A DNA stretch of 64,000 bases. Origin: Oligoflexales bacterium. GTDB taxonomy: Bacteria > Bdellovibrionota_B > Oligoflexia > Oligoflexales > JALZUQ01. Positions 1 to 64,000 of the stretch are shown piece by piece (the first letter of the stretch is position 1; every line of letters begins with the position of its first letter). Made by a program: the position numbers and the translations under genes. Where the stretch lies: positions 62,001 to 126,000 of the forward strand of contig JALZUQ010000008.1 in assembly GCA_023301465.1 (NCBI GenBank), in the 5' to 3' direction. Below the pieces are notes generated by a model. It ran no database searches. It had not been told where the DNA came from and saw nothing but the letters and a program-made list of their open reading frames with translations.

Positions 1-1
1 T

Positions 2-172
2 CCTGAAATGGATGATCATGATATTTATGGTGCAAAGGCATTTAGAGACGCATTCCCAGACGGTAGAATGGGATCAAACTCTGCTGCTGCTTCTATTGAG
101 GCCGGAGAGAAAATTGTAAAACTTACGGGTGAGGTCCTTTCAAAAACTTTCAAAGAGTTTATTGGTTCGTAA
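2..172 (+). CDS. Creatininase-family-like protein, C-terminal fragment
   Basis: Open reading frame entering from the left edge and ending at a TAA at 170-172, giving 56 residues. The visible tail has a Gly-Arg-Met-Gly-Ser-Asn stretch followed by Ala-Ser-Ile-Glu-Ala-Gly-Glu-Lys and a closing amphipathic helix. This resembles the end of creatininase-type amidohydrolases, where a G-x-P/S-x-x-A-(S/T)-x-E-x-G pattern precedes the last helix. The gene overlaps the 3' end of the convergent metallopeptidase gene by 14 bp. The catalytic metal-binding part lies outside the window, so the family call rests on a short tail only. Confidence 0.45.
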   Translation, partial: PEMDDHDIYGAKAFRDAFPDGRMGSNSAAASIEAGEKIVKLTGEVLSKTFKEFIGS

Positions 173-1670
173 CTCCTTTAAAGTATTGCTCAAATAAATA
201 CTGACGAGTACTTTCTGGAATAGGGATGATTTTTGAAAAGTGATAATACATTGGCACAAGTTGCTTTTGTTCTTTGTCACTCATCTTTAATACCGATTCA
301 AGGGAATGCCCGCCTAATAAGAACCAATACCGAAAATCACCGTATACTGCTAAGATTTCTGTTCTCATATTTTTAATTGCTTTTTTTTCTCCCATAAAAG
401 CACGTTCAAGCTGCAAAAGTACATAAGCCATCATACCATCTGCATAGTATTCATGTGGGTGGCTCATTGCATAGGCTCCCAAAACAAAATTTTTTGAAAG
501 TGCAGAGAATAATACCGTTTCATATTCAGCTTCTATGAGCAGTTTATTCCAATCCTGACTAGATTTTAATAGATAAGTAGACTCTGAGTATTGATCAACT
601 CCGTCCTGCCAATGATCACGGTAAACCTTTTTTGTAAATAGTTCAGCATCACCCTTAAGCTTCCACCCAAAACCTTGAATCAACTTTTCAAAACGAGTTC
701 TAGGTAATGACAATGAAGAAGCTTCTAAAGATTTCCCATAAAAATCCATTGAGTAATGATATGCATGAGCCAACTCATGAGCCAATAGCCCAAACAAAAC
801 AAAAGGGCTATGATTCTGACCTTCAGCAAAAACAGTCAATGTTTGGTCATGGATACTAAAAACACCTTCCGTTTGATCATCAATTTTAGAGTTTAGCAAT
901 GCAAATTGCTCAGTAGAAATAACCTTTAATGATGGTAGAGTTTTACTTCCTTCAAACCAACTTTGATATGCATTTAATAGTAAGTCCTGTGTCACATATA
1001 TTAATTTTTCTGAAAAAACTTGAGATCTTTCAACAAGAGCTACTCCAGCAGCTTCAAAAATTTTCTTTTGAATGTCTATTACCTCAGGTGAATACCTAGA
1101 ATGGTCAAAGACCAAGTGTGCCGGAAGAATATCCGTACCATCAACATCAGGCATTCCATTCAAGTTAGAGTCTTCTATGTCTTTATTTACTGTGTAAGGA
1201 GCCAAATCAAAAACATTATCTATCCCATCACCATCTACATCTGGATCACCTGCATAAAATTTTCCAAGGAACTTTACTCCATACTCTTCATCGGAGATTC
1301 GGTAATCTGGAACCCCATCTGAGTCTGTGTCACGAATCGCCAAGGCCATAAGATATTGATTGCCAAAATAAACTTCATTCAAACGGTCAATCGTATCAGG
1401 ATTTATGTTTTTTAATTTTTCTAGTAATAAAAGTTCATCTGAAGACATTGGTTTTGGCATTGGGTTACCAACATAAAAAACAGACCTTAAACTATTTATT
1501 TGTTGTTGATTAACACTCTCACTATTTAGACTAAAGCTACCTCCCACTGGGAGCGGCTTTGAGGGTCTGGCAGGTTTACAGTCAAAGCTTAAACTAAGAA
1601 GAACAAAAAAGAGGCCTAGGTTCATAAGAACCACTGGCCTCTTTCTCAATGTACTTTTCAATTCAATCAC
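159..1670 (-). CDS. Secreted zinc metallopeptidase with calcium-binding Asp repeats
   Basis: 503 residues from a GTG start. An N-terminal basic stretch (RKRP) and hydrophobic segment up to about residue 30 look like a signal peptide; a Cys at 31 follows but the preceding residues (SFD) are a poor lipobox. Residues 113-180 carry Asp-rich DxDxDGxxD-type loops like thrombospondin type 3 calcium-binding repeats. A gluzincin-like zinc site follows: HELAH at 298-302 and HEYYAD at 406-411, where a downstream Glu could be the third ligand, an arrangement reminiscent of anthrax-lethal-factor-like (M34/ATLF) peptidases. It lies 6 bp downstream of the OmpA-family gene and is probably co-transcribed with it. 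Peptidase activity is likely; substrate unknown. Confidence 0.7.
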   Translation of the reverse strand: MIELKSTLRKRPVVLMNLGLFFVLLSLSFDCKPARPSKPLPVGGSFSLNSESVNQQQINSLRSVFYVGNPMPKPMSSDELLLLEKLKNINPDTIDRLNEVYFGNQYLMALAIRDTDSDGVPDYRISDEEYGVKFLGKFYAGDPDVDGDGIDNVFDLAPYTVNKDIEDSNLNGMPDVDGTDILPAHLVFDHSRYSPEVIDIQKKIFEAAGVALVERSQVFSEKLIYVTQDLLLNAYQSWFEGSKTLPSLKVISTEQFALLNSKIDDQTEGVFSIHDQTLTVFAEGQNHSPFVLFGLLAHELAHAYHYSMDFYGKSLEASSLSLPRTRFEKLIQGFGWKLKGDAELFTKKVYRDHWQDGVDQYSESTYLLKSSQDWNKLLIEAEYETVLFSALSKNFVLGAYAMSHPHEYYADGMMAYVLLQLERAFMGEKKAIKNMRTEILAVYGDFRYWFLLGGHSLESVLKMSDKEQKQLVPMYYHFSKIIPIPESTRQYLFEQYFKGVTNQ

Positions 1671-1676
1671 AAGAGA

Positions 1677-3116
1677 CTACTTAAAGAATAGACCTAGCTC
1701 TACTCTTCTGTTCTGGTAACGTCCGCCTTCTGTTGTGTTATCAGCGATTGGTTGAGTTTCACCATAACCTGTTGCTTGAAGCATATTTCCATCAACACCT
1801 TGTTTTATAAACCAGCGTTTAACAGACTCTGCACGTTTTTGACTTAAGCTCATGTTATAGCTGTCTTTTCCTCTTGAATCAGTATGACCAGCGACAATAA
1901 CATTCTTTAATTTATCTTGTACTTTTTTGATAGACTCAAGAGCTTCGTTTAGATTAGCAGTTGTTGTTGGGTTCCAATCAATGATTGCTGAGTTTGTCTT
2001 AAATAAAACATTCTTTACATTGATTTTCTCATCTGCATCAGCAAGTTTTGCTGGCTCAGGAACTGGTTCAGGTGCTGACTCAGGAGCTGGCATCGGCTCA
2101 GGTTCTGGAGCTGGTTCTTTAACAGGTTTCAAAGTAGTTTTTTTGATTTTCCTTTTGTTGCCCCAAACTGGGATTTGCCAATTAAAACCAGCAACAACCC
2201 TAGCATCAGAACTACCAACTGAGTGAAGAATCTCTGTACCAGCAGCTGCATATAACCAAAAACGTTTTGCCGCATACCAACGCACACCAATCATAGTTTC
2301 TAGAGCACCTTTGATTCTTGTTGAGTTGAGAACCGTATCTTCTAACTGAGAGTTACCATAAACTTCCCAAAGTAAACGCCATTTGCGTGACATTTTATAA
2401 TAAACACCAGTGTTATAAGTAATTTGATTTCCTAAAGGAAAGATATATGGAAAACGTTCTACTTCATTATTATCTACAGTGTCCGTGAACTGACTACCTT
2501 GGTTTCGTAGGCGATAACCAACATTCAATGCAAGGCCCCACTGAGAACCATGATAACTCATGATCAATTCACCAGTATAAAATGGCAGATCTACTTCATC
2601 ACCCACAAATGGGTTGCCTTCTGTTTGTTCCCAATCAACGTGAACTGCTAAACCAAGGTAAAACTTTTTAGTATTATAAAGCTTCAACTTTGTCATAGCT
2701 CTTACATTTGTAAGACCTCTACCCGAGTAAAGAGTTCTACCTTCTTGCTCTAACTCTTCATCGGCAACAATCCACGGAGCAGCAACACCAATAGACCACC
2801 AAGAAGTCAGACCAAAAGCAGCATGACCAAATACATTTAACACTAGGTTTTCAGGGCCTTTACGATCAAAACCATTATTAGCTTCTTCACCAGATGGTGT
2901 TTCCAGTACAAGTGTGTTCATTGCACCATCTAAAAAGGCACCTACATTCAACCTACCACTTGCTAAGTTACGACCAGACTGAACAGCCATAAAATCTTTA
3001 CCATCCACAGTTGGTTGAAAAACCATAAAGTCGGTACCGTAGATTCCAGCGAACGCTCCACCAGTAAAAAGAATAGAAATAATTGCAACGGCAAGTAACT
3101 TACGCATGCATCTCAT
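1677..3116 (-). CDS. OmpA-family outer-membrane protein with N-terminal beta-barrel
   Basis: 479 residues. A signal peptide (about 1-23, ending GGAFA) is followed by about 290 residues of alternating aromatic/polar beta-strand sequence typical of a transmembrane barrel. A Pro/Glu/Ala-rich linker (about 325-358) leads to a C-terminal OmpA domain. That domain has the peptidoglycan-binding signature: VLFKTNSAIID, then VAGHTDSRGKDSYNMSLSQKRA, ending in an NRRVEL motif. It should span the outer membrane and tether it to peptidoglycan. Barrel plus proline linker plus OmpA domain is common in delta-type proteobacteria. The upstream 222 bp to the divergent His-rich gene must hold both promoters; no clear operator was seen there. 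Confidence 0.88.
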   Translation of the reverse strand: MRCMRKLLAVAIISILFTGGAFAGIYGTDFMVFQPTVDGKDFMAVQSGRNLASGRLNVGAFLDGAMNTLVLETPSGEEANNGFDRKGPENLVLNVFGHAAFGLTSWWSIGVAAPWIVADEELEQEGRTLYSGRGLTNVRAMTKLKLYNTKKFYLGLAVHVDWEQTEGNPFVGDEVDLPFYTGELIMSYHGSQWGLALNVGYRLRNQGSQFTDTVDNNEVERFPYIFPLGNQITYNTGVYYKMSRKWRLLWEVYGNSQLEDTVLNSTRIKGALETMIGVRWYAAKRFWLYAAAGTEILHSVGSSDARVVAGFNWQIPVWGNKRKIKKTTLKPVKEPAPEPEPMPAPESAPEPVPEPAKLADADEKINVKNVLFKTNSAIIDWNPTTTANLNEALESIKKVQDKLKNVIVAGHTDSRGKDSYNMSLSQKRAESVKRWFIKQGVDGNMLQATGYGETQPIADNTTEGGRYQNRRVELGLFFK

Positions 3117-3338
3117 AATGCCTCCATTTTAAACAATCGATTGGGATAATTACTTTATTATACACAATGCTAATACAAAAAGCATAGAGCTTTTTAATTT
3201 CATACTTTTAAGTACCAAAGCTCTTGAAGCCCAAGTTAAATAACAAATCTCGTGAAGTTCCATAAAAAATCTAGACGTATTAAAAGTATTCTTATGTTAA
3301 AAAGAGCAAAATGAAGTTTATATTTTTGCGGAGTAAAC

Positions 3339-3908
3339 ATGAAAAAACTGATCTTTTTTATAACACTTGTATTAGCAAGCAATGCATTTTCAGACCATCA
3401 CCATTCTCATAAGCACGATGATCACAAAACCAAGAAACACAAAAAAAAGTCCCATCATCATGATCACTCAAAACGATCTCACGGAGCACATGATCACGGA
3501 CTTGCTAAAGTTGATATTGTCCATGAAGGAAAAAACATTTTTGTCAAAGCGGTCTTAACTGGCTTTGATGTTTTTGGCTTTGCACAAAAACCAAAAAATC
3601 AAAAAGATAAAGATACATACCTCACAAAAATGACTTCCTTAAAAACAAAACCTACTGATTACTTCGTCCTGCCAAAAGAGAACAAGTGCACTTACAAGAG
3701 CAGTCCTGAAATTGAGTACGAAGGTGACCATAGTGAACTTAACTGGAACTTGATCATTCAATGCAAAAAAAAACCACAAGCTTTAAGTTCAAACATTATA
3801 AAATTGTTACCTCTTGTTAAAAAAATCAAGTACTCAGTGATTCCTTTTACTGCAAAAGATGCATACGGGAAATCTTCTACAAACAAAGAAGAGAAATTAA
3901 ATATTTAA
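3339..3908 (+). CDS. His-rich periplasmic protein, DUF2796/ZrgA family (putative zinc binding)
   Basis: 189 residues with a signal peptide (MKKLIFFITLVLASNAFS) followed at once by a His/Lys/Asp-rich segment (about 19-55) suited to binding transition metals. The rest matches the DUF2796 layout: HDHGLAKVDIVHEGK, then a G-F-x-x-x-G-F element, a conserved Cys near residue 105 and a second in IIQC. Members are linked to zinc uptake in Vibrio (ZrgA). The stop overlaps the next start (TAATG) and the following genes are an ABC ATPase, an FtsX-type permease and a DUF3299 protein, the usual partners of this family. Metal handling is inferred from histidine content and context; zinc is the best guess. 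Confidence 0.72.
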   Translation: MKKLIFFITLVLASNAFSDHHHSHKHDDHKTKKHKKKSHHHDHSKRSHGAHDHGLAKVDIVHEGKNIFVKAVLTGFDVFGFAQKPKNQKDKDTYLTKMTSLKTKPTDYFVLPKENKCTYKSSPEIEYEGDHSELNWNLIIQCKKKPQALSSNIIKLLPLVKKIKYSVIPFTAKDAYGKSSTNKEEKLNI

Positions 3909-4570
3909 TGTTTGCTATCGAAATAGATTCACTTAAGTTTGGTTACAAACCAGATCAGTCCATTATTGACATTGATGGCTTTCAGTTACAGCCTAACCAT
4001 CATTTATTCATTCACGGTCCAAGTGGGGCTGGAAAAACAACTTTACTAAGTATTCTATGTGGAATTCAATCGGGGTACCAAGGCAGTGTCAAAATCTTTG
4101 ACCAAGAATTAAAAAACCTCAAAAACTCTGAACGTGATTCTTTTCGAGCAAAAAACATCGGATATATTTTTCAACAATTCAACTTAGTTTCTTACCTCAA
4201 CGTGAGGGAAAATATTTTATTACCCCTAGCTTTTGGCACGAACCGATCTCTTGAAGACAGAGCTCCAGAGAGGCTCTTAATGCTTGTGAACGCCCTAGAA
4301 ATCAACTCTCTTTTAGACAGAAAAGTAAATCAACTTTCTATAGGCCAGCAACAACGAGTTGCGGCAGCAAGAGCTCTTATCACGAGCCCAAAGATTCTTA
4401 TTGCAGATGAACCAACTTCTGCTTTGGATTCTGCAAATAAATTTAAATTCATGGAACTTCTTAAAAATTCTGCCGCTGAATCTAGAACAACCGTCGTCAT
4501 TGTTTCTCACGACACAAGCCTACAAAATAATTTTGAACAATCTTTATCTATTTCCGCGGAAGGTATTTAA
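3908..4570 (+). CDS. ABC transporter ATP-binding protein, LolD/MacB type
   Basis: 220 residues, start overlapping the upstream stop by one base. All nucleotide-binding motifs are present: Walker A GPSGAGKTT near residue 36, Q-loop in FQQFN, signature LSIGQQQR, Walker B ILIADEP followed by the D-loop SALD, and switch His in VSHD. Length and motifs fit the LolD/MacB/FtsE group, which energises mechanotransmission permeases rather than classical importers. It pairs with the FtsX-like permease 2 bp downstream. Because of the DUF2796 and DUF3299 neighbours the complex is probably part of a metal-related envelope system rather than lipoprotein release. Confidence 0.9.
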   Translation: MFAIEIDSLKFGYKPDQSIIDIDGFQLQPNHHLFIHGPSGAGKTTLLSILCGIQSGYQGSVKIFDQELKNLKNSERDSFRAKNIGYIFQQFNLVSYLNVRENILLPLAFGTNRSLEDRAPERLLMLVNALEINSLLDRKVNQLSIGQQQRVAAARALITSPKILIADEPTSALDSANKFKFMELLKNSAAESRTTVVIVSHDTSLQNNFEQSLSISAEGI

Positions 4571-4572
4571 TT

Positions 4573-5802
4573 ATGTACCTTTCTCTTATTTTTAAATCTT
4601 TATGGAACCGTAAACTCACAACCATTCTAACGATTCTTTCTTTAGCTCTTAGTTTTTCATTGTTAGTAGGGATTGAAAAACTTCGTAAAAGTGTACGAGG
4701 AAGTTTTTCAAATACAATCTCAGGGGCTGATCTTGTGGTTGGAGGTAGAACCAGCCCTGTGCAGTTGCTTTTATACAGTATCTTTCACATTGGAAACCCT
4801 ACCAATAATGTATCTTATGAAACCTATAAAGATATTTCTTCTAGCCCAATCGTTGATTGGACAGTGCCAATCTCTCTTGGAGATAGTCATAGAGGTTACC
4901 GGGTAATTGGTACCACTGACGATTTTTTTAAACGCTATCAACACCATGGCCAAAAACCATTAGTGTTTGCAAAAGGTAAGAGTTTTCAAAAAATCTTTGA
5001 AGTCGTCATCGGCTCTGAAGTCGCTAAGAAGCTTCATTACAAACTCGATCAAAAGATAACGCTGAGTCATGGCATCAGCTCTGGGCCACTGTTTGAGCAT
5101 CATGAAGACCACCCTTTTACCATTGTTGGAGTTTTAAGAAGCTCAGGAACTCCAGTCGACCGAAGTGTGATGACATCTCTCGAAGCCATCACTGCGATCC
5201 ATAAAGATAAAGACGAAGTTTCTCATTCAAATAAAGAAGACCTCACTCCAAAGACCATTACTGCATTTATTGCCAGAGCGAAAACTCGTTTTGACACACT
5301 TCAGCTTCAACGAGATATTAATGAATACAAACAAGAGGCTCTCACAGGGGTGATTCCGGGTGTAGGATTAAGTGAGCTTTGGCAGAGTCTTCACTATATT
5401 GAAAAAGCTTTTTTTATTCTTACTATTTTCATTGTTATTATTACTTTATTTAATATGCTCATTTCTATTTATACTTCTCTTGAAAACCGAAGAAGAGAAA
5501 TGGCTATCTTTAGATCTGTTGGTGCTAAACCTTTGCATATTGGTTCTCTATATTTAGTTGAAAGCATCATCCTAACGGTATCGGGTATTTTTGCCGGTCT
5601 TATTTTATTATACGGTGGGCTTTTGGTTTTACATCCGGTTCTCTTAGATCAATTTGGAATTTATATCCCCGTTGAGGCTCCGGGAACCATTGAACTACTA
5701 TATGCTTTATTATTGTTAGGTGCGGGTATTTTGCTTGGCTTAGTTCCTTTTATTAAAAGTTACCGCATGACCCTTACTGATGGATTGGAGATCAAAATCT
5801 AA
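4573..5802 (+). CDS. FtsX-like ABC transporter permease (MacB type)
   Basis: 409 residues with the layout of MacB/LolC permeases: one N-terminal transmembrane helix (about 12-33), a large periplasmic domain (about 40-280), then three helices in the C-terminal third, including a segment preceding the cytoplasmic ENRRREMAIFRSVGA coupling loop that is diagnostic of FtsX-family permeases. The 3' end overlaps the next start by one base (TAATG). It should form the membrane half of a transporter with the ATPase upstream. Substrate is not evident; context suggests zinc or another metal. Confidence 0.88.
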   Translation: MYLSLIFKSLWNRKLTTILTILSLALSFSLLVGIEKLRKSVRGSFSNTISGADLVVGGRTSPVQLLLYSIFHIGNPTNNVSYETYKDISSSPIVDWTVPISLGDSHRGYRVIGTTDDFFKRYQHHGQKPLVFAKGKSFQKIFEVVIGSEVAKKLHYKLDQKITLSHGISSGPLFEHHEDHPFTIVGVLRSSGTPVDRSVMTSLEAITAIHKDKDEVSHSNKEDLTPKTITAFIARAKTRFDTLQLQRDINEYKQEALTGVIPGVGLSELWQSLHYIEKAFFILTIFIVIITLFNMLISIYTSLENRRREMAIFRSVGAKPLHIGSLYLVESIILTVSGIFAGLILLYGGLLVLHPVLLDQFGIYIPVEAPGTIELLYALLLLGAGILLGLVPFIKSYRMTLTDGLEIKI

Positions 5803-6272
5803 TGAAACAAAAAATTGTTTTAAGTTCATTAATACTTTCTGTGATGGGCGTTCTTGGCTACTTTGCTTATAAAAGCTCTAATAACCCAAATGCCGATAAA
5901 GTAGAATATCAAACGGTTTATTGGAATAAGTTAAAAGAGCTAAATGTCAAAACAGGACAAAAAACCGAATCACTTGCAGACCTTGACGGCAAACGAATCA
6001 AAGTACCCGGATTTATTGTTCCTCTAGATGATGACGCAAAGGGTGGATTATCTGAGTTTTTGTTGGTTCCAAGCCAAACGGCTTGTATCCATGTTCCCCC
6101 TCCTCCAGCAAACCAAATGATCTACGTACAAATGAAATCAAACGAAACTCCAAAACGTGAAAATGGACCTATTTGGTTAAGTGGGATTCTTCGTATCACA
6201 ACCGTTAAAAGCGGGTTTGGACAGGTTGCCTACAAAATGCTTGGCGAGCACTCTGAAGTCTTTACATATTAG
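5802..6272 (+). CDS. DUF3299 protein, membrane-anchored periplasmic
   Basis: 156 residues with an N-terminal hydrophobic anchor or signal segment (about 5-23) and a periplasmic domain. Family features are GKRIKVPGFIVPLDD, followed by FLLVPSQTACIHVPPPPAN and the closing IWLSGILR segment; the lone Cys in the TACIH motif sits beside His and Pro residues. DUF3299 proteins accompany DUF2796/ABC clusters and are of unknown biochemical role, probably metal binding. It is the last gene of the cluster: a strong hairpin follows immediately. Confidence 0.78.
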   Translation: MKQKIVLSSLILSVMGVLGYFAYKSSNNPNADKVEYQTVYWNKLKELNVKTGQKTESLADLDGKRIKVPGFIVPLDDDAKGGLSEFLLVPSQTACIHVPPPPANQMIYVQMKSNETPKRENGPIWLSGILRITTVKSGFGQVAYKMLGEHSEVFTY

Positions 6273-6300
6273 CCTGAGATAGTCAGGCTAAATTATTTTT
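6270..6300 (+). terminator. Rho-independent terminator of the DUF2796-DUF3299 operon
   Basis: A perfect stem with arms TAGCCTGA and TCAGGCTA around a 5-base loop (6270-6290) begins at the stop codon and is followed by an AT-rich, T-rich tail (AATTATTTTTATC). It ends the four-gene cluster. Confidence 0.75.
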
Positions 6301-6539
6301 ATCATTTTGCGAAATATTTAAAATTTAGTGTGATTTACTACAAGTAAGCTTCTCGTTCATCAAAGTAATGCCGGCATGCATAATCGAGACTAATGCTTAC
6401 TGATAAATCAAGACAATGATGCTATAATAGCAGATTTCCAGCAACTCGTAGTTTATTTTTAAATATAACGGCTCCGTTCACACTCTTCCATACTAAAGAT
6501 GGAGGTTAACTCCACCTTAGTGTAGGTGTGGATTAAATA

Positions 6540-6935
6540 TCACGGAGTTTCATCACTACCATTAATAATTATTGAGTCAAAAGCCGCATTGTGGAAGTAC
6601 TCTCCTAAATTTATTTTATATTTTTTAGGGTCGTAATTTGCTGGACATATTCGTTTACCTGTTTTTTTTGCAACTACTAGAGAAAGGTTTTTTGAGTCTT
6701 GCGAGCGAACAATATAGAGCTCTGACGCTAAGGGAATGGCACATGCATTAGATGCTGTTGCAGAAGCAGTGATGATATACTTAGTCGTATTTGATGAAGT
6801 ATCCTCTACAACCTCGACACTATTTAATGTTAGAGGAAATACGGTGTTTTGAGGTTTAATTGTCTTTGCAGAAGCAAAACTTGTAAAAGAGACTAAACTA
6901 AAAAGTAAAACGAGTAACAAATGTATGTTTTTCAT
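6540..6935 (-). CDS. Small secreted protein of unknown function
   Basis: 131 residues with a clear signal peptide (MKNIHLLLVLLFSLVSFTSFASA, cleavage after ASA). The mature part is beta-rich, with two Cys about 50 residues apart (NACAIP and KRICPAN) that could form a disulphide. No family recognised. It stands alone in an accessory-looking patch with long flanking non-coding sequence (267 bp downstream, about 230 bp upstream). An imperfect hairpin at 6492-6521 lies just past its stop but lacks a T run. Confidence 0.6.
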   Translation of the reverse strand: MKNIHLLLVLLFSLVSFTSFASAKTIKPQNTVFPLTLNSVEVVEDTSSNTTKYIITASATASNACAIPLASELYIVRSQDSKNLSLVVAKKTGKRICPANYDPKKYKINLGEYFHNAAFDSIIINGSDETP

Positions 6936-7140
6936 GATGAACCTTTCGATAAGTATTGAATAATGGCTTATTTTTAATCATGTGAATGTTTTTGTCAATA
7001 TATAGTTAATGGAGTGTCCCCCGTATTTAGGGAGCAAAATCGATCGCAACGAGCATTCCGCATTCAGGTATTCCGGAGTTACTTTAAGTACTCAACTTAT
7101 CATAAGGCGTTCAGAAATATCAAAAACGGAGCCAGCGTAT

Positions 7141-7179
7141 TCAGAGCGTAAGCTCAATTTGTCATAGGGTGACCACTTT
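7141..7179 (+). repeat. Direct repeat copy A
   Basis: About 39 bp sharing nearly all positions with 8242-8279, including the identical core TTTGTCATAGGGTGA. The only differences seen are three substitutions (transitions) before the core and a one-base indel after it, plus the last base. The two copies bracket the PKS-dehydratase-like gene. A weaker relative (GTACTCA...CTTATCATAAGG) lies at about 7088-7107. Confidence 0.7.
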
Positions 7180-7261
7180 TATCTCCACACCGCTACACAC
7201 CCCGAAAAACAGCCTAGTCACTACTGCCTTCCATAGTATATTATGGGAGAATATTATTTTT

Positions 7262-8233
7262 TTGAGGCTTACCATCATTTTAGAATCTTCACGTAATAAA
7301 CTAAACAGACTTGCTTTCTTATGGCTTATAACGGGCTCTTTTTTTTGGGCCTATGGTGAACCTAATGCTTGTAACCTTCTCTTAGGTCACCTCGAAGGAG
7401 AATGGACGTATGTCAGTAAGCTATCCTATGCTTCTCCTAGCTTTTTGAAAGACCACTTAATCAAGCGAACCCCCATTCTTGCTGGAGCCGCGTCTATAGA
7501 TAACTTAGTGCTGGGAGCGATGATTTTACATCAACAACCTGTTGTAGAATACACGCGTGTTATATTCGGTAAAAAACTAGAATTTTGCAAAGATGATAGT
7601 TGCCGAACTGTAGAGACTGCTATTGCAGCTGAGCCAGGAAAAACCTCTACAATATCAAGCATAAACGGAGACATTAAAAGCAAGCTTTCTAGTGCAAAGT
7701 TCAAAGGTGCCTACGCCCAGATGCCTGAAGGATCCTTAGAGCAATCACCTGCTGCATTGACGGGGAAAGTTGAGACGGTTAATAAGTCTGAAGCTTATCA
7801 ACAAATCCACTCTCTTGGGCTAAACGTTGGTTTTGAACACCAGCGAATTGTTGAGGTTAAGGTACAAGGAAATAAAGCAGATGTTCTTCTCGACGCATCA
7901 GGAATAGACTTTGATCAGTTTGCTAATTACCCCGGTTTGCTGGACTCGCTTTTTCAAGCAGGTGCAGTCATTCGTCATCAAAATAATCTAGATGACTCAG
8001 TCCTTCATATACCTGCTGCCATCAAGCGTTTGATTATTAGAAAAATCCAAAAACCTATTTCTGAAAATACACGGTTTACAGGCCGGATTGAAATCACACA
8101 AGGAATGGAAAAAGATGCAAAACTTATGGTGATGAATGTTGTGATGTTTCAAGATGGAGTACCTTTAGTTGTAGCCGAAGGATTTAAACTAGCTGGAGTT
8201 TCCGCGGACAAGATAAGTGAAGGTTCAGAGTAA
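7262..8233 (+). CDS. Exported stand-alone polyketide-synthase-dehydratase-like (double hot-dog) protein
   Basis: The reading frame is open from 7169, but that GTG lies inside the flanking direct repeat. I prefer the TTG at 7262 (about 323 residues), which gives a basic region (SSRNKLNR) plus hydrophobic segment (LAFLWLITGSFFWAYG) resembling a signal peptide. The rest matches the PKS dehydratase fold. An N-terminal hot-dog has FLKDHLIKRTPILAGAA, like the family DHxxxGxxxxPGAA motif with the catalytic His kept but Gly and Pro replaced. The second hot-dog has an SLGLNVGF segment and PGLLDSLFQ, the DxxxQ motif bearing the catalytic Asp. It ends with a GRIEI / VVMFQDGVPLVVAEGF strand pair. No ketosynthase or carrier protein is nearby. 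Substrate unknown; family moderately sure, export less so. Confidence 0.6.
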   Translation: MRLTIILESSRNKLNRLAFLWLITGSFFWAYGEPNACNLLLGHLEGEWTYVSKLSYASPSFLKDHLIKRTPILAGAASIDNLVLGAMILHQQPVVEYTRVIFGKKLEFCKDDSCRTVETAIAAEPGKTSTISSINGDIKSKLSSAKFKGAYAQMPEGSLEQSPAALTGKVETVNKSEAYQQIHSLGLNVGFEHQRIVEVKVQGNKADVLLDASGIDFDQFANYPGLLDSLFQAGAVIRHQNNLDDSVLHIPAAIKRLIIRKIQKPISENTRFTGRIEITQGMEKDAKLMVMNVVMFQDGVPLVVAEGFKLAGVSADKISEGSE

Positions 8234-8241
8234 ATAGGTAC

Positions 8242-8279
8242 TCAGAACGTAAGTTCGATTTGTCATAGGGTGACACTTT
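8242..8279 (+). repeat. Direct repeat copy B
   Basis: Second copy of the repeat seen at 7141-7179, starting 9 bp after the stop codon of the PKS-dehydratase-like gene. Its TTTGTCATA (8259-8267) is also mirrored by an exact inverted TATGACAAA at 8330-8338, so this copy can form a long-loop hairpin. The rest of 8280-8516 holds no gene I can support, only a short perfect palindrome at 8399-8412 (CTCCTG-AA-CAGGAG). Confidence 0.65.
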
Positions 8280-8516
8280 AAAATTTAACGACTCCGTCTA
8301 CAACATCACACAACATCTAAAAATGACGTTATGACAAATCAAGTGTGTTTAATATAATTTAATTAATGAAGTGCTCGTAACCCCGATTTGACGGCTATCT
8401 CCTGAACAGGAGGAATCCAGTGACCATTTACAAAAGTAAGTTTCACCCACCAAGAGAAATTTCTATGTTAAAATCAAACAACCATGGAAAAATTATTAAT
8501 AACTTGTGGAGTAAAA

Positions 8517-8925
8517 ATGCACCGTAGCAGTTTATATTTAAAAAAAATTACTTAAAAATTGGACTCTCATTTTTGCTGCCCTCAAACCCTAGCTTTGCTA
8601 GTCAAGGTATTCTCAATGATTGCACTATTGTAAAAACACTATCCTCAAAATATTATAAATTGATTCTGACTAAATCTTCCGAGTGGTTAGAAGGGGTCTC
8701 TGATAAGACTTTGCACACTTGGCTGATCCTTAACTTCTTTCCTTCAGGAAAAATTGTATGGAAACAAGCTACTCATATCCCAGGATATGAGGCCTCACTT
8801 CCATATGCTGGTGTCTTTTTAATCCTGTGTCTGGGAAAATAGTATGGAGACAAGCTACCCAATCCCAAGAATATAACACTCCCCCTTCCATACGCTGGTG
8901 TCTTTATACCTGACATATAATAACT
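8517..8925 (+). pseudogene. Decaying small secreted-protein gene with tandem 3' duplication
   Basis: An ATG at 8517 preceded by GGAG begins MHRSSLYLKK and runs into a seven-A tract (8541-8547), then a stop at 8553. Read one frame back after the tract, it continues into a hydrophobic signal-peptide-like segment (KIGLSFLLPSNPSFASQ) and an open frame to 8842. The joined product would be about 108 residues with SP, suggesting a frameshifted gene or slippage on the A tract. From about 8826 a second, diverged copy of the last 85 bp follows (shared GGAAAA, GTATGGA, ACAAGCTAC, TTCCATA, GCTGGTGTCTTT), but its reading frame is broken. No family recognised. A TTG at 8573 could start the open part, but has no ribosome-binding site. 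Confidence 0.4.
8826..8912 (+). repeat. Diverged tandem copy of 8742-8825
   Basis: About 85 bp that align by eye with the immediately preceding 8742-8825 segment, sharing blocks such as ACAAGCTAC and GCTGGTGTCTTT. The first copy encodes SGKIVWKQAT and SLPYAGVF; in the second the frame is interrupted by small indels. Confidence 0.6.
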
Positions 8926-8990
8926 TTATGAAATTGATATTATTCTTAGCATCCATATTTTGATACGACTTGATAAAATCTTAAGAAGTC

Positions 8991-9028
8991 AAAAAGAGAG
9001 TTAGACACAAGCCCCAACTCTCTTTTTT
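8991..9028. terminator. Bidirectional terminator between the 8.5-kb relic and aconitase
   Basis: Stem arms AAAAGAGAGTT (8992-9002) and AACTCTCTTTT (9016-9026) separated by 13 bases, with a T tract on the plus strand and the matching A tract giving Ts on the minus strand. It sits 24 bp past the aconitase stop codon. Confidence 0.8.
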
Positions 9029-9051
9029 AATCTTCATTCAAAACCTACAAA

Positions 9052-11703
9052 CTAAACAAGCTGTCTAATCACATAGTTTAAAATCCCACCATGCTTATAG
9101 TAATCAAGCTCATTATCAGTATCAATACGACACTTCACAGAAATAGATTTTCCACCTACCTTTAAGCTCAATGAACCCTGCGGCTTTAAGGTATCAACAC
9201 CTTCAATATCTATTGTTTCCGTACCGTTTAGCCCTAGACTTGCTAGATCAGCACCACCTTCAAACTCCAACGGAAGAACTCCCATGCCGATCAAATTTGA
9301 ACGGTGGATTCTTTCAAAGCTCTCTGCAACGACAGCTTTCACACCTAGCAACAAAGTACCTTTTGCAGCCCAGTCACGAGAAGATCCTGTACCGTATTCT
9401 TTTCCAGCAAATACCACTAACGGAGTTTCAGAGTTTACATGGTCCATTGCTGCACTGTAAATATCTGTGACTTTACCTTGAGCGTTTTTGGTGTAACCAC
9501 CCTCTTTGCCTTCTGCCATTTGGTTTTTGATACGAATATTAGCAAAAGTACCACGCATCATGATTTCATGATTTCCACGCCTTGAACCAAAGGAGTTAAA
9601 GTCAATTCTCTCAACACCTTTATCTTTTAAGTAGTCTCCAGCAGGGCCGTCAGACTTGATTGCACCAGCAGGTGAAATGTGATCTGTGGTTACACTGTTT
9701 CCAAGCAATGCTAGTATCTTTGCTTGTTTTACATTTTTAAGAGGATCGGTGTCTTTTGTCATAGAACTAAAAAACGGTGGGTGTTGTACGTAAGTACTCT
9801 TTGAGTTCCACTGATAAAGCTTGTCATCACTTGCTGCAATGCTTTGCCATTCACTAGAACCTGCAAAAACATCTGAATAGCGTTTTTTAAACATCTCAGC
9901 CGTTAATGCAGAACCGACGGTTTCTTTGATTTCTTGATGAGATGGCCAAACATCTTTTAAGAAAACATCTTTGCCGTTTTTATCCTGACCAATTGGATCT
10001 TTTGTAATGTTAATCGTCATAGACCCTGCAAGAGCGTAAGCAACAACCAACGGTGGTGATGCTAAATAGTTAGCTTTTACATCAGGACTTACTCGACCTT
10101 CAAAGTTTCTGTTCCCAGAAAGCACCGAAGTTGCAACTAGGTCATTACCGTGGATCGCTTCAGAAATCTCAGTTGCTAATGGACCAGAGTTACCAATACA
10201 TGTCGTACAACCGTAACCAACTAAGTTAAAACCTAATCCATCTAATTCTGACTGCAAGCCCGCAGCTTCAAGGTAATCACTTACAACCTGAGACCCAGGA
10301 GCCAACGAAGTTTTCACCCATGGTTTTACTTGCATACCAAGTGCTCTTGCTTTTTTGGCAACTAATCCAGCTGCAATCATCACACTCGGGTTTGAGGTAT
10401 TTGTGCAACTTGTAATCGCAGCAATCACCACACTACCGTCATGTAATTGAAAATCTTTACCTTTTACGGAGACGTCACCTTTTGGTGTTGCGTGTTTGAA
10501 CTCACCTTTTAAAGAAGAGTGAAATGCTGTATCTGCATTCACAAGCTCAATTCTATCTTGAGGTCTTTTTGGGCCGGCAATAGACGGTTTTACACCTGCA
10601 AGATCTAATGAAAGTGTATCTGTATATTGAAGCTCTTCATTTGGATCAAACCACATACCTTGTGCTTTATTGTATGCTTCTACTAATTCTACTCTTTCAG
10701 TTTCACGACCACTAAATTTTAAGTAGTTAAGAGTTTCATCATCCACACCAAAGAAACCGCAAGTAGCACCATACTCTGGAGCCATGTTAGCAAGTGTTGC
10801 ACGGTCCGCTAATGTCAACTGACTTACACCTGATCCATAGAACTCAACAAATTTTCCAACAACACCTTTTGCACGAAGTTTTTCTACAACCGTTAATACA
10901 AGGTCTGTCGCCGTTAAACCTTCCGACAATACACCTTCAAGTTTAAAACCCACAACCTCTGGAATCAACATAGAGATTGGCTGAGCCAACATCGCTGCCT
11001 CAGCTTCGATGCCACCAACACCCCAACCCAATACAGATAGTCCGTTAATCATGGTTGTATGTGAATCAGTACCTACCAGCGTATCTGGGTATGCCCATTC
11101 ACTGCCGTTGATATCACGGTTAAACACAACTTTTGCTAAGTACTCTAAGTTTACTTGGTGACAAATCCCAGCCCCTGGAGGAACGACACGGAAGTTATCA
11201 AAGGCTTTTTGAGCCCACCTTAAAAATTCATAACGCTCGTTATTACGTTGAAATTCACGAGCTACATTTTTTTCAAAAGCAGCTTTATTACCAAAATGAT
11301 CAACACTAACACTATGATCAATCACAAGATCAACCGGCGATAATGGGTTAATAGATTCTGGGTCGCCGCCTAGTCTTTTTACGGCGTCACGCATTGCAGC
11401 TAAATCCACAACCGCTGGTACTCCCGTAAAGTCTTGCATCAAAACACGAGCTGGCCTGTATGCAATTTCATGGTTTACTTTGCCTTTAGCATCAAGCCAT
11501 CTTTTGAATGCCAAAATATCTTCTTTTGTGACAGTCTTTCCATCTTCGTTTCTCAGTAAGTTTTCTACTAGTATTTTAAGAGTTGTCGGTAACTTCGAAA
11601 CATCTAAGCCGTTTTGTGCAGCCTTCTTAAAATTTACGTACTGATAAGAACGCCCGCCTACTTTAAGCGTATCTACACACTGAAAAGAATCAATTTTTGA
11701 CAT
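9052..11703 (-). CDS. acnA: Aconitate hydratase A (TCA cycle)
   Basis: 883 residues, normal for the AcnA/IRP1 type. It interconverts citrate and isocitrate via cis-aconitate using a [4Fe-4S] cluster in the cytoplasm. Cluster ligands are visible: the Cys of [12 protein letters not shown] and the two Cys of [13 protein letters not shown]-terminal [18 protein letters not shown] and [12 protein letters not shown] motifs and the C-terminal swivel-domain segments [20 protein letters not shown] and [17 protein letters not shown] are intact. It is transcribed alone, divergent from the IHF/HU gene; a 23-bp perfect palindrome lies between the two starts. The downstream bidirectional terminator closes the unit. 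Confidence 0.97.
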
Positions 11704-11850
11704 ATACCACCCGAGAAAAGTTCAAACATAAAAAATCCCATGTTTTCAGGACGATAGCAAGTTAATTGCGACCAAAACCGACAACAAGATAATGCTTAAG
11801 AAAATAAGCGAAATTTAGGGTTTTACCAAGTCGCAAAGTATACATTATAA

Positions 11851-11873
11851 TCAGATATTTAATAAATATCTGA
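11851..11873. promoter_or_regulatory. Perfect 11-bp inverted repeat, candidate operator
   Basis: Arms TCAGATATTTA and TAAATATCTGA with one central base, perfect over 23 bp, located between the divergent acnA (start 11703) and IHF/HU (start 11957) genes. The odd-length, single-base centre and lack of a T run fit a dimeric-regulator site better than a terminator. Regulator unknown. Confidence 0.55.
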
Positions 11874-11956
11874 TTTAATAGTGATTTTTAAATTGTCATT
11901 CGATACAATAATAGAAAATCAATGATTGGTATCAAATACTCTGAGGAGCAGTGAAG

Positions 11957-12253
11957 ATGGTAAAGTCTGAATTAATCGAAAAGTTGGCGGAGCGGGCAGA
12001 TATCCAGCTTTCCAAAGCTGAAGAATGCGTTAATTTGTTCTTTGACTCGATGTCTGAAGAATTAGGCCGTGGTGGACGAGTTGAAATTCGTGGTTTCGGT
12101 GCATTTTCTGTAAGAATCTATAAAGCTTACGAAGGTCGCAACCCTAAAACAGGCGAAAAGATCAAAGTTCCACCAAAAAAACTTCCTTTTTGGAAAACTG
12201 GAACAGAACTGTCACAACGTGTTGATGGCAAATCTATCTTAAGTGATGATTAA
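11957..12253 (+). CDS. HU/IHF-family DNA-bending protein, IHF-beta-like
   Basis: 98 residues from ATG 11957. A GTG at 11951 is in frame, but the GAGGAG ribosome-binding site at 11943-11948 is too close to it and is 8 bases from the ATG, and MVKSELIEKLAERA is the usual IhfB-like beginning. The dimer helices are followed by GRGGRVEIRGFGAFSVR and the DNA-minor-groove arm YEGRNPKTGEKIKVPPKKLP with its intercalating Pro, then PFWKTGTEL. It should bend DNA as a nucleoid protein. A single gene of this type is seen here; whether it pairs with an alpha subunit elsewhere cannot be told. Confidence 0.93.
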   Translation: MVKSELIEKLAERADIQLSKAEECVNLFFDSMSEELGRGGRVEIRGFGAFSVRIYKAYEGRNPKTGEKIKVPPKKLPFWKTGTELSQRVDGKSILSDD

Positions 12254-12300
12254 AATCAGACTGACGATTTTCTAATCTCCCACTTCACAAACTTAGTTAA

Positions 12301-12346
12301 ATAAGTCATCCTTGCTATTCCATTAGCATTATAAGGATGACTTATG
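12301..12346 (+). promoter_or_regulatory. 13-bp perfect hairpin sequestering the ribosome-binding site and start of the cyclophilin gene
   Basis: Arm ATAAGTCATCCTT (12301-12313) is the exact reverse complement of AAGGATGACTTAT (12333-12345). The second arm contains the AAGGA Shine-Dalgarno and the first two bases of the ATG at 12344-12346. A 4-bp inner stem GCTA/TAGC sits in the 19-base loop. There is no T run, so it is not a simple terminator. In mRNA it would mask translation initiation, as in RNA thermometers or other cis-acting switches. Confidence 0.7.
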
Positions 12347-12988
12347 CGTTTATACTCTCTTTTTTTTCTTCTCTTAACCTCTTCAGTATGCCTTGCAAAT
12401 CCAACCGTTAGAATGGAAACCAGTGAGGGGAATATTGATATCGAAATTTTTTCAGACAAAACCCCTATTACTGCAAAAAACTTTCTCGAATATGTTTCTG
12501 AGGGTTTTTATACAGGTACAGTCTTCCACAGGGTCATCAGTGACTTTATGATTCAAGGTGGGGGTTACTCGGTAGTTGGAAAAGACTTTAAACAAAAAAA
12601 GTCTAAAGATGAAAAGCGTAAACCTATCCAAAATGAATCAAAAGTCGGAGTTTCAAAAGGACTAAGAAATCAACGAGGCTACATTGCTATGGCAAGAACT
12701 AGAGACCTTCATAGTGCCACTTCTCAGTTTTTTATTAATGTCAAAGATAACACTTCGGCATTAGACTATCCTAGTAATGGCGGATACGCAGTATTTGGTA
12801 AAGTTATTGAAGGCATGGAAGTTGTAGATAAGATTAAAAACACAAAAATTGATACCAAAATTAGAAAAGCCTTTGATCTTTCCGGGAAAGCTGCTGTACT
12901 CGGAGTGAACGTACCTTTAAAAAATATTATGATAAAAAAAGTGTCTATTATCCCAACTAAAAACCCCGTAAAAACTAAGAAGAAATAA
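12344..12988 (+). CDS. Secreted cyclophilin-type peptidyl-prolyl cis-trans isomerase
   Basis: 214 residues with signal peptide MRLYSLFFLLLTSSVCLA, so probably periplasmic. Cyclophilin core: FLEYVSEGFYTGTVFHRVI, where the Arg of FHRV is the catalytic residue, then FMIQGGGY, GYIAMARTRDLHSATSQFF and GGYAVFGKVIEGMEVVDKI. A lysine-rich tail (about 195-214, ending KTKKK) is extra. It accelerates proline isomerisation during folding of exported proteins. Translation initiation appears controlled by the hairpin at 12301-12345. The TAATG overlap couples it to the downstream aldo-keto reductase. Confidence 0.92.
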   Translation: MRLYSLFFLLLTSSVCLANPTVRMETSEGNIDIEIFSDKTPITAKNFLEYVSEGFYTGTVFHRVISDFMIQGGGYSVVGKDFKQKKSKDEKRKPIQNESKVGVSKGLRNQRGYIAMARTRDLHSATSQFFINVKDNTSALDYPSNGGYAVFGKVIEGMEVVDKIKNTKIDTKIRKAFDLSGKAAVLGVNVPLKNIMIKKVSIIPTKNPVKTKKK

Positions 12989-14028
12989 TGAAAAAAGAAA
13001 ACCTCGGTCATAGTGATATTCAAGTAAGTAAAATCTGTCTTGGCACCATGACTTGGGGTGAGCAAAACACTCAAGAGCAAGCTTTCGAACAAATGGATTT
13101 TGCACTAGAGCGAGGTGTAAACTTCTTTGATACGGCAGAGTTGTACCCCGTACCACCTAACGCAAAGACTTATACATCGACTGAAACCATTATTGGCAAT
13201 TGGTTTTCTGAAAGAAAACAAAGAGACAAAGTTGTTTTAGCTTCAAAGATAGCCGGCCCTAGCCCATGGCAACATATACGAGATGGAAAAGCGTGGATCA
13301 ATAAAGAACAAATCGAGACCGTGTTAGATCAATCACTAAAGAGACTGCAAACAGATTATATTGACCTTTACCAACTCCATTGGCCTAACCGTAAAACAAC
13401 TTTTTTTGGGTTTCCAAATTACACCCATCAACCTCAAAAAGATGACGATAACTTTTTGGAGGTTATAGAGACACTATCAAACCTCATACAAAAAGGTAAA
13501 ATCAGGACATACGGCCTTTCAAACGAGACACCATGGGGAACCATGAAATACTTAGAACTCGCAAAAGAAAACAACTTGCCAGCTCCTGTCTCTATCCAAA
13601 ACCCATATAGCTTATTAAACCGAACCTTTGAATCAGGGTTAGCAGAAATAAGTATGAGAGAAAACGTCAAGCTACTAGCATACTCACCTCTTGGCTTCGG
13701 TGTTCTTACAGGGAAGTATCTTGGCAAGCAAAAACCCAAAGGTTCGAGACTAGATAAATTTGGCGGACATTTTTCAAGATACACACAAGAGACTGCTCTA
13801 CTTGCAACAACTGAGTACGTAGAACTTGCGAAAAAACGTGAAATAAAGCCCTCTCAGTTTGCATTATCATTTGTAAATGGGAGAGAGTTTTTATGCTCGA
13901 ATATCATAGGTGCAACGACCATTGAGCAGTTAGAAGAAAATATTTCTAGTATCGATACAAAACTGGATACAAAAACTTTAAAAGCTATTAATACCGTCCA
14001 TACTCGCTACACAAATCCTTGCCCATGA
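12988..14028 (+). CDS. NADP(H)-dependent aldo-keto reductase, Tas-like
   Basis: 346 residues, start overlapping the cyclophilin stop by one base. N-terminus LGHSDIQVSKICLGTMTWGEQ and FFDTAELYPVPP closely follow the E. coli Tas pattern, with the AKR catalytic Asp and Tyr in DTAELY and the Lys in VVLASKI. The barrel continues with DYIDLYQLHWPNR, KIRTYGLSNETPWG, and LLAYSPLGFGVLTGKY, and ends with a cofactor-binding IIGATTIEQLEENI. A cytosolic oxidoreductase of unknown physiological substrate. Confidence 0.9.
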   Translation: MKKENLGHSDIQVSKICLGTMTWGEQNTQEQAFEQMDFALERGVNFFDTAELYPVPPNAKTYTSTETIIGNWFSERKQRDKVVLASKIAGPSPWQHIRDGKAWINKEQIETVLDQSLKRLQTDYIDLYQLHWPNRKTTFFGFPNYTHQPQKDDDNFLEVIETLSNLIQKGKIRTYGLSNETPWGTMKYLELAKENNLPAPVSIQNPYSLLNRTFESGLAEISMRENVKLLAYSPLGFGVLTGKYLGKQKPKGSRLDKFGGHFSRYTQETALLATTEYVELAKKREIKPSQFALSFVNGREFLCSNIIGATTIEQLEENISSIDTKLDTKTLKAINTVHTRYTNPCP

Positions 14029-14030
14029 TT

Positions 14031-15251
14031 TTATTTGTTCTCTAAAATTGTATTAGTCACGACTTCATATGCTTTTTGCGAAGTCTCTGACAAATAATAA
14101 CGTAAACCCATGGTTTCATTCAGGGTCATTTTTCTCTTTAAGGGCTGAAATAGAAAACGATAGTACGCTTCTACGAGCCTATTACCATTCCCTGGTACGT
14201 TCACCTCCTCTGGCCTAGATGTTTTTAAATTTAAACTCAATTTATTTTTTGACTCATCAAATAATAATTCACCTGTTGAAACTGGCCTTGAGTTCTGTGA
14301 CAAGATTTTATCGGAAACACGCATTTCACAGTAAGTTTTTTGATTTGATTCCAAGAATGTACAGTCAAACTTTTTTGTCACTTTTGTCCTTTCGTCATCA
14401 GACTGATTCTTAAATATGTCTGATTGATTCCAAGTCTCAAATAAACCGTACTCTTGTATTTCAAAACTAATAGTTTGACCAACCAAACTTAATGAGTTCA
14501 AAACACCGTACTTTGTGACTTTGCCTAATGTCTCAGGTGGAATTTTAAAGTCCTTAGACTTAACACTCCACTTAATATTTGCAACATATAGATCCAGAAA
14601 ATTAAAAATGCTTAGCAACTCAGGTGGTGCATCAAGACTCATAAGCCCGGTTTGCCTCAAAAGGCCTTCATATCCGCCTTTTCCTAAGTCATCAAACTCA
14701 GAGGAAAAGAGCCAATTCGTAAATAAGCGTGTGTTTTCATTTTTTTTCTGACCAAGAGCAATCATTTCTCTAAGAACAATTTCATGCAAGAAGACACCTG
14801 CTCTTAAACGATTTGACAAATTTGAATCCCAAAGCACTTTATTAAATAAAAAACGAATCCCAGACTTTGTTGGAGTACGAAGCTGATAGACCAGCTGCTG
14901 AATACGACAGTTCTTTGGTGTTTCAATTGTTCTTCCCGAATCCATACTTTCATAGTCAAAAGGGTCTAACTCTTGTTTCTTTGAGCGAAACTCTTTCCAC
15001 CATCTCGTGTAAAGTTGAGCTCTAAGAGGGTCGTAGTCATATAACCTACTAAGAACATTAACGATTATTTGTTCTGTCTCTAGGTTTTTAAAATCAAGCA
15101 TGGTTAAAAAATTAATTTCAGACTCAGCAAAATCTAAGAGCTCAACTGAATCATCACAAACAAGTAAATCAGCACTATTACCGACTCTTTGCCCTCCAAT
15201 AAGGGCAACGGAATGAAAAACCAAATATAAAATGATGAACTTATAAAGCAT
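14031..15251 (-). CDS. Secreted protein of unknown function paired with a TIGR02147 regulator
   Basis: 406 residues. The first about 20 residues (MLYKFIILYLVFHSVALIGG) form a signal peptide. The mature protein has scattered Cys (LVCDD, KNCRIQ, DCTF, YCEM) and a central segment AGVFLHEIVLREM with a His-Glu pair but no complete HExxH, so I do not call it a peptidase. Its start overlaps the end of the TIGR02147 gene by 11 bp, which suggests translational coupling. Secreted proteins encoded beside TIGR02147 genes are frequent in Bdellovibrio-type genomes. No function can be assigned. Confidence 0.6.
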   Translation of the reverse strand: MLYKFIILYLVFHSVALIGGQRVGNSADLLVCDDSVELLDFAESEINFLTMLDFKNLETEQIIVNVLSRLYDYDPLRAQLYTRWWKEFRSKKQELDPFDYESMDSGRTIETPKNCRIQQLVYQLRTPTKSGIRFLFNKVLWDSNLSNRLRAGVFLHEIVLREMIALGQKKNENTRLFTNWLFSSEFDDLGKGGYEGLLRQTGLMSLDAPPELLSIFNFLDLYVANIKWSVKSKDFKIPPETLGKVTKYGVLNSLSLVGQTISFEIQEYGLFETWNQSDIFKNQSDDERTKVTKKFDCTFLESNQKTYCEMRVSDKILSQNSRPVSTGELLFDESKNKLSLNLKTSRPEEVNVPGNGNRLVEAYYRFLFQPLKRKMTLNETMGLRYYLSETSQKAYEVVTNTILENK

Positions 15252-16074
15252 CTTCTACTCCATCTATTGCTTCAAAAATTGGATATAGTTGCATGGCAAC
15301 CATCATTGTTTTTTTCTCTTTAGATTCTTTTGATTTATTATCAATCTCTATTTCTTTTTCGAGATCATCAAAAAACTTTTTTATTTTTTGTTTGTAATGA
15401 TTCAGTTTATCTAGCTGGCAATTAATGAGAAGAGCTTGAAACTCCCGGTCAATAGGCTTCAACTTCAATGCTTTACTAGCGATGGACAACTGATGTTTAT
15501 GAAAAAACTGGATATCAACTTCAGATGGCTTATCGTCATCTAATGTACGAAGTTGTGTGTTTTGTGGTAATTTATAATGACCGCAACTATTTTTTTCAAT
15601 AAAGCTAACTTCTTTTAAGTCTTCTAGTATTTCACCAACAACAGATATCTGAAGACCAGTAGCTGCTGAAATGCGTTTGACACTATACCACTTAGATTCA
15701 GCACCATTAAACCACTCTACTACCGCTAAATGGTAACAAGAGCTTAAAATATGATTCATTTTAGCATTAATAATTACTTTTTGTTTATCATGATTTGTAT
15801 GCCAGTTTTTCTCCAAAACTCTTTTTCTTTTACTTTCACTTAAAGTTTCAGAAACTGAGTTCATGAAATGAGTTTTTTCAGACTCACTAAAACCGAGCAC
15901 CATTGATATTGCATCGCCTTTTTCAATAGATAATCTAAAACGACCTGACAATATATTGACTAATGAACCGGGAGAAATATTAATGTCACGTGCAAATGCC
16001 CGCTTGGAGTAACTGGGGTTCAGTTGCTGCCTGCGGGTCAAATGCTTTTGTAAAATCTTCTGGTAATCCTTCAA
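15241..16074 (-). CDS. TIGR02147-family putative transcriptional regulator
   Basis: 277 residues from a TTG start, 3 bp after the fasciclin gene. The N-terminus (YSKRAFARDINISPGSLVNILSGRFRLS, quoted in parts: SKRAFARDI and SPGSLVNILSGR) is a helix-turn-helix, and the middle has a winged-helix-like segment (WYSVKRISAATGLQISVV, VGEILEDL). The C-terminal third is charged coiled coil with a closing MVAMQLYPIF segment typical of the family. Members abound in Bdellovibrionota and Fibrobacter and are presumed DNA-binding regulators. Here it is the middle gene of a three-gene unit whose other two products are secreted, so it may control its own operon. Confidence 0.82.
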   Translation of the reverse strand: MKDYQKILQKHLTRRQQLNPSYSKRAFARDINISPGSLVNILSGRFRLSIEKGDAISMVLGFSESEKTHFMNSVSETLSESKRKRVLEKNWHTNHDKQKVIINAKMNHILSSCYHLAVVEWFNGAESKWYSVKRISAATGLQISVVGEILEDLKEVSFIEKNSCGHYKLPQNTQLRTLDDDKPSEVDIQFFHKHQLSIASKALKLKPIDREFQALLINCQLDKLNHYKQKIKKFFDDLEKEIEIDNKSKESKEKKTMMVAMQLYPIFEAIDGVEDAL

Positions 16075-16077
16075 AGA

Positions 16078-17037
16078 TTAGTCTTCAGGAATCAAAACAG
16101 TATCTATGACATGGATAATACCACTTTTATAAACAACGTCAGCAGCTTCGACTTTTGCAGCTCTGCTCATATCCTGCCTCAGTAAAAATGGTTCTTGATT
16201 GTCGTATCTTAACTGAAAATTTTCACCAGTAATGGTTCTCAATCCAAAAGTTCTAGCAATTTCTGAAGTGGAAGCCCTAGAGTCCACAACGTGATTTAAA
16301 AGAATTTTTTTCAATAAATCTGGGTCTTTTTTTACATTATATAGCTTTGCACCTAGCTTTTTAAATGCATCATTTGTGGGTGCAAAAATTGTGTAATACT
16401 GACTCCACGCTTCTAGCGTAGACAAAAGATCAGCTTCTTCTAAAAGACTTTTTAGCTTGGAAAAGTCTTTATTATTGTTCAATATTTCTGTTACAGATAA
16501 TATTTCTCCCCACGTGTATTTAGTTGCAACAAAAAACTCTGGTGCAAAACTGATATTTCCAGCAAAATACACATACTGTGCACCTATTACTTCGACTTTT
16601 TCTTCTGTTACCTCACCAATCTTTAAAATTAGTCTTTCAAATTTCGTCCGTGAGTTTGGGTTATTTGTTTCAAGAACCCTAGTTTTCAGTACTACTTGCG
16701 AGTTGCTTTTTGGTCTACCGGAAGCAACAGAAGAAAAACTAACGTTAAAACCAAACTCTCCTGTGTTGATCACGGTTGCTTTCCACGCAGTGCTGATTCG
16801 TCTTTTGAAGCCAGTTGAAGTTGTTGCTAAAAGGTTTATAGACAACCTCCGAAACTCATCAAACTTCTGACCAGATACTCGGCTGCCTGTAAATTTTGCG
16901 TCTACCACTGTACCACTACGTAACTCTGCAACTATTGCATCATCACCTAATAGTTGGTTACTCATACTCAAAGCTAACAAGATGGAACTAATGTGCAAGC
17001 CGATTGCCAATGATTTCTTTAATTTTATAATACTCAC
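16078..17037 (-). CDS. Secreted fasciclin (FAS1) domain protein
   Basis: About 319 residues from GTG 17037, chosen because GGGAGA lies about 9 bases upstream and the product then begins with a standard signal peptide (SIIKLKKSLAIGLHISSILLAL). The frame is open to 17145, but that would bury the signal. Residues about 20-180 are a beta-rich domain of unknown type. The C-terminal about 135 residues form a FAS1 domain: FSKLKSLLEEADLLSTL, YTIFAPTNDAFKKL, ILLNHVVDSRAS, and the end motif ADVVYKSGIIHVIDTVLIP. FAS1 domains mediate adhesion or matrix contacts. It is first in the operon with the regulator and the second secreted protein. Confidence 0.85.
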   Translation of the reverse strand: MSIIKLKKSLAIGLHISSILLALSMSNQLLGDDAIVAELRSGTVVDAKFTGSRVSGQKFDEFRRLSINLLATTSTGFKRRISTAWKATVINTGEFGFNVSFSSVASGRPKSNSQVVLKTRVLETNNPNSRTKFERLILKIGEVTEEKVEVIGAQYVYFAGNISFAPEFFVATKYTWGEILSVTEILNNNKDFSKLKSLLEEADLLSTLEAWSQYYTIFAPTNDAFKKLGAKLYNVKKDPDLLKKILLNHVVDSRASTSEIARTFGLRTITGENFQLRYDNQEPFLLRQDMSRAAKVEAADVVYKSGIIHVIDTVLIPED

Positions 17038-17412
17038 TTTATTGTCTCTCCCAATTTTTATGATGTTTTGTTTTAGGGCCCTGTTAAAAGTTATACGTAG
17101 CTTGATGATTGAAGTCAACAGAACGCAAAACAAAGTGTTTTGCAAAACACTAACCTGTGCATATTACATGATTATTGTATTTTTAAAGTACAATTTTAGA
17201 AGTAAGCACTGGAAAACACTGTTTTTTTTTACTCTTATTGATATGACTCTCTCAAACTTTGAAGTTAGAATTTTATATGCTTCTTCCTAAAATAAGCATC
17301 AACTTTTATACTGTTATTTGATTATTGTAAGTAATTTTATTAATTTACTAATTACCTTACATTGGTTTTGTCTTCAGATATTTAGACAGTTCAACCAAAC
17401 AAAGAGTACATC

Positions 17413-18006
17413 ATGAAAAATTTAATCTTAATCGCAGTTTGCTTTATAGCATCAAACGCTTTTGCTATGAATTCATTCGACTATCGCAAAGAAACCATTC
17501 TGACAAAAAAAATTGGTAATGAAAATATTTGTTTAGAAATCGCAGCAAGTACTGCACCAACGATTGCTAATAAAATGCAGTTAACTAACGATTCAGAATT
17601 TTCATTAAAGTGTTTAGCTTACATGAGCCTAAATAACATGTATGCATTAGTTGCAAATGTATCCAAAATTCAAAAAGCATTTCAATTAAGATTCTCCTTT
17701 TTAGACGGCCTTTTATACAAAATTAAGTATCAAAGAAAAGAATCAAAACCACATGCATTATTAGTAGAAGATCACATCATTCAAAATGGTGAAATTAGAG
17801 TTCTACGAAGTAGTAGACCAGTTGATTACAGTGTTGTTATTCCTTTTGAGAGAAAGTACAACTTAGCATCTGTGACAGATGTTTTTGGTAACATCAGACG
17901 TGACATTGAGATGTACGGCAAAGAGTCTAATATTCTTGGATTTGTGTATAACCCTTCAAGTGTATTAAAAGCTTCTGGTATTTTAATTCATTTAGACTCT
18001 AATTAA
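17413..18006 (+). CDS. Secreted protein of unknown function
   Basis: 197 residues with signal peptide MKNLILIAVCFIASNAFA. The mature part has two Cys (NICLEI and LKCLAY), possibly a disulphide, and no recognisable motif. It is transcribed alone: a 375-bp spacer from the divergent fasciclin gene lies upstream and a terminator hairpin follows. Function unknown. Confidence 0.6.
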   Translation: MKNLILIAVCFIASNAFAMNSFDYRKETILTKKIGNENICLEIAASTAPTIANKMQLTNDSEFSLKCLAYMSLNNMYALVANVSKIQKAFQLRFSFLDGLLYKIKYQRKESKPHALLVEDHIIQNGEIRVLRSSRPVDYSVVIPFERKYNLASVTDVFGNIRRDIEMYGKESNILGFVYNPSSVLKASGILIHLDSN

Positions 18007-18028
18007 GCTAAAAAAGACCATATATAAA

Positions 18029-18066
18029 TAAGAGCTCACATTTTTTAGTGCAGGCTCTTTTTTTTA
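18029..18066 (+). terminator. Rho-independent terminator
   Basis: AAGAGC...CAC and GTG...GCTCTT arms around a T-rich loop, followed by a run of eight or more Ts ending near 18066, just downstream of the 17.4-kb secreted-protein gene. Confidence 0.65.
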
Positions 18067-18202
18067 TATGGTAAATACAATGATATTTTCTTCATTCAAA
18101 ACTACATATTTTTTAAGAAATCTCTAACATGCTAAAAATAATGACTTTTTTTAAAAAACTGAATTAAAACCCCCATTAGCCGAAGTAGTATCTGGAGGCT
18201 TT

Positions 18203-18631
18203 ATGCGAATTACAGTTATCAACATCATTTTGTTTACTTTATTTGTCGGTTGCGGAAAGACGCAAACCAATAACAAAACGTCTAGTAAAAATAATAACGT
18301 TACTTTAAACGATGAACTAGAAAGTACTTTGTCAGCAGACACAGCCTCAGAGGTTGCTTTTAAAGCAACATCTCAATTTCAATCACCAGATACAAAAGGA
18401 CAGCAACCTGAACATGTTGTTATTAAAAAAGCTGAGATTGAAGGATACTCAGATAAAGTTTCTGTCGAAATACTCTACCTTACCGGAGATATAACACACA
18501 GCAAACTCACGGAAAGATTTATTTTAAATAGTAATAGTTTACCAAAAGAGATCTCTAACAATGAGAATAAATTTAATTATGAGAGAAATACCGTTGAAAT
18601 GATCAAAGAAATTCGCAGTCTAAAAAACTAA
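18203..18631 (+). CDS. Small lipoprotein of unknown function
   Basis: 142 residues, with a strong GGAGG ribosome-binding site 6 bases before the ATG. The N-terminus MRITVINIILFTLFVGCGK ends in a lipobox (FVGC), so it is probably a lipoprotein anchored at Cys17. The mature part is Lys/Ser/Glu/Asn-rich and partly low complexity. No family recognised. It converges on the outer-membrane barrel gene. Confidence 0.65.
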   Translation: MRITVINIILFTLFVGCGKTQTNNKTSSKNNNVTLNDELESTLSADTASEVAFKATSQFQSPDTKGQQPEHVVIKKAEIEGYSDKVSVEILYLTGDITHSKLTERFILNSNSLPKEISNNENKFNYERNTVEMIKEIRSLKN

Positions 18632-18646
18632 TAAAACAAAAAAAAA

Positions 18647-19432
18647 TCAAAAAACAAAACCAACGCTTGCTTCAAAACCGTAGCTAAAACGACTATCTGA
18701 GTAATCATCAATAGCATCATCAAAATCTTTTCGTGTTGAAGAAGATGCAAAAGTAGATGACTGAGTTGCTTCGTTCCATAGTGAGCCGCCAAGCTCAATA
18801 TCACCTGTAGCTCGGTAAGCTACGTTCATACCAACCTGAAATAAAAAACCAGAATCAGCAACTATTTGATAAACACCACGAAGGCCAGTATTGACCCCCT
18901 TTACGGTTACATCAATATCACCAGTATTTGCAGAGTCAGACGAGTCTTTAACTTCTACACCGACTGTAAATGTTCCGTAGTTTACGAATGGGTTTAAAAT
19001 CAGTCCACTGTCTAAAGCACTTCCTGTTAAATAGTAAGCACCTTGAATACCGATTTGATAACCACTTACACCCAAATCCACTTCAATATTATCTGCTGCG
19101 AACACCTCCTTTAGTACCTTGCTGCCGATAAAAGTCAATAATGAAGGACCATAAAAACCACCCGTTAAACCAACCGTCATTTGTTCAGATATCTTATAGT
19201 CAAGATCTAATATATATGTACCTGCAAATGCTAAACCAAGAAAATTACCACGAATAGCATACTGATTTTCATCGTACTCTTCATTATGACTGACATCAAA
19301 ATTCTCTTCTGGGGTCATTACTTCTTTTTGTTTCTCTGGACTAACTGGTTTTTGAATAGGTTGATCGTCTGCAGCAAACAAAGAACTTGAAACGATCATG
19401 CTAACTAGTAACGCTGTTAAACTTCTTCTCAC
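18647..19432 (-). CDS. Outer-membrane beta-barrel protein
   Basis: 261 residues with signal peptide MRRSLTALLVSMIVSSSLFA. After a charged segment the sequence alternates polar and aromatic/Gly residues (for example GLAFAGTYILDLDYKISEQM, GVNTGLRGVYQIV, FQVGMNVAYRATG) and ends SYGFEASVGFVF, a terminal Phe signature for BAM-dependent assembly. It is likely an 8-strand barrel. Function unknown; no family more specific than porin-like/OMP_b-brl can be supported. Confidence 0.7.
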   Translation of the reverse strand: MRRSLTALLVSMIVSSSLFAADDQPIQKPVSPEKQKEVMTPEENFDVSHNEEYDENQYAIRGNFLGLAFAGTYILDLDYKISEQMTVGLTGGFYGPSLLTFIGSKVLKEVFAADNIEVDLGVSGYQIGIQGAYYLTGSALDSGLILNPFVNYGTFTVGVEVKDSSDSANTGDIDVTVKGVNTGLRGVYQIVADSGFLFQVGMNVAYRATGDIELGGSLWNEATQSSTFASSSTRKDFDDAIDDYSDSRFSYGFEASVGFVF

Positions 19433-19595
19433 ATGAAACTCCTTAAATAAAATTCATAATATGGGGGATATAATCAATTACGAGACCATGTTAGATTTTT
19501 GATAAACCCTCAAAAAAAACAAAGGTTTTTTATTTTCTCATGTTATTATGTCACCTATAAGAAACAAATATCCTTGCTGTATTCAACACAATTTT

Positions 19596-21104
19596 TTACT
19601 TAGTTTGAGACTTGATCAGAGTCAACCAAAAACCACTCAGCATTACAGTTAAAATAAATAGAGCCGGTAAACCACCAAGGTTTGAGCTCCACATAATGCC
19701 TTGAACACCTGCGTAACTCACCATGACCCATGTAATAGAACCCATGATCACAGACCACATGACTTTTACTTTCAAAGGAGATTCAAGCTCGTCCTTATCT
19801 AAGCCTTGAGTTGATAATAAAGACATTGCAGATACTGTAGAATCGGCTGCAGTAACAAAAGACATAAAAGTCAGGATCATAAAAAAAGCTACTAAAAAGC
19901 TAGCTCCTGGTAGTTTTTGTATTAACTCAAAAACAATTAACTCTGGGACATTACCCGAAATATGTCTTGCAAAGTTAGCTCCCTCATATAGCTCATAATA
20001 AATAGATGTCGTTGAAAAAACACTCATCCAAACAAAACTGAAACACACTGGAAGTAAAAAACAATACATAATGATTTGATTGATTCGGTAGCCCCTAGAG
20101 ATCTTCCCAATAAACATTGCCGTTACAGGAGCCCAAGCCATCCACACAGCCCAGAAAAAATTAGAGTTCTCTTGCAGCCACTTCATATCCCCCGATTCCC
20201 CATAAGCAATGCTTCGCGGTACAAACTCTATCAAATATGACTTGATTCCTGAAAAGGCAGTGGAGAACATAAAGTTTGTTGGCCCCACACTGACTACATA
20301 AAGCATAAATAGTATAAACAAACTCAAGTTAATCATAGATAGGTATTTGATACCCTTTAGAATTCCTGTGGCAGCAGATAAAGTAAAACTAATGACAATA
20401 ACCAAGGTAATTCCAGCGTTTAGTAAAGGAGTGCCTTCGATTCCTGCAAGATTCTCCACAGCACCTTTAAAAATCAAGATAGCAGAACCCAACGATGCAG
20501 CCATGCCGGCCACCATACAATAAAGACAAATAGCATCTAAAAGATAAGCATACTTATGTGCTTTTTTACCAAAGAGAGGCGTAAAAACAGAACCTAAACT
20601 AAACGGTTCATCTTGATTATAAAAAACGTAAGCAAATAAAATAGCGGGTAAAATAGTGATTGCATATGGAGTGATGGTCCAATGAAGAAACATAGTTGAT
20701 ATAGAAAAATTGATCGCCTCGACACTTAATGGCTTAGCATTTGCAAATGATGCAGGATTTACCAAATGCTTAATAGGTTCAGAGGTAGCCCACAATAATA
20801 TCCCTACTGCGACGGTTGTACAAAGAGTAACTGCAAATAACTGCCAGGGCTTTAAAATACGAGTAGCCTTTTCTCCTCCAATTTTTTGCTTTCCAAACTT
20901 TGAAAATGGAATGACAAAAACACTTAACACTAGTGCAAAAGCCATATAGCTAAACCACCAACCAAAATTTTGAAGAATGAAATCATTTGCTACTTTTAAG
21001 TTTACCAGTAAGCTCTCTGGGTCGAAAATTCCAAAGAATGCAACCGTTGTGAGTAAAATAAAAGGAGGAAAAAAAACTTTTTTTCTTATCTTAGCTTGTA
21101 GCAA
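19596..21104 (-). CDS. BCCT-family transporter (betaine/carnitine/choline type)
   Basis: 502 residues, about 12 transmembrane helices. The family signature is visible in FWAVWMAWAPVTAMFIGKIS, followed by RGYRINQ, matching the BCCT W-x-W-W-x-x-W-x-P-F-x-G-x-F-I-A-R-I-S-R-G pattern with some Trp changes. Other family segments are GILLWATSEPIKHL near the N-terminus and the late TAADSTVSAMSLLS helix. It probably takes up a quaternary-amine osmolyte with sodium or protons, fitting a salty habitat. It is monocistronic. Substrate cannot be specified; the second aromatic of the canonical Trp box reads differently from BetT-type proteins. Confidence 0.9.
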   Translation of the reverse strand: MLQAKIRKKVFFPPFILLTTVAFFGIFDPESLLVNLKVANDFILQNFGWWFSYMAFALVLSVFVIPFSKFGKQKIGGEKATRILKPWQLFAVTLCTTVAVGILLWATSEPIKHLVNPASFANAKPLSVEAINFSISTMFLHWTITPYAITILPAILFAYVFYNQDEPFSLGSVFTPLFGKKAHKYAYLLDAICLYCMVAGMAASLGSAILIFKGAVENLAGIEGTPLLNAGITLVIVISFTLSAATGILKGIKYLSMINLSLFILFMLYVVSVGPTNFMFSTAFSGIKSYLIEFVPRSIAYGESGDMKWLQENSNFFWAVWMAWAPVTAMFIGKISRGYRINQIIMYCFLLPVCFSFVWMSVFSTTSIYYELYEGANFARHISGNVPELIVFELIQKLPGASFLVAFFMILTFMSFVTAADSTVSAMSLLSTQGLDKDELESPLKVKVMWSVIMGSITWVMVSYAGVQGIMWSSNLGGLPALFILTVMLSGFWLTLIKSQTK

Positions 21105-21301
21105 ATTTTGGCCTCATATTTGTTTGATACACTCTAACACCGTCCACTTCATGTGAACACGGTATTTCTCAACCAAACAGAGCCATGACAACGACCATAG
21201 AATGCATTCAGCTTAAATTGCAGACACAAACTGTTTATAGAACGTTGTGCAAGCACTCTAAGTATGATTTTATATGAATCTAATAATGCGGTGATCATAA
21301 A

Positions 21302-22429
21302 GTGTCGAAAACTTCAAATCCATGGTGCCTTTTTTCTCTAATAGTTATTTCGATGATTCAATCAAGCTGCACGACTCTAAAGCATATGGACTCTCTTAAC
21401 CATACTCCTTTAGCAAGAACAAATGCCTCCATCATAAAATACTCTAAAGATAAAGCTGTACTTTGGGGTGGGATAGAAAACAATTTACAACTATCAGACC
21501 CAGACCATCGCAGAAACCCTCAACTAGATTTAAAGTACGGGAGCTGGAGTTATCTTCATGAAACATTTCCACCATCGACTTTCAATCACACTATCCAAAG
21601 AGCAGGTAAAAAGACGGTCGTATTTGGAGGGAAAAACAAAAAAAATATTTACTCTCAAAAAATTTGGCTATACAACAAAGGCTGGCAAGCCATAAACTCA
21701 AAAGCTGAAGGTAGAATTTATGCTTCAAGCTGTTCAAATAGAAACCAAGTGACATTCTTTGGCGGACAAAACTCTAAAGGTAAAAAACTAAATAACGGAT
21801 TTACCTTCGACCTTATCACTAAAAAAATTCGTTATTTTACGTTAAGTATTCCGGGCCTAAGGTCTCACTCATTCAATTGTTATAAACAAAAATGGATCAT
21901 CATAGGAGGAAGAATACAAAAGGGCTTTAATACGAATACATATGTTGTTCACAGCCAAAACCATAAAGTAATTAAAACATTTAATCACCAAACACCAAGA
22001 CTTGGTCACTCAACTCATATAAATAAAGGGTATCTTTATCTGCTTGGAGGTAGAGAAAAAGGCGGTAAAATTCATAACGACTTTTCAAAACTCAACCTTG
22101 AAAACTACAGATGGACAAAACTTCCAAGCCCGCAATTCACCCCACAAACCAATATGGCAACCGCTCAGTATCGCGGGCATTGGTTCTTAGTCCATGGCAG
22201 ATCATTACCAGCCACCGGCCATGATGAAATAATTGTATTTAACTTTGATAGACAAAGGTGGTTACCAAAACCTACCAAGTCATGCATATCACCAAGGTTT
22301 AATATTGCTTCTTTTCAAGATCATCATCTTCTCTATTTAGTGAACGGTTTTGGATCAAATATCTTTTTGAAAGATGGCTGCATGTTAGACCTAAGACAAT
22401 TCATTCAAAACCAAAAACCTTCATCATAG
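21302..22429 (+). CDS. Kelch-repeat lipoprotein
   Basis: 375 residues from GTG 21302. The signal ends in a lipobox (MIQSSC). Six blades of a Kelch propeller can be counted from double-Gly strands: LWGGIEN, VFGGKNK, FFGGQNSKGKKLNNG, IIGGRIQ, LLGGREKGGKIHND and VHGRS. Each is followed by a Trp or Tyr-containing strand as usual. A propeller of this kind is a binding scaffold, here at the outer or inner membrane. It lies 8 bp before an aminotransferase gene and seems to head a three-gene operon with it and an acyl-CoA synthetase. Confidence 0.8.
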   Translation: MSKTSNPWCLFSLIVISMIQSSCTTLKHMDSLNHTPLARTNASIIKYSKDKAVLWGGIENNLQLSDPDHRRNPQLDLKYGSWSYLHETFPPSTFNHTIQRAGKKTVVFGGKNKKNIYSQKIWLYNKGWQAINSKAEGRIYASSCSNRNQVTFFGGQNSKGKKLNNGFTFDLITKKIRYFTLSIPGLRSHSFNCYKQKWIIIGGRIQKGFNTNTYVVHSQNHKVIKTFNHQTPRLGHSTHINKGYLYLLGGREKGGKIHNDFSKLNLENYRWTKLPSPQFTPQTNMATAQYRGHWFLVHGRSLPATGHDEIIVFNFDRQRWLPKPTKSCISPRFNIASFQDHHLLYLVNGFGSNIFLKDGCMLDLRQFIQNQKPSS

Positions 22430-22437
22430 GATTTATT

Positions 22438-23586
22438 ATGTTACCTGAATTTCGAAAAGAATTTAATTTTGATCAAGCTTCTTACACTCATTTTAATAAT
22501 GCAGCTTGGTGCCCAGTTCCTTCTATAGCGGTTAAGAGTGCTCATGATTTTATTTCAAAAATCGCCAATGAAGCTGTTAATTGTTTTGAGGAAATCATGG
22601 ATATCTATGAGACTGATAAAGAAGTGGTTGCCAAATTTGTGGGAGCAGCAGGCCCTGAAAATGTGGCCTTTACACCAAACTGTGCAACAGCTATTTCAAT
22701 GATTGCTCAAAGCCTCGAGTATAAAAGCGGTGAGAATATTGTAACCTGGGAACAAGAATACGCCTCGAACGCATATACTTGGCATCAAGTATCTAAAAAA
22801 CATCAATTAGAATTAATATCTGTTCCTTCTGAAAAAAATTATGACTTAGATGTTCAAAGGTTAGTTGATGCTATCAACCCTAAAACAAAAATTGTCACTA
22901 TCTCATGGATACAATCACAAGCTGGTACAGAAACTCCGTTATTACCAGTAATAGATGCATGCAAAAAAAATGGAGCTTTATTACTAGTGGATTGTATTCA
23001 AGGCTTAGGAAATAAACCATTTGATCTAAAAAAGTACCCGGTAGATTTTTTATGTTCAGGTAGTCACAAATGGTTATGTGGAGCGTTAGGTCATGGGTTT
23101 TTGGTTTTTGGTAAGGACCACTACAAAACCATGAAGCCTATTTTGCAAGGAGCCATGTCATATGGACTCCCTCAAGAGCAAACAGACCTTTCTATTGAAC
23201 CACGCATACACGCAGCACGTTTTGAACCGGGTGCCCCCCAAATCATTCCTTCAAGAATGACGATAGAGTCTATGAAGGTTCTCATGAAACACGGGGTCGA
23301 TAATATTCATCAAACGACTCAGAAAATGCGAAGACATATGGTGGAGCATCTAAAAAAATTAGGTGCTATCATAAAAGGCAATCAAGATATGACTCTTGGG
23401 AATTCTACAATCACATTTGAGCTAGCTAGTGGCACTGAGAAGATTCAAGAGGCTTTAATCGCTGAAAAAATAAGCTTTTCTCTGAAGCCTGCTGGCTTAC
23501 GCCTATCACCTCACGCATTTAATACCATCCAAGAATGTGATAAGATTTTGCAAATTATTGAATCGGAGCTGAGCCATGGCGGATAA
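22438..23586 (+). CDS. Class V aminotransferase (isopenicillin-N-epimerase/cysteine-desulfurase-like)
   Basis: 382 residues. PLP-fold landmarks are YTHFNNAAWCPVPS at the N-terminus, AFTPNCATAISMIA binding the phosphate, ISWIQSQAGTETP, LLVDCIQGLG with the Asp that contacts the pyridine nitrogen, and the Schiff-base Lys in CSGSHKWLCGALGHGF. No catalytic Cys loop typical of NifS/IscS is evident, so a lyase, epimerase or aminotransferase is more likely than an Fe-S donor. The 3' end overlaps the acyl-CoA synthetase by 11 bp. Substrate unknown. Confidence 0.85.
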   Translation: MLPEFRKEFNFDQASYTHFNNAAWCPVPSIAVKSAHDFISKIANEAVNCFEEIMDIYETDKEVVAKFVGAAGPENVAFTPNCATAISMIAQSLEYKSGENIVTWEQEYASNAYTWHQVSKKHQLELISVPSEKNYDLDVQRLVDAINPKTKIVTISWIQSQAGTETPLLPVIDACKKNGALLLVDCIQGLGNKPFDLKKYPVDFLCSGSHKWLCGALGHGFLVFGKDHYKTMKPILQGAMSYGLPQEQTDLSIEPRIHAARFEPGAPQIIPSRMTIESMKVLMKHGVDNIHQTTQKMRRHMVEHLKKLGAIIKGNQDMTLGNSTITFELASGTEKIQEALIAEKISFSLKPAGLRLSPHAFNTIQECDKILQIIESELSHGG

Positions 23587-25234
23587 ACTATACGAAGAAC
23601 AACCTCTCGCAAAAATTTATGAACGAGCTCGTCATACACCAGACCAAGTTTGTTTTCACCAACCTATTAAAGGTAAGTGGTTTGAAATCACATGGAAACA
23701 AGTTTTAGATCAAGCATCAAGTATTGCTGCTGAAATAAAGTCTCAAGGAATCGAACCCGGCTCAAACATCGCTATATTATCAAAAAACTGTGCTCACTGG
23801 ATTATAGCTGATCTAGCAATCTGGATGTCGGGGTGTACTTCTGTTCCGCTATACCCCACTCTTGATAACAAAACCATGGAGTTTATTCTTAATCACTGCG
23901 AAGCAAAAGCTATTTTTGTTGGAAAACTAGATAGTTGGAAGAAGCAAGAATCAGCGGTAAAAAACATCACAAAATTCGATTTCCCTCATTGGCCTATAGA
24001 CGGTGCTCTGCACTGGAACGACCTCCTAAAAAAACATCCTGATGGTCTCGGTAACCAACCGCTAAGAAAACCAGATGAACTAGCAACGATTATTTATACT
24101 TCCGGTACTACTGGCACTCCTAAAGGTGTCATGCATCACTTCAGTAATTTAACTGCGGTAGGAGTTGAATGCCCAGAAGTTTTAGGCGTAAGTGCTTCAG
24201 ATCGAGTCTTATCTTATCTTCCTTTATCCCATGTTGCAGAAAGGCTATTTTGTGAGACCGCCTGTATCTATAGCGGCCTACAAGTGTATTTCGCAGAGTC
24301 ACTTGAAACCTTCAACGCGAATGTGAAATATTCAAAACCAACAGTCTTTTTAGGGGTACCCCGTATTTGGACAAAGTTTCAACAAGGTATATTGGCAAAA
24401 AAACCTAAGATTGAAAAACTTGCAAAAATCCCACTGTTGGGAAGTATCGTTCGCAAAAAAGTAAAAGAAGGTCTCGGGTTTTCAGAAGCTAGAATTTATA
24501 TAACCGGTGCAGCTCCGATGCCACTTAGCCTGCTCAAATGGTACAGAAATATCGGTATTGATATTCGCGAGGCGTACGCAATGAGTGAAAACTTTGCATA
24601 CTCACATTATAATCGCCATACTAGTCCTCACCAAAAATTTGGTTTTGTAGGAGAATCACTTCCGGGAGTTCACGTCAAGCTTGATTCAGAAAAACAAATT
24701 TGCGTCAAATCCATTGGAAACATGCAAGGCTATTACAAGGAACCAGAAAAAACTAAAGAAACCATGAAAGATGGATACTTACTGACTGGCGACCAAGGCG
24801 AAATAGATAAAGACGGCTTTCTAAAAATTACTGGCCGTATAAAAGATTTATTTAAAACAGCCAAAGGAAAATACATTGTCCCATCTAGCATAGAAAAGAA
24901 AATATCTGGAATTGATCATGTGGAACATGTATGCGTTACAGGCTCCGGCCTTCCACAGCCAATCGCAATTGTTTGCCTAAGTGAAACGGCGTCAAAAGTA
25001 GAATCAAAAGAATTACAAGAAAATTTTAAAGAAAGCATGCGGGAGCTTAATATGAGCCTAGCTTCTTACGAACGTATTTCAAAAATATTCTTGTGTAGTG
25101 AAGAATGGACTGTAGATAATGGCATACTTACTCCAACCATGAAAAAAAAGCGTGCTAATATAGAAAAAAAGTACGATCACGTTGTCTACAAAGACGAGAA
25201 AGACCCAAAGATTATCGAGGTAAATATTAGATAA
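23576..25234 (+). CDS. AMP-dependent long-chain fatty-acyl-CoA synthetase
   Basis: 552 residues. It activates carboxylic acids via an acyl-adenylate. Motifs: P-loop IIYTSGTTGTPKGVMHH, the YLPLSHVAER segment, A5 motif REAYAMSEN, A7/A8 GYLLTGDQGEIDKDGFLKI followed by GRIKDLFKTAKGKYIVPS, which is typical of the long-chain (FadD15/Faa) branch. The canonical YG(M/L)TE of A5 reads YAMSEN. It overlaps the aminotransferase gene, so the two are probably co-translated; together with the Kelch lipoprotein they may act in one lipid or amide pathway. Confidence 0.92.
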   Translation: MADKLYEEQPLAKIYERARHTPDQVCFHQPIKGKWFEITWKQVLDQASSIAAEIKSQGIEPGSNIAILSKNCAHWIIADLAIWMSGCTSVPLYPTLDNKTMEFILNHCEAKAIFVGKLDSWKKQESAVKNITKFDFPHWPIDGALHWNDLLKKHPDGLGNQPLRKPDELATIIYTSGTTGTPKGVMHHFSNLTAVGVECPEVLGVSASDRVLSYLPLSHVAERLFCETACIYSGLQVYFAESLETFNANVKYSKPTVFLGVPRIWTKFQQGILAKKPKIEKLAKIPLLGSIVRKKVKEGLGFSEARIYITGAAPMPLSLLKWYRNIGIDIREAYAMSENFAYSHYNRHTSPHQKFGFVGESLPGVHVKLDSEKQICVKSIGNMQGYYKEPEKTKETMKDGYLLTGDQGEIDKDGFLKITGRIKDLFKTAKGKYIVPSSIEKKISGIDHVEHVCVTGSGLPQPIAIVCLSETASKVESKELQENFKESMRELNMSLASYERISKIFLCSEEWTVDNGILTPTMKKKRANIEKKYDHVVYKDEKDPKIIEVNIR

Positions 25235-25240
25235 AAAAAA

Positions 25241-25540
25241 TTGTTAGCCCTTTGCATAATCTACGCAGTATTGATCATTAGCTGTAAACCATTAAACACC
25301 AGTGAAATCAAAGACACGTATTTAGACGCAGGGGCTGTTACGTATTTTTGGCTTATCTAAAATAAATAAAAAATATAAATCAACTGATGAAGGGTCAACC
25401 CCACTAAAAACATAGATGCTTTTCATCTTAAATGTAGCCCTGATCATTCTTACCGCAACAAAACACTTAGCATAAGTAAAGACACTTTAGGGCCTGAATA
25501 AGCGGCCTTTGCTGTAACTGATTATCAAGAGCAAACTATA
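25241..25540 (+). pseudogene. Relic of a lipoprotein gene
   Basis: The 301-bp gap after the acyl-CoA synthetase holds broken coding sequence. From a TTG at 25241 a 39-residue frame starts with a hydrophobic segment and a plausible lipobox (LIISC), then stops at 25358-25360. In other frames further down, protein-like stretches appear (NIDAFHLKCSPDHSYRNKT, then after a stop AAFAVTDYQEQTIF). The series of short open stretches in different frames suggests a lipoprotein gene inactivated by indels. No family recognised. Confidence 0.35.
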
Positions 25541-26423
25541 TTCTAGGACTAATCTCAAATATTCTAAAATGATGATCTTTAGTATTTTTTAAGTCCCATA
25601 AGAGTGGCTTACTTAAGCTTTTAACACCATAGAGTTTTGGCACATGAACCTGAATGTGTTCATCAGCCATGATGAGCAGCCTTCCAGATGATGTTGTTTT
25701 CACTGGTAAGTCTCGCATAAGCCTTTCAAATAAAACTCCTTTATAATCATACAGGTCATTAGGTCCATTTTTTAAATCAGTCATGATCTTATTGATCTTT
25801 TCTTCAGGCAGTCCTTGTTTCTTAAAAACCTCAGGAGTGATCACTCTAGGAGCATTAAAGATGATGAGATCATACTGCCCGGAGACTGAGTCTAGTAAAT
25901 CAGAATGAATATAATTCACTTGATCTTCAACCCCGTGAATTTTTGAGTTGATCTTAGCAACTCTAAGAGAGTTGATAGAAATATCTGTCGCAGTCACTTG
26001 GGCATTTGTCATTTTAGTGAGTGCAGTAGCATCCAGACCAACCCCTGAACCCAAAATGAGAATTCTTCGGTTTTTATCCAGCGTGTAGGGGTGAGAAAAT
26101 ACAGCCTCCATTAAGGCAACTCCATACCTACTCAGATCGCTATTTTGAGATGGACTAAACACACCCCTAGACCTAACCCCTGAAATACTTACTTTAGAAG
26201 TTACGGCAAATCGAAAAGTCGTCGGAAAATTAATCCCTGCTTGTACCGCTAGTTCTCTTGGGTTGTAGTTCTGGTCGTGACTGATAAAATTGTTATCTCG
26301 ATTAAACACACCCATGCTTTTTAAGCACTCATTCCCATGGGTGGGCGTTATCTCAGATAATAAAAAAATAATTAAGATTAGAAATAAAGTTGAATGAACT
26401 TTTAATAACAACAAGCTAATCAC
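25536..26423 (-). CDS. SAM-dependent methyltransferase with an N-terminal signal peptide
   Basis: 295 residues from GTG 26423, overlapping the end of nqrM by 8 bp. Residues 1-30 (MISLLLLKVHSTLFLILIIF, LLSEITPTHG) look like a signal peptide or membrane anchor, unusual for this fold. A class I Rossmann methyltransferase follows: motif I ILILGSGVGLDATAL near residue 120, acidic motif II ATDIS, and FNAPR where PrmC-type enzymes have NPPY. The next starting Met would be residue 37 and would leave the catalytic domain whole, so a cytosolic form cannot be excluded. A TTG three codons in has better ribosome-site spacing. Substrate unknown. Confidence 0.72.
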   Translation of the reverse strand: MISLLLLKVHSTLFLILIIFLLSEITPTHGNECLKSMGVFNRDNNFISHDQNYNPRELAVQAGINFPTTFRFAVTSKVSISGVRSRGVFSPSQNSDLSRYGVALMEAVFSHPYTLDKNRRILILGSGVGLDATALTKMTNAQVTATDISINSLRVAKINSKIHGVEDQVNYIHSDLLDSVSGQYDLIIFNAPRVITPEVFKKQGLPEEKINKIMTDLKNGPNDLYDYKGVLFERLMRDLPVKTTSSGRLLIMADEHIQVHVPKLYGVKSLSKPLLWDLKNTKDHHFRIFEISPRI

Positions 26424-26616
26424 AACCCTGAAGTTTTATTTCTTCTGCAGGTCGACCGCAGATTCCACAAGAACCGGTTGTATCGTTTCCGTTTTCATCA
26501 AGAAGCATTCCACCGCATGAGCCTTTGAGTTGCTTGTTACTAAAAATAATTCCAGCAGCCATCATGATCATGAACACTGCAAAAAATAGTAAACAGCCTA
26601 AAAAAACCTTTAGCAT
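26416..26616 (-). CDS. nqrM: NqrM, Na+-NQR maturation factor
   Basis: 66 residues from ATG 26616, which has AAAGG at correct spacing; an upstream in-frame start would lie inside apbE. One transmembrane helix (about 1-25) precedes the family signature: IIFSNKQLKGSCGG and SCGICGRPAEE, with Cys residues thought to deliver iron to the Cys-coordinated Fe centre between NqrD and NqrE. It follows apbE by a single base and is the eighth gene of the nqr operon. Confidence 0.93.
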   Translation of the reverse strand: MLKVFLGCLLFFAVFMIMMAAGIIFSNKQLKGSCGGMLLDENGNDTTGSCGICGRPAEEIKLQGCD

Positions 26617-26617
26617 T

Positions 26618-27694
26618 TTATGAACCTTTCTTCTTAATGAGACGCTCAAAACCGCCTTCAGTCTGTACCGTATAACCGCTCTGGGTCTTGATCAACATGT
26701 ATATTTTTAAGCCGTTTTTCTTGGAAAAATCAGCACCTTGCTGAGGACCAAGAACCATAATGGCCGTAGCAAGTGCGTCTGCCACCATACAGCTTTGATG
26801 GACCACGGAGACGGAAACCAGTTTGTGGTCAATTGGTTTTCCAGTTTTTGGGTGGATGGTATGCGAGTATCTTTTACCGTCTTCTTCGAAGTAGTTTCTA
26901 TAACTTCCTGAAGTCGCCATAGAAACTCCACCTGCTAACTCTACAATCTCTTGAATAGCTACTTGGGTAGAAGGTTTGTTAATTCCAATTCTCCACCAAA
27001 GATGTCGGTGGTTTCTACCAAAAACCCTTATCTCTCCACCAACTTCGACGTAAAGACCATTAAGGTTCTTATTTTCTTTTAATTTTAAAAAAACTTGATC
27101 CACAGCAAACCCTTTTGCAATTGCGGATAGATCTACATCAAGATCTTTCTGTTTTTTTTGTATTTTGCCACTTGAAGTAGTTACTTTTAGTTTTTGCCAG
27201 CCTACTTTTTTTTGCATGGCTTTTATCTCATTTAACGATGGAACCTTATCGGGTCTTGCAGAAGGCCCAAAACCCCAAAGGTTCACAAGAGGCCCAATCG
27301 TCGGATCAAAAGCACCATTTGATAAGCTTGAAACTTTGAGAGATGCATTCAAAACAGCTTGAAGATCTTTAGAAGCTTCAAGAGGTTTGGTAGAAAGGTA
27401 GCGATTAAAAAGAGATAACTCGGACCCGGGAATGTAGGTAGACATCTTGTCATTGATATCTTCAAAGATATCTTCTGCCATCTTTTGAGCCTCTTTGGGC
27501 TCCATATAAGTTTGATCGTCGGGAAATACAAGCTTGATAGTATAGCTAGTACCCATTGTGGAACCATGGAGCTCTACAAGCTTAAGGCCTGTGGACCTTG
27601 GCTTTAATAGATAAAAAGCCAAAGCCACAAAGACAAAACCTAATGTGAGTTTTCTAGCCGCCAAAATCGTCAAATGCGATTGCTTCGGGCTCAA
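26618..27694 (-). CDS. apbE: ApbE, FAD:protein FMN transferase
   Basis: 358 residues, from a TTG start inside the 3' end of nqrF (41-bp overlap; other in-frame TTGs lie nearby, so the exact start is uncertain). The N-terminal hydrophobic segment [14 protein letters not shown] anchors it to the periplasmic face; no lipobox Cys is present. ApbE motifs: [59 protein letters not shown] and [15 protein letters not shown]. It attaches FMN covalently to Thr residues of NqrB and NqrC, both encoded upstream in the operon. Confidence 0.94.
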
Positions 27695-28874
27695 CCCCTA
27701 AATCGTCAAGCATTTTGAATACACACTCATTCATAATTGGGGGTCCACAAAGATAGTATTCACAATCTTCTGGAGCTTGGTGTTTTGTTAAATAGTCATC
27801 AAGAAGAACTTGGTGGATATAGCCAGTTGCTCCTTTCCAGTTATCTTCTTCTAATGGCTCAGACAATGCTAAGTGCCACGTAAAATTATCATTTGCTTTT
27901 GCAAGCTCATCAAGCTCATCCACATAGAATGCTTCTCTAAGACTTCTTGCACCGTACCAGAAGGTGACTTTGCGATCTGTTTTGATACGTTTGAATAAAT
28001 CAAATAAGTGAGAACGCATCGGAGCCATCCCTGCTCCACCACCAATGAACACCATTTCTGCATCGGTATCTTTTGCAAAGAACTCACCATAAGGACCAGA
28101 AATCGTTACTTTGTCGCCCGGCTTTAGACCAAAGATATAAGAAGACATTTGCCCGGGTGGTAAGTGATCAGCTCTTGGAGGAGGAGATGCAACACGAACG
28201 TTTAGCATGATCATGCCTTTTTCACCGGGATAATTTGCCATCGAGTATGCACGGACAACCTCTTCTTTTACATCAGAAGTATATTTCCATAAGTTGAATT
28301 TGTCCCAATCGCCACGGTACTCGGTTTCAATATCAAAATCTTTATAGTGGACAATATGCGGAGGACATTCAATTTGAATATAACCACCTGCACGAAAGTT
28401 GACGTCTTCACCGGCTGGAAGATCTAAAATAAGCTCTTTAATAAAAGTTGAAACGTTGTTGTTAGAACGAACCGTACATTCCCACTTTTTTACTCCGAAA
28501 ACTTCTTCTGGAACCTCTACTTTCATGTCTTGCTTAATAGCAACCTGACAAGAAAGCCTGACACCTTCACGTGCTTCACGTCTATTGACAGAACTTGCTT
28601 CTGTAGGAAGAAGATCACCACCGCCTTCTTTGACGACGACTTTACACTGAGCACAAGTTCCACCACCACCGCAGGCAGAAGAAACAAATATTTTATTATC
28701 TGCAAGAACACTAAGTAGCTTCCCGCCACCAGGAACTTGAATGGTTTTTTCATCATTAATAACAATGTTTACATTACCTGATTGAACAAGCTTTGATTTT
28801 GCCACCAAGATCACGCCAACAAGAGCGACAACCACAAGCGTAAAGATCAAAACACCAAGAATGATTTCTAACAT
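27654..28874 (-). CDS. nqrF: NqrF, NADH-oxidising subunit of Na+-NQR
   Basis: 406 residues. An N-terminal transmembrane helix (about 3-25) is followed by a 2Fe-2S ferredoxin domain with ligands Cys68, Cys74, Cys77 and Cys109. Then comes a ferredoxin-reductase module: [11 protein letters not shown] binds FAD, GPYGEFF and [11 protein letters not shown] follow, and an NADH-binding YLCGPPIMN motif precedes the C-terminal aromatic DDFGG. It takes electrons from NADH into the sodium pump. Confidence 0.97.
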
Positions 28875-28904
28875 ATAAGGAGACCTTTCTTATTTAAGCC
28901 TTAA

Positions 28905-29516
28905 TTAGAGCTGGATACCAGAAAACGACATGAACGCAAGAGACATCAACCCTACAATGATAAACGTAGCACCAAGACCACGCAAACCCTCAGGGATATC
29001 GCTATACTTTAAACGCTCACGAATTCCTGCAAGAGCAACAATCGCAAGGGCCCAACCCACACCGCTTCCAAAGCCATACACCGTACTTTCCATTAAGTTG
29101 TAATCACGTTGCACCATGAAAAGCGAAGCACCTAGAATGGCACAATTCACCGTAATGAGCGGCAAGAAAATACCAAGTGCATTGTATAATGTTGGCATAT
29201 ACTTATCTAAGGCCATCTCTAAGATCTGAACACTGGCAGCGATAACACCGATATAACTAATCAAACCTAAGAAGGAAAAGTTATAGTCTCCAAGACCAGC
29301 CCAACTCATAGCACCGTCTTTTAAAAGAAACTGATAAAGCAAGTTATTGATAGGAGTCGTAATCGTTAAAACCACGATGACGGCAATTCCAAGACCAAAA
29401 GAAGTCTCTACTTTTTTGGATACCGCAATAAACGTACACATCCCCAAGAAAAAGGCTAAGGCCATGTTCTCTACGAAAACGCATTTTAAAAATAAACTTA
29501 AATAATGTTCAAACAT
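28905..29516 (-). CDS. nqrE: NqrE membrane subunit of Na+-NQR
   Basis: 203 residues, six predicted transmembrane helices, normal length. Family landmarks are [18 protein letters not shown]-like N-terminus ([13 protein letters not shown]), with its conserved Cys, and the [11 protein letters not shown] segment with a second conserved Cys; together with NqrD these ligate the membrane iron centre. Start lies 2 bp from the nqrD stop. Confidence 0.96.
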
Positions 29517-29518
29517 GC

Positions 29519-30142
29519 TTAATCCTCTTCAACCTGATCTTTTTTGAAAACGCGTATGACCCAAATAATAATACCGATAAGAAAAAATGCACTCGGAGGT
29601 GAAATCATCAAACCGTTATTGGTATACCAACCACCTTCTGTAACATTTTTAAAAATCTCAATCCCGAAAAGCTTTCCGAAACCAAATAATTCTCTTACAA
29701 TACCTACAAGAATCAAAATCACACTATAACCGACACCGTTCCCGATACCATCTAAGAAACTCATTAATGGTGGGTTTTGCATGGCGTAACCTTCGGCACG
29801 ACCCATGACAATACAGTTTGTGATAATCAAACCAACGAATACAGACATCTGCTTACTTACACCAAAAGCAAATGCTTTTAGAAACTCGTCTACAAGAATT
29901 ACAAGAGAAGCGATAATGGCCATTTGAACAATAATTCGGATACTGCTTGGGATGTAGTTTCGAATCAAACTTACAAATAAGTTTGAAAACGCCACAACAA
30001 AAATAACCGCAAGACACATCACCATCACGGTTTCCATTTTTGAGGTTACCGCTAGAGCAGAACAAATACCAAGGACTTGTAGTGCAATCGGGTTGTTATC
30101 AAAAATCGGCCCTAGTAAGGCTTCACGTACTTTACTGGCCAT
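29519..30142 (-). CDS. nqrD: NqrD membrane subunit of Na+-NQR
   Basis: 207 residues with six transmembrane helices. Conserved features include [14 protein letters not shown] with a Cys in helix 1 and [15 protein letters not shown] with the second Cys, the pair that mirrors NqrE. The sequence [20 protein letters not shown] follows the family. It sits 2 bp downstream of nqrC in the operon. Confidence 0.96.
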
Positions 30143-30144
30143 GC

Positions 30145-30915
30145 TTAGCTACCTCCTGCAGCAAGTTTGTCTAAGTAATTTCCAAATCCATTTTTACCGA
30201 GCCAGTATTTGACAAGGTTTGCAACACCACGAGATGTAATCGTTGCACCAGCCATACCATCAACTTGGTAGCCTGCATTTGGACTAGATGATACTACTGC
30301 TCCCTTAATGACTGTTAGAGCAAGTTCTCCATCTTCGTTTCTGATTTTTTTTCCGGGCCAGATCGCCTTCCATTTTGGATTATCTATCTCACCTCCCAAA
30401 CCCGGGGTTTCACCGTGTTGGTAAAAAGTGATCCCTTTTACGGTATTTAAATCACCTTCAATTGCAAGAAAACCACACATTACTGACCAAAGGCCAAGAC
30501 CATGCATCGGGAGAATAACGCTTTCTAACTCGCCACTGGCTGTCTTTACAAGATAAACAGGAGCAATTTTTGAACGGACTTTAATATCTGCAAAGTCTTG
30601 ATCAGCAGGAATACGATAATTTGTAGCTGGATTTTTTGCAGACTTTCTTTGGTCAAAAGTAGTCACATCACCTTCGACATACTCACCTGAATCAAAATCT
30701 ACAAGCCTAGCATCAATTTTATTGAAGGCCTGTTCGATATCAATACCTTCTTCGTACATTCCTGCAGCGATCAAGATATTTTTTTTGAGGTCTAAAAGCT
30801 TATTTTTCTTTTGGATCGGTCTTAATTTTACTGACGCTGTGGAAACAAAAATGGAGCAAACGATACATAAAATCGCAGCAACAGTAAGCGTTCCGATTAA
30901 ACTATCTTTATGCAT
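30145..30915 (-). CDS. nqrC: NqrC, FMN-carrying subunit of Na+-NQR
   Basis: 256 residues: one N-terminal transmembrane helix and a periplasmic FMN-binding domain. Near residue 223 the flavinylation motif reads [13 protein letters not shown], the ApbE target with the acceptor Thr in GATIT (Ser of the usual SGAT replaced by Ala). [14 protein letters not shown] and [11 protein letters not shown] are family landmarks. It overlaps nqrB by 8 bp. Confidence 0.96.
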
Positions 30916-32122
30916 GCTTCAGCCTCTTCTTTCTTCGGTTAATGTTTCCTTTAAGAACATAATAGTCGATCACAGGAGCAAAAACATTACCAAATAATAT
31001 CGCCAACATGATTCCTTCAGGGTAAGCAGGGTTGATCACTCGAATTAACACAGCCATAAAACCAATCAGCAAACCGTAGAACCACTTGCCTTTCATCGTC
31101 GCCGTTGCCGACACGGGATCAGTTGCCATGAACACGATACCAAACGCAAGTCCGCCCGTTACAAGGTGCCAATGCGGTGCTACCGAGAACATTGGGTTTG
31201 TGTCACTACCAATAGTGTAAAGAAGAACAGATGTACCAATCACTCCGATAAGAGTAGAGAGCATGATTCTCCATGAACCAATCCCACTTGCAATCAAAAC
31301 GACTGCACCGAAGAGGCAAGCCAAAGTAGAAGTTTCACCGAGTGACCCCGGAATGATTCCCACAAAGCATTCCCACCAGCTAAATGCCTGATCAATACCA
31401 GCTTGACCTGAAGCTGCACCAACACCTAGTGCTGTTGCACTCGTGTAACCATCAACACCCGTCCATACCGAGTCACCAGAAATTTGTGCTGGGTAGGCAA
31501 AGTACAAGAAAGCACGAGCCGTTAACGCAGGGTTTAAAAAGTTTTTGCCAGTACCGCCAAAGACTTCTTTACCAATCACGACACCGAAGATAATTCCAAC
31601 AGCAACTTGCCATAAAGGAATATTTGGTGGAAGCGTCAAAGGAAACAACATTCCAGTCACTAAGAAACCTTCATTGATTTCATGCTTTCGGACTGTCGAG
31701 AAAATCACTTCACAGATACCACCAGCTATTTGAGTGACAATGAAGATCGGAAAGAAAAACAAAGCACCCAAAAACAAATTGGCAATTGGGTTTGAAGCAT
31801 TCGCCGTAAAACCAATAGTGTGATAAATCCACCCTCTCCACCCAGCGTGTTCAGCACCAGCCAAACTCTCTAAGGCTAAGTTTGCTTGATAACCTGTATT
31901 AAACAAAGCCATCAAAATACATGGAGTCAAAGCGGCAATCACGGTGACCATAGTTCGTTTCATGTCATTGGAGTCTTTGACATGAACAGCACCAGTCGTG
32001 GATTCTCCGGGAGTATAAAGGAAAGTGTCTGCAGCCTCATATAAAGGATACAAACGCTCAAACTTTCCACCTTTGTGGAACATCGGCTCAATAGAGTCTA
32101 AAAACTTTCTTAATGGATCCAT
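30908..32122 (-). CDS. nqrB: NqrB, sodium-translocating FMN subunit of Na+-NQR
   Basis: 404 residues with about ten transmembrane helices. It carries one covalent FMN, a riboflavin site and the proposed sodium channel. The flavinylation region reads [11 protein letters not shown] with Thr230 as likely acceptor; the central Gly of the usual (S/T)GAT is Ser here. Other landmarks: [20 protein letters not shown] and [17 protein letters not shown]. Its start overlaps the nqrA stop by one base. Confidence 0.96.
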
Positions 32123-33471
32123 TATCCCTCTCGTTCTACGGTAGTTAAAATATTTCTTAAATGCTTTCCGAAATCATGTTTACCGGGACAAACAAAACTA
32201 CATAAAGCTAAATCTTCTTCATCTAACTCAAGTGCACCAAGTTCAAGTGACTTTTCGAGATCGTCAGAAACCAAAGATCTCAATAAATAAGTTGCCTCAA
32301 TATCTAAAGGCATCACACCTTCGTAAGCACCGATAGGAACAATTGCTCGTTTGCTTCCGTTTTCTAAAGAAGACATTGCAAATTTTTTCCATGGGAACAT
32401 GGCACCGGCATATATTTTTTTGACAGAGAATCTTTCGAAACCCGGAAGCTTCCAACCAAGTAAATATCTTTTGTTAGACTCTTCAATCACAGAAACTTGT
32501 AAATGATAGCGACCTAAATAGCGAAGATGATTCTCTCCGTGGCGACCATTAAACACAGATCCTGAGATTATTCTCGGAGGCACACCAGCAGAAAGCTTAC
32601 CAACTACTTCTGTTAGGTTTGCACCCACGCATGTTTTGACTAAGGATGGTTTTGATACAAGAGGGCCTGCAACAGCAATCGTTCTTTCACTCATGATTTC
32701 ACCTGTTTTTGCTAGGTGCCCCATCGCAATAACATCTTGGTAATTAAGGTGCCACACCTCAGCTTCTTGCCCCACTGGACAAAGTTTATGAATATGGGTT
32801 CCCACCAAACCTGCAGGGTGATTACCTTTAAATTTTTCGAAAGTTACTTTTTCTGAAGCGGGTTTTGCAGAGGCTTCCAAAGGATAGTTTGCATCAGAAC
32901 AAACAAATACTTTTCCTTCGGTGAGGTTACTCACCACATCAAGGCCATCGGCAAACAAAGAAGTTTGTGAATCAATCACAACTCTCGGATCAGCCGCTAA
33001 TGGGTTTGTGTCCATCGCATTGACAAAGACAGCTTTTGGAGAACTCTTAGGGTTTGCAACTTTGCTGAACGGCCGGACTCGAAGAGCGGTCCAATCACCA
33101 GACTTTAACAAAAGCTCAGTGACTTTTTCTTTGCCTTGCTGGTGAAGTGAACCTTGTAATGCATCAAATGTAATTTGATCGTTGCCGCTACATTCAATTT
33201 CAATAGATTCGAAAACACGTTTCGCACCACGGTTGATTGCTTTGACGGTTCCAGATTGTGGAGCAGTGTAAATAACCCCAAGACATTTTTTGTCTTCGAA
33301 AATGGGTTGGCCTTTTTTGACAACATCACCTTCACCGACGAGCATCGTAGGTTTCATTCCCACATAATCATATCCAACAACCGCTACTGTTTTTGGTTGA
33401 ACCGTACGGCTTACGGACTGACTAGGCTTACCGGAAATAGGAAGGCTTAATCCTTTGCGTATTGAAAACAT
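32122..33471 (-). CDS. nqrA: NqrA subunit of Na+-NQR
   Basis: 449 residues, the first gene of the operon. A soluble subunit that binds ubiquinone, it shows the family N-terminus ([14 protein letters not shown]) and the biotin-like [17 protein letters not shown] loop, then RPFSKVANP and [12 protein letters not shown], and C-terminal [12 protein letters not shown]. The operon order A-B-C-D-E-F-apbE-nqrM is canonical. The 294-bp gap to the divergent sigma-like genes should contain the nqr promoter, which I could not define. Confidence 0.97.
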
Positions 33472-33688
33472 AAGTCCCTAACTTCAATGTATTAGACCTC
33501 GGAGTCTAAATTTTGCTCGCGAAAATTACAATTACAGATTGCATTTCCGTTCACAATGGTCGCAAAATTGTCAGACGAATTACAAATGATAGGTTTTTTT
33601 GCTTTTGAGTGAGAGATTATTGACTAACTGGCCGGCAAGTTGATAAAAATATAAGCTTTTAAATTTACTCATAAAATTATAGGATTTG

Positions 33689-33717
33689 TTTACTTTTTAA
33701 TCAGACTGTGGTATAAG
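33689..33717 (+). promoter_or_regulatory. Candidate extended -10 promoter for the sigma-like gene pair
   Basis: TTTACT (33689-33694) and TATAAG (33712-33717) are separated by 17 bases, and a TGG (TGn) directly precedes the -10, giving an extended -10 element. The ATG follows 48 bp downstream of the -10. Housekeeping-type promoter by eye only. Confidence 0.45.
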
Positions 33718-33765
33718 CCTTTAGAACACAAATTATTAAATAAAGAAAGACAGACCCCCTCCACA

Positions 33766-35547
33766 ATGACAAAAAACTTTTTAACCACCTTGAATACTTT
33801 ATGCCTGCTGATTAGTTTAATTGTCTCACAATCACCTTTGCACGCTGACAGCCTTCAATGCATGTACAGCTTTCAAGTTGGAACCTATACTGATTTACCA
33901 ACCACCTTCACTGAAGAAGAAATTGCTAACATTGAAATAGAAACCTCTTATAAACAGAGTGTTAAAGACTCATATGAACAAAGTAATGAAGTACTCCGTG
34001 AGGATTCTACTGAACCAGAATTATTAGAAGTACTCCGTGAGGATTCTACTGAACCAGAATTATTAGAAGTACTCCGCGAGGATGCTACTGAACCAGAATC
34101 ATTAGATGATATTGGGCTATACCTTCAAAAAATTAGCCCTACCCCTCTGCTCAATAAGGCAGAAGAAGCAATATTTGGAAATGACATAGCTGAACTAGAA
34201 AAAGAAATGAGATCTACCTTACTTGAAAATGACTATATTTTTAAAGAATTAGTAAAAGTTTTAGGACATGTATTAAACAAGAAAGTTAGGATTGAAGGCC
34301 CTATCTCCACTACAGCCGCTAAGTCTCAAAAAAATAAAGAATTACGTAAGCTTATTTCAAGTAGCATCGAAAGCCTTAACGCCAAAGTTAAGCAGCATCA
34401 TGAAATGTTCCTTACTTCATTAGACGCAAAACAAACAAAAGCAAAACAGACATTTACACTGAAGCAACTATCAGAAAGCAGAACAACACTACCCAAAACC
34501 TTAGAGCCTTTTTTTCTAAGAGTTAACACTTTAAAACTAATCTATAAAAAGATGAGTAAGATCAATGATGAAGTACAGCAAATCGCAGCAAGACTAGAAA
34601 GCCCAGAAAAAGAGAGCGTTAACAATATTAGAACTTTAAAAGTTCGCATGACTTATCTTTTACAACAAGCAAACGAAACCCCAACAACACTAAAAGCAAA
34701 AACAGCCAAAGCAAAAGATGTTTATGATCGTTATTTTAATAAAAGAAAAGAGTTCGCAAACCACAATTTAAAACTCGTTGTTTTTATTGCAAAGCGTTAT
34801 CAAACGATAACAAAGACCCCATTTATGGATCTTATTCAGGCTGGAAACGTTGGACTATTACGAGCCACATTAGACTTCAAACCTCAGAAAGGCTTTAAAT
34901 TCTCAACATATGCATATAATTGGATTAAACTTTTTATTACTAGAGAAATGACTACAAACCACGAAAATGGCTCTCACATACCTATAGATATTCACTATTT
35001 AATGAACGATCTTAATCAAATTTATGATCAGGAACTTCTTAAAACTGAGACAAAGCTATCTCTAAAAGAACTTTTATATAGATATAAAATAAATAAAATC
35101 ACAAAGAAACATCATAAAACAACCTCAACAGCTGAAATAGAACAAGCTACCCAGTTTGCAAAAGAAAAATATGAAAGTATGAGAGAATCCCTGCAACTTA
35201 TGAGTTCTCCTATCGAACTAGATTCAGAACAATACCTTGATCGAGGAAAAACTCTATCTATAAGAATCCCAGCAAAAGGTAAAAGTGAAAGTCTTGTAAA
35301 ATCAGAAAATAATGAACTTGCAAGTATTCTAGGCGACGCTCTAGACGACTTAAGTGAAGTAGAAGCTCAAGTATTAAGACTAAGAAATGGATTTTACAAC
35401 GACACTGTTTACACTCAAGAAGTAACTGGTAAATTTATAGGAAAAAGCTGGCTAAGAGTGCAACAAATCGAAAAAAGAGCACTTGAAAAACTACGAGACC
35501 GTTCTATCAGAAATGGCTTACATTCGTATGATAATACAGCGGAATAG
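33766..35547 (+). CDS. RpoD-like sigma-70 protein with a Sec-type signal peptide (copy 1)
   Basis: 593 residues. Residues 1-27 are a classical signal peptide (basic MTKN, hydrophobic core LCLLISLIV, cleavage after SPLHA). Then come three 13-residue repeats (75-113) and a full primary-sigma layout. Region 1.2 is DDIGLYLQKISPTPLLN at 114-130, followed by a roughly 180-residue charged helical insert like the non-conserved region of RpoD. Region 2 (about 333-412) has NLKLVVFIAKRYQ, DLIQAGNVGLLRAT and KFSTYAYNWIKLFITRE. A weak region 3 (about 430-510) and region 4 (about 518-580) with LSEVEAQVLRLRNGF and VQQIEKRALEKLR follow. Relative to E. coli sigma70, W433 is Asn, Q437 Leu, R584 Trp and E585 Leu. 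Met33 apart, no internal start would spare region 1.2. No clear Shine-Dalgarno. Export and function are unproven. Confidence 0.8.
   Translation: MTKNFLTTLNTLCLLISLIVSQSPLHADSLQCMYSFQVGTYTDLPTTFTEEEIANIEIETSYKQSVKDSYEQSNEVLREDSTEPELLEVLREDSTEPELLEVLREDATEPESLDDIGLYLQKISPTPLLNKAEEAIFGNDIAELEKEMRSTLLENDYIFKELVKVLGHVLNKKVRIEGPISTTAAKSQKNKELRKLISSSIESLNAKVKQHHEMFLTSLDAKQTKAKQTFTLKQLSESRTTLPKTLEPFFLRVNTLKLIYKKMSKINDEVQQIAARLESPEKESVNNIRTLKVRMTYLLQQANETPTTLKAKTAKAKDVYDRYFNKRKEFANHNLKLVVFIAKRYQTITKTPFMDLIQAGNVGLLRATLDFKPQKGFKFSTYAYNWIKLFITREMTTNHENGSHIPIDIHYLMNDLNQIYDQELLKTETKLSLKELLYRYKINKITKKHHKTTSTAEIEQATQFAKEKYESMRESLQLMSSPIELDSEQYLDRGKTLSIRIPAKGKSESLVKSENNELASILGDALDDLSEVEAQVLRLRNGFYNDTVYTQEVTGKFIGKSWLRVQQIEKRALEKLRDRSIRNGLHSYDNTAE
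33988..34104 (+). repeat. Three tandem 39-bp coding repeats
   Basis: Units at 33988-34026, 34027-34065 and 34066-34104. The first two are identical; the third has three differences seen by eye. Each encodes EVLREDSTEPELL or a near copy, an acidic 13-residue unit placed between the signal peptide and sigma region 1.2. Confidence 0.95.
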
Positions 35548-35613
35548 ACTACAAAAACTAGTCATATTCTGTATGAGTTCTTTTTCCCAAGCCAAAGAAA
35601 GGGTCTTCAGGTA

Positions 35614-37224
35614 ATGTTAAAGCTATTTATTCTCTCTATTAGTTTGCTAGCAGCTTACTCAACCGCCTTTGGAGTAGAAGTTGATTGCCAGCAAGAGTTC
35701 CAAGGCAGCCTCATTGAATTAAACCAAAGCAGCATGAAAGAACAGACTGACAAAACAATATTATCAAATATTGATGATATTGGAAGATACTTCATGCAGA
35801 TTGGCCCAACACGCATACTCAGCAGAGAAGAAGAGATTATTCTTGGAAATGAGATCTTAGCATTAGAAAAAGAGCTAAGAACCGCTTTGTTTAAAAATGA
35901 TTATGTTTTTGAAAAAGCTATAGAAATGATAGACCGCGTATACAAAAAAGACGTTTTGATGACCACGATACTAATGACTTCCAGTAACCGACCAAAGAAA
36001 ACCAAGCATTTGACCCGTCTTGTTTCCGAAAACATTGAATCCCTTAAAGAGCAATACCAAGAACACCAAAAATTATTTTCCGACTCTCATATAACTTCTG
36101 CATCAAAACGACAGCTCCCCGGCAGCAAAGCTGCTTGGAGAAAATTATCAAAGAAAAGATCACAAACTCCAAAAACTATGAGCCCGTTCATGCTTCGAAT
36201 AGAAGTACTAGAATCCATCTATCAAAGCTTCATGAAAACCAACCAAGAACTTCAAACACTTGCTAAAGAAGTAGATAACCCACCTACAGAAAGACATAAA
36301 GAGTACTATCAAAAAAAATTACGCCTGATCGTTCTCATGTATAAAGTGCATGAAAACAAATCAACACTAGAAAAAAAAATCGCAAAAATAAAAAAAATAC
36401 ATAAAGACTACTACGATAAGAGAGAAAAACTAGCAAAACACAACTTGAAATTAGTAGTATCTATCGCAAAAACCTATCAAGGCACAACCTCTATCAGCTT
36501 ATTTGATCTCATTCAATCTGGTAATATAGGCCTAGCACGAGCCACACAAGACTTTGATCCTAGCCGTGGAAATAAGTTTTCTACTTACGCCACCACATGG
36601 ATTAGAAGCTTTATTCTTGATACAATTTCACGTAGTAAGCATCAAGTGTATATTCCGGTGCTTACTCAACGCCTCGTAGCTAAACTTAAAAAAATAAGAG
36701 AAGAAAAACTCCATTCAACCATGAAAAACCTACCACTTGAAAGTTTTTTATATGAATATAAGATTAGAGAATTAACAGAAACAGACATTATTAAAACTCC
36801 TGAAGAGATGAGAAGAGAAGCATTAAAATTTCAAAAAAACAATTCTAACCTTGTAAAAAAAGCCTTAAAAGCAATGAATCACTTGCTTGAGACAGATGCA
36901 GGATACAAACTAAAATCCACTGGGAATACAGTAAAAAGAGATTTTGGGAGCGACACCAAAAGTGAGAGTCTTTTAGATTTTGAACATAGAGAGCTAAAAA
37001 GCACACTCTATCGGGCACTAAGCACCCTAAGTGAGCGAGAAATAGAAATTCTCAAACTCCGAAGAGGCCTCGATGGCTACAGAGAACACACTCTACGAGA
37101 AGTTGGAGAAACATTAAACATAAGCCCCTCTAGAACAAAACAAATTGAAAAAAAAGCTTTTAAAAAACTATTAAAAAACTCCAAAAACAACGGTTTACAT
37201 GTTTATGATCTCACGGCTGACTAA
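35614..37224 (+). CDS. RpoD-like sigma-70 protein with a Sec-type signal peptide (copy 2)
   Basis: 536 residues, 66 bp after copy 1. Signal peptide MLKLFILSISLLAAYSTAFG, cleavage near 20. Region 1.2 is DDIGRYFMQIGPTRILSREE at 54-73, then a 190-residue charged insert. Region 2 (about 275-350) has NLKLVVSIAKTYQ, DLIQSGNIGLARAT and KFSTYATTWIRSFI; region 4 (about 465-522) has LSEREIEILKLRRGL and TLREVGETLNIS, RTKQIEKKAFKKL. Relative to E. coli sigma70, W433 is Thr, Q437 Ser, T440 Leu, R584 Pro, E585 Ser and R588 Lys. It lacks the 13-residue repeats of copy 1. A 13-codon frame from ATG 35572 ends in TAATG at this start and could couple translation. Sigma homology is clear; export and role are inference. 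Confidence 0.8.
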   Translation: MLKLFILSISLLAAYSTAFGVEVDCQQEFQGSLIELNQSSMKEQTDKTILSNIDDIGRYFMQIGPTRILSREEEIILGNEILALEKELRTALFKNDYVFEKAIEMIDRVYKKDVLMTTILMTSSNRPKKTKHLTRLVSENIESLKEQYQEHQKLFSDSHITSASKRQLPGSKAAWRKLSKKRSQTPKTMSPFMLRIEVLESIYQSFMKTNQELQTLAKEVDNPPTERHKEYYQKKLRLIVLMYKVHENKSTLEKKIAKIKKIHKDYYDKREKLAKHNLKLVVSIAKTYQGTTSISLFDLIQSGNIGLARATQDFDPSRGNKFSTYATTWIRSFILDTISRSKHQVYIPVLTQRLVAKLKKIREEKLHSTMKNLPLESFLYEYKIRELTETDIIKTPEEMRREALKFQKNNSNLVKKALKAMNHLLETDAGYKLKSTGNTVKRDFGSDTKSESLLDFEHRELKSTLYRALSTLSEREIEILKLRRGLDGYREHTLREVGETLNISPSRTKQIEKKAFKKLLKNSKNNGLHVYDLTAD

Positions 37225-37550
37225 TCCTAAAATTAGTCACATTCTGCATATTACTTGTGTTTTAAGTTGATCACTTCGATTCACGCATCAGATATCTGGA
37301 CATGTAGAAAAAAACTCTAGTAAACTATCTATTCAGCCAAATTTAGAATTAAATTATTAGCTTTTAAAAAAAGCAAGAAACCCGGCAGATACAGAGCATT
37401 ACTTTTCTAAGCTTATACCTCTTAAAGATAAAAGAGAGAAATTGATAGTGATTTTTTGTGGGAGTTAGACAACACAATAAAAGCCTAACCCCGCATAAAA
37501 CCATTAAACCCCTCAAAAAAGCTCAACGCAAAAACTCGTTGGACAAAGAC
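37225..37550. other. Non-coding gap after the sigma-like pair
   Basis: 326 bp. It opens with TTAGTCACATTCTGCAT, which resembles TAGTCATATTCTGTAT just after copy 1 (35561-35576), a trace of the tandem duplication. A 32-codon open stretch (about 37366-37467) has no start signal and no recognisable protein. I see no further gene, no RNA gene and no strong terminator. Confidence 0.5.
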
Positions 37551-39560
37551 TCAACCGAGCCCCACTGACCCTAACAGAGCATCCACACTAGGCTCACGCC
37601 CCATAAACTCTTTAAACACGATATTAGCTGGCTGACTCCCTCCTTTTGCAAGGATTGTCCCAGCGTAACGCTCACCTACTTCACGTATATTTGCTGTTGT
37701 TTCAAACTGACTATAGACATCACAACTGAGGACCTCAGCCCACTTATAGCTATAGTAGCCCGCAGCATATCCACCTGCAAAGATATGAGTAAAAGCACAC
37801 AAAAACTGGTCTTTTGCATAGTACTCAGAAGGTGAAAACTCATCGAATACAGCTTTATAAATATTCATTGGTTGATCAGTTTCAGTGGTATGAAGAAGCA
37901 TATCGGTTTTTGCAAAAATCAGCTGACGGATCATTTGAGAACCAGCTAAAAATTTACGTTCACCTTGAAGCTTTTCGATCATTTCACCCGGCAAAGACTT
38001 CCCGAAGTCGTAGTGTTTTCCAAGGGTGTTTAAAAAATCTTTTTCATAGCAAAAATTTTCCATAAACTGACTAGCAATTTCTACTGCGTCCCACTCAACA
38101 CCATTAATCCCCGCAACCTCTGGGTGATCAATTCTCGTTAGCATGTGCTGCGTCCCATGCCCAAACTCATGAAATAAAGTAACTACTTGCCTAAATTGAA
38201 GTAACGATGGTTTTCCTCCTACCGGAGGTGAAAAATTACAGCTTAAACTGGCAATCGGTAACTCTTTATTTCCATCCACAAAGTTTCTACAGGTGATCTC
38301 AGCCATCCATGCTCCACCTTGTTTATTTGCAGGCCTGCTATAAGGGTCTAAGTAAAAACCGGCAAAAACCTTTCCTTGGCTATCTTTCAATGTATAAAAC
38401 CGAACATCTTTATCCCAAGCAGTCACTGCTTTATCTTGCTCGATAGATATCCCAAAAATTTTCTGACTAAGGTCAAACATTTGTTCTAACACATGATCCA
38501 ATGGAAAGTATTGTTTGATGACATCACTATCTAAAGATAGTTTCTCTTGTCTATACTTCTCGATAACAAAATACATATCCCACTTTTGCAACGGAAGTTC
38601 CATTCCAAGTGTTTTGGATGCAAAGTCTTCTATTTGCTCATACTCATTCTTTGCATGGTTTTTACTTTTAGTTCCAAGGTCATCTAGAAAACCAAGAACT
38701 GTTTTACTAGAGTCCGCCATTTTTGTTGCTAAACTAAGCTCTCCGTAATTATTAAAACCCAAAAGCTTTGAAACTTGTTTTCGAAGGCTTAGAATTTTCA
38801 AGATATTATCTCGATTATCAAACTTTCCAAAACTCGCCTTAATGATATGACGCTCATAAACTTCTTTACGAAGCTCCCGGTTTGTACATTGCTCAAAAAG
38901 AGGAATAAGGCTTGGGTAGTCTAGAGTAACCATCCAAGGGCCTTCTTCTGGAGTGGATTCTTTTTCCATTTTACCAGTATAGGTTTGAGAATATAAAGCT
39001 AAAATTGAATCACTGACTCCATCTAGAAGAGATTTATCTTCAATCGTTTTTTGATAACTTTTCGTGTCATCTAATACGTTGTTTTGAAATGTCGTATTTG
39101 CTTTAGAGAGTTCCATTCTCAGTGCATTTAATTTTTCTCTGGCTTCATCATCTAAATCAATTCCTGAAAGCTTTGCATCACGCACCCAGTTGTTTACTAT
39201 TTTTTGAACCGCAGCTTCTTCACCATCAAGTTGAGTACTTGCTGATTTCATCTGCAAAAAAATTGCTTTGCTTTGCTTGATACGTTGAGACAATTCAATC
39301 ATTTTGGGTTGAAGCTCTTCATGGACAGCACGCATGTCATCAGTATTTTGAACACCCAGTAAAAAACCAAGTAAAGACCAACTGGTAGAAAACTCTTGAT
39401 CCATTTCACGAAGCATTGACAAGGACCCTCTCCAGTTTGATGGATCCAGTGATTCGATCTCTGGTAGTTTCTTGTTTGCATATTCGATTGCCTCAAGAGT
39501 TTTTTGTTTTAGAACGCTTGGAGTCAATGCCTGAAAATCGGGTGTAGATAATTTACTCAT
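37551..39560 (-). CDS. M3-family zinc oligopeptidase (oligopeptidase A / PrlC type)
   Basis: 669 residues from ATG 39560, which has AAGGA 6 bases upstream; the frame stays open to 39635 but that extension is not supported. Thimet-type zinc site: FHEFGHGTQHML with HExxH, and the third-ligand Glu in GVEWDAVEIASQFMENF. C-terminal landmarks are YYSYKWAEVLSCDVYSQF and the GSQPANIVFKEFMGREPS motif, which closes the active site. It degrades short peptides in the cytoplasm, including cleaved signal peptides. It stands alone, divergent from the TTG-started gene. Confidence 0.93.
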   Translation of the reverse strand: MSKLSTPDFQALTPSVLKQKTLEAIEYANKKLPEIESLDPSNWRGSLSMLREMDQEFSTSWSLLGFLLGVQNTDDMRAVHEELQPKMIELSQRIKQSKAIFLQMKSASTQLDGEEAAVQKIVNNWVRDAKLSGIDLDDEAREKLNALRMELSKANTTFQNNVLDDTKSYQKTIEDKSLLDGVSDSILALYSQTYTGKMEKESTPEEGPWMVTLDYPSLIPLFEQCTNRELRKEVYERHIIKASFGKFDNRDNILKILSLRKQVSKLLGFNNYGELSLATKMADSSKTVLGFLDDLGTKSKNHAKNEYEQIEDFASKTLGMELPLQKWDMYFVIEKYRQEKLSLDSDVIKQYFPLDHVLEQMFDLSQKIFGISIEQDKAVTAWDKDVRFYTLKDSQGKVFAGFYLDPYSRPANKQGGAWMAEITCRNFVDGNKELPIASLSCNFSPPVGGKPSLLQFRQVVTLFHEFGHGTQHMLTRIDHPEVAGINGVEWDAVEIASQFMENFCYEKDFLNTLGKHYDFGKSLPGEMIEKLQGERKFLAGSQMIRQLIFAKTDMLLHTTETDQPMNIYKAVFDEFSPSEYYAKDQFLCAFTHIFAGGYAAGYYSYKWAEVLSCDVYSQFETTANIREVGERYAGTILAKGGSQPANIVFKEFMGREPSVDALLGSVGLG

Positions 39561-39730
39561 TATAATCCTTAAAAGAAGTCGTCTTACCATGCTAAATTTA
39601 GCCGTTTGAGATGTCAATGTACGGGGAGCTGACACCCGTTAGAAAGTGTTCTTTTGGCCTAGTAATTTTAAGGGTTGAGCATTATATTTGCCATAGATGA
39701 GCAGACAAACACAGAAAGTAAAAAGCCCGT

Positions 39731-40450
39731 TTGAAGTATTTAACCTATAAAAACTACTACCTGTTTATGGCTGCTTGCATGCTAGCCCTCATCACCTGGC
39801 TCCTTTTGCCACTGCAAACTCCAGTGGCACAGCCAGTTCAAAAATCTGTTTTTGAAATCACCATTAAAACACCAAGTGAAGCATATTTTGGCTCCCTTAC
39901 GGCAAATCACTTAGAAAATGAGCTGATATTTTCAACTAGAATCTACAATACAAAAAATAAAACTCACCTTGTCTCTAAAAGTGTTTTTGCACCGTTAAAA
40001 GACAACATAAACAAAAGAGGACTAACCTCGATAAGCTCGACTCACCTTCCAAACAAAAGTACCTTTTATTTTAAGAGATCAGTCAATGAGCTCGATCAAG
40101 AAACCTTTGAATTAGAAGCCCAATGGCACTCCTTAGAACTACTCAAAAAAAGTTATCCACCACAAAAGTATTGTTCTGTATTTGTGTATGCTTACAAAAT
40201 CGCGACGCTAGACCCCAGTATTGACTGCCCTCAAAGGGGACTCATTTTTTTCAACCAACAAAGGCTATTGGGGTTTTATGAGCAGCTTGCTCAAGATGTA
40301 AACAAAATTAGTGTAAAAGCGATAAAATCACCTGCAAATTCACAGCAATCTGTGATTGTATGGTCTGACCCAAATGGATACACCGGCATCGGTGCTGGTA
40401 GTACCAAAATGACCCTAAGGAGGATCACAACAGTTGGAAGCATTAAGTAG
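39731..40450 (+). CDS. Membrane-anchored protein of unknown function upstream of alaS
   Basis: 239 residues from a TTG start. One N-terminal transmembrane segment (about 10-27, YLFMAACMLALITWLLLP), then a beta-rich extracytoplasmic domain with two Cys (KYCSVF and DCPQRG). No family recognised. Its last 17 bases overlap the start of alaS, and the alaS ribosome-binding site lies within its coding sequence, so the two are translationally linked. Confidence 0.6.
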   Translation: MKYLTYKNYYLFMAACMLALITWLLLPLQTPVAQPVQKSVFEITIKTPSEAYFGSLTANHLENELIFSTRIYNTKNKTHLVSKSVFAPLKDNINKRGLTSISSTHLPNKSTFYFKRSVNELDQETFELEAQWHSLELLKKSYPPQKYCSVFVYAYKIATLDPSIDCPQRGLIFFNQQRLLGFYEQLAQDVNKISVKAIKSPANSQQSVIVWSDPNGYTGIGAGSTKMTLRRITTVGSIK

Positions 40451-43010
40451 CCATGAGATAAGACGTCGGTTTGTTGAATTCTTTGAAAAAAACGATCACC
40501 TAAAAATTCCCGGTACATCTGTTGTTCCGCTAAATGACCCAACCTTATTATTTATCAACTCTGGAATGGCACCACTAAAGCCATACTTTCTTGGAACCAA
40601 AAAACCACCTTCTGTTCGCTTGACGAACGTGCAACCTTGTATCCGTACCATTGACATTGATGATGTAGGTGACAGGCACCACCTCACTTACTTTGATATG
40701 TTAGGTAGTTGGTCTATTGGTGATTATTACAAAAAGAAGGCTGTTGAACTTGCATATGATTTGCTGATCAACCACTTAAACTTTGACAAAAGCAAACTCT
40801 ATGTCACCGTTTATAGTGGCGACAAAAAGCTTGGCTTAGACCCTGATAATGAATCAAAAGAAGCATGGAAGTCTCTTGGCTTTGCCGATGATCGAATCAT
40901 TGCATGTGGAGAAGATAACTTTTGGGGTCCTGCAGGCGAAACAGGACCTTGCGGACCTTGCACAGAGGTTTTCTATGACTGTGGACCAGAATTTGGACCA
41001 GAACATATTCCAGGCACGGAGTTTGATACCACAAGCCGTTACATTGAAATTTGGAATGCCGGTGTATTCATGGAGCTTAATAAAACAGGTCCCGGACAAT
41101 ATGAAAGCTTACCAATAAAATGTGTCGATACAGGTTCTGGATTAGAACGCATGACCATGATCATGAATGACTGCGATAGTGTTTACGATATTGATTTATT
41201 TCAGCCGGTCTTTGCAGCCATTGATAAAATTGACCCAAACCAACAAATTAGTGAGCGTGGTCGTCGTATTATTGCAGACCATAGTAGAGCTGCCTGCCTT
41301 ATGATTGGTCAAGGAGCTGACCCAAGTAATGAGGGCAGAGGGTATATCCCACGCCGCCTCATTCGTCGCTCCATTGCGATCTTAGAAGGTTGCGGCCTCA
41401 AACCAGACGGCTTTTATGAAGTCACTGAGGCAGCTCGTAAATCTCTTGTTTCATTTTATGACGTTCTACAAACTCGTGAATCACATATCCAAAATACTTT
41501 TAAGCGTGAGATCAACGATTATAAACCTGTCATTAAAAAGGGCATGAAACTATTAAGTGAGATGCTAAAAGAAAACCCTAATGAACTGAGCCCAAAACAA
41601 GCTTTTGAACTTGTAGCAACCCACGGACTACCCATCGAACTCATAGAAGCTTACCTAGAAAAACAAAAAATCAAATTTGATCAAAAAGGCTTTGAAAAAG
41701 AATTTGAAGCCCACAAAAAAATATCAAAAGTAGGTCTTCGAGGTAGTGCGGCTGAATCTGGTATCAAGTTTGATAAGTCAAAGTTTGTAGATACCAAAGC
41801 AACTGATTTTTCAGGATACTCATCGACTCATGAAGCAAATGTTAAAGTCACAAACCTTATCCAAGACAACAAAGATGTGCAAAGCGTTGATTCAGGTTCA
41901 TTTATGATGCTTACAGACCGATCTTGTTTTTATGGAGAGTCAGGTGGACAAGTTGGAGATCAAGGTATTGCATCCAATGAACAATGCAACATCCAAATTT
42001 TAGATACACAAAAAGCTGGTGATACCATTATTCATCTTTGCAAAATTGAAAGTGGGTCTATTAAAGCGGGAGACTCTCTCCAGTTAAAGATCAATCAAAA
42101 CCGTAGAGAACTCATTAAACGCAACCACTCTGCAACTCACTTATTACACGGAGTCCTTCAAAGAGTTCTCGGTGAACATGTTTCACAAAAAGGGTCTTTA
42201 GTCGATGAACACAAGCTCCGCTTCGATTTTCAGCACCCCAAAGCTGTTTCTCAAGAAGAACTACTCAACATAGAAAAACAAGTGAATGCATTAATCTTTA
42301 AAAACATTGAAAGCAGCGTTCATAACACTGATTATGACTCAGCTATTGCTGGCGGTGTAACTGCTCTTTTCGGAGAAAAATACGGAGACGAAGTACGTGT
42401 CGTAGGTTTTGGTGATTCAAGTAAAGAGCTTTGTGGTGGAACACATGTTCAAAATACAAATGAAATTGGAGTTTTTGCCATCAAAAGTGAGGCCAGTGTT
42501 GCAAAAGGTGTGAGGAGAATAGAAGCCCTAACCTCTAAAGAAGCATATGCATACTTACAACATCGCTCTGAGATACTGTCTAATATACAGTTAGAATTAA
42601 AATCTCCTGCAGATAAAGTTTTAGACAGTATTCAAAAGATAAAAACAAAAGCTCAAGCAAAACCAAAAAAATCTGGAAGTGCTGTCTTAGACTCCTTCAA
42701 AAGAATTACAGAAGTGAAAGAGCTTTTAGTTGGTAGCTTCTCAGGTGAAAAAGGTGAATTTAAGTCTTGTGCTGATACACTGTTACAAAAACACCCCGCT
42801 GTTTGTCTGCTATCAGAAAATGGCGAGCAGGTTACGGTCTTAATCGCTTCGCAAAAAGAGCACTCTAAATCATACGATGCAAAACTCATCCTTGCTGGTT
42901 TACTAGAAAACTTTAAAGGAAGAGGTGGCGGTAAGCCTAGTTTTGCCCAGGGTGGGTTAGAGGCTGCCAATACTCAGTCGGTGGTAAAGACCATACAAAA
43001 AATCCTTTGA
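40434..43010 (+). CDS. alaS: Alanyl-tRNA synthetase
   Basis: 858 residues from TTG 40434, preceded by AAGGAGG about 10 bases upstream. Class II synthetase: motif 1 region with GMAPLKPYFLG, motif 2 DRHHLTYFDMLGSWSIGDYY (close to the AlaRS consensus), and motif 3 SGLERM. The editing domain has zinc ligands HSATHLLHG and the downstream CGGTHV, and the C-Ala tail ends GRGGGKPSFAQGG. It charges tRNA-Ala. The start codon is TTG although the ribosome-binding site is strong, perhaps to temper expression. Confidence 0.97.
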   Translation: MEALSSHEIRRRFVEFFEKNDHLKIPGTSVVPLNDPTLLFINSGMAPLKPYFLGTKKPPSVRLTNVQPCIRTIDIDDVGDRHHLTYFDMLGSWSIGDYYKKKAVELAYDLLINHLNFDKSKLYVTVYSGDKKLGLDPDNESKEAWKSLGFADDRIIACGEDNFWGPAGETGPCGPCTEVFYDCGPEFGPEHIPGTEFDTTSRYIEIWNAGVFMELNKTGPGQYESLPIKCVDTGSGLERMTMIMNDCDSVYDIDLFQPVFAAIDKIDPNQQISERGRRIIADHSRAACLMIGQGADPSNEGRGYIPRRLIRRSIAILEGCGLKPDGFYEVTEAARKSLVSFYDVLQTRESHIQNTFKREINDYKPVIKKGMKLLSEMLKENPNELSPKQAFELVATHGLPIELIEAYLEKQKIKFDQKGFEKEFEAHKKISKVGLRGSAAESGIKFDKSKFVDTKATDFSGYSSTHEANVKVTNLIQDNKDVQSVDSGSFMMLTDRSCFYGESGGQVGDQGIASNEQCNIQILDTQKAGDTIIHLCKIESGSIKAGDSLQLKINQNRRELIKRNHSATHLLHGVLQRVLGEHVSQKGSLVDEHKLRFDFQHPKAVSQEELLNIEKQVNALIFKNIESSVHNTDYDSAIAGGVTALFGEKYGDEVRVVGFGDSSKELCGGTHVQNTNEIGVFAIKSEASVAKGVRRIEALTSKEAYAYLQHRSEILSNIQLELKSPADKVLDSIQKIKTKAQAKPKKSGSAVLDSFKRITEVKELLVGSFSGEKGEFKSCADTLLQKHPAVCLLSENGEQVTVLIASQKEHSKSYDAKLILAGLLENFKGRGGGKPSFAQGGLEAANTQSVVKTIQKIL

Positions 43011-43122
43011 ACTCATCTGTAAGACACTAAAATAACTGGACTAAACTTAGAATTAGTGAAATATCCAAGGAACGCTTGTATAAACAATAAACAATAAACA
43101 ACAACTTAGACATTGAGGCAAT

Positions 43123-44361
43123 ATGTTTAGCCCTTTAAATGTAATGATCATTTTCATCATAAGCTCACTGAGTACCTTCGCAACCGCAGAAGAAGAAAAG
43201 TGCATAAACACATTTTCTAGAACTCAAGTTAACCATACTTTTTTAAGCTCTATTTTTGGAAAATCCATCACTCTTCCCGATGGAAGCTCTTTAAAAAAAG
43301 CAAATGGCAAAACTAGAAAATATACTTTTACTGAACAACCAGATATTGAAAATACTGTATCTTTTGGAAGTGACAACTTCTTTTTACTACCTATAAAAAA
43401 CCTTAGCAGAAAGATTACAAGTTATGACTTACTGCATAAAATAAATGAAACGCTCACTGTCATTGGACAACAAATAAGAACCCCAAAAATGCCGGAAGCG
43501 AATATAGAATTTTTTGCAGATGGCACAGCTGTTATTCTTGAAACTCCAGTACGCGGAAAACTACCTTCTCAAATTATTCTTGCTGGTAATAAAATTGTCA
43601 GACTTCGAGATGCTGAAAAAACAAATCTTAACCACTCAAAAATGATTCTTGCAAACCAAAACAAGATTAAACGTCAAACCATTAGACAAAACGGCTATGA
43701 ACTGATTATTCTAGACGTCACAAAAAGCATGTTACACCCAACAACTTCGTCTAAAAGTGAGATTTCTTCCTTAAGCTACTACGACCCTATTGATATGCCT
43801 TACCGATCTAGCAATATCATCGTCCTCCTTAAAAAAATGTCTAGCGACAAACTCATAGATATAGAGTCTATTGAAGTAAAACATACACAAAACCCTATTA
43901 CCATCACATCCAGTGAAGATGGCTTGGTCTCTATTAAAGAAATCAGACACCATGGAAGTATTATAAATACAAACATAAACTTACATCGTATTCAAAAACG
44001 TTTACAAAACGACCTCACTTTAGAAACGGAGGCGATTAAATCTGGAAAACTTACTGCTGAAGACTCTAAAAACTTTATTCTGAAGTCTCCTGAATCTAAA
44101 AACCATTATCACCTCAGAGTTGAGAAATTTCTTTTAAAACAAGAAAACAACAAAAGAACATATGGTTTTTACATCACTCAATCAAAAACATACTCAGGTA
44201 AAATACTAGATGAAGTTTTTATGAAACAAATAGTTAGTCATGGTGAAACAGACATTAAAGTTTCAACAGATAACAGAGTGTCAATTACAAATAGCGAAGA
44301 CTCTAGTAAAGATGTTGATATTTCCATTTTAAAAGACAAAATTATTCTTATGGCGGAATAG
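43123..44361 (+). CDS. Secreted protein of unknown function
   Basis: 412 residues with signal peptide (MFSPLNVMIIFIISSLSTFATA) and GAGG 6 bases before the ATG. A single Cys (KCINTF) follows the cleavage site. The mature sequence is rich in beta-strand and Lys/Ser/Asn, without recognisable motifs. Two similar segments (TITSSEDGLVSIKEI and VSITNSEDSSKDV) hint at internal repetition. It begins 112 bp after alaS and converges on the GluQ-type gene with a 3-bp gap. Confidence 0.6.
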   Translation: MFSPLNVMIIFIISSLSTFATAEEEKCINTFSRTQVNHTFLSSIFGKSITLPDGSSLKKANGKTRKYTFTEQPDIENTVSFGSDNFFLLPIKNLSRKITSYDLLHKINETLTVIGQQIRTPKMPEANIEFFADGTAVILETPVRGKLPSQIILAGNKIVRLRDAEKTNLNHSKMILANQNKIKRQTIRQNGYELIILDVTKSMLHPTTSSKSEISSLSYYDPIDMPYRSSNIIVLLKKMSSDKLIDIESIEVKHTQNPITITSSEDGLVSIKEIRHHGSIINTNINLHRIQKRLQNDLTLETEAIKSGKLTAEDSKNFILKSPESKNHYHLRVEKFLLKQENNKRTYGFYITQSKTYSGKILDEVFMKQIVSHGETDIKVSTDNRVSITNSEDSSKDVDISILKDKIILMAE

Positions 44362-44364
44362 GTT

Positions 44365-45246
44365 TCAAAGAGAGATTGAAGCTATAAATTCTTTAACATT
44401 GATAGATTCATCTTTAAAGGTAGAGTTTAAAGACTTCATAAGCTTTCCTATAATCTGTTCTTGCGTTTGACCTTGTAATCTCCAGTTATGTATTGCATCA
44501 CTTTCGAATCTTTTACTCAGTTTTTGATTGTTTTGATCATATACAAGTGGATGATGAAGAAACACAGGGTTAAAATCAACACCTAGTAAGTTGGCAATCT
44601 GCAGATATCTACCAGTTGTATGAATGACATCTTTTCCACGAACCACGAGATCAACACCTTGTGCAATATCATCTACCACCACTGCAAATTGGTAAGACCA
44701 CTGCCCAATATGATTTTTTAAAATACTACTATGAATTTGTTGAAATGGATTCTGAATAATTTTGTCAGAAGTAAACTCACTTGCTTCCATCAGCCTATTA
44801 TCAAAAAGAACTCTCCAACCAAATTCTTTTGGATTCACAGGCGGGTTCTCAAGGCAATTTCCATCATAATGGTACTCATACCACTTGTTTTGGCTTAAGT
44901 TTTTTAGACGTGAGCGAGTACAAGTGCATTTAAATACTGAACTTGTCGAGATTTTTGCGAGAGCTTCTTCGTAAATATCATTTCTATCAGATTGCTTAAT
45001 AGGCTCGGGGGAGTCTTTAAAAAACTCAAACCCAAACCAATCAAGAAGATCTAAGATAACCATCTCGTAGTCTTTTCGACTTCTAAGGGTGTCGTGATCC
45101 TCAAGACGAACCAAGACTTTGACACCAGTGTCTCTGTACAATTTTTCCAATATGAGCAAATGGTACAAATGACCAAGGTGTAGGTAGCCTGTTATACTCG
45201 GAGCAAAACGAGTCGTTTTCCCACTTAAACTACTAAGATCAGACAT
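44365..45246 (-). CDS. gluQ: Glutamyl-Q tRNA(Asp) synthetase-like protein
   Basis: About 293 residues from ATG 45246, which has AGGTGG 8 bases upstream; a TTG at 45276 is less likely. It is a truncated class I GluRS without the anticodon-binding domain: HIGH-type motif APSITGYLHLGH, KMSKS-type motif QKLSKR, and the YadB/GluQ zinc pattern KCTCTR...YDGNC. It is expected to attach glutamate to queuosine at position 34 of tRNA-Asp. Length and zinc site fit GluQ better than full GluRS. Confidence 0.88.
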   Translation of the reverse strand: MSDLSSLSGKTTRFAPSITGYLHLGHLYHLLILEKLYRDTGVKVLVRLEDHDTLRSRKDYEMVILDLLDWFGFEFFKDSPEPIKQSDRNDIYEEALAKISTSSVFKCTCTRSRLKNLSQNKWYEYHYDGNCLENPPVNPKEFGWRVLFDNRLMEASEFTSDKIIQNPFQQIHSSILKNHIGQWSYQFAVVVDDIAQGVDLVVRGKDVIHTTGRYLQIANLLGVDFNPVFLHHPLVYDQNNQKLSKRFESDAIHNWRLQGQTQEQIIGKLMKSLNSTFKDESINVKEFIASISL

Positions 45247-45412
45247 GATATAGCCACCTGACGTTAAAGTGCACAATAATTCCTAACTACATTTTACTTT
45301 ATCATTCAAAAATTGGTAGCAATAACAAGAGAAGATTAGATTTTAAAGTTTATCCATGATAGCAACTTCTCCTTCAATAATCATGAAACAGTAATCATGA
45401 AAGGCGTTTACA

Positions 45413-46141
45413 GTGATTTGTATCTATGACTCAGGAATTGGCGGACTATCCATCGCCCATAAAATCCATGAGCAATATGGGGTAAAAATCTCTTATGTCA
45501 GTGATTATGAGGGGTTTCCTTATGGTGAAAAAGATGAAGCATTCGTAATGAACAGGTGTGAATATATCGCCAATAAAGTTTTGAGCAAATACCCAGAAAT
45601 AAAAGTTATGATCATTGCTTGCAATACTGCAAGCACTGTCTCGTTAGACCACTTAAGAATAAAATTTCAAATACCATTTATAGGTGTTGTACCTGCCATT
45701 AAACCCGCAGCAAAACTCAGCCAACAAAATGCTGTCGTATTACTTGCAACTAAAGCCACAAACTCCAGAAAGTATACCGACCAATTAATTCATGATTTTG
45801 CAAAAAATACTAAAGTTATTAAAATAAGTGCTCCAGACCTTGTACTTGAAGCCGAAAAAAAACCAAAAGACAGAGATCAAAGCACCATTCTAAAATATGC
45901 AAATATAATAAATCAACATCCTCTAAAACCAGATGTGATAATCTTAGGTTGCACGCATTATACTTTTTTAAAAAAAGAACTATCTAAGCATTGTCCAAAT
46001 ATTAAAATTATTGATTCTGTAAATGCAATTGTTAAACGACTGACTGATGTCATCAAGATTTCTGAAATACCTAGTGGAAAAATAACACTTTTAACCACAA
46101 AAGAAATTCCAAACAGACCTACATTTAAGATTCTAGATTAA
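45413..46141 (+). CDS. murI: Glutamate racemase
   Basis: 242 residues from GTG 45413. It supplies D-glutamate for peptidoglycan. Motifs: IYDSGIGGL with the catalytic Asp/Ser loop, SDYEGFPYGEK, first catalytic Cys in IACNTAS, and second catalytic Cys in ILGCTHY. Slightly shorter than typical 260-280 residues. It is near two other peptidoglycan-related genes on the opposite strand. Confidence 0.93.
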   Translation: MICIYDSGIGGLSIAHKIHEQYGVKISYVSDYEGFPYGEKDEAFVMNRCEYIANKVLSKYPEIKVMIIACNTASTVSLDHLRIKFQIPFIGVVPAIKPAAKLSQQNAVVLLATKATNSRKYTDQLIHDFAKNTKVIKISAPDLVLEAEKKPKDRDQSTILKYANIINQHPLKPDVIILGCTHYTFLKKELSKHCPNIKIIDSVNAIVKRLTDVIKISEIPSGKITLLTTKEIPNRPTFKILD

Positions 46142-46144
46142 TAT

Positions 46145-47563
46145 TTAGCGTATTCGAAATAAGTTTAGTTTTTTATCTGTCAATTTAAACATAAATGCCG
46201 GCCAGTTTGACTTTCTGTTTTCACTAAAAACTCGACCTGCTTTGAAAAAGTTAGATTTTGAATGAGACATCTTATGAATCAACCCTACCTTTATCGTTCT
46301 TGATGAAGACTGAAGATTTGTAGCTTGCGAAATAATTTCAGCAGCTCTTGTCCCTATGAGCTTAAAATCAATATTTGAAACATCTGACGCACCTACGAAA
46401 GAGTGATCTTTTTGATCTAATTGATAGTCTGAAATATTTTTTGGAAGCATATTATAATAACCTACATAATCCACAAAATATGAGTTTTCAAGAATTTTAG
46501 GTAGTGGATTCACAAGTTCTTTAGAACGCCATTTTTGACTTCCAACAATTTGTACCGGCCCCGACCTAAAATATTTAAGTGTTCGTGTAAAATGCTTAAG
46601 ATTTTTAAAATTACCAGGAAAAACGACTACATCAAATTCTTTTATCGCTTCTAATTGAAACGCTGCATCAAAGGTTTTTGCTTTTGTGTTATTACTCTCT
46701 AGCAATGCAAGTTTTTTGTATTCAATCGGCTGGTCTTCAGGGTTAAGCTTTAATAGTGAACGAACTGTTTTATCCATTGACTGATATTCATCAGGATTAA
46801 ATTCATGTTCAGAAACAACAGATAGTTTTGGGAAATATTTTAAGTTGTTTTTTAGTGACTGCATAAATATGCTTGAAAGTCTTGATGAAACTAAAGACAA
46901 CCTATACTTTTTTTGCAGCTCAAGTTCTATGAGCAGTGTCTTTGTCATTTGATCTAAGTTTGGAAATACCTGAAAGGAAAACTTTGATTGAAACCCTCCA
47001 TTGTCATTTGACAGTACAAACGTAGGTAGTCTTAGCTGATGAAGAATTTTTTTTGCTTGATGTATCGAATACTTACCGGGACCAAGTACGATATAGTTTA
47101 CGTCTAATACCAAGACTGCTAGTGCAAGCTGCCTTAAAAAAGAACTAAAGTCATAGCCTGTGTCCAAGACATTAAATTTTACTTTTGGATTATTGTTTTG
47201 AAAGTATGAGCTCATACTTGAGTAGACGTTATGTGCTGGAGTATTTGTATCACCGCCTAACTGCGACATGAGTCCAACATGGTTATTTCTCATAGCAAGT
47301 ATTTCTTCTAAGAAAAGCCTTAAATCTTTTCTGCTTTTAGGATCATTACATAAGTTTTTATTTGATTTTAAGAGCTTTTTATATCGAGGATGAATTTTTT
47401 TTCTTTTTTCAATCAGTAAATGCTTATAAAGTTTAAGGTATGGTTTCTTAACATAATTAAATACCATTTTACATTTATCTGTAGTCCATTTGTTTTTTGA
47501 AACTGCAAAAGATGGGGTTGAAATCATCACAAGTAAAAAAAATATATTAATAAAAGATACCAC
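46145..47563 (-). CDS. Periplasmic type-1-binding-fold protein, candidate PBP activator (LpoA-like)
   Basis: 472 residues from GTG 47563, chosen for GGAGA 7 bases upstream and the signal peptide it yields (SFINIFFLLVMISTPSFA). The frame is open to 47629 inside the PBP gene, which I disregard. The mature domain looks like a periplasmic-binding protein type 1 (two alpha/beta lobes): VGLMSQLGGD, NYIVLGPGKYSIHQAKKI, LPTFVLSNDNGG, YRLSLVSS, EFDVVVFPGNF, GPVQIVGSQKW. LpoA, which activates PBP1A in enterobacteria, has this fold. Coupling to a class A PBP (17-bp overlap) makes PBP activation the most attractive role, but no lipobox is present and the assignment is inference. Confidence 0.6.
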   Translation of the reverse strand: MVSFINIFFLLVMISTPSFAVSKNKWTTDKCKMVFNYVKKPYLKLYKHLLIEKRKKIHPRYKKLLKSNKNLCNDPKSRKDLRLFLEEILAMRNNHVGLMSQLGGDTNTPAHNVYSSMSSYFQNNNPKVKFNVLDTGYDFSSFLRQLALAVLVLDVNYIVLGPGKYSIHQAKKILHQLRLPTFVLSNDNGGFQSKFSFQVFPNLDQMTKTLLIELELQKKYRLSLVSSRLSSIFMQSLKNNLKYFPKLSVVSEHEFNPDEYQSMDKTVRSLLKLNPEDQPIEYKKLALLESNNTKAKTFDAAFQLEAIKEFDVVVFPGNFKNLKHFTRTLKYFRSGPVQIVGSQKWRSKELVNPLPKILENSYFVDYVGYYNMLPKNISDYQLDQKDHSFVGASDVSNIDFKLIGTRAAEIISQATNLQSSSRTIKVGLIHKMSHSKSNFFKAGRVFSENRKSNWPAFMFKLTDKKLNLFRIR

Positions 47564-49553
47564 GATAATCTCCTTTTTGACTAATAGACCTAAAAGATGA
47601 ATCTTTTTTTTCTTGTGTTGGTTCAGCACCTTTTAAAAAAGCAACCTCAACGCCTTCATCACTGATATACCCATGTTTTGGATTGATTTTGATTTTATTG
47701 AAATGTTCAGGCAATACATATTTTTCTGGTTTTATTACGTTTTTCATAGAATGAATGAAGTCCATCCAGATTGGCAATGCTAATTTATGACCACCAAATT
47801 TTAATTGAAGCGGGAGATAATTATCTGACCCTACCCATGTCATCGCTAAAAGGTTAGGACTAAAACCACAAAACCAATTATCGATACCATTATTTGAAGT
47901 TCCTGTTTTCCCAACAAAATACTTGCTATGCCCACTTGCTTTTTTTGCTGTTCCATAAGTCATGACTTTTCTCATTCCATCTATGATCATATGAGCGTAA
48001 TCTTCTTCGATCACTTTTGATGTTTTAACTTTATGTTGATAAATAATATCACCTTTCATATTGGTGATTTTTCTAATTGCATAAATGTTTTTTCGCACCC
48101 CTAAATTAGCAATACTCGCATACATTCTTGCCATGTCTAACATGGTTACTTCAGACCCCCCTAACGCCGAACCTAATTCCTTTTTCATTGGAGACTGAAT
48201 CCCAAGCGATTTAAACCGTTCAAGAACTTTTTCAAGCCCAAGTTTTTTGGTGATTTCAACTGTCGGAGTATTCAAAGAAAGATAAAAAGACCTCATTAAG
48301 GTTGACTCAGTCATAAAAGATTCAGTACTATTTTTAGGTCTATAGGTTTCGTACCTTAATGGTGAGATAAACATAGAGTCATACCAGTTCATCCCAGACT
48401 CTAATGCATTCAAATAAACTGCTGGCTTAATCAATGATCCCGGAGAACGTTTTGCTTGCCACACTCTATTAAATTGACTTTTTCTATAACTCTTCCCTCC
48501 TTGCATGGCAAGAATTTGACCTGTTTTTGGGTTGGTTACTAAAAATGATATTTCTAAGTCTAACTTGTCTTTTTTTGGTAAAAATCTTTGATTCAATTTC
48601 TGCAGATCATGAATTCTCTTTTTATGAGAATCAATTGCCTTTTGTACTTGTAGCTGAGAAGAGCGATCTAATGTTGTGTATACTTTAATGCCTTGGCTTG
48701 GATCATATTTTTCTCCTAAAATTGTCTTTAATTTCGCACCAATATAATCAACAAAATAAGGTGCAAAAACTCGGTCACGATGATTAAATTTTTTAAAATT
48801 TAATTTTTGATGATAAATTTTTTTCATGCTTTGCTTTTGAATCACACCATTTCTAGCCATCGCTTGTAAAACCTTCCACTGCCTCGTCTTTGCTGCTTTA
48901 AGATTTTTTTTAGGATTATAACGTGATGGAGATTGCAAAAGACCTATCATTAATGAAATTTCATTTAAACTCACTTCAGTCAGATTCTTATTAAAGTACC
49001 TTCTTGAAGCAGCGGCAATTCCATATGAACCATCTCCAAAAAACATATTATTCAGATAAAGTTCTAAAATCTTTTTCTTTGAAATCTTTTTTTCTAATTT
49101 ATAAGATAGGTATATTTCACGTAATTTTCTAACAAGCACTTTTTTTCTAGTTAAACAAAACTTTCGCACCAATTGCTGCGTAATGGTACTAGCACCATGA
49201 GTGGCTTTTCCATGCTTCAAAAAACCCACACCTACCCTAAAAATAGCTTTTAAATCAAAACCTTGATGCTCGTAGAAATTTTTATCCTCCACAGCTAGCA
49301 ATGTTTCGATGATTTTTTTTGGGATTTTATCTACGGGTGTATGAATTTGATAACGATCAAAAAGCTCACCAATTTCTTTATTGGAATTATCAAAAATTTT
49401 TGAATTACTTAGGTTTTTAAATAAAGTTATCTTATTTAGGCTACTTTCAACATCTGCAAAAATTTGATGGTCGTAACAAAATTTTGCAGAATACCCGACA
49501 ATAATAATCATCGAAACCAATACAATAGAGAGCACAATCTTTGTTTTTTTCAT
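47547..49553 (-). CDS. Class A penicillin-binding protein (transglycosylase/transpeptidase)
   Basis: 668 residues, a bifunctional peptidoglycan synthase. N-terminal membrane anchor (about 6-25); GT51 domain with catalytic Glu in AVEDKNFYEHQGFD, then HGASTITQQLVRKF and ELYLNNMFFGDGSYGI; transpeptidase with RSPGSLIKP (SxxK), SLNTPT (SxN) and FVGKTGTSNN (KTG). It is shorter than PBP1A because it lacks the large ODD/OB insert. Directly followed, with 17-bp overlap, by a PBP1-fold periplasmic protein that may regulate it. Confidence 0.94.
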   Translation of the reverse strand: MKKTKIVLSIVLVSMIIIVGYSAKFCYDHQIFADVESSLNKITLFKNLSNSKIFDNSNKEIGELFDRYQIHTPVDKIPKKIIETLLAVEDKNFYEHQGFDLKAIFRVGVGFLKHGKATHGASTITQQLVRKFCLTRKKVLVRKLREIYLSYKLEKKISKKKILELYLNNMFFGDGSYGIAAASRRYFNKNLTEVSLNEISLMIGLLQSPSRYNPKKNLKAAKTRQWKVLQAMARNGVIQKQSMKKIYHQKLNFKKFNHRDRVFAPYFVDYIGAKLKTILGEKYDPSQGIKVYTTLDRSSQLQVQKAIDSHKKRIHDLQKLNQRFLPKKDKLDLEISFLVTNPKTGQILAMQGGKSYRKSQFNRVWQAKRSPGSLIKPAVYLNALESGMNWYDSMFISPLRYETYRPKNSTESFMTESTLMRSFYLSLNTPTVEITKKLGLEKVLERFKSLGIQSPMKKELGSALGGSEVTMLDMARMYASIANLGVRKNIYAIRKITNMKGDIIYQHKVKTSKVIEEDYAHMIIDGMRKVMTYGTAKKASGHSKYFVGKTGTSNNGIDNWFCGFSPNLLAMTWVGSDNYLPLQLKFGGHKLALPIWMDFIHSMKNVIKPEKYVLPEHFNKIKINPKHGYISDEGVEVAFLKGAEPTQEKKDSSFRSISQKGDYRGIFY

Positions 49554-49780
49554 GGGGTTTGGTCTTTATTAGGGTTTTTTCCTGCCTTAATCTTATCATA
49601 TGATTTTTTTTTGGATTTTGGATTATTCGCAAAAATCGGTTTTTATCTGGCAAATATACAGAGTTATGATGTTCTTTGAACTGAGTAATATCAATAGGAT
49701 ATAATATATAAAACACTCTGTACTCAATTTGAGGCTTATAAGTCCGAACAGTCTACTGAACTAAGGAAGTATACTAAAGC

Positions 49781-50815
49781 GTGAAAACGACCCGAAAATC
49801 ACTAAGACTAGTTATCAGCGGATTCTCTGAGCTTGAGAACAAAAAGTTTGTAAGATTATTTACAAATAATAGTGCAGAGACTGAGTTTAATTATGAACTT
49901 AAGTTTTCTGACAACTTCGCAGATTCAAAAGAACTCTTCCATCAATACCACCCAGATTTGTATCTAATCGATGTAAAACAGGATTTCTCTTTTGAACTTT
50001 GCACATATGTTCGTGAAAGCGAAGGAAACAGACATACAGGGATTATCTTCTCCCACTCTAAAAATCAGGAAATAGGTTCTGCCGATTCAGAGAAGCTGGT
50101 TGAGTGCTTAGATATTGGAGCTGATGATTTTATTCGAGTGCAAAGCTCTAGCAAAGAACTTGTAGCCAGAACAAAAGCCGTATTACGATTAAAAGTTATG
50201 ACAGATGAGTTAAGATCAGTAAATCACAAACTAGAAATCTTATCCATGACTGATGAACTGACAGGTCTTGCAAATATGAGACACTTTTCTAAAGAGTTAG
50301 ATTCTACTCTAAGCTCTAGATCTCATAATAACATTGGCATTCTTATGTTTGATTTAGATCACTTTAAGTCTGTAAATGATAACACCAACCATTTAATTGG
50401 AAGTTTTGTTATTTCTGAAATTGGAAATATTATGAAAAACTCAAATATCATGGGCGAGCATGATCTTGCAGCGAGGTATGGTGGTGATGAGTTTATTTGT
50501 TTTCTTCACATAAAAGATGAAGATGACCTCATGAAAAAAGGCGATAAACTCAGAGAACTTATTGGTTCGCACTCATTTTCTAAAGATGGCAGTGAACTTC
50601 AAATCACGGCAAGTATCGGGCTATCATACTGCAGTCATACAGACACTTACGGCAGTGAAGATATGATTAAAGCTGCAGATTATATGCTTTATAAAAGTAA
50701 GTACCTTGGTAGAAACTGCGTACACCTTGTTAACATGAATCACTTTGATCCTTCTGAAGTCACTTCACTAAGAAGCCTAACAGCACAAACTATCCTTCAA
50801 AAGAAAACCGGATAA
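49781..50815 (+). CDS. Diguanylate cyclase with degenerate receiver domain
   Basis: 344 residues from GTG 49781. The N-terminal 130 residues have a REC fold: the phosphoacceptor-like Asp is kept (DLYLIDVKQ), but the acidic pair after strand 1 (GFSE) and the conserved Lys-Pro (RVQSS) are missing. A short coiled linker follows. The GGDEF domain has MTDELTGLANMRHF, LMFDLDHFKSVND and an intact ARYGGDEF active site; no RxxD inhibitory site is visible five residues before it. It should make cyclic di-GMP, probably not under classical phospho-control. A REC-GGDEF protein of this size resembles Bdellovibrio DgcA in layout. Confidence 0.88.
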   Translation: MKTTRKSLRLVISGFSELENKKFVRLFTNNSAETEFNYELKFSDNFADSKELFHQYHPDLYLIDVKQDFSFELCTYVRESEGNRHTGIIFSHSKNQEIGSADSEKLVECLDIGADDFIRVQSSSKELVARTKAVLRLKVMTDELRSVNHKLEILSMTDELTGLANMRHFSKELDSTLSSRSHNNIGILMFDLDHFKSVNDNTNHLIGSFVISEIGNIMKNSNIMGEHDLAARYGGDEFICFLHIKDEDDLMKKGDKLRELIGSHSFSKDGSELQITASIGLSYCSHTDTYGSEDMIKAADYMLYKSKYLGRNCVHLVNMNHFDPSEVTSLRSLTAQTILQKKTG

Positions 50816-50824
50816 TAATAGAAT

Positions 50825-51787
50825 TTATTTTTTGACACTCTTGATCATAATAAAAATATTTTTTTCTGAACGTTTTAAATGAATAAAACCTGTCGCTTCA
50901 CTATTTAGTAAAAAATTACGATGCGGAGCAGAATGCCATAGTAGATTTGCTATTGAAAAAGGGTCTTTTGCAACAACTCTTGCTTCTCCAATAACTTTGT
51001 AGCCACTTTCAGACAATTCTGCATCAAACTCTTTTAATGATGCTAAATCGTGATTTACACCTGACAAGAACATCTTTCCAATAAGATCAGTGTCAGCCAC
51101 TGTTACACTTCTTAAGCTTTGTAACTTAAGTTGCCTTCTTATGCCATTTAACCATGATTTTATACTGGTGTTTGCATGTGTAAGCAAAGGAGTCTCATTT
51201 GCCGAATTAAAGTTGACCATATACCAAAGTTGCGGACCAACATTTGCTCTACCATTTGGAAAACACTCAACAGAAAGATAACCACGTTGACTGTTTACAT
51301 TCCTTGGAAACAGTTTTCCAAGAAACGGCTTTTGTACTTCGTCTGGAGCAAAACCGATACGAATATCTCTGCAATGTTTTGACATTTGCTCTTTAAAGTT
51401 TTGGCGTACTACTTCGAAAGGCCATGGGGCTCTTGTTGAAAAAGCTACCCCAGATCCATCTTTACAAGTATGGTAGCCATATCCTAAATCATTCTGTTTT
51501 TTTGCGATTTGTTTTGCGTAATCTTTCAACACATCTTTAAAAGTTCTTCCATCAACTGCACTCTTTAGAGAAATATGCTCGGCATGTATCTGAGCGTCTT
51601 CCACCGGAAGTTGCTGAGAAGCAGGAAGAGCCTTAGACTCACAACCTGCTTTCCCAATAGCTTCAAATAAATCTTTTCTTTCAGATAAAAAAGACTTCTC
51701 TTCATCCTCTACAACAATTTTTGTCTCTTCAAAGGTGACACACCCCAGAATACATCCAGCAAATATGACGTTCAATAAATACTTCAA
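50825..51787 (-). CDS. Lipoprotein with a possible CAP/SCP-like C-terminal domain
   Basis: 320 residues. The signal ends in a lipobox (CILGC, Cys16). The C-terminal part has IANLLWHSAPHRNFLLN followed by EATGFIHL, similar to the S-x-x-HR-x-x-(I/L)L...G pattern of CAP/SCP (PF00188) domains. Two earlier Cys (GCESK and YHTCKD) may form a disulphide. Its ATG overlaps the acyl-CoA dehydrogenase stop by 4 bp (ATGA type), so it is co-translated with that gene. CAP assignment is tentative. Confidence 0.55.
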   Translation of the reverse strand: MKYLLNVIFAGCILGCVTFEETKIVVEDEEKSFLSERKDLFEAIGKAGCESKALPASQQLPVEDAQIHAEHISLKSAVDGRTFKDVLKDYAKQIAKKQNDLGYGYHTCKDGSGVAFSTRAPWPFEVVRQNFKEQMSKHCRDIRIGFAPDEVQKPFLGKLFPRNVNSQRGYLSVECFPNGRANVGPQLWYMVNFNSANETPLLTHANTSIKSWLNGIRRQLKLQSLRSVTVADTDLIGKMFLSGVNHDLASLKEFDAELSESGYKVIGEARVVAKDPFSIANLLWHSAPHRNFLLNSEATGFIHLKRSEKNIFIMIKSVKK

Positions 51788-52932
51788 CGCTTCTCCAGAA
51801 TCTTATAAATCGTCGATTTTTGCATATTAGAAGTTCCTTCATATAGTTTACCAATTTTTGCATCACGGTAAAATTTTTCTGCAGGAAATTCTTTGATAAA
51901 GCCGTAGCCACCATATATCTCTAATGAAAGGGATGCGATTTCCTCGGCAGCCTCAGATGAAAACAACTTGCACATTGCCGCTTCTTTTACAAAAGGCTTT
52001 CCCGCATCTTTTAGTCTTGCAGCGTTGTAAACCATCAGTCGTGCAGCTTCTAGCTTAGTTGCCATTTCAGCAATCTGAAACTGAATACCCTGAAACTTTC
52101 CAATAGGTTTTCCAAATTGGCTACGCTCCGACGCGTATTTGATAGCTCCGTCAAGTGCACCTTGTGCAAGACCAACCATCTGAGCACCAATACCGATACG
52201 GCCTTCATTTAGCGTTTCAATTGCTATTTTGTAGCCTTTTCCAAGCTCTCCAACGATATTTTTTTTAGGTACACGAACATCTTTAAAGATAACTTCACAA
52301 GTTGAGGAAGCTCTAATACCAAGCTTTTTTTCTTTTTTGCCAATAGATAACCCCGGCATTGACTTGTCACAAACAAAACCAGTAATCCCTTTATAACCAA
52401 GCTCTGGGTTGATATTTGCAAAAACCACAAAAATCTCTGCTTCCATAGCATTGGTAATAAAAATCTTACTACCGTTTAAAACATAATCATCACCATCTTC
52501 TTTTGCTTGAGTTTCCAATGCAAAAGCATCTGAGCCAGAGTTGGGCTCTGTCAAACAATAACAACCTACTTTATTACTAGCGAGCATTGGCATATATTTA
52601 TCTTGAACCTCTTTATTGGCAAAGTTCATAAACACGTTATTCACAAGTGTGTTTTGAACATCTACTAAAACAGAAATTGCAGGATCTACGGTTGCTAACG
52701 CTTCAACAGCTAAAATAGACATGAAAAAACTACCACCAGTACCACCATGGTTTTCTGGAAGCTCTACTCCCATGATGCCCATTTCAAAAAGCTTTGGTAA
52801 AAGTTCTTTGTTCAGTTGCTCTGATTCGTCCATTTCTTCAACCAGAGGTCTGATTTCTGAGTCTGCAAAACTCAAAATCGCCTCTTTAAACATTTGTTCA
52901 TCTTCACTTAATGTCGTGAGTGCTTGGCTCAT
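51784..52932 (-). CDS. Acyl-CoA dehydrogenase
   Basis: 382 residues, the short-chain ACAD type. It oxidises acyl-CoA with FAD in beta-oxidation or amino-acid degradation. Signature CYCLTEPNSGSDA, IFITNA, and the second signature QFGKPIGKFQGIQFQIAEM are intact, with catalytic Glu in KLYEGTSNMQKSTI, as in butyryl/isovaleryl-type enzymes. Monocistronic apart from the overlapping lipoprotein gene. Chain-length preference cannot be read from the sequence. Confidence 0.94.
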   Translation of the reverse strand: MSQALTTLSEDEQMFKEAILSFADSEIRPLVEEMDESEQLNKELLPKLFEMGIMGVELPENHGGTGGSFFMSILAVEALATVDPAISVLVDVQNTLVNNVFMNFANKEVQDKYMPMLASNKVGCYCLTEPNSGSDAFALETQAKEDGDDYVLNGSKIFITNAMEAEIFVVFANINPELGYKGITGFVCDKSMPGLSIGKKEKKLGIRASSTCEVIFKDVRVPKKNIVGELGKGYKIAIETLNEGRIGIGAQMVGLAQGALDGAIKYASERSQFGKPIGKFQGIQFQIAEMATKLEAARLMVYNAARLKDAGKPFVKEAAMCKLFSSEAAEEIASLSLEIYGGYGFIKEFPAEKFYRDAKIGKLYEGTSNMQKSTIYKILEKR

Positions 52933-53050
52933 TGTTTTCTCCTTTAATCCACTTATATTTTTAGCTTATTTTTGAAGAAGATTCCAGTTGCTGTGAATTT
53001 AAACAGGTTCGCGGTTTTCATAGGCAAGGCTCAAAAATATATGTAACTTT

Positions 53051-54097
53051 ATGTTTATGAATAAACCGATTTTACAAGTTGCAAAAGGCCTTCAACCTGA
53101 CCGAATCCCAGTATGGTTCATGCGTCAGGCCGGAAGATATCTCCCAGAATACCGCGAAATCCGCAAAGACATTAGCTTTGTTGATTTATGCAAAAACCCA
53201 AAGCTCGCTGCAGAAGTTACTGTACAACCGCTTCGAAGGTTTGACTTAGATGCTGCTATTATTTTTGCAGATATTTTGCTCATTCCAACTGCAATGGGAC
53301 AAACGCTTACTTTTGCAAAGAATCATGGCCCTATTCTTGAGCCAACGGTTCGTGACATCAAGGCAATTGATGACTTAGACCCAACCGATACCACAAAACA
53401 CCTTACTTATGTTGGTGACGCTCTTGCAGAAACCAAACAACACCTCAAACCACACCAAACCTTAATTGGTTTTGCAGGTGCACCTTTTACGGTTGCAAGC
53501 TACATGGTAGAAGGTGGCCCTTCGAAGAATTTCGAACACTCTAAAAAACTTTTATACACTCACCCAGAATCATTTGCGTTATTGATGGATAAACTCGCCA
53601 CTTCAACTATTTCTTATTTAGAGATGCAACTTGAACACGGTGCAGAAATCCTGATGATATTTGATTCATGGGCTCATCAATTAACACCTGATAGTTATGC
53701 TAAACACGTAATGCCAGCAACGGAGCGTATCTTTAAACACTTCAAAGCAAAAGACGTACCAACAATTTTCTATAGCGGTCAATCTGGAGTTCAAATGGCC
53801 AGTGCTGCAAAAAGCTCTGCAGATATCATTCAAATTGATTGGCGTTTAGACTTATCTCAAGCAGTTGCACGCATTAAACAAGATCGTGATATTGTCAAAA
53901 CCCAAGGAAACTTAGATCCACTGGTTTTAATCACAAATGAAAAAGCTGTAAAAGAAGCAACACTCAAGACCCTGCAAAATGCTGAATCTTCTGATTTTCA
54001 TATTTTTAATGTCGGTCATGGATTAATTCCAAGTGTAAACCCTGAAGCACTTACTTGGGTAATTGACACTATTCGAGAGTATGAAAAAAACAAGTAA
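53051..54097 (+). CDS. hemE: Uroporphyrinogen decarboxylase
   Basis: 348 residues; ATG 53051 or the in-frame ATG 53057 could start it, without a clear ribosome-binding site. It converts uroporphyrinogen III to coproporphyrinogen III. Signatures PVWFMRQAGRYLPEYRE and IIFADILLIP, with the active-site Asp, are intact; GFAGAPFTVASYMVEGG and the late FNVGHGLIPSVNPE follow the family. hemF lies 1.8 kb away on the opposite strand, so two steps of heme synthesis are local. Confidence 0.97.
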   Translation: MFMNKPILQVAKGLQPDRIPVWFMRQAGRYLPEYREIRKDISFVDLCKNPKLAAEVTVQPLRRFDLDAAIIFADILLIPTAMGQTLTFAKNHGPILEPTVRDIKAIDDLDPTDTTKHLTYVGDALAETKQHLKPHQTLIGFAGAPFTVASYMVEGGPSKNFEHSKKLLYTHPESFALLMDKLATSTISYLEMQLEHGAEILMIFDSWAHQLTPDSYAKHVMPATERIFKHFKAKDVPTIFYSGQSGVQMASAAKSSADIIQIDWRLDLSQAVARIKQDRDIVKTQGNLDPLVLITNEKAVKEATLKTLQNAESSDFHIFNVGHGLIPSVNPEALTWVIDTIREYEKNK

Positions 54098-54135
54098 ACC
54101 TTAAAATCTATTTCAGCAAACGCCCCGGAGCCACC

Positions 54136-55752
54136 ATGAAAAAACTTCTTTGCATTGTATTGGATGGAGTCGGTGAATCTTCATCGGCTTACGGTAACGC
54201 CGTATTAAACGCAAGATGCCCTAACCTACAAAAACTGCGAGCTAATCACTGCTTTACAACCTTAGCTGCTCATGGGCATGCTGTGGGACTTCCAGAAACC
54301 AAAGATATAGGTAATAGCGAAGTTGGGCATAACGCTATTGGAGCTGGAAAAATATACGATCAAGGTGCAAAGCTTGTTCACAATGCAATACACACTAAAA
54401 AAATGTTTACGACAGATTTATGGAAACAAATCGTAGAACAAACCAATACCAAAGAAACTACACTTCATTTTTTAGGCCTGCTTTCTGATGGAAATGTTCA
54501 TTCACATGAAGCTCATTTACACGCCATGCTTCGTCAAGCCTGCTTAGATGGTGTCAAAAAAGTAAGAGTTCATATTTTACTAGACGGCAGAGATGTCCAA
54601 GAAGGATCGTCGCTTAGCTACGTTGAAAAGCTCGAAACAGTCCTAGCAGAGGTCAATCAAACCACTGAGATGGACTATCAGATTGCATCTGGTGGTGGTC
54701 GCATGCACATGACAATGGACCGCTACGAAGCGGATTGGTCTATGGTAGAACGTGGGTGGAGAGCACATGTCGAAGGAGATGCAAAATCATTTTCAAACGC
54801 TCAATCCGCCATCGAGACATTTAGAGATGAGAACCCTGATTTAAGTGATCAGTATATTCCATCTTTTGTAATCGCAGATAATAATGGACCTATTGGCAAA
54901 GTAAGTGATGGTGATGCTTTTGTACTGTTTAATTTTCGTGGTGATAGAGCCATTGAGATTTCGTTAGCATTTACTGATAAAAATCTTCAAAAATTTTCAA
55001 AAAAAAGAAACCCCGACGTATTATATGCAGGCATGATGCAGTATGACGGTGATTTAAAAATTCCAAATAACTTTCTTGTGCAACCTCCAAAAATCCTCGG
55101 AACTCTCAGCGAACACTTAATTGAACAGAAACTCAAATTGTTTGCTTGCAGTGAAACTCAAAAATACGGTCACGTTACTTACTTTTGGAACGGGAACAAC
55201 AGTGGCTACATTGATAAAAAATATGAAAACCATATAGAAATACTTTCTGACAACATACCTTTCGACCAGAAACCAGAGATGAAAGCTACAGAGATCACCA
55301 ACTCTACTATTGCAGAAATGGCTAAAAGCTCTTTTGATTTTGGCCGCATTAACTTTGCAAACGGTGATATGGTTGGTCATACGGGAAACTACGCCGCCAC
55401 CATAAAAGCCATGGAAGTCATGGATATCGAAATTGGACGTTTGATCACAGCTGCAAAAAAATATGGGTACTGCGTTGCGATCACTGCCGACCATGGAAAT
55501 GCAGATATTATGTTTGAAGGAAAAGCTTTTGATTCTTGGAAGCAGGATATGGATAACCTCAAACCGAAAACTGCTCACACCATTAATCCGGTGCCATTCT
55601 ATCTTTATGACCCATTCGAAAGAAAATTCAATCTTCAGGGTGATCACGGAAAATTCGGGCTAGGAAACCTTGCAAATTGCTTTTTAGAGGTTATGGGGCT
55701 TCAAAAATCTGATTCTTTTATGGAGTCATTTTTAGAGCATAAAAAAAACTAA
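54136..55752 (+). CDS. gpmI: 2,3-bisphosphoglycerate-independent phosphoglycerate mutase
   Basis: 538 residues. The alkaline-phosphatase-fold enzyme of glycolysis, with two metal ions. N-terminal LCIVLDGVGESS provides the first metal Asp, KDIGNSEVGHNAIGAG holds the phosphorylated Ser, and GRDVQEGSS and SGGGRMHMTMDRYEADW contact substrate. C-terminal metal ligands are ITADHGNAD and the GDHGKFG region with NFANGDMVGHTG. It follows hemE by 38 bp with GGAG before its ATG. Confidence 0.96.
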   Translation: MKKLLCIVLDGVGESSSAYGNAVLNARCPNLQKLRANHCFTTLAAHGHAVGLPETKDIGNSEVGHNAIGAGKIYDQGAKLVHNAIHTKKMFTTDLWKQIVEQTNTKETTLHFLGLLSDGNVHSHEAHLHAMLRQACLDGVKKVRVHILLDGRDVQEGSSLSYVEKLETVLAEVNQTTEMDYQIASGGGRMHMTMDRYEADWSMVERGWRAHVEGDAKSFSNAQSAIETFRDENPDLSDQYIPSFVIADNNGPIGKVSDGDAFVLFNFRGDRAIEISLAFTDKNLQKFSKKRNPDVLYAGMMQYDGDLKIPNNFLVQPPKILGTLSEHLIEQKLKLFACSETQKYGHVTYFWNGNNSGYIDKKYENHIEILSDNIPFDQKPEMKATEITNSTIAEMAKSSFDFGRINFANGDMVGHTGNYAATIKAMEVMDIEIGRLITAAKKYGYCVAITADHGNADIMFEGKAFDSWKQDMDNLKPKTAHTINPVPFYLYDPFERKFNLQGDHGKFGLGNLANCFLEVMGLQKSDSFMESFLEHKKN

Positions 55753-55902
55753 GAGTTAAGTAATAATTCAATAAAACCTTGCTTCACTTAAAAAAAATAG
55801 CTTCATGCTCATTCCCATCCATTCAATTTTTTATAAAAAGTTACTAATGCCGGATCAAATTTTAACATATAGTCATACGCCATATGAAAAATAGTTAATG
55901 AA

Positions 55903-56961
55903 TCAACTTATATGCTTTTTGTTACTATGAGGCAATATAGAGCCACGAGCTAGATACTTCATCGCATCAGGGTTTTCTCGGTAAAAACCCCTTATTAATT
56001 TTGCCAAACTCTTTTTAACTTCGTCATCTATTTCAATTATTGCAGAATGAGGAAGAACCTCAAGAATTTGTTGCTGCAACTTTTTTTGCGGGCCAGACAT
56101 TTTCTCCAACCAAATCTCTAGCAAACCTCTATCCACATACTTTGGAAGCGACCCCAAAATACCTATATCGTTTTGGCCGTGAATGACCAGCCCTGCAATA
56201 CTCCCACGATCAAGTGTCGTCACTTGGAAAAAATAAAGAGTATGATATTCTAGTTGTTTTCGTTCATCATCTTGCGAAGTTTTTCTTTTTTGGCTCGAAA
56301 TTAATACTGATTTATAACTATCAAGAACAGCTTGTGCAAAATTTTCAACAAAAACAATGTCTTGCTCAAAACTATTTTCACCTGTCTTCTTAGATGCAAA
56401 GCCCTCAAGATAAAAATGCACGACACCGCGGTGCCTTCCAAGAGTTGGTATATAAAAATACTTATCACCTTCTGCTCTTGCTCGCTGAGAATAACTACCA
56501 AGAGCAGTTTCTACTGCTAAAGCAAATTCATTGGATTCTTCATCATTTGGAAGTCCGGGATTTAAATCCACCATCAGCCTCCAAGTTCCAGTTTTATCTT
56601 CTTTCATTTCAGTCCAACTGATATGTAAATGTATAGAAGGACAATGAGGATGCCTCGGGTGAATGATAACTGATAACGCCGTTGCTGCGTTTAGTCTTTT
56701 TTCAAGAATCCCTTCATACTGAACCTGAGAGAAGTTAATAGATGCACGGTTTATATCAGGGCCATCGCCCACTAAACGACTTCCACCACCCCACTTGCCA
56801 GATTCTCTTTGCCAAATTTTTTTGAAAAAAATTGAGTTTCTCCCAAGAGTTTCTTCAAACATATCTCTGAGATGGTATTGAAATTTTGTAAGAACCTTAG
56901 AGGCAACGAGTGAAGGTGGGCTACTTGCCCAGATGATGTTGTCCCATGCTTCATTTTCCAT
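55903..56961 (-). CDS. hemF: Oxygen-dependent coproporphyrinogen III oxidase
   Basis: 352 residues. The aerobic enzyme that makes protoporphyrinogen IX from coproporphyrinogen III. Recognisable motifs, though diverged: ESGKWGGGSRLVGDGPDINR, ASINFSQV, ALSVIIHPRHPHCPSIHLHI (usual HPRNP..P..H), DLNPGLP and LDRGSIAGL. It is longer than the usual about 300 residues at the C-terminus. Oxygen dependence agrees with an aerobic, Na+-NQR-bearing organism. Confidence 0.86.
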   Translation of the reverse strand: MENEAWDNIIWASSPPSLVASKVLTKFQYHLRDMFEETLGRNSIFFKKIWQRESGKWGGGSRLVGDGPDINRASINFSQVQYEGILEKRLNAATALSVIIHPRHPHCPSIHLHISWTEMKEDKTGTWRLMVDLNPGLPNDEESNEFALAVETALGSYSQRARAEGDKYFYIPTLGRHRGVVHFYLEGFASKKTGENSFEQDIVFVENFAQAVLDSYKSVLISSQKRKTSQDDERKQLEYHTLYFFQVTTLDRGSIAGLVIHGQNDIGILGSLPKYVDRGLLEIWLEKMSGPQKKLQQQILEVLPHSAIIEIDDEVKKSLAKLIRGFYRENPDAMKYLARGSILPHSNKKHIS

Positions 56962-57002
56962 GATTACCTCTTAAATGATCTATATGATCATAACGAGATC
57001 TG

Positions 57003-57950
57003 TTACTTAAACAAAGTAAAAAAGTAAGCTAAAGTTATATAACTTAGATCACAATAATTAAAGAATTTCTTACTGAAGGACGGATCTTTCATTTTTTTAT
57101 AACCTCTAAGGTTAATAGCTAGATCATAGTAGATATCAAGTGGGAGATCAGAGTTTATTAATGCATGGTAATACAAAAGCAAATTGAAAAGCTCATTCAT
57201 TTTACTATCTATTATTTTTTCATCTTTATACCTATTTGAAATCTTAGATCTAGTAGCTTCAAGCCTTTCATTTGAAAAAGCAAAATCTCTTTGTAAGAAT
57301 TCTTTATCCAAATATTCATGTTTTAAAAACCATTCAACAAAAAACTGAATGAGCTCCTGACGTTTTTCCAAAGGGATTGTCTGCAAGAATTCATATTCAA
57401 CTTTAATTGCCTCTCGTTCTAAATCCAAAATGACATTTTTAGATAGAGACTTTATCCTTTGTAAAGTTCTATATGGACCAATTTCTTTATACTTAGAAAC
57501 AGTATCAAAGAGATGGCCTAATTCATGAATAAAAAAAATCAAACTAACACGATCACTAAAAAAACGATTAGCTGTTTGATCTATGAAAATTTTTGAGCGT
57601 TCAAGATAAACATGGAAGTCATACTCTCCTGAAAGAAACATATCTTCATACTCAAAAACAATCATATTCAATCTTATTTTATCATTAGAACCACCAAATC
57701 CTTGATGAACTCGTAAGTAATTTTTTAAAACTTCTCTTAAAATTTTTTTTTCATCTTTTGAAAAACTTTTATCTTTGTGAACGATAAAATCTGAGAAATA
57801 TTGCACCATGCCGTTCTCAACATGGTCTTCGAGACTATCTTGAAACCCCTCATCGCAAGGGGCAGCATCCACTAAATGATTCATAAAGCACATAAAAAAA
57901 AGTGCGTAAACAAAGGTGAAATTAAAGTGATTTATATTCATTCTTTTCAT
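57003..57950 (-). CDS. Secreted HELGH zinc metallopeptidase-like protein
   Basis: About 315 residues from ATG 57950 (a TTG at 57965 and ATG 57941 are alternatives). Signal peptide ends near VDAA. The centre has LIFFIHELGHLFDTV, an HExxH zinc motif with following Gly-His, and about 30 residues later LEREAIKVEYEF, whose Glu could be the third ligand. The rest is helical and charged. Located 41 bp after hemF on the same strand order, preceded by a tiny membrane protein. A periplasmic or secreted peptidase is likely; substrate unknown. Confidence 0.6.
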   Translation of the reverse strand: MKRMNINHFNFTFVYALFFMCFMNHLVDAAPCDEGFQDSLEDHVENGMVQYFSDFIVHKDKSFSKDEKKILREVLKNYLRVHQGFGGSNDKIRLNMIVFEYEDMFLSGEYDFHVYLERSKIFIDQTANRFFSDRVSLIFFIHELGHLFDTVSKYKEIGPYRTLQRIKSLSKNVILDLEREAIKVEYEFLQTIPLEKRQELIQFFVEWFLKHEYLDKEFLQRDFAFSNERLEATRSKISNRYKDEKIIDSKMNELFNLLLYYHALINSDLPLDIYYDLAINLRGYKKMKDPSFSKKFFNYCDLSYITLAYFFTLFK

Positions 57951-57958
57951 GAAGTCTA

Positions 57959-58147
57959 TTAGCACAAAAAATACTCAGCAACAAAACAAAATGCCGCCAT
58001 AGCCCTATCATCGTTTTTAGAAACAGTATCCCACAGGCCTAACACAAATAATTTTTGCCAGTCATGCAGATAAGTAAAGGGCAACAAACCAAAGATCATA
58101 TGAATCATTCCAGTTGCCATCAATAAAACACCGTGTATTCCAACCAT
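57959..58147 (-). CDS. Short membrane protein, truncated DUF6463-like
   Basis: 62 residues with two hydrophobic helices. The beginning MVGIHGVLLMATGMIHMIFG and the later NDDRAMAAFCFV match the first half of DUF6463-type proteins, which normally have about 120 residues and four helices; the second half is absent here, and no continuation is seen in other frames. It may be a natural short form or a truncated gene. It ends close to the start of the metallopeptidase-like gene. Confidence 0.45.
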   Translation of the reverse strand: MVGIHGVLLMATGMIHMIFGLLPFTYLHDWQKLFVLGLWDTVSKNDDRAMAAFCFVAEYFLC

Positions 58148-58208
58148 GATTAGATCCTTTTATCGAATGAGTTCCTTGGTTCACAATCTCCACTACCAGA
58201 AAACACAA

Positions 58209-58240
58209 AAAGCCCAGATGAAAAACATCCGGGCTTTTTA
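58209..58240. terminator. Bidirectional terminator after rpsT
   Basis: Arms AGCCCAGATG (58211-58220) and CATCCGGGCT (58226-58235) with one mismatch, a five-A loop and T runs on both strands. It lies 20 bp past the rpsT stop. Confidence 0.75.
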
Positions 58241-58259
58241 ATCGGTAAACCAAATCAAG

Positions 58260-58520
58260 TTATTTTGCTTTTGCAATCAACTTAGATAAACGGCTAATTT
58301 TTCTAGATGCTGTCTTACGGTTTAAAACACCTTTACGACCAGCTTTTGCAAGCGTCTTTTGAGCTAATTGAAACAACTTCGCTGCTTCATCAGATCCTTT
58401 TTCTGCTGCTTCTTTAAAGTTTTTAACAACTTTTCTTACAGTACTCATGTGAGAGCGGTTTCTTAAACGTGCTTTTGCAGCTGTTTTAATTCTTTTCTTT
58501 GATGACTTATGATTTGCCAC
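58260..58520 (-). CDS. rpsT: 30S ribosomal protein S20
   Basis: 86 residues, very basic and helical: ANHKSSKKRIKTAAKARLRN at the start and KAGRKGVLNRKTASRKISRL at the end, both standard for bS20. It binds 16S rRNA early in assembly. Monocistronic with its own terminator. Confidence 0.97.
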   Translation of the reverse strand: MANHKSSKKRIKTAAKARLRNRSHMSTVRKVVKNFKEAAEKGSDEAAKLFQLAQKTLAKAGRKGVLNRKTASRKISRLSKLIAKAK

Positions 58521-58592
58521 TGTATGTTCTCCATTTGCAGTTTTCTTGCCTGCATTGCTTTACGAAATCTCTACCCTAAACATCTAACAACC

Positions 58593-59033
58593 CTACCCAA
58601 ATTTGTCAATCGCCCCTGTTGCAAGGCGGTCGGCTCGCTCATTATTTGGGTCACCTGCGTGGCCCTTGACCCAGTTCCATTCGATAGAGCTGTGAAAATC
58701 TACTTGCTCCAAAAGAGCCTCCCAGAGGTCTCGGTTTTTAACTGGCTTTTTTTGGCTGTTTTTCCAGTCCCTTGCAAGCCAACCACTAATCCAGTCCTTT
58801 TTAAATGCATCCACAACGTATTTGCTATCTGAATACACCGCGATATCGCAAGGCTCCTTCATGGCCCTCATCCCCTCTATCACCGCCAAAAGCTCCATAC
58901 GGTTATTGGTGGTTTGAGGCTCATACCCTGAAAGCTCTTTTTCGTGCCCCTCAAACATTAGCACAGATCCCCAACCTCCGGGTCCGGGGTTTCCTGAGCA
59001 TGCACCATCAGTATATATCGTTACTTTTTTCAT
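58593..59033 (-). CDS. rnhA: Ribonuclease HI
   Basis: 146 residues. It degrades the RNA of RNA-DNA hybrids. The four catalytic carboxylates are visible in TDGACSGNPGPGGW (Asp), NNRMELLAVIEGM (Glu), VYSDSKYVVDAF (Asp) and GHAGDPNNERADRLA (Asp). Length is normal. It begins 30 bp downstream of the strong terminator that ends the ribosomal-protein unit, so it has its own promoter in that gap or upstream read-through. Confidence 0.97.
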   Translation of the reverse strand: MKKVTIYTDGACSGNPGPGGWGSVLMFEGHEKELSGYEPQTTNNRMELLAVIEGMRAMKEPCDIAVYSDSKYVVDAFKKDWISGWLARDWKNSQKKPVKNRDLWEALLEQVDFHSSIEWNWVKGHAGDPNNERADRLATGAIDKFG

Positions 59034-59060
59034 GGATTACTCCTTTAAAATGCTGAGCCC

Positions 59061-59105
59061 ACAAAAAAACCCTCAAATCTAAATCTAGTTTTGAGGGTTT
59101 TTTGT
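59061..59105 (-). terminator. Strong terminator of the rpsR-rpmB unit
   Basis: Arms ACAAAAAAACCCTCAAA and TTTGAGGGTTTTTTGT around a 12-base loop, with T runs on both strands, between the small MGRGD gene and rnhA. Confidence 0.85.
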
Positions 59106-59121
59106 AAACAGATGACGGTTG

Positions 59122-59226
59122 TTACTTTTTGCCGCCAGCAATTTTTTGTTTGATACGTTCTTTAAGTTTACGCATCGCCTTACGACGCTTCACTTTTGGA
59201 GTTCTACGATTATCGCCTCGTCCCAT
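59122..59226 (-). CDS. 34-residue basic ribosomal-type protein (MGRGD family)
   Basis: Too short for usual ORF calling. ATG 59226 has GGAGA 7 bases upstream, and the product begins MGRGDNRRTPKVKRRKAM and ends AGGKK; nearly half of its residues are Lys or Arg. It follows rpsR and rpmB by 27 bp with its own ribosome-binding site and ends just before a strong terminator, so it is the third gene of a ribosomal-protein unit. The MGRGD start recalls ribosomal protein Thx, but the rest differs. A ribosome-associated role is inferred from charge and context. Confidence 0.7.
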   Translation of the reverse strand: MGRGDNRRTPKVKRRKAMRKLKERIKQKIAGGKK

Positions 59227-59253
59227 AACTTCTCCTTTTATCTTACGTGCTCG

Positions 59254-59484
59254 TTACTTGAGTTTATGACCAAATTTCTTTGCAAACTTATCAATACCTA
59301 ACTTGTCGATGGTACGGATCGTTGAAACAGAAACTTTGAATGAAACAAACTTACCTAATTCAGTTGACCAAAACTTCTTTTGTTGAAGGTTTGGTAAAAA
59401 TCTATGCTTCGTTCTAGATTTAGACTTAGAAACACGGTTTCCAACCTGAACGTTTTTTCCTGATAGTTCACACTTACGAGACAT
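59254..59484 (-). CDS. rpmB: 50S ribosomal protein L28
   Basis: 76 residues from ATG 59484, preceded by GGAGAA. The sequence MSRKCELSGKNVQVGNRVSK, then SKSRTKHRFLPNLQQKKFW, is standard bL28 (zinc-less except for the single Cys). The open frame upstream of 59484 is the antisense-like shadow of rpsR and not part of the gene. It starts 1 bp after the rpsR stop. Confidence 0.97.
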   Translation of the reverse strand: MSRKCELSGKNVQVGNRVSKSKSRTKHRFLPNLQQKKFWSTELGKFVSFKVSVSTIRTIDKLGIDKFAKKFGHKLK

Positions 59485-59485
59485 A

Positions 59486-59923
59486 TTATTCTCCTGAAGT
59501 TGGCTTAGGAGCATCCGTACTTGGAGCTGCATCACTACTTGGAGTTGGAGCTGCACCACGTGGACCAGAATCTCTATCTCTAGAACCTTGTCCGTCACGT
59601 CTACTACGTTGATCAAAAATCTTTGCTCTCATTCTGTCGCGGTCGAAACCAGCGTAAGAAAGAGTAACCATTCCGGTAAAACCTTTTTCGCTACGGTGAG
59701 CAGTACTGTAAGGAAGAATTGCTAAGTATCTAGCTCTCTTTACAGCTTTGCAAATTGCTCTTTGTTGCTTTGCAGTCGCACCCGAAATTCTTCTTGGAAT
59801 TATTTTGCCGCGATCAGTGATAAACCGTTTAAGTATATCTGGGCTTTTGTAATCCACAACCGTGTACGGATCGAGTGTTCTTTTTCTACGAGTTAAAAGT
59901 CGCTTTTTCTTTCTGTAAGCCAT
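59486..59923 (-). CDS. rpsR: 30S ribosomal protein S18 with a C-terminal extension
   Basis: 145 residues from ATG 59923 ([15 protein letters not shown]); ATG 59944 is also in frame. The S18 core is [40 protein letters not shown] and [15 protein letters not shown], at about 20-85. Normal S18 is about 75-90 residues; here about 60 more follow, Arg/Asp/Gly-rich then Ala/Pro/Ser/Thr-rich, low complexity and probably disordered. First gene of the rpsR-rpmB-small protein unit; the usual rpsF and rplI partners are not adjacent. Confidence 0.95.
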
Positions 59924-60102
59924 TTTCCTGCCTACTCCTTCCATCAATAGGGAACAAACATAAGCTAAATTAAGGCTTTAAATCAATGCCTAATATCTTG
60001 TTTGCGTGATTTTTTTTATGGCCGTATAACCAAAGAGCTTAATCACACCATTTAGCTCAATAATTAAGCAATATTTGGGGTTTAGAAGGAACAAAAACAA
60101 GC

Positions 60103-62370
60103 ATGGCTCAAGAAAACTCCCACTCAGAACCAACAAATAAGCAGTCACCACTCTTATATAAGGTGGCAATTTACTCTCCTGTGAATCAGCTTTTTACATA
60201 TCAAAGCCTCCAGCCCATCGAAAGTGGCTCTAGGGTAGTCATACCCTTCGGCCCCCGAAAACTAACCGGCGTCATTATTTGTGAAGACGATAACCGTAAC
60301 CACAAATTTAAATTAAGAAATATCATGGAAGTGATTGATACAAAGGAACCTGCTTTTGACTCGAAGCAAGTCCAAATGGCACAGTGGTTAAGTTCCTACT
60401 ACGGCCACCCACTTGGTGAAGTTTTTAAATCCATGCTCCCGGCATCTATTAAAAAAACCAAAGCATCTTATGTTGCGATCACCAACACAGGACGAAAGAA
60501 TATTCTGTTGGCAAAGATTTTTTCTAAAAAAGACATTTACACCAAAGCAACACTATTAAAACACCTACAAAAACAAAACCTTGATTTAGAAGAACTCATC
60601 AAGCTCAAAGAACTCCAGCTTACCGAAACATCTACTTCTCAAAACCGCACCTTTTCTGAAAACTCAGACAAAGAAGACGAAAAACGTTTTCAACATGGAA
60701 CCAAAGAACTCGAAGTCACACCTCACCCTCAACAAACATTAGCAATTGATAGCATTTGTGATTCATTGCATAAAAGTGAGTACCAAACTTTTTTACTTCA
60801 CGGAATCACAGGTTCTGGTAAAACCTTAGTTTATATCCGCTGTATTCAAGAAATGCTTGCCAAAAACACTGACGCACAAGCATTGGTCTTAGTTCCTGAA
60901 ATATCCTTAACCCCTCAAATGACCTCTAGGTTTCAAAGCCCCTTCGGAGATAGAGTTGCCATTGTTCATTCAGCCATGACGGCTAAGCAGCGGTGGGAGC
61001 AACTCGGCAGAATCAAAAACGGTGATGCCAGCATTCTAATTGGACCGAGGTCTGCCGTGTTTTCATCCTTTAAAAACCTAAAACTTGTCTTTGTGGATGA
61101 AGAACATGATTCGTCTTACAAGCAGGCTTCTGGACTCAGGTACAATGCTAGAGATGTTGCTGTTTATCGCTGCCATCAAACGAAAATCCCTTGTGTACTT
61201 GGATCTGCAACACCGAGTCTTGAGACTTATGAAAACTCATTGAACTCAAAGTACAAACTATTAGAAATGACGGAACGCCCTACTGGTGGAAGTTTGCCTT
61301 CACATTCTTTTGTCAAAACTGAAAGCATCAGCTACCGCGTTCAATCGAAACTGGGAAGTGATCAAGGCGACCCTCCGTTATTAGACCCAAGGATTCTTCG
61401 AGATATTCAAAACAACTTTGAAAAAGGGCACCAGTGTATCGTGATTGTTAATAGGCGTGGTTTTGCTTATTACCTTAAAAACAAAAACCAAGATATTCTA
61501 CAGTGCCCAAAATGCCGTATTTCGCTAACTGTCCACCAATATTCAACAGAACTAAGATGCCACTACTGCGACTATACGACAGTGACCAAAAACTATGAAA
61601 ATGAGGGAGACCTGATTAGCGTCGGCTATGGGTCTCAAAGAATGGAAGATTTTCTCACAAAGAAACTACCACAGTTAAAAATCGCAAGACTTGACAGCGA
61701 CACCACCTCTAAAAAAGGCGTCCTTGAAAAAACACTTACCGCATTCAGAAACAAAGAGATCCACTTGCTTGTTGGTACTCAGATGCTTGCAAAGGGTCAT
61801 GATTTTCCAAACGTGACGCTTGTTGTCTTGAGTGATTTAGAGCAAATGCTGAATTTTGCAGACTTTAGGGCTGGCGAGAGGACCTACCAACTCATTTCTC
61901 AAGCTAGTGGACGTGCTGGTCGAGGTGACTCTGCTGGAAAAGTAATCTTACAAACCAGTCAATCAGAAAACGAGATCATTCAAAATGCTGTCAGGGGCAA
62001 TTACCAAGACTTTGCAACAAAAGAGATCAATTTACGCAAAGAACTTGGCTACCCACCATTTCGAAGGTTCACGGTGATGGAGTTTAAATCAAAAAATGAA
62101 AAGGTACTCCAAGAGGTTTGTCACAAAATTAGCCAATGGGTGGATAAACTTTATACCCAAAGAATTTATGAAATCTCGCAAATGGAGGTGCTGGGCCCTT
62201 CCACACCAACTGTTGATCTCTTAAGAGGCTATCACCGTCAAATCATCAGTATTTTTTCATCAGATATGAAATTTCAAAGACACTTCTTTGACGCTTTCCA
62301 CGCCCGGTTTACAAAGCTTCCGACCCAGGTAAGTTTTTCCATTGATGTTGATGCACAATCCCTCCTATAA
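60103..62370 (+). CDS. priA: Primosomal protein N' (PriA helicase)
   Basis: 755 residues. It restarts stalled replication forks. N-terminal 3'-DNA-binding domain (YSPVNQLFTYQ, RVVIPFGPRKLTGVI), then helicase motifs: Walker A LLHGITGSGKTLVYI, LVLVPEISLTPQM, GPRSAVFSSF, DEEHDSSYKQ (motif II DEEH), LGSATPSLETY, and late GTQMLAKGHDFPNV and QASGRAGRGD. Only one of the two PriA zinc sites is kept (CPKC and CHYC, the inner pairs); the outer CxxC pairs are absent. Otherwise normal length and order. Confidence 0.95.
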   Translation: MAQENSHSEPTNKQSPLLYKVAIYSPVNQLFTYQSLQPIESGSRVVIPFGPRKLTGVIICEDDNRNHKFKLRNIMEVIDTKEPAFDSKQVQMAQWLSSYYGHPLGEVFKSMLPASIKKTKASYVAITNTGRKNILLAKIFSKKDIYTKATLLKHLQKQNLDLEELIKLKELQLTETSTSQNRTFSENSDKEDEKRFQHGTKELEVTPHPQQTLAIDSICDSLHKSEYQTFLLHGITGSGKTLVYIRCIQEMLAKNTDAQALVLVPEISLTPQMTSRFQSPFGDRVAIVHSAMTAKQRWEQLGRIKNGDASILIGPRSAVFSSFKNLKLVFVDEEHDSSYKQASGLRYNARDVAVYRCHQTKIPCVLGSATPSLETYENSLNSKYKLLEMTERPTGGSLPSHSFVKTESISYRVQSKLGSDQGDPPLLDPRILRDIQNNFEKGHQCIVIVNRRGFAYYLKNKNQDILQCPKCRISLTVHQYSTELRCHYCDYTTVTKNYENEGDLISVGYGSQRMEDFLTKKLPQLKIARLDSDTTSKKGVLEKTLTAFRNKEIHLLVGTQMLAKGHDFPNVTLVVLSDLEQMLNFADFRAGERTYQLISQASGRAGRGDSAGKVILQTSQSENEIIQNAVRGNYQDFATKEINLRKELGYPPFRRFTVMEFKSKNEKVLQEVCHKISQWVDKLYTQRIYEISQMEVLGPSTPTVDLLRGYHRQIISIFSSDMKFQRHFFDAFHARFTKLPTQVSFSIDVDAQSLL

Positions 62371-62416
62371 TAGAAACTCATTTGAAGCACCTAATACTTA
62401 ATCACGAAGAGAGTAA

Positions 62417-62992
62417 ATGATGGATTTAGAAAACTTATTTAGCAAACAAATCGAAGGCCAGCTTTTTGAAAACCGCACGATCTTCGTTTCCGAAGCAATC
62501 AACTCGCAGGTTGCACACAAGGTTATTAATGCACTATTAGCTTTAGAAGCAAAAGCTCCCGGAAAAGATATTCATTTTTACATCAACTCACCCGGTGGTG
62601 AAGTAAACAGTGGCTTTGCTATTTTTGACACTATTCGTTTCATCAGCTCAAAAGTGAACGTTATCACTGCTGGGTTATGTGCCAGTATCGCAACGGTTAT
62701 TAATGTCGGTGCAGACAAAGGCAACCGTTACTCACTTCCAAACAGTAAGTTTTTGATTCACCAGCCATTAATTAACGGTCATGTCCAAGGACAAGCATCA
62801 GACCTAGAAATCACGGCTCGTGAAATCATGAAAACCAGAGAAAAAATAAACCAACTTCTTGCAAAAGAATGCGGTCAAACTATTGATAAAGTGGCTGAAG
62901 ACACCAACCGTGATTACTGGATGGATGCAAAAGAAGCTCTTGAGTATGGCTTGATTGATAAAATTGTGACAAGCATGAGCGAGATTTCTTAA
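62417..62992 (+). CDS. clpP: ClpP-family serine protease
   Basis: 191 residues. The peptidase of the Clp system. Catalytic Ser in GLCASIATVI (usual G-x-(A/C)AS(M/I)G), His in SKFLIHQPL, Asp in EDTNRDYWMDA; substrate-binding INSPGGEVNSG is present. The oligomerisation handle helix is normal. It lacks the usual N-terminal loop sequence and diverges around the Ser, and no clpX or tig lies next to it, so it could be a second ClpP paralogue rather than the main one. Confidence 0.87.
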   Translation: MMDLENLFSKQIEGQLFENRTIFVSEAINSQVAHKVINALLALEAKAPGKDIHFYINSPGGEVNSGFAIFDTIRFISSKVNVITAGLCASIATVINVGADKGNRYSLPNSKFLIHQPLINGHVQGQASDLEITAREIMKTREKINQLLAKECGQTIDKVAEDTNRDYWMDAKEALEYGLIDKIVTSMSEIS

Positions 62993-62995
62993 CTA

Positions 62996-64000
62996 TTGAT
63001 CTTCCATGAACTAAGACGACACTGGTTGGCACTCCTCATCACAAGTATTTCGGCACTTGTCTTGGGGTATGTCACAGCAGTGCTTGCTACCCTTACCGGC
63101 CCTCTTCTTAACATTATTTCCTCTAAAGATTATATCCTTACATATCGTGAAATTTTTGGAGAGCTTGTGGGAGCAAGGCTTGAGTCATTTGCCCAGCAGC
63201 CATCTATAGCGGTTCAAGAAAACATCTGGCTCGTACCTGTTCTACTAGGTGGATTAGCGTTGGTGCAATGTATTGCAAGGGTTGTTCAAACCTACCTTTG
63301 GGAAAGCACATCTGAGAATATTACTTACCGCATTAGACACCGAATTTTTGATAAATTTACAAAAACCACTTCTGAGACTAAGCCGGAATCTATGAGTTCT
63401 CTCATTAATGTAGACTCACAAATTATTAAAAATTATATTACTAGGTTTATTGGCGGGTCTAGCAGAGAACTCGTTAAAACCCTCTTTTTATTGTATGCCT
63501 TGTTTGTCATCTCTTGGAAGGTGACTCTGGGAATGCTTCTTCTTGGGTTACCTGTTGCGTTGGTGATTAAAAGAATAGGTAAAAAATTTCGACGTAGAAC
63601 CAAGAGTGCTATCTCTGAATTCTCTGAAATCAATGCATGGTTAGAGCACAGGCTTGGCGGCATTAAAACCATCAAACAATACGACGCAGAAGAACTAGAG
63701 AACAACAAATTTCGAGAGTTTTCTGAGGTCATGTTTCAAAAATACAAAAAAGCAGCCTCTACGAAAGCCACACTGTCTCCAGTGACAGAAGGCTGCTTTA
63801 TTCTGATTTTATGCCTTCTACTTGCCGCTAGTTACTACATTATACAAAATGATCTGATGGACCCTCAAGCCTTTGTCAGTTACGTAGCGGGGATTTCCTT
63901 TTTGTCTCAATCGGCAAATAAACTATCAAAGTACTACACCACAAAAAAACAAGGTGATGTATCCATTGGGCGTATTAAAGATTTCTTAAAATCTCCAAGC
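62996..64000 (+). CDS. ABC transporter, MsbA/type IV exporter transmembrane domain (partial)
   Basis: 335 codons open from TTG 62996 (4 bp after the clpP stop) to the window end. The start is uncertain. Six transmembrane helices of an ABC exporter are apparent (LLITSISALVLGYVTAVLAT, WLVPVLLGGLALVQCIA, LFLLYALFVISWKVTLGMLL and others) and typical coupling-helix text ENITYRIRHRIFDKF, SMSSLINVDSQII, INAWLEHRLGGIKTIKQYDA. The ATPase domain must lie beyond 64000. Fits lipid A or multidrug exporters. Confidence 0.85.
   Translation, partial: MIFHELRRHWLALLITSISALVLGYVTAVLATLTGPLLNIISSKDYILTYREIFGELVGARLESFAQQPSIAVQENIWLVPVLLGGLALVQCIARVVQTYLWESTSENITYRIRHRIFDKFTKTTSETKPESMSSLINVDSQIIKNYITRFIGGSSRELVKTLFLLYALFVISWKVTLGMLLLGLPVALVIKRIGKKFRRRTKSAISEFSEINAWLEHRLGGIKTIKQYDAEELENNKFREFSEVMFQKYKKAASTKATLSPVTEGCFILILCLLLAASYYIIQNDLMDPQAFVSYVAGISFLSQSANKLSKYYTTKKQGDVSIGRIKDFLKSPS

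What the first reader, a model, noticed from the sequence alone, without database searches (positions are those of the whole stretch)
33766..37224. Two tandem RpoD-like sigma factors that carry Sec signal peptides
Seen: each protein opens with a basic n-region, a hydrophobic core and a signal-peptidase-like site, and then contains sigma region 1.2, a primary-sigma-type non-conserved insert, region 2 (DLIQxGNxGLxRAT, KFSTYA) and region 4 (QIEK). Known: sigma-70 proteins work in the cytoplasm on RNA polymerase and are not exported. Inference: these are exported or membrane-tethered sigma proteins. If the organism is predatory or host-associated, they could act on another cell's RNA polymerase; other options are a membrane-held latent sigma released by proteolysis, or proteins reused for a non-transcription role. 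I know of no described system like this.
Basis: partly seen in the sequence, partly recalled or inferred. Interest (0 to 1): 0.93.

Follow-up and report, generated by a model that had tools for sequence, protein, structure and literature searches.

The report
Sigma factors carrying an export signal
A Bdellovibrionota-like bacterium has three transcription sigma factors that begin with a secretion signal and share a short C-x-x-x-F tag with about 30 other proteins, many of cytoplasm type, which suggests it sends its own transcription factors out of the cell, perhaps into a host or prey.

Summary
Window 33766-35547 (593 aa) and 35614-37224 (536 aa) encode diverged sigma-70 proteins (regions 2 and 4 above Pfam cut-offs, region 1.2 weak, no region-3 match), each behind a Sec-type signal peptide. 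Ordinary sigma factors (RpoD, RpoH, FliA-like, ECF-like) lie elsewhere in the genome. A third signal-peptide sigma-like protein lies on contig C53. About 33 proteins in ~80% of the genome carry signal peptide plus C-x3-[F/M]. C-x3-F occurs in 30 soluble signal-peptide proteins against 10.7 +/- 3.0 in shuffles, only at this spacing. Recognisable cargo is cytoplasm-type (SLOG, Ham1, PrmC-like methyltransferase, hydrolases); untagged signal-peptide proteins are ordinary envelope proteins. A SLOG homologue in another family of the order keeps signal peptide and C-x3-F at 35% identity. I read this as a lineage-specific export module and the sigma proteins as exported cargo, most likely meant for a foreign bacterial-type RNA polymerase (prey, or a host plastid). 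Export is well supported by sequence; the target is inference. No orthologue of the sigma proteins was found in 57 relatives. Secretion route and host are unknown.

The parts
33766..35547 (+). P1: 593-aa sigma-70-like protein with N-terminal signal peptide
   Evidence: ORF; Pfam r2 and r4; no orthologue in 57 relatives above RpoD background
33766..33846 (+). P1 signal peptide, putative cleavage after LHA (aa 1-27)
   Evidence: hydropathy 2.60 over 11 residues, basic n-region; cleavage site is inference
33859..33876 (+). P1 C-x-x-x-F-Q tag (CMYSFQ); Cys32 is the only cysteine of the mature protein
33988..34106 (+). 39-bp tandem repeat, 3.1 copies, in the linker between tag and region 1.2 of P1
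34111..34197 (+). P1 region 1.2-like
   Evidence: Pfam PF00140 17.1 bits, below the cut-off of 22
34759..34947 (+). P1 sigma region 2
   Evidence: Pfam PF04542 46 bits
35338..35496 (+). P1 sigma region 4
   Evidence: Pfam PF04545 35.4 bits
35614..37224 (+). P2: 536-aa sigma-70-like protein with N-terminal signal peptide, 66 bp downstream of P1
   Evidence: ORF; Pfam; AF2 model with best Foldseek match E. coli sigma70
35614..35673 (+). P2 signal peptide, putative cleavage STAFG|VE (aa 1-20)
   Evidence: hydropathy 2.64 over 11 residues; cleavage site is inference
35686..35703 (+). P2 C-x-x-x-F-Q tag (CQQEFQ); only cysteine of the mature protein
35782..35865 (+). P2 region 1.2-like
   Evidence: Pfam PF00140 16.0 bits, below cut-off
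36430..36639 (+). P2 sigma region 2
   Evidence: Pfam PF04542 58.4 bits
37015..37170 (+). P2 sigma region 4
   Evidence: Pfam PF04545 55.7 bits
43123..44361 (+). Member of the same N-terminal class: signal peptide + CINTF, no known domain
25536..26423 (-). Member of the same N-terminal class: signal peptide + CLKSM, PrmC/HemK-like methyltransferase domain
57003..57965 (-). Member of the same N-terminal class: signal peptide + CDEGFQ; HELGH sequence (metallopeptidase-like by eye, no Pfam match)
46145..47629 (-). Probable member: signal peptide (start near 47563) + CKMVF, no known domain

Best explanation
P1 and P2, with a third paralogue on contig C53, are sigma-70-type proteins exported by the Sec pathway. 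They belong to a lineage-specific class of about 33 proteins whose precursors begin with a signal peptide followed within a few to about 20 residues by C-x-x-x-F, which I read as a second sorting or anchoring signal used after Sec translocation (mechanism unknown). Because sigma folds, nucleotide-handling enzymes and a release-factor-type methyltransferase have nothing to act on in a periplasm, the likely destination is another cell that contains bacterial-type machinery. There the sigma proteins would bind that cell's core RNA polymerase through the conserved region 2.1-2.2 and redirect or block transcription; their altered region 2.4 and 4.2 residues would give different promoter choice. Shown by sequence: signal peptides, shared spaced motif, cargo types, conserved sigma core residues. 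Inferred: cleavage, crossing of the outer membrane, delivery to a foreign cell, binding of foreign RNA polymerase.
For: Three paralogues keep signal peptide + CxxxFQ at about 28-38% identity. C-x3-F occurs in 30 soluble signal-peptide proteins; 1000 shuffles give 10.7 +/- 3.0, maximum 20; other spacings give 6-17; non-signal-peptide proteins show no peak. In the motif set the tag Cys is often the only Cys (19 of 38; 0.31 further Cys per 100 aa against 0.93 in other signal-peptide proteins). Recognisable cargo is cytoplasm-type, while 58 untagged signal-peptide proteins match Omp85, OmpA, LptD, SBP_bac_5, SLT and cytochrome c. A G009 SLOG homologue (35% id over the domain) starts MIIIKPKYLLVVAALSLLSPVLAPERAHAAGSKKGICASIF, so signal peptide and C-x3-F are kept where flanks are not alignable. 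Region 2.2 DLIQ-GN-GL and helix-turn-helix ...R..QIE are kept in P1/P2. AF2 of P2 matches E. coli sigma70 in holoenzyme, E 6.9e-13, probability 1.00. The genome has separate RpoD, RpoH, FliA-like and ECF-like genes without signal peptides.
Against: No experiment; no SignalP. No dedicated secretion machine was identified. No orthologue of the sigma proteins in 57 relatives, so conservation of the signal peptide on this cargo rests on three paralogues in one genome assembly. The host or prey is unknown. Only one outside homologue supports the tag. About half of the tagged proteins have no recognisable domain, so the cargo argument rests on a minority. The aromatic at the E. coli W433 position is lost in all three and region 3 was not detected, so promoter opening could be impaired. 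The third paralogue models poorly outside region 4.
Confidence: 0.45

Rival explanations
1. Exported, but repurposed: the sigma fold serves as a structural, DNA- or RNA-binding scaffold in the periplasm or on the cell surface, with no RNA polymerase partner.
For: No RNA polymerase in the periplasm; region 3 not detected; DNA-contact residues of 2.4 and 4.2 altered in P1/P2; the third copy has a much changed region 2 (17.7 bits, below cut-off).
Against: The invariant positions across P1, P2, P3 and RpoD include the core-binding D298, N304 and the helix-turn-helix Q510, I511, E512 (P2 numbering), which suggests selection on RNA polymerase and DNA contacts; the other tagged cargo includes apparently catalytic cytoplasmic enzymes.
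Confidence: 0.2
2. Membrane-tethered latent sigma: the N-terminal helix is an uncleaved signal anchor and regulated proteolysis releases the sigma domain into the bacterium's own cytoplasm.
For: A single N-terminal hydrophobic segment; membrane-anchored precursors of regulators are known (general knowledge).
Against: A short basic n-region in front would place the sigma domain outside by the positive-inside rule; the same signal peptide plus C-x3-F module heads peptidases, SLOG, Ham1 and methyltransferases, which does not fit a sigma-specific release device.
Confidence: 0.1
3. Mis-annotated start: the real proteins start downstream and are ordinary cytoplasmic alternative sigma factors; the upstream hydrophobic stretch is not translated.
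For: Start sites are computed only; the P1 ribosome-binding site is weak (AAAGAAAGACAGACCCCCTCCACAATG).
Against: All three paralogues keep hydrophobic segment and CxxxFQ in frame; in P1 the next ATG lies inside the motif; the same architecture recurs in about 30 other genes at z about 6.4 over shuffles and in G009.
Confidence: 0.05
4. A more specific form of the best explanation: sigma effectors aimed at the plastid RNA polymerase of an algal host. The organism enters algae and supplies a competitor for the host's nucleus-encoded plastid sigma factors.
For: A paper reports an Oligoflexales-like bacterium that attaches to and replicates inside Nannochloropsis (PMC12865303); another links Oligoflexales abundance to algal symbionts (PMC10701089); the recognisable cargo has bacterial-type targets.
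Against: Placement of this genome in Oligoflexales is my inference from the pattern of relatives, not a named match; no host data; no plastid transit signal was sought; the prey could as well be bacteria.
Confidence: 0.12

Closest known systems
Primary (group 1/2) sigma-70 factors, RpoD/SigA
   Same: Region 1.2-like, long helical insert like the non-conserved region, regions 2 and 4; best PDB sequence matches are SigA chains, best fold match is E. coli sigma70
   Different: Signal peptide and C-x3-F tag; scores far below RpoD equivalog cut-offs (TIGR02393: 135.7 and 104 against 354); region 3 not detected; region 2.4/4.2 contacts changed
MzaA (NF041931), sigma-like protein of the MZA anti-phage system
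   Same: Best NCBIfam profile for all three (120.8, 150 and 100 bits)
   Different: Cut-off is 800 bits; own RpoD scores 405.8 on the same model, so this is only shared sigma homology
Sec-dependent bacterial effectors (two-step secretion)
   Same: Signal peptide on lineage-specific proteins with intracellular-type domains
   Different: No machine identified; a shared C-x3-F tag; I found no paper on an exported sigma factor
Bacterial lipoproteins
   Same: Signal peptide followed by a cysteine
   Different: The Cys lies several residues or more past the cleavage region without a lipobox (e.g. DSLQC, VEVDC, DAAPC), and F at +4 is specific

Membership tests
Sigma-70 superfamily | Region 2 (PF04542) above cut-off | tested here: met
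   P1 46, P2 58.4 bits against 24; third paralogue only 17.7
Sigma-70 superfamily | Region 4 (PF04545) above cut-off | tested here: met
   35.4, 55.7 and 46.9 bits against 24.1; TIGR02937 superfamily cut-off met by all three
RpoD equivalog (housekeeping sigma) | Score above TIGR02393 cut-off 354 | tested here: not met
   104, 135.7 and 78.3 bits; own RpoD scores 402
RpoD equivalog (housekeeping sigma) | Region 3 (PF04539) | tested here: not met
   No match at E up to 1 for P1/P2, at E up to 0.1 for the third
Functional RNA polymerase sigma factor | Conserved core-binding residues of region 2.2 | tested here: met
   DLIQ(S/A)GN(I/V)GL in P2/P1, diverged DLVSESNLAL in the third
Functional RNA polymerase sigma factor | Binds core RNA polymerase and starts transcription | not testable with these tools
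   needs biochemistry
Sec-exported protein | Basic n-region, hydrophobic core, small residues at cleavage site | tested here: met
   crude test with 1.8% internal-Met pass rate; no SignalP
Sec-exported protein | Protein found outside the cytoplasm | not testable with these tools
   needs fractionation or proteomics
Lipoprotein | Lipobox [LVI][AST][GA]C at the cleavage site | tested here: not met
   Cys at mature position about +5 without lipobox; lipobox proteins were excluded from the motif set
MzaA | NF041931 cut-off 800 | tested here: not met
   120.8, 150 and 100 bits
Signal peptide + C-x3-F class (proposed here) | C-x3-F after signal peptide beyond chance and spacing-specific | tested here: met
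   30 against 10.7 +/- 3.0
Signal peptide + C-x3-F class (proposed here) | Kept in a homologue of another lineage | tested here: met
   one case, G009 SLOG homologue, ICASIF; three other cargo queries (methyltransferase, M28 peptidase, L049 protein) found no relatives at their thresholds

The most novel reading that the evidence does not exclude
The bacterium has an undescribed export class, defined by a signal peptide plus C-x-x-x-F, that ships about 30 proteins, among them three sigma factors, into a prey or host cell, where the sigma factors reprogram that cell's (or its plastid's) RNA polymerase.
Probability: 0.35. Interest if true: 0.95.

Novelty: categorically new. Interest (0 to 1): 0.8.

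Why it matters
I know of no sigma factor that is exported, and the text searches found none. If confirmed, it would be an effector type that takes over a foreign bacterial RNA polymerase directly, and the C-x3-F tag would be a handle for finding the secretome of a barely studied predatory or host-associated lineage. Even if the target reading fails, a spacing-specific tag behind signal peptides on unrelated cytoplasmic domains needs an explanation and can be tested now.

Tried and rejected
Search for named relatives in genome contigs with P2 and with the P1+P2 alignment: no relatives, then only generic sigma matches; viral contigs likewise. Mis-called start: rejected as above. Lipoprotein: rejected, no lipobox. 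MzaA membership: rejected, far below cut-off and own RpoD scores higher. Housekeeping sigma: rejected, RpoD is a separate gene (C15). ATP/ADP translocase as a sign of intracellular life: only a weak partial match (23.6 bits over a cut-off of 21, model positions 161-367 of 491), not relied on. Shared upstream motif for coregulation of the tagged genes: none convincing. Promoter and terminator scans: no more than shuffles. My signal-peptide test is permissive (about 560 soluble proteins pass), so counts are relative to shuffles, not absolute. Organism name: not obtained; the placement near Oligoflexia is inferred from sizes and grouping of relatives.
Full report
WHAT IS THERE. Two intact ORFs lie in tandem on the + strand, 66 bp apart: P1 33766-35547 (593 aa) and P2 35614-37224 (536 aa). 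They sit between divergently read nqr genes and a convergent M3-type peptidase gene (ORF order; these neighbour names are my reading of the translations). P1 and P2 are 37-38% identical over most of their length. Pfam finds sigma regions 2 and 4 above cut-off in both, region 1.2 below cut-off, and no region 3.

THE SIGNAL PEPTIDES. P1 begins MTKNFLTTLNTLCLLISLIVSQSPLHA, P2 begins MLKLFILSISLLAAYSTAFG. The best 11-residue hydropathy is 2.60 and 2.64, and there is no further TM-like segment. Only 1.8% of internal Met positions in soluble proteins of this genome pass a comparable test. I had no SignalP, so cleavage positions are inference. In P1 the next in-frame ATG lies inside the motif discussed below, so a downstream start would cut the conserved tag.

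NOT THE HOUSEKEEPING SIGMA. The genome has an ordinary RpoD on contig C15 (650 aa, 402 bits on TIGR02393), an RpoH, a FliA-like and two ECF-like genes, with ordinary N-termini. A search with P1 turned up a third protein of the same build on contig C53 (L113:13012-14790, minus; P3): MSDHNKTFLCLFSLLIVGMALPCMGSESNDQDVENLCSSGFQ..., with region 4 at 46.9 bits and a diverged region 2. It is closer to P2 (48 bits) than to RpoD (32.9 bits).

A SHARED TAG. The three signal-peptide sigma proteins all have C-x-x-x-F-Q a short way into the mature protein (CMYSFQ, CQQEFQ, CSSGFQ). Among 560 signal-peptide-like soluble proteins without a lipobox, 30 have C-x3-F in the first 40 residues after the hydrophobic core; 1000 within-window shuffles gave 10.7 +/- 3.0 (maximum 20). 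Other spacings gave 6 to 17, and 778 proteins without signal peptide show no peak at this spacing. Allowing M for F and removing poor cases leaves 33 proteins. In the raw set of 38, the tag Cys is the only mature Cys in 19, and further Cys are rare (0.31 against 0.93 per 100 aa). By the shuffles, perhaps a third of the motif hits are chance, so not every member of the set is secure.

WHAT ELSE CARRIES THE TAG. Pfam and NCBIfam on the set: SLOG/LOG twice, M28 peptidase, S33-type hydrolase (tag with M), PrmC/HemK-like methyltransferase (tag with M), Ham1, CHAD-like (weak), PRTase-CE (weak), VWA (weak), and many without any match. As a control, 58 signal-peptide proteins without the tag match Omp85, OmpA, LptD, solute-binding proteins, transglycosylases, cytochromes and PPIases. 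So the signal-peptide test finds real envelope proteins, and the recognisable tagged proteins are of another kind.

CONSERVATION. The SLOG protein L100:5480-7477 has two homologues in tandem in G009, a genome of another family of the same order (35% and 33% identity over the domain). One of them starts MIIIKPKYLLVVAALSLLSPVLAPERAHAAGSKKGICASIFEFF: signal peptide and C-x3-F are kept while the flanks cannot be aligned. The start of the other is unclear. The sigma proteins, the methyltransferase, the M28 protein and the L049 protein have no counterpart in the sampled relatives at the thresholds used. Lineage-restricted cargo fits effectors but leaves this cargo's signal peptide supported by three paralogues only.

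ARE THEY STILL SIGMA FACTORS? Region 2.2 in P2/P1 keeps DLIQ(S/A)GN(I/V)GL, and region 4.2 keeps R..QIE. The positions corresponding to E. coli W433 and Q437 (-10 melting and recognition; residue roles from general knowledge) are changed in all three, and the R584/E585 equivalents in P1 and P2. AF2 of P2 with a thin alignment gives mean pLDDT 68, with regions 1.2-2 and 4 mostly 70-90; the best PDB fold match is E. coli sigma70 in holoenzyme, E 6.9e-13, though the global TM-score is only about 0.4 (rmsd 18), which fits flexible domain placement. The alignment given to AF2 contained RpoD sequences, so the fold match is not independent of the sequence homology. The best PDB sequence match is SigA, 1.1e-30. 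I conclude that core binding is probably kept and promoter choice changed. P3 is confident only in region 4.

MECHANISM. Shown by sequence: signal peptides; a spacing-specific tag; cytoplasm-type cargo among the recognisable members; sigma core residues. Inferred: Sec export and cleavage (likely), a second step that reads C-x3-F (plausible), entry into a foreign cell (plausible), action on that cell's bacterial-type RNA polymerase (plausible, about 0.4). Periplasmic proteins have no RNA polymerase, nucleotide pool or release factor to act on, which is why a foreign cytoplasm or plastid is the best single destination. The kinship groups of the relatives (one class in the phylum; some genomes near 7.4 Mb, compare Oligoflexus at 7.57 Mb, PMC5154148 abstract) suggest an Oligoflexia-like organism; this placement is inference. 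An Oligoflexales-like bacterium that replicates inside Nannochloropsis has been described (PMC12865303), so an algal plastid is one possible target, bacterial prey another.

LITERATURE. Full-text searches for an exported, secreted or effector sigma factor found none, and CxxxF searches found nothing related. The library lacks most subscription papers.

LIMITS. One genome assembly; a crude signal-peptide test; no name for the organism; no secretion machine identified; one outside case for the tag; no experiment.

Noticed in passing
L100:5480-7477 and L100:10409-12154 (G000 C64): Two signal-peptide + C-x3-F proteins with SLOG/lysine-decarboxylase-like nucleotide domains, with tandem homologues in G009 (L194, L195).
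   Followed up: partly
L172:13735-14394 minus (G000 C30): Signal peptide + CFVNF ahead of a Ham1-type (inosine triphosphate pyrophosphatase-like) domain, 33.3 bits.
   Followed up: no
window 25536-26423 minus: Signal peptide + CLKSM ahead of a PrmC/HemK-like methyltransferase domain; no close relative in 55 other genomes.
   Followed up: partly
L100:1575-2642 minus and L171:9857-10747 plus: Two tagged proteins that look like CHAD domains (first: PF05235 18.8 bits, below cut-off; second by eye only).
   Followed up: no
L123:9964-10893 (G000 C2): Tagged protein (CHEVF) with weak PRTase-CE similarity (24.5 bits, below cut-off).
   Followed up: no
L049:235-2424 (G000 C9): 729-aa tagged protein with repeated helix-turn-helix-looking segments and no Pfam match above cut-off; possibly another exported DNA-binding protein.
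   Followed up: partly
window 33988-34106: 39-bp tandem repeat (3.1 copies, 96% match) coding an acidic linker in P1, absent from P2.
   Followed up: no
L003, next to rpoD on C15: An ORF that reads like an integrase/transposase (391 aa) lies beside the housekeeping rpoD gene.
   Followed up: no
tagged genes, genome-wide: Tagged genes have slightly lower G+C (34.6%) than all genes (37.4%).
   Followed up: no
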